Virus record (IMG/VR): IMGVR_UViG_3300044641_003951
Location: 1 to 20,523 of that record
Length of the DNA stretch: 20,523 nt
Origin: a virus
Reading direction: 5' to 3' (one strand)
Numbering within the stretch: position 1 is the first letter of the stretch; every line of letters starts with the position of its first letter. A model generated the notes under the pieces. The model saw nothing but the letters and a program-made list of their open reading frames with translations. It was not told the DNA's origin and did not search any database. Position numbers and translations under genes: made by a program. Positions 1-20,523 of this stretch are shown piece by piece.

Positions 1-147
1 AGCAGCAGGTGGATTACCTGATGTAACAGCTAAATCTGACCACATATCAGCTCCAGTAGCTGCACTTGGTGTTTTACGCCAACGGTAGTTTCTAACCTTA
101 CCGTCTAGTTCAGCTTGTATAACTTCGCCTATTGATTTAAAACTCAT
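1..147 (-). CDS. Conserved phage virion-type protein, N-terminal fragment
   Basis: The ATG at 147 opens a frame that runs off the window edge, leaving 49 residues that begin MSFKSIGEVIQAELDGKVRN and continue with YRWRKTPS and WSDLAVTSGNPPAA. The pattern of a short helix, a K-V-R-x-Y-x-W-R-K-T strand and a following W-x-D-L-x-x-x-x-GNP motif resembles the N-terminus of a structural protein family common in Bacteroides and enterobacterial phages; this is recognition from memory only. The start overlaps the stop of the zinc-finger gene upstream by ATGA, so translation is probably coupled. The C-terminal part, and hence the role, cannot be judged from this window. Confidence 0.65.
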   Translation of the reverse strand, partial: MSFKSIGEVIQAELDGKVRNYRWRKTPSAATGADMWSDLAVTSGNPPAA

Positions 148-359
148 AGTTTAACTTTACCTTTTCCTTCAACAGTAGAGTTCATATCTGTTGTAATAGC
201 AGATGGTATTTCATCATACTTTTTAAAACCAAAAAAAGATAAGAATTTCTCCCATCTTGTTTTAGGTTGTACTGTTACTTTCCTAGTACATTTACATGTC
301 CTGTGAATGTGTTCATCAATAACACAAGCAGGAGCACCACATTGTTTACATTTATACAT
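144..359 (-). CDS. Small zinc-finger protein
   Basis: This 71 aa protein starts MYKCKQCGAPACVIDEH and has CxxC at residues 4-7, a further Cys at 12, and CKC at 22-24, which together with nearby His residues could hold one zinc ion. The middle is basic and aromatic (RWEKFLSFFGFKKY), too short for a convincing membrane span, and the tail is polar. Small zinc-ribbon proteins of this build are frequent between structural genes in phages; their role is unknown to me. A good Bacteroidota-type promoter lies immediately before the start codon, so this gene and the virion gene that follows may have their own transcript. The start at ATG 359 is the only reasonable one. Confidence 0.7.
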   Translation of the reverse strand: MYKCKQCGAPACVIDEHIHRTCKCTRKVTVQPKTRWEKFLSFFGFKKYDEIPSAITTDMNSTVEGKGKVKL

Positions 360-363
360 AATG

Positions 364-394
364 CAAATATAATTAATCTTCAGTTACTTGCAAA
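364..394 (-). promoter_or_regulatory. Candidate Bacteroidota-type promoter (TTTG-N19-TATATTTG)
   Basis: On the minus strand TTTG at 394-391 is followed after 19 nt by TATATTTG at 371-364. This matches the known Bacteroides consensus of a -33 TTTG and a -7 TAnnTTTG with about 20 nt between. Transcription would begin near 359-360, at or next to the start codon of the zinc-finger gene, so the message would be nearly leaderless. The -33 element lies inside the 3' end of the upstream gene. The match is by eye and AT-rich DNA yields chance hits. Confidence 0.4.
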
Positions 395-804
395 GCACCT
401 ATAGCAAACTGTGGTTGAATACCAGAAGATACTGAACGAGAAGCTGTTAAAGCTCCGCTGTAAAGTACCTTACCTGTACCTGATGTTGCAGTACCTATAG
501 AAACATAGGTAATAGTTTCAGAGCCACCAGTACATTCAGGGAACTGAATCAGTGCAGCATTGCTAGCTGTATTACCTGATACTGTCCAACCTGAACCTGA
601 ACGAGCCACAGCTACACGAGCATAACTTGTATAAGCGCACTCACTAGTAGTCTGTGAACCACCTTCACCTGGGTCAGCTGTATGTAATGCAACATACAAG
701 TTAGTCAAAGGAGACGAACCTGCATTATCTGCTATATTAGCAATAGCTGTTGCATTAAAAATAAGCAGCAGCCAATCATTTTCAAAAGTATTACCTTTAC
801 TCAT
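373..804 (-). CDS. Phage structural protein, tail/fibre-adaptor-like beta protein
   Basis: The 143 aa product has a short N-terminal helix (NDWLLLIFNATAIANIAD), then the signature LYVALHTADPGEGG, a Tyr-x-Arg segment (YTSYARVAVAR), a W-x-V-x-G-N segment, FPECTGG and a glycine-rich beta C-terminus. This order is typical of a widespread family of small phage structural proteins often found beside tail genes and often labelled gp80-like or tail-fibre-like; the label is from memory. No catalytic motif is visible. Its ATG at 804 overlaps the upstream stop by ATGA, placing it in the same operon as the fibre-related gene before it. Confidence 0.65.
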   Translation of the reverse strand: MSKGNTFENDWLLLIFNATAIANIADNAGSSPLTNLYVALHTADPGEGGSQTTSECAYTSYARVAVARSGSGWTVSGNTASNAALIQFPECTGGSETITYVSIGTATSGTGKVLYSGALTASRSVSSGIQPQFAIGALQVTED

Positions 805-1250
805 AATATATCTATTGTTGTTAAATTATTGTCAACGTCATAACTAAACAACTTAGTATAATTAAATCCATCTAATTCTCTAGTAACATCTAATTCTGTT
901 AGATTACCTGAGCTATAAGTGAACTCACTAGTACTTATTTTAACCGCTTTACTATTGTCTTTCCAAACCTCTTTTTTAATTAAGTCGTTATTCCCATTAT
1001 ATGTAAATTCAGAATAACCTCTTTTATTTAATAAAGACAATTCTAAGTCAATAGATTGCAGAACTTCTTGTACGTTATTACCACTAAGATTGTTATAATT
1101 ATAAACTTCTTTTATTGTACTAGATTCTAATATACGTTCTAACCTACCTGATGGTAAGCCTTTATATCGCTTACCGTCATCAGCTGTATAAATACGATCC
1201 TTTACAGCCTTTGCTGTAGCATGTAATCGTTTTATATCTTCTGTACGCAT
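801..1250 (-). CDS. Small fibre-associated protein (unknown)
   Basis: A 149 aa protein follows the endolysin gene by one base. The first third is helical and basic and contains DDGKRYKGLPSGRLERI, a phrase I associate with small phage tail or fibre proteins. The rest is a series of short beta repeats in which Y-x-Y/F-N/D-x-x-N-N-L recurs (FTYNGNNDLIKKEVW, FTYSSGNLTELDV, FSYDVDNNLTTIDIL), resembling YD/RHS-type strands that wind as a beta ribbon. A structural role at the tail tip is plausible, but I cannot name the family. The start at ATG 1250 is supported by tight packing. Confidence 0.6.
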   Translation of the reverse strand: MRTEDIKRLHATAKAVKDRIYTADDGKRYKGLPSGRLERILESSTIKEVYNYNNLSGNNVQEVLQSIDLELSLLNKRGYSEFTYNGNNDLIKKEVWKDNSKAVKISTSEFTYSSGNLTELDVTRELDGFNYTKLFSYDVDNNLTTIDIL

Positions 1251-1251
1251 A

Positions 1252-1716
1252 TTATACCTTATCTATATTTACAAACGCTATAGCGTGCTTAAAATACCTT
1301 TTTCTTTTATATACACCATCACCGTTTGATTGGCTACCTTGTTCACCTGAAGATGTATTACCTTCAATAGAATAAAAAGAATCTTTATCAATTAATTCTG
1401 CAAAGATACCAACATGTTCAGGATTTGGATGCCCTTTAAAGTTAAAGAACACTATATCACCTGCTTGTGGATTTACAGTAATTGCTTTTTTCTTTTTAAA
1501 GTACTCTAACCCTGTACCACAGCCAGCAAACCCTTTACTGAATCCTATGTTACCAAGTGGCTTACCTGCTTTAGCAAATACCCATGAAACAAATATAGCA
1601 CACCATGCTACACCATTCCATCCAAACCACTCTCCGTATTTTGTTTTATTAGTGCCTTTTGGATTCTCTGTTGTACCTATTTCAGCTTTAGCTGTATTAA
1701 TTATAGTTTCTCTCAT
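1252..1716 (-). CDS. CHAP-domain endolysin
   Basis: This 154 aa protein is a single CHAP (NlpC/P60 superfamily) domain, which cleaves peptide or amide bonds in peptidoglycan. Visible landmarks are the N-terminal helix with AEIGTTE, the nucleophile in WCAIFVSWVF (Cys39), AGDIVFF at 85-91, the catalytic His in PEHVGIF (His101), and a strand with SIEGNTS (Glu118, Asn120) supplying the third polar residue. No signal peptide or wall-binding domain is present, so export through a holin is expected; a holin is encoded two genes upstream. About 150 aa is normal for a one-domain phage lysin. It is followed one base later by the next gene and its start overlaps the preceding stop (TAATG). The alternative is a virion-borne hydrolase. 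Confidence 0.88.
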   Translation of the reverse strand: MRETIINTAKAEIGTTENPKGTNKTKYGEWFGWNGVAWCAIFVSWVFAKAGKPLGNIGFSKGFAGCGTGLEYFKKKKAITVNPQAGDIVFFNFKGHPNPEHVGIFAELIDKDSFYSIEGNTSSGEQGSQSNGDGVYKRKRYFKHAIAFVNIDKV

Positions 1717-2099
1717 TAAGTAAGTTTTCTATAAACTGCTCCTGTACTTGTTATGTAATATAAAGACCCAGTAGGAAGATTTCCATCTGATTCAGCTGAT
1801 GATGTATTAGTATAACCTGATAATCCTTCTGCAATAACATTATCTTGTAAATAAACTAAAGCAGGAATTAAAACAGTAGAGTAATCCGTTCCTCCTATTT
1901 GAATAGTACCTTCATCAACTAGAATTGCTTCTAGATAAGAAGCTAATGACTGTCCGTTATTAGAAGAAACTACTTGTTGTCCAATCAGAGTTTTCAAGGT
2001 TCTCCAATGTATGTGAAACTCCTTGTTTTTGACGAATATCTTTAATTCGTCAGTGTCTTTTAAATTAAATATTTCCACAGTGTTTAATGTTTTAGCCAT
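1716..2099 (-). CDS. Unknown small virion-type protein
   Basis: The 127 aa product begins MAKTLNTVEIFNLKDTDE and has an alpha/beta front half, a middle TIQIGGTDYSTVLIPALVYL, and a C-terminal tail DGNLPTGSLYYITSTGAVYR. Endings of the form G-x-L-Y-Y-x-T-x-T-G-x-x-Y-R are common at the ends of small phage fibre or tail-tip proteins. No enzymatic motif is seen. It overlaps the metallopeptidase-like gene by 16 nt and the endolysin by one base (TAATG), so it sits within the lysis neighbourhood, though its composition suggests a virion component. I do not recognise the family with confidence. Confidence 0.6.
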   Translation of the reverse strand: MAKTLNTVEIFNLKDTDELKIFVKNKEFHIHWRTLKTLIGQQVVSSNNGQSLASYLEAILVDEGTIQIGGTDYSTVLIPALVYLQDNVIAEGLSGYTNTSSAESDGNLPTGSLYYITSTGAVYRKLT

Positions 2100-2488
2100 G
2101 TTTTTATTTTAAATGTTTTAAATACTTCCTCAATAACCCAACCCATTAAATAAGCTTGGGATTCATCATTTTCTACATCATGATACATACCTCTAGACAT
2201 AGATAGATGATTGACTATATGTTGGCATTCATGTCCTATGGTATTTATATTTATTCTATCTAAGTCAAATATAGCCCAGAACTGACTACCTAATCTTCTA
2301 TTCTGAGTGGTAACTACTTGAGCAGATGCTTCAAATATTGAATACAACTCAAGATCTTCATCACCACTAAATGACCTGATTCTATCAAGTCCCTTATTCC
2401 ATTCTACTTCTCCTTTTACTCCTATTACATGAAGTTTACTTTTTTTAGAACCTCCATATAAAGGAATATCAACTGCTCTGTAAATCAT
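2084..2488 (-). CDS. Putative zinc metallopeptidase (HExxH)
   Basis: The 134 aa protein contains TIGHECQHIVNHL, an HExxH zinc-protease motif (His86, Glu87, His90), in a helix. Nineteen residues after the second His is NDESQAYLMGWVIEEV, where Glu109 is a good candidate for the third zinc ligand, as in gluzincin-type enzymes. The N-terminal half is beta-rich and short, so this is a minimal catalytic domain without a signal peptide. Similar HExxH/NDExQAYL proteins recur in phage genomes; the substrate is not known to me. It lies directly after the holin and before the endolysin, so roles in lysis, in virion maturation or in cleaving a host protein are all possible. Start ATG 2488 follows the holin stop by one base. 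Confidence 0.7.
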   Translation of the reverse strand: MIYRAVDIPLYGGSKKSKLHVIGVKGEVEWNKGLDRIRSFSGDEDLELYSIFEASAQVVTTQNRRLGSQFWAIFDLDRININTIGHECQHIVNHLSMSRGMYHDVENDESQAYLMGWVIEEVFKTFKIKTWLKH

Positions 2489-2489
2489 A

Positions 2490-2921
2490 CTACATATTAT
2501 TTAGTTCATCTTCTTTTCTATTAAATACTTTTAAAATGTATTTAACTACATCTTTACCTAAATAAGAACTGATATTTTCTAGCATTGATTTAAATTCAAC
2601 TAATGCTATCGAACCCATAACTACTTTTAAAATAGGTACATCTATAATAGATATTTCAATTCCGTGTGAAATTGCAACTAACAACTGATATGTAAGCATC
2701 TTTGTTAAAACAGCAGAAAGTTTTCTAGATGTAATTGGTAATCCTAATTTCTTAGCTTTAAGCAATCCTGTTACAGTATCTCCTATAATAAGCAGACCTA
2801 CAATAAACATTGATAAATATATAGGTGCAAAGAAAGCAGCTAAAAATCCAATTAATCCACCAGCATTAGCTAGTACAACAGTTTCAGCAGATGTAGCTGC
2901 ATGCATTAAAGAGTCTTTCAT
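2490..2921 (-). CDS. Holin, Phage_holin_4 type
   Basis: This 143 aa membrane protein fits the holin family found in toxin-secretion and phage-lysis loci. A long hydrophobic stretch covers residues 20-54 (GGLIGFLAAFFAPIYLSMF and onward) and ends in GDTVTGLLKAKK, the family's characteristic Asp-x-x-Thr-Gly-x-x-Lys-Ala-Lys turn, followed by SRK at 65-67. A second hydrophobic region spans about 75-110 and leads to EFKSMLENISSYLG, matching the conserved E-x-x-S-x-x-E-N element. The C-terminus is charged, as usual for a cytoplasmic holin tail. It would form membrane lesions that let the CHAP endolysin reach the wall. The start overlaps the preceding LamG-like gene by ATGA; the stop is TAG. Confidence 0.85.
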   Translation of the reverse strand: MKDSLMHAATSAETVVLANAGGLIGFLAAFFAPIYLSMFIVGLLIIGDTVTGLLKAKKLGLPITSRKLSAVLTKMLTYQLLVAISHGIEISIIDVPILKVVMGSIALVEFKSMLENISSYLGKDVVKYILKVFNRKEDELNNM

Positions 2922-3754
2922 ATTCTATTGAGTGTTGTATTAAATGTATTAAAAGCTGTACGCCATGTTGAAATTGTTGTTTGGTCAAATCCTGCGGTAC
3001 ACATAAATAGTGAACCTACTACAGATGAAGAGTGATTTATAGCACTTCCACTACTATTTATAGCTCCTAAGTATATTGTTTGTGTTGAAGGTGCTGTACC
3101 TCCTGTAGCAGCATTTATAACAGTTGATTCTTTTACTAAAAAAGCATTTGAACCTAATTTACCAGCAGCTATAAAAGTAGCTGTACCTCCAGTTGTTGAA
3201 GGTGGACTAGTGGATGTAAATCCTCTTCCTTCCCACTGTGATATAGCAGATACTCGTGCAAACAAAGCAGATGTTGAACCTGTTGTAGAACCAAAAGCAG
3301 CTTTTGAGGCTCCACTTGAAAAAGAATTCATATGTACACCCACTACAGCATCTCCTGTACCTCCACTAGATAAATCTGTAGGCAATATACTAGTATCAAA
3401 ATATTGTGTAGTTCCATTAAATTGAATTCCGCCTCCTGCATAAGTAGGAGAAGCAACAAAAGTTCCTACAGCATTTCTAGATATACATTCGATATTTTGT
3501 GTAGCTTGTGTATTGCCTAAAAATAACCACATCCTATTAGGCATAAATCCAACAGTCTTAATATCAGTATACAAAGTATCTATTGCTTTTTTAAAATTAT
3601 ATTCATCAACAGAATACATTCCTTGTACTATAGACGCAGTTAATCCATTAGATATTAAAGTATTATAATACTCTAAAGCATCATAATTTACAAAACTATA
3701 CCCTGATCGAATATGATTTGAACTTAATGCTAAATTTAATTCTAATATTGGCAT
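2918..3754 (-). CDS. LamG-like adhesin / receptor-binding protein
   Basis: The product (278 aa from ATG 3754) has a helical N-terminal part of about 85 residues, then a concanavalin/LamG-like beta sandwich. Typical features are GGGIQFNGTTQYFDTSILP at the first strand, repeated small-residue strands (AAFGSTTGSTSALFARV), a late strand TIYLGAINSSGSA, and the closing helix TTISTWRTAFNTFNTTLNR, the usual end of LamG-type phage proteins. Such domains bind glycans, so a role in recognising host surface polysaccharide is likely. A TTG at 3772 would add six residues, but ATG 3754, just after the upstream stop, is preferred. The gene is the last in the fibre cassette and overlaps the holin start by ATGA. 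Confidence 0.7.
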   Translation of the reverse strand: MPILELNLALSSNHIRSGYSFVNYDALEYYNTLISNGLTASIVQGMYSVDEYNFKKAIDTLYTDIKTVGFMPNRMWLFLGNTQATQNIECISRNAVGTFVASPTYAGGGIQFNGTTQYFDTSILPTDLSSGGTGDAVVGVHMNSFSSGASKAAFGSTTGSTSALFARVSAISQWEGRGFTSTSPPSTTGGTATFIAAGKLGSNAFLVKESTVINAATGGTAPSTQTIYLGAINSSGSAINHSSSVVGSLFMCTAGFDQTTISTWRTAFNTFNTTLNRI

Positions 3755-3755
3755 A

Positions 3756-4034
3756 TTAAGCTCTATATGCAATTAAACTTCCTGAAGCCAGTTTTATAGC
3801 TTCAGATTTTATGAAGTATGTGCCTGCAGGTAATCCATCAGATAAAATTCCTTCATAGTTCTCTACAAAAAAACTTGTTCCTGTATCGAATACACAAGCA
3901 GTAATTACTTGTATACAATACACAGCTGATGTTTTGAATTCATGCAAACCTGTATCATTGATATAAATAACAGAATTTCCTCCAAAGGATTTTCGATTCA
4001 TATCATTTAAAATTCTTTCAGTTTGTTTTTCCAT
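3756..4034 (-). CDS. Small fibre-associated protein
   Basis: The protein of 92 aa starts at ATG 4034, joined to the upstream stop as TAATG; a TTG three codons earlier is less likely. An N-terminal charged helix (MEKQTERILNDMNRKSFGG) is followed by an all-beta part containing GLHEFKTSAVYCIQVITACV and ending in LPAGTYFIKSEAIKLASGSL. The final I-K-L-A-S-G-S-L-I-A-Y-R pattern is familiar from short beta-barrel proteins encoded next to phage fibre genes, probably trimeric caps or tips; this is a family impression only. It sits between a cysteine-rich fibre-cassette gene and the LamG-like gene. Confidence 0.6.
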   Translation of the reverse strand: MEKQTERILNDMNRKSFGGNSVIYINDTGLHEFKTSAVYCIQVITACVFDTGTSFFVENYEGILSDGLPAGTYFIKSEAIKLASGSLIAYRA

Positions 4035-4621
4035 TATAAACAATTACAATTAGTTTCATTCATTATTGTATTACACAACTCATAAGCACTACAAGCATCT
4101 TCATAAGGAACACAGTTCCATAAATCTAATATAGTGTCTAAATTGTTTTCTAAAGAAGTTATTGTACCATAATCAGAAGATAAATTTAATATTGCAGTAT
4201 AATCAGTACCAGTATCATAAGTCCACAAATATACAGTGTTTCCTTCAATTTCTGAATACCAAGTCTCTCCTAAAGTGGCTCCTTGATAAAAATATTGATA
4301 AAAATATTGAGCAACTTCTGCAGAAGTCCCTGTACCTGAATACACTACTGGACTTCCATTTACTTCTAATTCAACTTCAATGGTATTTCCATCTGAGTTA
4401 TCAAAATTAAATTCAATAGCCCAAGCAGAAGTTACGGTTTCAGTAAAAGTAGTATAACAACGTACTAATCTTAGTAGGCCGTTTACTGTAATCAAATTTG
4501 TTTTTAAACAGCTTGAGTTCTTTTTTCCTAATGCAACAGCCTTAGATACTTTACTAGAATAAGTAGCCATCTTACATTGTAAGTCATTTACAAGCGTATT
4601 TCTACATTCTATGGTTATCAT
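4034..4621 (-). CDS. Cysteine-rich fibre-cassette protein with CNC tail
   Basis: The 195 aa protein has three parts. Residues 1-58 are helical with Cys at 6, 16, 38 and 55, where C38-L-K-T and C55 bound an 18-residue segment that also occurs in the 187 aa protein encoded at 6326-6889. Residues 60-160 are beta-rich (AWAIEFNFDNSDGNTIEVEL and later strands). The tail carries Cys at 170, 177, 183, 192 and 194, ending NETNCNCL. Nine cysteines in a cytoplasmically made phage protein suggest metal binding or disulphides formed in the virion. Overlap with the fibre gene upstream is four bases (ATGA). I do not recognise a named family; a tail-tip adaptor is my guess. Confidence 0.65.
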   Translation of the reverse strand: MITIECRNTLVNDLQCKMATYSSKVSKAVALGKKNSSCLKTNLITVNGLLRLVRCYTTFTETVTSAWAIEFNFDNSDGNTIEVELEVNGSPVVYSGTGTSAEVAQYFYQYFYQGATLGETWYSEIEGNTVYLWTYDTGTDYTAILNLSSDYGTITSLENNLDTILDLWNCVPYEDACSAYELCNTIMNETNCNCL

Positions 4622-5631
4622 ATAGTTACTATTCTGTAAATAACTGAAATTTTAATTGTGCCTTGTCCACCAGTAGGGTCAGCACTTGTTGTTGTAATAT
4701 TTATACCTTTATTGACAGGCAGTTCGGCATCGTCTACTCTTGTACCTTGACTAGCTTTATCACTAGTAGCTTCTAAGAAAGCATTAGTCCAAGACCATGC
4801 TTTAGTAGTACCTACTTGAAGTTCAAGTAAATCAGTACCTGCACTATAAGCAGCTGAAGTATAGTTATTGTAAGCACTGGCTGAAATAATTTCAATATAT
4901 TTACCCGCACCTGGTTGAGCAACAATTTCTACAGGAGTATCATACAAATCTAAAATTTGAGCACTTGATAATGTAATATCAGCTTGCAAATAACTGGCTA
5001 ATTCAAACCCAAGTTTAGCTTCTGTGATAGCACCATCTGCAATTGTAAGAACACCTGCAGAACTAATAGTAGCATCACCTGTTATTTCTGTAGACACTAC
5101 ATCTGTACCATCTCCTAGTAACACATAACCAGCTTCATAAGCTTTGTGTTCTTCTGCACCTGATGCTCCACCACGTAATATATAACCACGTGTTGTAGCT
5201 TGGATTTTACCGTAAGTAACTGCATTAGCAGCTATTTTACTGGTTGTAACAGCATTTGCAGCCATTAAATCAGAGTCTATCTGAAGACCATCAATACCAA
5301 AAGAAGGGTGAATAGATACTATAAATTTAGCATTAGAAGCACTATAAAATCCTCTTACTTCAATAATATTAGTTAGTAAATGGCTAGGAATTTCAGTACC
5401 TAGAACCTCTACTTTATAAACACCTACAGTAACATTAGTTAAATACAATGTAACTTTTATTCCATCACCATCTTTCATATTAACAGTAGATATATCAAAA
5501 TCTACATTATTAGAAAGAGTTACAGATCCAGTAGTGTAAAGTAAAATATCAGTATAGTGTCTGTTAGCGTTTAATGTAACAGTACCACCTGAATTAGTTA
5601 CTTCATATTTATATAAAACAGAACCTCTCAT
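4618..5631 (-). CDS. Tail fibre protein with knob domain
   Basis: This 337 aa protein has fibre architecture. Residues 1-110 form a beta attachment domain. The middle contains shaft-like repeats with Ile-Ala-Ala-Asn-Ala-Val and Gly/Ser-Lys-Ile phrases (MAANAVTTSKIAANAVTYGK, later DGAITEAKL), a pattern seen in trimeric phage tail fibres. The last 120 residues, from LSSAQILDLYDTPVEIVAQP through YIEIISASAYNNYTS and ending GQGTIKISVIYRIVTI, match a beta-sandwich knob found at the C-terminus of many phage fibres. It probably contacts the host surface or forms a fibre joint. It is packed between two cysteine-rich cassette genes with two-base and ATGA junctions. Head-fibre versus tail-fibre cannot be separated by sequence alone. 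Confidence 0.75.
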   Translation of the reverse strand: MRGSVLYKYEVTNSGGTVTLNANRHYTDILLYTTGSVTLSNNVDFDISTVNMKDGDGIKVTLYLTNVTVGVYKVEVLGTEIPSHLLTNIIEVRGFYSASNAKFIVSIHPSFGIDGLQIDSDLMAANAVTTSKIAANAVTYGKIQATTRGYILRGGASGAEEHKAYEAGYVLLGDGTDVVSTEITGDATISSAGVLTIADGAITEAKLGFELASYLQADITLSSAQILDLYDTPVEIVAQPGAGKYIEIISASAYNNYTSAAYSAGTDLLELQVGTTKAWSWTNAFLEATSDKASQGTRVDDAELPVNKGINITTTSADPTGGQGTIKISVIYRIVTI

Positions 5632-5633
5632 AA

Positions 5634-6323
5634 TTATTTTTTAATATATTCTACAGTTAATTTTTCACAAGTAAGATTTACATCTGCTGAAGAACTTTCT
5701 AATCCTTTAACAGCTAAGTCGATACCAGTTGTAGTAAAGTTAATAGAGCCTATAGCAGCAGGTGCATTTTCATAAGCATCTGTACTAAACTCTGGTACAA
5801 GTCTCCATTTAGAATCATACACTCTACTAGACATTGATACAACAGCAGCTGTATTAGATGTTCTAGTTATAGTTGCTGTTAATTCAATATAACAGTTTGC
5901 TGGAAATATACCTTCAATAGAAAAAGCAGCTCTAGTAGAGCAAAACCAAGCATTGTTTATATACAATGAATAATAACACTGCATAGCACTTGTTGTAGCA
6001 CCAGGCTTTTTAAATCTAGTTGTTACTCTAATCTCTGAACCATCAGTAGTTAAAGTACCTGATGGAATAGTATATGTTTTAGTACCTATAGTTGTTGGTA
6101 CAGTTGGTGTATATACATCAGTAGTTTCTGAAGTAGTATCATTATGTAAAATTCTACTTCCACTATCAGTAATTGATACAGCTGATGTTGTTACAGAAGT
6201 ACCATTAGAAAATGTAAATACAAATTGGTTTGATCCATTTAATGTTACGGAACTTACTCCTACTCCATCTTCAGGAAAAGGTAAAGTTATTCCTGCACAG
6301 TCACATCCACAGTTTACACACAT
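5634..6323 (-). CDS. Putative fibre/receptor-binding protein with N-terminal Cys cluster
   Basis: The 229 aa protein opens with MCVNCGCDCAG, four cysteines at 2, 5, 7 and 9, then a short linker and the phrase VSSVTLNGSNQFVFTFSNGT, typical of phage fibre strands. Residues 60-229 are a beta-rich domain starting at TIGTKTYTIPSGTLTTDGSE and closing with INFTTTGIDLAVKGLESS and LTVEYIKK, consistent with a jelly-roll tip that may bind a receptor. The N-terminal cysteine cluster could be a metal-clamped attachment peg. The gene just upstream ends in KCNCD, so cysteine clusters meet at this junction. The role is inferred from layout and composition. Confidence 0.65.
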   Translation of the reverse strand: MCVNCGCDCAGITLPFPEDGVGVSSVTLNGSNQFVFTFSNGTSVTTSAVSITDSGSRILHNDTTSETTDVYTPTVPTTIGTKTYTIPSGTLTTDGSEIRVTTRFKKPGATTSAMQCYYSLYINNAWFCSTRAAFSIEGIFPANCYIELTATITRTSNTAAVVSMSSRVYDSKWRLVPEFSTDAYENAPAAIGSINFTTTGIDLAVKGLESSSADVNLTCEKLTVEYIKK

Positions 6324-6325
6324 AT

Positions 6326-6889
6326 TTAATCACAATTACATTTTTCAAAATCACATATTCTTTGTACTCTTTCAAGTACGTCTGAAACAATATCAGTTTT
6401 TAAACAGCCTCCTGCAGCGTTAATACTAGTAAGCCATGCACTAGCTAATTGTGCTTGTTGACTATAAGCAAGGAATTGTTCATCTGATAAGTTATAAAAT
6501 TTTTCGGGAAGTTTAGCCCACATTTTATCAACACAACATTGTGCGTGACATGTGTACAATTTTTTTATTGTCTTAGAGTAAGTACCTGTAGATGTAGTAT
6601 AATTAATATTAATAGTATAAATTCCGTCAGGAAAATCCGCTTCTATTATATTATACTCTATATCTCCTGTTACAGTATCAGGAACTTCATCAGTGACATT
6701 ATATTCTTCAGACTCTCCACTAGGCCAAGTTATTGTAATAACTGCTTCGGTTACATCAGAACCTTGAATATTTGGAGTGCCCCATCCATAGGGATTATTA
6801 GTTACATGGTAAACTCCAGCACCATCAGTAACTACGAGTTGTCCACAACTATTTTTTAAACAAGATGAAGGTGAGGGTTTTAAAGCCAT
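6326..6889 (-). CDS. Cysteine-rich fibre-cassette protein, Ig-like front and helical CNC tail
   Basis: The first gene after the terminator encodes 187 aa. Residues 18-112 look like an Ig-like beta domain (GQLVVTDGAGVYHVTNNPYG, then VITITWPSGE and GIYTININYTTSTGTYS). Residues 113-187 are helical with Cys at 114, 118, 119, 162, 179, 184 and 186, including NLSDEQFLAYSQQAQLASAW and the ending CDFEKCNCD. The segment C162-LKT to C179 has the same length and edges as one in the 195 aa protein encoded at 4034-4621. N-terminal Cys10 and Cys15 add to the set. Proteins of this layout seem recurrent in Bacteroides phages near fibres; function unknown, probably an adaptor linking fibres to the tail. Confidence 0.65.
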   Translation of the reverse strand: MALKPSPSSCLKNSCGQLVVTDGAGVYHVTNNPYGWGTPNIQGSDVTEAVITITWPSGESEEYNVTDEVPDTVTGDIEYNIIEADFPDGIYTININYTTSTGTYSKTIKKLYTCHAQCCVDKMWAKLPEKFYNLSDEQFLAYSQQAQLASAWLTSINAAGGCLKTDIVSDVLERVQRICDFEKCNCD

Positions 6890-6911
6890 AAACTCTTATA
6901 CGTAAAATACT

Positions 6912-6940
6912 AAAAAGGGGATACGTTTTGTATCCCCTTA
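6912..6940 (-). terminator. Intrinsic terminator after the head module
   Basis: A perfect 10-bp stem, AAGGGGATAC at 6915-6924 and GTATCCCCTT at 6930-6939, encloses the loop GTTTT. On the minus strand the stem is followed by a T run (TTTTTAG, two of the Ts within the stem base). It lies 20 bases after the stop of the 449 aa virion gene and before the fibre cassette, the classic place for a rho-independent terminator or a transcript-stabilising hairpin. Partial readthrough into the fibre genes is possible since I see no strong promoter between the hairpin and the next start. Confidence 0.8.
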
Positions 6941-6959
6941 ATATTCATTTTTATTGTTA

Positions 6960-8309
6960 TTAGATATTTAAATCTCCAGTAGTAAGAGCTCCACCGTTTG
7001 CAGTTACAGCTCCTCCATACACAGGGACACCTGCTAAGAGTACTTCTAACATATCAGTAATGTCATCAGTAGCTCCACCACTTGCAGCATAGTTAGGTGT
7101 AGAGTTAGGAATTGCCAAAGTAAGTTTCTTAGTCTTTCTTACAATGTTCAAAGAATTTACTTCATCTTGGAATTCAATTTCAATGAAATCGTAAGGAGCA
7201 TTGGCACTAACAGCTTGTTGAGTCCAACCAAACAAATTAGGTTGACCAATACGGAAGAACTCTCCGTTGTTACCTCTCAAGAAAATTTCCATTTCTGCAA
7301 CTTGAGCATATTGGCCTACACCTACGTTAGCAGCTTGAAGAGTAGTAGCAGCAGTAGTAGCACCAAAACCGTCAAATCCAAGTTCAAAATCTACTTTGTA
7401 ATAAGGCATTTTTACACCTTCACTTGTGTTGTGAGAGTAATCAATGTCTTGTGCTTCAACACGTATACCCCAGTTAGCAGCTACACCAGTTGCTGAAGGA
7501 ATAACTTGAGTAGAGTTGTTAGCATCAGTCAAAGTTCCAGTAGCACCAGTATAAGGACGATCAAGTGTTACAACCAATCCATTAATTGCAGTTACACGAT
7601 ATACGTTAGTTGTAAGTGCAGGAGCAGTATCAGACTCAGCCATACGGATGAAATCTCCTACTGCAAGAGTACCAGCAGCTGTGTTGTATGTCAAGTTAGT
7701 GGCAACTGAAATTGTATTAGAGCCTTTTACAACAGTTACGGTATTTGTAATATCGTAAGCAGTATCAAGTGCAGTGTCACAGATAGCTTTGTAAATTACA
7801 ATTGGATTTCCTGAGCTGTTTTTAGGTTCTCTTGACATATTCAAGTTACCAGATTTAGCAAGCCCGATTGCAATTTCAGCTTGGTTTGCACTTGCATCAG
7901 ATTCATACAAAGCATGTTTAATGTACTGAGTACCGTGAATGTTGTTTGCATACGGTTCTTTGTAAGTCAAACGTACTCTGTAGAAGTTAGAGTTAATAGC
8001 TTCAATAGACCCAGATGTACCGTTGTAACCGAATGCTACAATTTTATTTGTAGCAGCTACAGCCACTTTACGTGTAACACGAGTTACTTTAGCTTTACTC
8101 AATTTCTCAGAAGTGATAATTTTAGAATCGCTTGTTTCAAGTGCCAATACAAACTCTTTACCAGCAGCAGCATTAGCTGCTATATAGCGAGTTCCTCCTG
8201 GAGTAAATACACCGATTTCTCCAGTATTCATACTACCTGCAAATGCTGTAGTAGTACCTGTGGCTGAACCTCCAACCAAGATCATTTGATGATCGTTTTG
8301 TGAAAACAT
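6960..8309 (-). CDS. Virion structural protein (auxiliary capsid or tail component)
   Basis: The 449 aa product begins with HQMILVGGSATGTTTAFAG and TGEIGVFTPGGTRYIAAN, followed by FVLALETSD and a strand-rich domain with KVTRVTRKVAVAA. An inserted beta domain covers about residues 195-275 (VVKGSNTISVATNL, VGDFIRMAESD, NGLVVTLDRPYTGATG), and the C-terminal part has AEMEIFLRGNNGEFFRIGQP and DFIEIEFQDE. I associate this layout with abundant structural proteins of Bacteroidota phages but cannot decide between an auxiliary capsid protein and a tail tube or sheath-like protein. Its mild codon preference and the strong terminator after it fit high late expression. The start at 8309 follows an A-rich leader. 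Confidence 0.7.
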   Translation of the reverse strand: MFSQNDHQMILVGGSATGTTTAFAGSMNTGEIGVFTPGGTRYIAANAAAGKEFVLALETSDSKIITSEKLSKAKVTRVTRKVAVAATNKIVAFGYNGTSGSIEAINSNFYRVRLTYKEPYANNIHGTQYIKHALYESDASANQAEIAIGLAKSGNLNMSREPKNSSGNPIVIYKAICDTALDTAYDITNTVTVVKGSNTISVATNLTYNTAAGTLAVGDFIRMAESDTAPALTTNVYRVTAINGLVVTLDRPYTGATGTLTDANNSTQVIPSATGVAANWGIRVEAQDIDYSHNTSEGVKMPYYKVDFELGFDGFGATTAATTLQAANVGVGQYAQVAEMEIFLRGNNGEFFRIGQPNLFGWTQQAVSANAPYDFIEIEFQDEVNSLNIVRKTKKLTLAIPNSTPNYAASGGATDDITDMLEVLLAGVPVYGGAVTANGGALTTGDLNI

Positions 8310-8343
8310 GTTTAATTGTTTTTAGTTATACTTATTTTTCAAT

Positions 8344-8877
8344 TTACGCAATTACTTCAAATCCAATTTTTAATGTGCCGGATAATGCGTTAGCACCATG
8401 TGTATTAATTACTACAATATTGAACGTACCTGATGCTATTGCATCTACTACTACATTAGGATTTCCGTTTGTAGCAAATGTTCCACTGTAGTCAGCTACC
8501 CAAACTCTTACATTAGAAGCAGCAGTTACATATGAGTTAGTTACTGCAAATGTGTGGACTGCTCCTGCAGCAGCAGAGGCTGATTGAGTAGTGATTAATC
8601 CTGCAGGGTAATTTAATGTTACACCTGTAGAGATATTTGTAGCTTGAGAAACAGTACTATGAGATGGTTTTACTTGACCATCTTTAAGTGTTACACTGTC
8701 AATACTTACTCCGTTTGCAAGAGTCTTTTCTTCAATAGTATCAACTGCAATTTTATTTGTCCCTGTAACTAGTTTATTCCAGAGACCAGAAAAAATAGGA
8801 AATCTATCGTTTCCTTTAGCTTTTACTTCAGCAGGATAGTTTGAAGCATTCACTTGACTGTATGTACTTGAATTCAT
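8344..8877 (-). CDS. Head fibre / capsid decoration-type protein
   Basis: This 177 aa protein has a short polar N-terminus, a linker region with GTNKIAVDTIEEKTLANGVS, and a C-terminal all-beta domain: AGLITTQSASAAAGAVHTFA, VRVWVADYSGTFATNG, VVVDAIASGTFNIVVINTHG and LSGTLKIGFEVIA. That last domain, with S/G-x-F-N-I-V-V-x-N-x-H/A near the end and K-I-G-F at the terminus, matches a beta-sandwich found in phage head fibres and decoration proteins across many hosts; recognised from memory. It is joined to the connector gene upstream as TAATG and lies in the head module, which supports a capsid-surface role. Receptor or mucus glycan binding is possible. Confidence 0.65.
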   Translation of the reverse strand: MNSSTYSQVNASNYPAEVKAKGNDRFPIFSGLWNKLVTGTNKIAVDTIEEKTLANGVSIDSVTLKDGQVKPSHSTVSQATNISTGVTLNYPAGLITTQSASAAAGAVHTFAVTNSYVTAASNVRVWVADYSGTFATNGNPNVVVDAIASGTFNIVVINTHGANALSGTLKIGFEVIA

Positions 8878-9575
8878 TATTCGTTAGTTTTTTCTTCGTT
8901 TAACTTAATTTGATACTCTTGTGGAGTTGTTACTCCTGTTGCTATTCTAACTGCAATATCTATAATTGGTCTATGTGCAATAGCATCTAATTCACAGTCT
9001 TGCATCGCAGTTGTAGTTCCATCATTGGTATAAGGTATAATATCTTGAGGAAGTTTTATGTATCTTAACTTATAAGCACTTACAGTGAAACTTCCATCAG
9101 TAATTAATTCGTGTCGTCTGGTATTAAAATCCATTCTCCACACCATACCTCTACCAATTCTGCAATATGGGTTTTTTAAAGGATTGTTTATATTACTATT
9201 GTACTCATCCTCAGTAACAGGTTTAATCCAACAATCTACTCCATTTTTACATGGATCTGTAGAAGAACTTACGGCTTCTTCATACAAAGTCCACAATAAA
9301 TCTGTAGGGAGATCAAAAAAAGTTCCATTAGAATGTACTCCAGTTTGAGAAGCTGAAGGAGTCAAAGTAGCTGCAGTAACTAAATTAGCAAACTCTTTTC
9401 TTCTTTTTTCAGTTTCTTGAAAACTGTTGTAAGGTTCAAATCCTTCTCTAAGAAATACTTCTTGAGCTTTTGTCAAGATTGTGCTCCACTCCAGGTCAGT
9501 ATAACCTGGAGCTCCAGCACTAGCAATCTTATCGTAGAGGATTAAAGCCTCTTTTCTCATCTCATTTGCTGTCAT
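8877..9575 (-). CDS. Probable head-tail connector / ring protein
   Basis: The 232 aa protein starts with a helical segment (MTANEMRKEALILYDKIASA, then WSTILTKAQEVFLRE), a beta-rich middle with FFDLPTDLLWTLYEEAV, the phrase NPYCRIGRGMVWRMDF and RHELITDGSFTVSAYKLRYI, and a C-terminal helix CELDAIAHRPIIDIAVRIAT ending in a charged tail. Two helices flanking a beta sandwich, with a strand reading Y-x-L-R-Y-I-K-L-P and a final H-R-x-I-I-D-x-A-V helix, fit the adaptor or ring proteins that dock under the portal in podovirus-like and crAss-like virions. Location two genes after the capsid protein agrees. It overlaps the preceding gene by 14 nt. Exact ring assignment is not possible here. Confidence 0.6.
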   Translation of the reverse strand: MTANEMRKEALILYDKIASAGAPGYTDLEWSTILTKAQEVFLREGFEPYNSFQETEKRRKEFANLVTAATLTPSASQTGVHSNGTFFDLPTDLLWTLYEEAVSSSTDPCKNGVDCWIKPVTEDEYNSNINNPLKNPYCRIGRGMVWRMDFNTRRHELITDGSFTVSAYKLRYIKLPQDIIPYTNDGTTTAMQDCELDAIAHRPIIDIAVRIATGVTTPQEYQIKLNEEKTNE

Positions 9576-10473
9576 TCAAACTTGCTTGAATATGCATGTA
9601 ATACTCTTGATTAGCAGGAGAATTCAAGTAATTGATAGCTCCTTTTAAATCATTAATTTCTCCTGCAAGAGCGAGTGGTTCTCCTGACTTACTGAAATAC
9701 TTGTGATTTGATTTTCTAATAATACCTGCATTTACAGCAGATACTATAAGCATCTTAGTATCAAAGTTTATGTCATCTACCACTGCCAAAAATTTAGCAG
9801 GATCTGATTCAATTTCTGCTTCAATAGCTCCTCTCAAGAATTCGATTTTTGTAGATTTAGCTACACTCTTATTCAAGGCAATCAACACGTTTCTCAGCTT
9901 CTCTGAATCATTTTCAATTTTATCATAAGCTTTCATAGCCCTACGACTAGTTTCAAACTTATTTGACTTCACTGAAGTTTCGTAGTTTTCTTCTACAATC
10001 ATAAATCTGTAAGTTGCCTTACGAAGTCTTTCTTCAGCACTTGGTGCAATTTCGTCTTTGTTAGCTAAAAGAATTTTATACTTCAAATAATCAGCTGGAT
10101 TAGATAAATCTAAATGCAAATCATTTTTTGTCAAAGTTACTTTAGCTTCTCTTGTGGCCCAAAAATTACGAGGCTTCTTATTATCTCCTGCAAATTTAAT
10201 ATTTAAACCGTAAGGAGACAAATCTCCTGGTTCAAAATTCATATTCGACTTAGATTTATCTTCAAAGAACTCTTTTTCTTCGAGTGTAAGGGGGAACATT
10301 AAGTTCCCCTTACTATCTCTAGGTACTGAATATTGCACGGTAGATTCTCCAAAGAGAAAATATGCTTCGTGTTTTGGGTCTTTAATTGCTCCTCTTGCTC
10401 TATCAAGGATTGGTTTAACAATTACTTTTTTTCGTGGTAACGAAAATGTTGTTTTTTCTGTTAATGTACTCAT
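9562..10473 (-). CDS. Structural-module protein of unknown function
   Basis: A 303 aa gene directly follows the major capsid gene. Residues 1-130 are mixed, with a basic opening (LPRKKVIVKPILDRARGAI), YFLFGESTVQYSVPRDSKGN and RNFWATREAKVTLTKND. Residues 130-303 are mostly helical and charged (DEIAPSAEERLRKATYRFMI, ENDSEKLRNVLIALNKSVAK, AKFLAVVDDINFDTKMLIVS). It has no signal peptide, membrane segment or catalytic motif. Proteins in this place in crAss-like genomes are usually virion proteins, so a head component or an ejected cargo protein is likely. The leader contains AGGAGAAG nine bases before the ATG, an unusually clear Shine-Dalgarno-like sequence for this window. The coding sequence includes a strong hairpin at 10286-10313. 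Confidence 0.6.
   Translation of the reverse strand: MSTLTEKTTFSLPRKKVIVKPILDRARGAIKDPKHEAYFLFGESTVQYSVPRDSKGNLMFPLTLEEKEFFEDKSKSNMNFEPGDLSPYGLNIKFAGDNKKPRNFWATREAKVTLTKNDLHLDLSNPADYLKYKILLANKDEIAPSAEERLRKATYRFMIVEENYETSVKSNKFETSRRAMKAYDKIENDSEKLRNVLIALNKSVAKSTKIEFLRGAIEAEIESDPAKFLAVVDDINFDTKMLIVSAVNAGIIRKSNHKYFSKSGEPLALAGEINDLKGAINYLNSPANQEYYMHIQASLNDSK
10286..10313 (-). other. Strong RNA hairpin inside a coding region
   Basis: GTAAGGGGGAAC at 10286-10297 and GTTCCCCTTAC at 10303-10313 pair over 11 base pairs with one bulged base, around the five-base loop ATTAA. It lies about 160 nt into the gene following the capsid gene. No T run follows on the minus strand, so it is not an intrinsic terminator. 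It may be a processing or stability element or a coding coincidence. Confidence 0.45.
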
Positions 10474-10500
10474 AGCTTCTTCTCCTATTTTGTTTTATTA

Positions 10501-11964
10501 TTAAGCAGCGTTGTAAATAAAGCTTGCAGTTCTTGATGGATCTTTCACCATAATACCGCCTTGCCAGAACTTGTGCTCTTCCCAAGCATCTTCTGCAGTT
10601 CCTATTGCAGATACTTTACCATCTGGATCGAAAGGATTTCTAAGTCCAGGGATATACTTGTGAATAACAGTAGAACCTTTTACTTTAGTTTTTCTGATAT
10701 TAGCTTCACCATCGTTAGTTCCAATATCAAAAATATCATAACGATAAGATTCAGTTACACCTCCAAGTGGGTGGATTTGTTTGTTACGACTTCTGTCATC
10801 GTACATACCCATAATAGAAAGGTTTACTACAATACCGTTGAATGATTGGAATTCAACGAATTGTCCGCCATAACCCATACCCATTTTAATACCGTCTTTA
10901 CTTACTTTGTACATACGGTCAGTGTTTCTCAAAGGAGTAAACAATTGTACATAGTCTTCCATTGCTTTATGGAACTGCCATGCACCACGTTCACCTGTAC
11001 ACATCAAGAAAGCTCTTTCATCCATTCCAAGTTTAGCTTCAGACAAGTCCATCAAACGAGAAGCCAAGTCATCAATATCAAAAGTAGAATAGAAAGAAGT
11101 ATTGGCAGTTTCAGTTTGTTCTCTCAATCCAGAACCTTCTACTACAGAATATCCTGAAACATCTTTTTGAACGTAGTTACCATCAACAGTTCTGTTTGCA
11201 GTACCAAACATCAAAAGACGATTAATATCTTGACGGAATTCATTGTCCATCATGAATGATTCATAGTGTTGCCACATTTTATGAATGTTACCTGAATCGT
11301 CCTTAATGAAAGTTCCCATCTTACGACCAGAAAGATTACCAGGAGTTTTCTTTTTGATACGAATTTGAGAGAATGCATTACGCATTGAAATGTGAGACTT
11401 AAACTTAATATCACGTCCAGTAACTGACATAGTACGAGATACAGGAGCATACTCACGAGAGAATAATTTACCTGCTACAAGTTCTTCGTAAGGAACAAAC
11501 AAGAGAGGATCTCCACTCAAAAGCTCACATACGTAAACAGTGTTAGTACCTTCAGAGTACTGAGACTTAATACGAATAGGATACTTTTCGTTTTTCTCAC
11601 CTACGATTTTTTCAGTTACAGAGAACCAGTCTTTACCAAAAACAAGTTCAAATTCAGTGAAGTTTTTACCTGCTTCAGAAGCAGCAGTAACAGCTGTACC
11701 ATCTACACGAGCTTCAACAAGTGCAATGTTGTCTACACCTTTAGACATCAACTCCCAAGTGTAGTCAGTGTCATTTTCAAATTCTTTAGTTTCATAACGA
11801 TCAAGGAATCCCTCGATGTCATTACCAAAGTATTTTTGTTGAATAGTAGAAATGTAATCAGATGCTTTTTGTGGCATTTCTTGCCAGATAGCTCCAAGGT
11901 GGTTCTCAGTAGTGAGACCTTTCCATGAAGTTGCATCGGTCATTTGTAATGAACTAAGTTTCAT
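10501..11964 (-). CDS. Major capsid protein (HK97-like, crAss-type)
   Basis: The 487 aa protein begins MKLSSLQMTDATSWKGLTTE and continues with IWQEMPQKASDYISTIQQKY and ETKEFENDTDYTWELMSKG, an opening I associate with crAss-like major capsid proteins. Later segments AFSQIRIKKKTPGNLSG, RQDINRLLMFGTANRTVDGN, MCTGERGAWQFHKAMEDYVQ and VVNLSIMGMYDDRSRN fit a long helix plus peripheral and axial domains of an HK97 fold, though the fold is inferred. The size is typical for this group. It follows the scaffold-like gene by 15 bases, with an A-rich leader (AAAAATAAAAACAAAAT) and no Shine-Dalgarno sequence, the style of strongly translated Bacteroidota genes. Codons such as CGT and AAC/TAC appear more often than in the portal or terminase genes, consistent with high expression. 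Confidence 0.88.
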   Translation of the reverse strand: MKLSSLQMTDATSWKGLTTENHLGAIWQEMPQKASDYISTIQQKYFGNDIEGFLDRYETKEFENDTDYTWELMSKGVDNIALVEARVDGTAVTAASEAGKNFTEFELVFGKDWFSVTEKIVGEKNEKYPIRIKSQYSEGTNTVYVCELLSGDPLLFVPYEELVAGKLFSREYAPVSRTMSVTGRDIKFKSHISMRNAFSQIRIKKKTPGNLSGRKMGTFIKDDSGNIHKMWQHYESFMMDNEFRQDINRLLMFGTANRTVDGNYVQKDVSGYSVVEGSGLREQTETANTSFYSTFDIDDLASRLMDLSEAKLGMDERAFLMCTGERGAWQFHKAMEDYVQLFTPLRNTDRMYKVSKDGIKMGMGYGGQFVEFQSFNGIVVNLSIMGMYDDRSRNKQIHPLGGVTESYRYDIFDIGTNDGEANIRKTKVKGSTVIHKYIPGLRNPFDPDGKVSAIGTAEDAWEEHKFWQGGIMVKDPSRTASFIYNAA

Positions 11965-11979
11965 ATTTTGTTTTTATTT

Positions 11980-13167
11980 TTACAATTTACGTGGGTCTGC
12001 ACTTTTAAGTGCTTCGTATAACCCTTTTGCACTTGAACTGTGAGCATTTGAACTGCCTCCTGATACTTCAGTAGCTTTCAATTTTTCATCAAGTTCTTTT
12101 ACTGCTTTACTTGTTACTGGATTTTTAAAATCTGTTACGTCTGTAAAGCCTTTTGTCATACTAAAAAAGTATGCTAGTTTCAAATCAAACTCTTTAGGAT
12201 TAGCTGCTCTAGCTGCTTGAATAGCATTCATAGGAGTTGTAGTCTTACTCACATTTGTAGTGAGGATTTTAAAAATATCCTCTCTTACACTTGAAGGAAC
12301 TTTAAGTCCTAAGATTTCTTCTGTATTCAAAACTTTAGTTTTAAAATCAGCTAAATCTGCATCAGATTTTTCCTTATCTGCTTTTTTCTTGTCTTCTGCT
12401 GCTTTAGCATCTTTTGCTAATTGAGCTAATTCTTCAGTTTTAAGAATCTCTAAAGCTTCTATAGCATCAGCAGTATCTTCGCCTAAATCAACACTTCTTT
12501 TAATTTGTTTTTCAGCTTGAGCTTCAGTGAAGCCTTTAGCAAGAAAGTTGTTTTTCAAAATTAAAGTTCTGAGCTCTGGACTTTGTTGAACATCAGCTTC
12601 TTTAATGTTATTGTAAGCTATGCTGTTATTAACTCTTTGAGCTGCATACTCTGCAGGAATACCTGCTCGTACAGCAGTTAAAAAAGCTTTTTGATTTTCA
12701 TCTAAGTCAGCAAATTCATTATCTTTAATTTGCTTTCCGATTGCTTCAGTTAAAGACTTTGCATCTTTAATTTTTTCTAGATCCTCGTCAGCCATTCCAG
12801 CAAGGATTCCCTCCTCTGAAAGAGATTTAGCAAGAAGACTAATAAATGGAGAAGAAGAAGGCTCTTTAGATTCGGGAGTACCTTTAGTATTCTTGTCTAG
12901 GTCTTCTTTTCCAACTGTCTTAAAATCTTTCAACTCATCTGAAAGATTGTCAACAGCAGTCTTTTGCTCCTGTATACCACCTGCTAATTCTTCTAAATCA
13001 ACTCCATCTTCATCTTCTTCAAGTTCATTTGAAGGAGTTTTTCCAGAGTCTGTAGATTCTACAGGTGCTGTTTTCTTTTGTTCTTCAGTAGGTTTTTTTT
13101 CTACTGGCATTGAAGACTCTCCACTTGCTAAAAAGTCGAGGTCTACTTCAAATAAATCATCTTGCAT
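11980..13167 (-). CDS. Probable capsid scaffolding protein
   Basis: The 395 aa protein is highly charged and almost wholly predicted helix or disordered. Residues 1-65 are acidic and rich in Glu, Pro, Ser and Thr (VEKKPTEEQKKTAPVESTDS, ELEEDEDGVDLEELAGG). A helical centre (DEDLEKIKDAKSLTEAIGKQ) leads to a Lys/Glu/Ala coiled-coil stretch near residues 230-270 (LAKDAKAAEDKKKADKEKSD), then a conserved-looking C-terminal part with TNVSKTTTPMNAIQAARAAN and SSAKGLYEALKSADPRKL. Scaffolds usually lie between portal and capsid genes and have this composition, so the call rests on position and build, not on homology. An 84-base gap containing a palindrome precedes it, the largest spacing in the operon. 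Confidence 0.65.
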   Translation of the reverse strand: MQDDLFEVDLDFLASGESSMPVEKKPTEEQKKTAPVESTDSGKTPSNELEEDEDGVDLEELAGGIQEQKTAVDNLSDELKDFKTVGKEDLDKNTKGTPESKEPSSSPFISLLAKSLSEEGILAGMADEDLEKIKDAKSLTEAIGKQIKDNEFADLDENQKAFLTAVRAGIPAEYAAQRVNNSIAYNNIKEADVQQSPELRTLILKNNFLAKGFTEAQAEKQIKRSVDLGEDTADAIEALEILKTEELAQLAKDAKAAEDKKKADKEKSDADLADFKTKVLNTEEILGLKVPSSVREDIFKILTTNVSKTTTPMNAIQAARAANPKEFDLKLAYFFSMTKGFTDVTDFKNPVTSKAVKELDEKLKATEVSGGSSNAHSSSAKGLYEALKSADPRKL

Positions 13168-13209
13168 ATTTTCTTCTCTTATTGATTTAAACGTTACTTA
13201 TTTTTGTTT

Positions 13210-13226
13210 TGTTACATAATATAACA
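13210..13226. promoter_or_regulatory. Imperfect palindrome between portal and scaffold genes
   Basis: The 17-base sequence TGTTACATAATATAACA is a near-perfect palindrome (seven of eight pairs match around a central A). It sits within the 84-base space between the portal stop and the scaffold-like start. It could be an operator or part of a promoter for the capsid genes. No canonical TAnnTTTG box is seen nearby, and short AT-rich palindromes can arise by chance. Confidence 0.3.
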
Positions 13227-13251
13227 TAGAAAGTGAACTCTTGTATAGCTT

Positions 13252-15684
13252 TTAGCTCTTAGGCTTATTTTTTGAAGCAGTAATTTTCTTCTTTTCTACT
13301 TCTCTATCAAGTTCATTTTCTTCTTTTTCGTGAGCTCTTTGTCTTGCATTTTCTGACTTCTCGTGTGCAAGTTCTTTAGCTAATTTTTCTTTATCAGCTT
13401 GAATCTTCATTACAGTCTCATTTGTAGTATCTGCAGTACCGTTGTCTTTAGATAATTCCATACTCTTTAAAAATGCATCAGCTTGCTGTTTCAATGTTTC
13501 AAGAGTAATTTCATTTTGGAGCTCTTTATCTAAAACAGTTAAGTCGTGATCTCTTTCTAATTGTTTTTCTTGAGCTGCAGCTTGTAGAGCTTGATTCTGA
13601 AGTTCTTGTTGTTTTTGTAACTTCATTTGTTCGTAGTCTTTCTTAGCCTGTTCAGAGACTTTAAACTTGTTTCTCATAGCTGATACAGAATCAGAAGTCC
13701 ATAAGTCCATTAGTTGACTAAAGTCTATGGTTCCTGCATTTAAAGCAGTTTCTGCTAATCTTCTAATGTTATCAAACATTTGTTTGTCTTGATAAGCATT
13801 TGAGATTTTTAAGTCGTAATCCATTTCAGCAAAATCTTCTCCATCAATTTCTACAATTTTGGATAAGAAATCGTCTAAAACAAATTGAGTTTTTTTATTT
13901 TTCTTATTTTTCCAAGCAATCTTAGCTGTTTCTAGTCCAGCTTCCAATACTCTCTTTTTAAGAAAATCATGTTCTGCAAACCAATATTCAGTAGTAAGCG
14001 AGCTTTGAGTTACAGATCTTTCTACTCCCCCTACAGTTTCTCTATTTTCAATAGCACCCTGTCTTTGAGGAGTAACACCTGCAATTTCTCCCATCTTTTG
14101 TTCAATGTAAGATAATGTACTTAAATAGAAGTTTAAGGACTGTCCCATTTCCATATCTAACACTGGATTCTGAACATTCATATTTCCTGCTAATTTACCC
14201 ATAGCAGCTCCTTTTTTACCTTCTTTAAAAGCATCAAAAGGAACGGCTTTCATGTATTTTGCATAATATAACCACATGTCAGTATTCCACCCATCAGGCA
14301 TTTCATGAGTAGGAATTTTCATGATTTTACCCCAGTTTGTTGCAATAAGTAATTCAGTGTTGTACCAAATAACATTATACAAATACTGATAAGGCTTCAT
14401 TCTGTCCATCAAGGACATTCCATAATTATCATTGGTATTATAAATAGTTCCTACAATTCCTGGGTAACATTTGGAAGGATTTTCCATTTGTCTGAATTGT
14501 ATAGGTCTAGGCTGTATTTTACAGTAAATAGCTGTCTTAGAGTACCCAGCTCCACCTCCTATTTTGTGACCTTCCCACCATTCATTAATCCAAATAGTCT
14601 CTAGAGTCTCTCCCATAGCTTCATTAGCTACGTAGTTTTCATCTACTAAGTCTTCTTGCTCTATTCCAAATCTATCGAAAAACTTGCGTTTAAACATTTT
14701 TCTCATAGACTTCCAGTATACTCTCAATACACGAATATTACCATCTGGGTCAAATGCTGGAGAGAATTGATTTATATCATTTTCAAGAAGTGCTATATCA
14801 ATAGACTCTTCCACTTTCAAAGCCAAATGTTGAGGGCCTACTTTAGGATCGAAAGCCTTACTAGTAGCATTGCCTCCTACTCCAAAATAGTTTTCAAGAG
14901 TGTCTATCTCTGCATCTGATAAATATTCGTTATATTCATCAATCAACTTACCTATAGAGTAATATTCTTCAATTAAGATAATATCTGCATCTTCTATGTA
15001 AGGAGACTCTCCTGAACGAACTGTGTAAACCTTTAAAGGATTAATAAGTTTACAAACGGGTTCTCCACCTATAATATCCCATTGATAGATTTCTTCGGAA
15101 CTTAACAAAGCATTCTTAAATCCTTTATTGAAAAGGACTTCTAACCTATTCTTTTCCCATAAATGTTTTAAAATCCAAGTAGCTCTAGCTTCTCTTATAT
15201 CTTGATAAGAGTAGTTCATATAAGCTTGAAAGTCAGCAATTTTTCTTTGAAGTTCTTCTTGAGAAGAGGACTCTGATTCAAGTTGTTGAATGATAAATTT
15301 TTTCCACTCTTCTTGAATGTTCTTTTCTTTTTGAGAAATTGCATCTTCGTTTATAACTCGGACTTTCCAGTCGAACTTACGTCTAGACTCTTCTCCAATT
15401 AATAGATCAATTTTAGGATTACACAAAGGGTAATTCTGCATTTTAATAGGAGTAGACAGTCCCTGTAACTTTAATGGATTACAAATTTGTTCAATGTCCT
15501 GTTGATCTATTATATTTGAGTATAAATTGAAATTTATTCTCTTATTTCTTTTTGACTTCCTGATGCTCTTATTTAAATACATGGCGATAGACTCTGCACC
15601 ATTAATGCAGTCTTCTCTCCACTTATCATTTTTCTTTGAATGTGGTTTCTTTTGAGCAGGAAACTTAGCTAACAAATATCCCAT
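13252..15684 (-). CDS. Portal protein
   Basis: The 810 aa product has the length and order expected of a crAss-type portal, the dodecameric ring through which DNA is packaged and ejected. The N-terminus contains GAESIAMYLNKSIRKSKRNK and a wing region with YPLCNPKIDLLIGEESRRKF. The middle has YQWDIIGGEPVCKLINPLKV, WINEWWEGHKIGGG, and KPYQYLYNVIWYNTELLIAT, which likely forms the stem-side helices, then GEIAGVTPQRQGAIENRETV, a phrase typical of portals before the long crown helix. The last 140 residues are a charged coiled coil (QKQQELQNQALQAAAQEKQL and LAKELAHEKSENARQRAHE), the barrel-like tail. It follows TerL by 15 bases. Assignment rests on motifs, size and position. Confidence 0.85.
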   Translation of the reverse strand: MGYLLAKFPAQKKPHSKKNDKWREDCINGAESIAMYLNKSIRKSKRNKRINFNLYSNIIDQQDIEQICNPLKLQGLSTPIKMQNYPLCNPKIDLLIGEESRRKFDWKVRVINEDAISQKEKNIQEEWKKFIIQQLESESSSQEELQRKIADFQAYMNYSYQDIREARATWILKHLWEKNRLEVLFNKGFKNALLSSEEIYQWDIIGGEPVCKLINPLKVYTVRSGESPYIEDADIILIEEYYSIGKLIDEYNEYLSDAEIDTLENYFGVGGNATSKAFDPKVGPQHLALKVEESIDIALLENDINQFSPAFDPDGNIRVLRVYWKSMRKMFKRKFFDRFGIEQEDLVDENYVANEAMGETLETIWINEWWEGHKIGGGAGYSKTAIYCKIQPRPIQFRQMENPSKCYPGIVGTIYNTNDNYGMSLMDRMKPYQYLYNVIWYNTELLIATNWGKIMKIPTHEMPDGWNTDMWLYYAKYMKAVPFDAFKEGKKGAAMGKLAGNMNVQNPVLDMEMGQSLNFYLSTLSYIEQKMGEIAGVTPQRQGAIENRETVGGVERSVTQSSLTTEYWFAEHDFLKKRVLEAGLETAKIAWKNKKNKKTQFVLDDFLSKIVEIDGEDFAEMDYDLKISNAYQDKQMFDNIRRLAETALNAGTIDFSQLMDLWTSDSVSAMRNKFKVSEQAKKDYEQMKLQKQQELQNQALQAAAQEKQLERDHDLTVLDKELQNEITLETLKQQADAFLKSMELSKDNGTADTTNETVMKIQADKEKLAKELAHEKSENARQRAHEKEENELDREVEKKKITASKNKPKS

Positions 15685-15699
15685 AAGGCCGTTATACGT

Positions 15700-17979
15700 T
15701 TATTTATTTATAAGGTTTTGTCTTTGTTGAGGACTGTAATAATTCCTTATCCAGTAATCTGAAGGGTCAATTTCAGGAGTTTCTTCTACATGCCCTAAGT
15801 AACGCAGTTGATCTTCCCTATAAATCATCAACATCCCTAAAGCAGAGACTCGGTCAAAGTTCCCATCAGGATTCCATCCAATAGTCTCTTTTATAGCTGC
15901 AGGACTTCTTAATGTATGTAGTCTTAAATAGTTTGAGGTCTGCTCTCCTTCATCATTAAATGTTTGAGTAATAGCAGGGCCTCTTAACCATTGGTTATAA
16001 AGCGATCTTCCCCAAGCATTAATGTTCTTCCCTGGAGGAGTACCCTTTGACCTATTTCCGCTTCCTAAGTCTCTAACCATTTCCATTTGTTTTAGAATTT
16101 TAGGAGTATCAGCTAAGCGATATAATTTATTTCTATTAGAAAGATAACCAAAAAGTCCTTTATTAAAGTTCTCATAATTACATACTGCATTATAATAGTC
16201 GAGAATAAGTTCTACATTTTTATAAAACTCGTCTGCAGTTTCTGCTCTTCCAGTATACTCACATACAATTTCATCTGTAATTAAATCAAGGACAAATAAA
16301 GAACCTAAAGAATCAGTTGTAGAATCATCTTGGTCATAAGAGTCACAGCCTGCAATGTATCTTCTGAATGGAATTTTACCTGAGCTATCTTTTATTGGAG
16401 GATGAAATATTTCAATAGCTCCGTGTCTTTTGTTGTCTTTTAATGGAAAGTCTCTAATAGGCATTGACATTGCATCTATCGTAAACTTAACTTCAGTTCC
16501 TGTATTAATCAATTTACCTATGTAATGTCCAGAAGTAAATGAAGATAAGTTAGGCATTATAGTAGATAAATGCTCTTTTAGTTCGCCAATTGGAAATAAA
16601 TTCCCTTGGACTCTCATTACAGCATCTTGAGGAGTAATAGAGTAATCAGCTTTAAACTGAGTTATAGTACTAGGACTTTTAGTTCTCCACTCTAGCATAA
16701 TCTCTGCTAAAGCTTTTAATACATCTGAATTACCATTTTTATCGTAGCAGTACTCTCGATTTAGATACTCTCCTACATAAAAAGCGCATCTAGATTTATG
16801 TGAATTCTTGTCAAATACATTAGGTAAAGAATAAACATCGTGAGAATCTGGGTCATAAAAAAGAGACTCCATTGCTTCAAATGCAGGGCCAGCTGTTCCT
16901 CCAGTTCCAAAACTAGTCATAAGTCCGAAGACTTTTTTACCTTGTTTCATAGAACCTAAAGCAATAGTCCATCCTTTTACTCCATTAGGAAAGTTACCAA
17001 ACTCTTCCCAAAGAACTTCTCTACCTGCTTTACCCCTTGCTTTTTCAATTTTATTATTTAAGGTAACACCTATAATTTCATTTTTTCTTCCTTTTTCTAG
17101 TCCTGTAACAGGATCTCTATAAGAGGCTCTCTTGTGTTCATCAGTGTCTTTATAGTCTCTAGGCTGAGTCCAAGCTGTGTGCTCATCTATAAAGTTTAGG
17201 ATGTTCCAAGTTTTGTCATTTAATAATCCATCTTTATATAGATAGTCCCCCTCAGAGGCCATTGCATACATCTTCTGTCCTCTATACAAAAAGTAAGGTC
17301 TAGCTAAAACACTTCCTCCTTTAAATGAATATCCTCTACGTCTAGTTTTCAGTACATTACAGTGCTTACCTTTACTTCTTGCTTGAAATCTATAGTGAAA
17401 ATATAAATAGTCTCCATCCCAAATTGCTGGAAAGTCTGTCTGTCTTACTGCCTCTGAATTAGACATGTCAATTAAGTCTTCAGCTGAAGGAGGAGAATAA
17501 TTTAAATTTTCATTATCATCTTCTGAAGTTACAACTTGGATAGGACAAAAATTTAAATAAAAGTAATGTTCTCCTGTAATCCATTCTCCGTCTTCTCTAA
17601 TATAACCTTCGTCACATCTTCTTGCTTGCTCATCCCAGTATTTTCTGAAATCAGAGTTAGGGTCTCCACTTTCAAATGCAAAAGTATAAACTCCAAATTC
17701 TTTAAAGTGCTGAGCTGCAGGACTAAAGAATTCCATATTCTCTAAAATATGAGGCTCAGTTATACTTACTATAACTCTTCCTTTAGAATCTTTAGAAAGG
17801 TCTTTTACAGATTTTCTATCTGCTCTTAAAAAATTATATACAAAAGGTACACTCTCTATGAATTCAATTAAATCTGCTCTTAGTCTAGTATCTGTTAAAG
17901 TACTTAAAAGATTTTTAGACTGGCTATTTAATTTCTCAATCAGCGTAGACTCCTTTTTTTCTGCCTCCTCGTAAGTCAT
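15700..17979 (-). CDS. terL: Terminase large subunit (TerL)
   Basis: The 759 aa protein is the ATPase-nuclease motor that packages DNA. The ATPase half shows a variant Walker A, KTRRRGYSFKG at 211-221, common in crAss-type terminases in place of GxxxxGKT. Walker B with catalytic Glu is EVLWEEFG at 321-328 (Glu325/Glu326), and the coupling motif is LMTSFGTGG at 353-361. The nuclease half has YIAGCDSYDQDD with Asp546, a possible second acidic residue near 602-612 (NYENFNKGLFGY), and the C-terminal Asp709 in FDRVSALGMLMIY. All key positions look intact. The start at 17979 overlaps the upstream 181 aa gene by 44 nt; no later Met could replace it without losing conserved N-terminal sequence. A run of seven A residues lies in the overlap. 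Confidence 0.93.
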   Translation of the reverse strand: MTYEEAEKKESTLIEKLNSQSKNLLSTLTDTRLRADLIEFIESVPFVYNFLRADRKSVKDLSKDSKGRVIVSITEPHILENMEFFSPAAQHFKEFGVYTFAFESGDPNSDFRKYWDEQARRCDEGYIREDGEWITGEHYFYLNFCPIQVVTSEDDNENLNYSPPSAEDLIDMSNSEAVRQTDFPAIWDGDYLYFHYRFQARSKGKHCNVLKTRRRGYSFKGGSVLARPYFLYRGQKMYAMASEGDYLYKDGLLNDKTWNILNFIDEHTAWTQPRDYKDTDEHKRASYRDPVTGLEKGRKNEIIGVTLNNKIEKARGKAGREVLWEEFGNFPNGVKGWTIALGSMKQGKKVFGLMTSFGTGGTAGPAFEAMESLFYDPDSHDVYSLPNVFDKNSHKSRCAFYVGEYLNREYCYDKNGNSDVLKALAEIMLEWRTKSPSTITQFKADYSITPQDAVMRVQGNLFPIGELKEHLSTIMPNLSSFTSGHYIGKLINTGTEVKFTIDAMSMPIRDFPLKDNKRHGAIEIFHPPIKDSSGKIPFRRYIAGCDSYDQDDSTTDSLGSLFVLDLITDEIVCEYTGRAETADEFYKNVELILDYYNAVCNYENFNKGLFGYLSNRNKLYRLADTPKILKQMEMVRDLGSGNRSKGTPPGKNINAWGRSLYNQWLRGPAITQTFNDEGEQTSNYLRLHTLRSPAAIKETIGWNPDGNFDRVSALGMLMIYREDQLRYLGHVEETPEIDPSDYWIRNYYSPQQRQNLINK

Positions 17980-18481
17980 TTTTAGTAGCTTCTTCTTCTT
18001 TTAACATTTTTTCTAAACTCTGAACTTCTTTCCAAGTACTTGCCATAGACTTAATGGTGTCATTAATCTGTTTAGCATTGTACTTAGGTTTACCAGATTT
18101 GTCAGTTTCTGATAAGTTTATATTTCTCAAGAATTTGTCTAACTTAGATACTCCTATTAGAGTACCTTCATATATTTCAGATAGAACAGTTTTTGATCTT
18201 TGCTTATAAAATTCAATAGCTGAATTTACTTCTGCATCAGGCTCCCATCCTGGAGGAAGACCTTTTACATATCCACGTACTGCTCTTATTTTATCTTCAT
18301 AGTCTATAATAGCAGAAAAGTCCGATTTTCTATCGGACATATGATAAACAACACTAAGCTCAGCTATACATGTAACTTTGTCTTTGCTAGTGTCTCTATC
18401 CCATAAAACAGCAAATGGTTTTAGTGTCAATGCTGCGGGATCTACTTCAAGTTTATAATTTACTAATCTAAATAAATTCAT
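17936..18481 (-). CDS. Candidate terminase small subunit or packaging accessory protein
   Basis: The 181 aa protein lies directly upstream of TerL and overlaps it by 44 nt. The first 75 residues are mixed alpha/beta (MNLFRLVNYKLEVDPAALTL, KPFAVLWDRDTSKDKVTCI, SVVYHMSDRKSDFSAIIDYE). The rest is helical, with AIEFYKQRSKTVLSEIYEGT and AKQINDTIKSMASTWKEVQS, and ends in a basic tail GGRKKGVYAD. The place and the helical, basic C-terminus would suit a small terminase subunit, but I see no clear helix-turn-helix, so the call is positional. A seven-base stem at 18320-18338 (GTCCGAT/ATCGGAC), followed by TTTTCT on the minus strand, lies inside the gene. Confidence 0.5.
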   Translation of the reverse strand: MNLFRLVNYKLEVDPAALTLKPFAVLWDRDTSKDKVTCIAELSVVYHMSDRKSDFSAIIDYEDKIRAVRGYVKGLPPGWEPDAEVNSAIEFYKQRSKTVLSEIYEGTLIGVSKLDKFLRNINLSETDKSGKPKYNAKQINDTIKSMASTWKEVQSLEKMLKEEEATKNDLRGGRKKGVYAD

Positions 18482-18642
18482 AAGAACAGATTATTTCCTG
18501 CAATAGGAAGAGCTCCTGTATTGGAACTTTTTATTTTATTCAATTTTTCTTTTATTTCTAAAATATCTAACGAATCTAACATAAGCTTCTCTTGTGTTAA
18601 TTCATTAAACCATTTTTTAAATTCCTCCAAGTCCTGTTCCAT
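18478..18642 (-). CDS. Small unknown protein, 54 aa
   Basis: An open frame from ATG 18642 encodes 54 aa, MEQDLEEFKKWFNELTQEKL continuing through MLDSLDILEIKEKLNKIKSS and ending in TGALPIAGNNLFL. An in-frame ATG at 18651 would add three residues. It is a charged amphipathic helix followed by a small hydrophobic tail. Support for being real: it fills an otherwise empty stretch, and its TGA stop overlaps the start of the 181 aa gene as ATGA, the operon's usual junction. It overlaps a 33 aa ORF by about 26 nt. I recognise no family. Confidence 0.5.
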   Translation of the reverse strand: MEQDLEEFKKWFNELTQEKLMLDSLDILEIKEKLNKIKSSNTGALPIAGNNLFL

Positions 18643-18718
18643 TATTATCATTGTTTTTAGGCCCGAATAAAATAGGCAAACCTATTACTATAAAAATAAA
18701 AATAATATAAGTAAGCAT
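18617..18718 (-). CDS. Tiny predicted membrane peptide, 33 aa
   Basis: ATG 18718 opens a frame of 33 aa: MLTYIIFIFIVIGLPILFG, then a polar tail with PKNNDNNGTGLGGI. Residues 3-18 are an uninterrupted hydrophobic stretch long enough for one membrane span, with an uncharged short N-terminus and an Asn/Gly-rich tail. It starts 14 bases after the zinc-ribbon gene and overlaps the 54 aa ORF. Small single-span phage proteins can act in lysis, superinfection exclusion or entry, but nothing here decides between these. Short AT-rich ORFs can be hydrophobic by chance, because T-rich codons encode Phe, Ile and Leu. Confidence 0.4.
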   Translation of the reverse strand: MLTYIIFIFIVIGLPILFGPKNNDNNGTGLGGI

Positions 18719-18732
18719 TGTATTGAAGTTGA

Positions 18733-18999
18733 TTACCATTTTTCTTTTGGACATTTATTTTCTTGGTGGAATGATTTTGTCTTTGCAACAATAGGACACC
18801 CACATCCTCCTTTACTTTTAGAACAAATATTTGCAACATTAAGAGAGCAGCTACTACAAATAACCGCTCTCTCAGTTGCTATCCTTCTTTCTTCTTCTGT
18901 CATGGGTACAAGTCCAGTTGCATGAGCCCATCCATTAATAATGTTTTCTAGCTTCTTTTGGATTGAAGTTTTCGAGCTTCTCTGCTTTGATTGTCCCAT
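18733..18999 (-). CDS. Zinc-ribbon-like small protein
   Basis: The 88 aa product has a basic N-terminal helix (GQSKQRSSKTSIQKKLENII), a connecting segment EEERRIATERAVIC, and a cysteine domain with Cys at 48, 51, 59, 66, 68 and 83. The pattern CSSC, then ICS, GGCGCP and finally KCPKEKW matches a zinc-binding family I know from many phages (ending K-C-P-x-x-K-W). Two close cysteine pairs plus Cys83 would hold one or two metal ions. The function is unknown; a nucleic-acid or protein adaptor is likely. The start overlaps the preceding gene by 52 nt; a shorter start at Met33 would remove the overlap and keep the whole zinc domain, so the N-terminus is uncertain. Confidence 0.7.
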   Translation of the reverse strand: MGQSKQRSSKTSIQKKLENIINGWAHATGLVPMTEEERRIATERAVICSSCSLNVANICSKSKGGCGCPIVAKTKSFHQENKCPKEKW

Positions 19000-19292
19000 C
19001 TTTTGTAGTAAGCTGCTGTTTTTTTACTTTCTGGTCTATGAAGACTAGTAGTAAAATGATTAATTTTCTCTTGGTCTAAGCTCTTTTCAGGAGTCTTAAT
19101 ACAACAGTACAGTCCTGAATTTTGCTTATCTCTAGTTTCTTTAAATTCAAAAGATCCTATTTTATAGTACAAAAGTTTATCTAAATCATTGTAACCAAAA
19201 GTCCAAGACCAAGATGTATTAGAATCTTTTAATTCTTTAGATAAACTTTCAATTTGATCTCTAGAATAAAACTCTCCTAATATTATTTCCAT
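18948..19292 (-). CDS. Hypothetical protein, 114 aa
   Basis: This protein begins MEIILGEFYSRDQIESLSKE and has a compact alpha/beta core with SWSWTFGYNDLDKLLYYKIG and SGLYCCIKTPEKSLD. A basic C-terminal helix (KKTAAYYKRWDNQSREARKL) follows. It contains no catalytic motif I recognise. The positive tail could contact nucleic acid. It overlaps the GroES-like gene by 10 nt and the zinc-ribbon gene by 52 nt, and ends with TAG. The overlap with the next gene is long, so one of the two boundaries may be shorter in reality. Its place between a co-chaperonin-like gene and a zinc protein gives little hint of function. Confidence 0.6.
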   Translation of the reverse strand: MEIILGEFYSRDQIESLSKELKDSNTSWSWTFGYNDLDKLLYYKIGSFEFKETRDKQNSGLYCCIKTPEKSLDQEKINHFTTSLHRPESKKTAAYYKRWDNQSREARKLQSKRS

Positions 19293-19648
19293 GTTGCATT
19301 AATATCTCCCTCTGAACAACTCATCCATTCGATAATATGTTCATCAGAATTTGTTCTTAAATTTTTAGTTGTCTTCCATTTAATAGGATTAGAGAAAGCT
19401 CTTTCTCTTCCAGTAGGATTCAGACTCACAATGTCTCCAATTTTTACTTGAGTAATGTTGGGATCTACAGCAATTACTTCGAATTTCATTACTCCATCTG
19501 GGAACATCTCTCTGGTTTTTTTCATCATAATATCTTCCTTGGATTCATTGCCAAGAATAATATCACTTTGTTTTACATCCACCATAGGATTTTTAATAAC
19601 TACTCCTCTGTTTATTGGAGTAGGCATAAGTGTTTTAGTTGTTTCCAT
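19283..19648 (-). CDS. GroES-like (Cpn10 family) co-chaperonin
   Basis: The 121 aa protein follows the GroES layout along its length. An N-terminal strand PINRGVVIKNP (11-21) equals P-x-x-D-R-V-x-V-K in GroES. A flexible loop carries IIL at 30-32 in KQSDIILGNESKED, the position of the GroES mobile-loop hydrophobic tripeptide (IVL) that grips GroEL. KFEVIAVDPNITQVKIGDIV (55-74) equals G-E-V-x-A-V-G...V-K-x-G-D-x-V, and EHIIEWMSCSEGDINATW (103-120) equals E-x-x-x-I-M-x-E-x-D-I-L-A. Phage T4 gp31 is the known precedent: it replaces host GroES with GroEL for folding of the capsid protein. Here the gene is upstream of terminase and capsid genes in the same direction, so a similar job is plausible. 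It overlaps neighbours by 14 and 10 nt. Confidence 0.75.
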   Translation of the reverse strand: METTKTLMPTPINRGVVIKNPMVDVKQSDIILGNESKEDIMMKKTREMFPDGVMKFEVIAVDPNITQVKIGDIVSLNPTGRERAFSNPIKWKTTKNLRTNSDEHIIEWMSCSEGDINATWK

Positions 19649-19934
19649 TAGTCTTCTCTTTTAATTTTTCTTCTTCAATTAATTGTTTAATGTACTCTGC
19701 TTTTGCTTGGGTGAAAGCTCCCCATTTGTGTGAAGGCCAAACTACTTCTCCTTTTAGTTTTAATTTCTTCACTTGATTATTAAATCGTCTTCTTACTTTG
19801 TATTCTTCAAAAGACTCTTCTGCTAATCTATAAGCTCTGTCTGTATTAAAAAGTTTAAACTCTTTTTCATCTACATTTAGCTTACGATAGGGAATTCCAT
19901 CTTCTGTGTGAAATACTTCTTCTTGATTCTCCAT
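19635..19934 (-). CDS. Hypothetical basic helical protein, 99 aa
   Basis: The 99 aa product starts MENQEEVFHTEDGIPYRKLN and is mostly charged helix: TDRAYRLAEESFEEYKVRRR, NNQVKKLKLKGEVVWPSHKW, and AKAEYIKQLIEEEKLKEKTN. The middle phrase EVVWPSHKWGAFT suggests a short strand or turn with two Trp residues. There is no membrane segment and no cysteine. It overlaps the GroES-like gene by 14 nt and is joined to the gene upstream as TAATG. Translational coupling with the co-chaperonin-like gene is likely, which could reflect shared timing. I do not recognise a family. Confidence 0.6.
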   Translation of the reverse strand: MENQEEVFHTEDGIPYRKLNVDEKEFKLFNTDRAYRLAEESFEEYKVRRRFNNQVKKLKLKGEVVWPSHKWGAFTQAKAEYIKQLIEEEKLKEKTNGNN

Positions 19935-20191
19935 TACATATGTATTTTAATCATTGCCTCTTGTAAAATATCTTTAATATCTTTCCAGTGTCCTTCTAAG
20001 GAGAAGTTACCTGTACTTGAGACTATATCAGTGTAAGGTATATTACTGTCCCTTAAAACTACTGAAGCTGAGATGTGATACAATTCAAATTCAGGCCCTA
20101 CAAACAATATACCTTCTCTTTTTAAGATTTGTGTGGTTCCATTGGGAACAGCTGTTGCATATACAACAGGAACTTCAATCACTTGTTTCAT
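19934..20191 (-). CDS. Hypothetical protein, 85 aa
   Basis: An 85 aa alpha/beta protein begins MKQVIEVPVVYATAVPNGTT, has the strands REGILFVGPEFELYHISASV and SNIPYTDIVSSTGNFSLEG, and closes with a C-terminal helix KDIKDILQEAMIKIH. No motif is recognised and no cysteine or membrane span is present. It overlaps the HU/IHF-like gene by 17 nt and shares a TAATG junction with the next gene, so it belongs to the same transcript. Confidence 0.6.
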   Translation of the reverse strand: MKQVIEVPVVYATAVPNGTTQILKREGILFVGPEFELYHISASVVLRDSNIPYTDIVSSTGNFSLEGHWKDIKDILQEAMIKIHM

Positions 20192-20411
20192 TCTTTTCTT
20201 TAAAAGTTAATTTATCAATTCGTTTTGTCAAAGGTACAAATTTTCCTAATCCAACAATTAATATTGTCTTAAAACTTTTAGAATTTTTTTTGTCTCCTTC
20301 AGCTAAAGTTTTTCTGAGAAGTTCACATTGTGATCTGTGAATCTGTTCAACTACATTTACAGGAACATTATGCTTCTCTGCTATTAGCTTCATTATATCT
20401 CCTTGCGTCAT
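20175..20411 (-). CDS. HU/IHF-like DNA-binding protein (arm-less)
   Basis: This 78 aa protein matches the helical half of HU/IHF proteins: MKLIAEKHNVPVNVVEQIHR and LLRKTLAEGDK correspond to the two helices, and TILIVGLGKFVPLTKRIDK corresponds to the conserved strand V-x-L-x-G-F-G-x-F with GLGKF at 54-58. In HU the next 30 residues form the flexible arm that wraps DNA; here the protein ends soon after, so that arm is missing or much shortened. IHF/HU-type genes are known in crAss-like phages. Roles could be genome compaction, packaging or dimerisation with another HU. A six-residue insertion (KKNSKSF) precedes the strand. The start overlaps the partial upstream gene by 44 nt. Confidence 0.7.
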   Translation of the reverse strand: MTQGDIMKLIAEKHNVPVNVVEQIHRSQCELLRKTLAEGDKKNSKSFKTILIVGLGKFVPLTKRIDKLTFKEKNETSD

Positions 20412-20523
20412 CTTCAGTCATCAAAATAAAATCTAAATATATTCCGTCTTGTCCAATTAAAAGTTGTGTACTACTTTCAAGTAAAATATTAGGATTTCTG
20501 TGTTTATATATTCCTACCTTAGT
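20368..20523 (-). CDS. Unknown protein, C-terminal fragment
   Basis: An open frame enters from the window edge and ends with TAA at 20368-20370, giving 51 residues. The visible part reads KVGIYKHRNPNILLESSTQ, then LLIGQDGIYLDFILMTEDDA and a charged end RRYNEANSREA. Alternating hydrophobic strands suggest a small beta domain. It overlaps the HU/IHF-like gene by 44 nt in another frame. An internal ATG at 20421 would give only 17 aa, so a gene cut by the window edge is the better reading. The family is not recognised. Confidence 0.5.
   Translation of the reverse strand, partial: TKVGIYKHRNPNILLESSTQLLIGQDGIYLDFILMTEDDARRYNEANSREA

Follow-up and report, generated by a model that had tools for sequence, protein, structure and literature searches.

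A probable GroES-type co-chaperonin encoded near the terminase genes of a divergent crAss-like phage

CrAss-like phages rank among the most abundant phages in the human gut. A gene named 10kDa chaperonin is found in dozens of Crassvirales records, including that of crAss001 (Kehishuvirus primarius, NC_049977), in which gp15 is annotated as 'putative 10kDa chaperonin' and the gene order is HU, gp15, two hypotheticals, an intron endonuclease and the terminase. According to the transcription of crAss001, its late-gene assembly proteins include a chaperone along with the terminase (PMC8375218). No dedicated study of crAss-like co-chaperonins was found in the literature. The function of such a protein is proven for gp31 of phage T4 (PDB 1g31, 2cgt), which has no roof hairpin and possesses a longer mobile loop; in complex with GroEL, gp31 gives a cage enlarged by about 8%, proposed to allow folding of the ~56-kDa capsid protein gp23 (PMC6318259).

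The stretch of DNA analyzed here (hereafter the window), a viral record of 20.5 kb, is a fragment of a crAss-like phage as indicated by matches to Crass_capsid, portal and terminase. The genes of the window discussed below are as follows.

10501-11964, minus strand: major capsid protein, 487 aa, 55.3 kDa (Pfam Crass_capsid, E = 8.8e-133)
13252-15684, minus strand: portal protein (phrog_6547, E = 3.7e-129)
15700-17979, minus strand: terminase large subunit, TerL (phrog_6681, E = 1.5e-103)
17936-18481, minus strand: putative terminase small subunit, TerS (crAss gene-86-like), adjoining terL and similar to syntenic ORFs
19283-19648, minus strand: GroES-like (Cpn10-like) co-chaperonin, 121 aa, 13.8 kDa, assigned with a profile of its relatives and an AlphaFold2 model
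19635-19934, minus strand: uncharacterised 99-aa gene that immediately precedes the GroES-like gene and overlaps it by 14 bases
20175-20411, minus strand: 78-aa DNA-binding protein of the IHF/HU type (hit to Pfam Bac_DNA_binding under the cut-off, E = 0.003), matching syntenic ORFs of relatives

The capsid, portal, terminase and lysis genes share one direction with the GroES-like ORF, and TerL and the major capsid protein are encoded downstream of it on the same strand, so the shared direction and proximity claimed in an initial sequence-only reading of this DNA hold. The order IHF, GroES-like gene, TerS, TerL on the same strand is common to the window, its relatives and crAss001, the assignment of TerS following the proposal made for crAss gene 86 (PMC7886860). 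In crAss-like phages an IHF/HU-like gene usually neighbours this locus on its upstream side, and the 99-aa gene is homologous to the one that immediately precedes the GroES-like gene in the relatives L006 and L007 (E = 2.2e-7). Some close relatives, namely L004 and L011, show no GroES-like gene at this locus.

Several other ORFs of the window, all on the minus strand, deserve mention. An 88-aa Cys-rich ORF at 18733-18999 may encode a zinc ribbon and matches phrog_13558 of unknown function (E = 9.3e-7). The 134-aa product of the ORF at 2084-2488 contains GHECQHIVNH, a motif of the HExxH type, and resembles a small metalloprotease, with no match in Pfam. Lysis proteins are represented by a CHAP/NlpC-P60 domain endolysin (1252-1716, E = 2.5e-9) and a Phage_holin_4_1 holin (2490-2921, E = 2.3e-7).

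The GroES-like ORF starts with the ATG at 19648, overlaps both adjoining genes by a few bases each and is interrupted by stops when 19283-19648 is translated on the plus strand. The motifs listed in the sequence-only reading as falling in GroES order are all present in the 121-aa protein encoded on the minus strand: the strand GVVIK at residues 15-19, the tripeptide IIL at 30-32, VKIGDIV at 68-74 and EGDI at 113-116. The protein thus shares with bacterial GroES (Cpn10, PF00166) the strand order, the hydrophobic tripeptide of the loop, the G-D-x-V turn and the S-E-x-D-I final strand.

Searches with the lone protein as query were negative across PHROGs, Pfam, PDB, GenBank phages and IMG/VR, and its family was therefore reached via relatives of TerL. 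Eighty terminase relatives were fetched, and upstream of the terminase many of them contain an ORF of 105-240 aa with GroES features, flanked by an IHF/HU-like gene and the TerS-like gene. An iterated profile seeded with 12 of these syntenic ORFs, chosen by eye, found the window ORF with E = 0.0027 at first and 4.1e-5 later, the ORF still being outside the profile. Profile A2, consisting of 24 relatives with the window protein left out, recovered the ORF from a set of 4562 with E = 2.8e-4 and 18.7 bits, the best of 5000 shuffles reaching 11.7 bits. When A2 was compared with PDB, Cpn10/GroES proteins ranked best, with E values of 1.4e-6 for Mycobacterium tuberculosis Cpn10 and 0.0033 for Escherichia coli GroES, and the alignments to GroES covered about 105 profile positions and nearly the whole GroES chain.

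The identity of the window protein to its family relatives is 10-25%. The Pfam Cpn10 model (PF00166) has no match in the window above its curated cut-off, and it misses almost the entire family, with L006 and L059 falling just below the cut-off at E about 0.001. Since the family profile does find GroES, the miss of the window protein is likely explained by the limited sensitivity of the Pfam model. Judging by these profile searches, ORF 19283-19648 is most likely a very divergent member of the known crAss-like phage GroES-like (10kDa chaperonin) family. The interpretation given in the sequence-only reading is supported, although this kind of gene is less new than was implied there, since it had already been annotated in crAss001 and related phages; the family is known by annotation and counts the window protein among its remote members. 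The co-chaperonin kind of gut crAss phages is in this way extended to a very divergent crAss-like phage in which standard family searches miss it.

An AlphaFold2 model of the window protein was built from 30 aligned sequences and has a pLDDT of 76, with residues 83-102 below 50 and unreliable. The Foldseek comparison of this model with PDB placed T4 gp31 at the top, and the matches ranked 1-15 are all gp31, Cpn10 or GroES, with probabilities of 0.72-1.00 and TM-scores of 0.40-0.45 by model length; no match reached an E value of 1e-3 or below. Against viral models, the named matches near the top of the Foldseek results are mainly co-chaperonins. As the input alignment includes the relatives, the structural evidence and the sequence evidence are partly interdependent.

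A second structural aligner gave middling Z-scores (up to 7.8) and put GroES level with the GroES-fold domains of oxidoreductases, a tie to be expected from the shared fold, so that this result confirms the predicted fold class and not the function. An oxidoreductase domain was rejected as an identity for the protein, which is a single short barrel lacking a nucleotide-binding domain, is encoded in a phage head operon and has GroES as its top-ranked match in both Foldseek and the sequence profile. A GroES-type β-barrel is thus predicted for the window protein, and neither of the outcomes named beforehand as speaking against the GroES assignment, i.e. another fold or another family as the clear best match, occurred.

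The protein departs from bacterial GroES mainly in two regions, indicated below.

19481-19591, minus strand: segment of the mobile loop (residues 20-56), comprising the IIL tripeptide at 30-32 and a helix predicted at 37-48
19436-19462, minus strand: short turn in place of the GroES roof hairpin, residues 63-71, identified by length comparison

The segment separating the two strands on either side of the mobile loop measures 37 residues in the window protein, against 25 in E. coli GroES and a range of 18-34 among 29 relatives, which makes the window copy the longest among the proteins compared. The insert after the mobile loop claimed in the sequence-only reading is therefore present, though with 12 residues (37 vs 25) it is slightly shorter than the approximately 15 suggested. 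The surplus residues come after IIL, where residues 37-48 form a helix in the AlphaFold2 model; residues 41-52 of the protein read MMKKTREMFPDG. Hydrophobic triplets were found in 15 of the 30 family loops vs 8 expected, and because only half of the loops carry one, the GroEL contact does not appear to be sharply conserved across the family.

The roof region consists of 9 residues in the window protein compared to 18 in E. coli GroES, and of 8-10 residues in all the relatives but one, which has 14. By this measure a roof hairpin is absent from all the crAss-like members compared, as it is from T4 gp31, and roof loss of the gp31 type is general across these proteins.

With regard to individual described proteins, crAss001 gp15 belongs to the same family, occupies the same locus between HU/IHF and TerS-TerL and has the same short roof turn (VAVGPMVRGIEVGD), whereas no pairwise match between the two was obtained by tblastn, and the window protein has a longer mobile-loop segment and lacks the extended C-terminal tail of gp15. 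T4 gp31 is likewise roofless with a lengthened mobile loop, and the masses of the two capsid proteins, ~56 kDa for gp23 (PMC6318259) and 55.3 kDa here, are close, although gp31 comes from a different phage group and shares 14-17% identity with the window protein in structure alignments. The parallel with the gp31/gp23 pair is suggestive of the 55.3-kDa capsid protein as the client.

The ORF very probably codes for a GroES-type co-chaperonin of the phage, which would act as a gp31-like lid for host GroEL, with the capsid protein as its most plausible client. In such a mechanism the subunits would assemble as a heptameric ring, and the long mobile loop would put the hydrophobic IIL into the apical domains of host GroEL, the ring shutting the folding cage and replacing host GroES late in infection. 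The loss of the roof hairpin and the long loop segment would give a taller cage with an open top, resembling that of T4 gp31, in which a protein close to the size limit could fold late in infection; the most plausible candidate for this client is the major capsid protein of 55 kDa. If the protein works in this way, crAss-like phages would provide a second, unrelated phage group for testing the enlarged cage in capsid folding. A broader suggestion, which we regard as possible but doubtful, is that Crassvirales generally use roofless gp31-like lids to enlarge the host cage for a capsid protein of ~55 kDa, and that the lineage of the window has gone furthest, its extra helix after the GroEL-binding tripeptide retuning the contact with the GroEL of its host.

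The partner of the co-chaperonin might instead be a GroEL encoded elsewhere in the same phage genome. Cpn60 is encoded in 11 of 28 related records, in several of them beside the GroES-like gene and TerL, GroEL is annotated in cr108_1 and in Cellulophaga phage phi14:2, and the window is a fragment of just 20.5 kb. However, there is no GroEL gene within the window, although it spans the stretch just upstream of TerL where GroEL is often located in the relatives bearing it, nor is there one in the long contigs (79-98 kb) to which the relatives L004, L010 and L013 belong, so a phage-encoded partner seems rather unlikely here. It is less likely still that the protein has kept the GroES fold, lost its service to GroEL and become a part of the virion or its assembly, such as a head-completion (stopper) protein. 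The gene does lie among head genes, the best lone-sequence match in PDB, although non-significant, was the phage stopper gp12 (28 residues, E = 1.2), and profile A1 matched the same stopper with E = 0.0041. This match (10lj_A) comprises only 24-28 residues around VKxGDxV, compared with about 105 profile positions for GroES, and drops to E = 0.064 once the window protein is excluded from the profile; moreover, the published atlas of crAss001 virion structure makes no mention of gp15 (PMC10172136). Identity as a stopper protein was rejected, the similarity being a short local match and not one over the whole chain.

The low identity of 10-25% and the empty lone-protein searches would also fit a chance resemblance, with an unrelated small phage protein occupying a variable locus. 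This is the least probable of the explanations and is highly improbable in itself, given a profile score above those of all 5000 shuffles, neighbours shared on both sides and gp31 leading the structure matches. A GroES-type co-chaperonin serving host GroEL is the reading that we prefer.

GroEL genes were observed in many environmental crAss-like contigs, namely L015 (1975-3564), L077 (4520-5983) and the records of L017, L018, L036, L037, L040, L042 and L051, and a crAss capsid protein is also present in seven of the 11 GroEL-bearing records. In L053 (2889-5381) and L055, a GroEL of 831 aa is encoded just upstream of TerL. An insertion of some 330 residues splits its ATP-site motif, AGDG/TTT; the insertion contains a LAGLIDADG domain, ends with ILTHN followed by TTTA and, from these motifs, resembles an intein lodged in the phage chaperonin.
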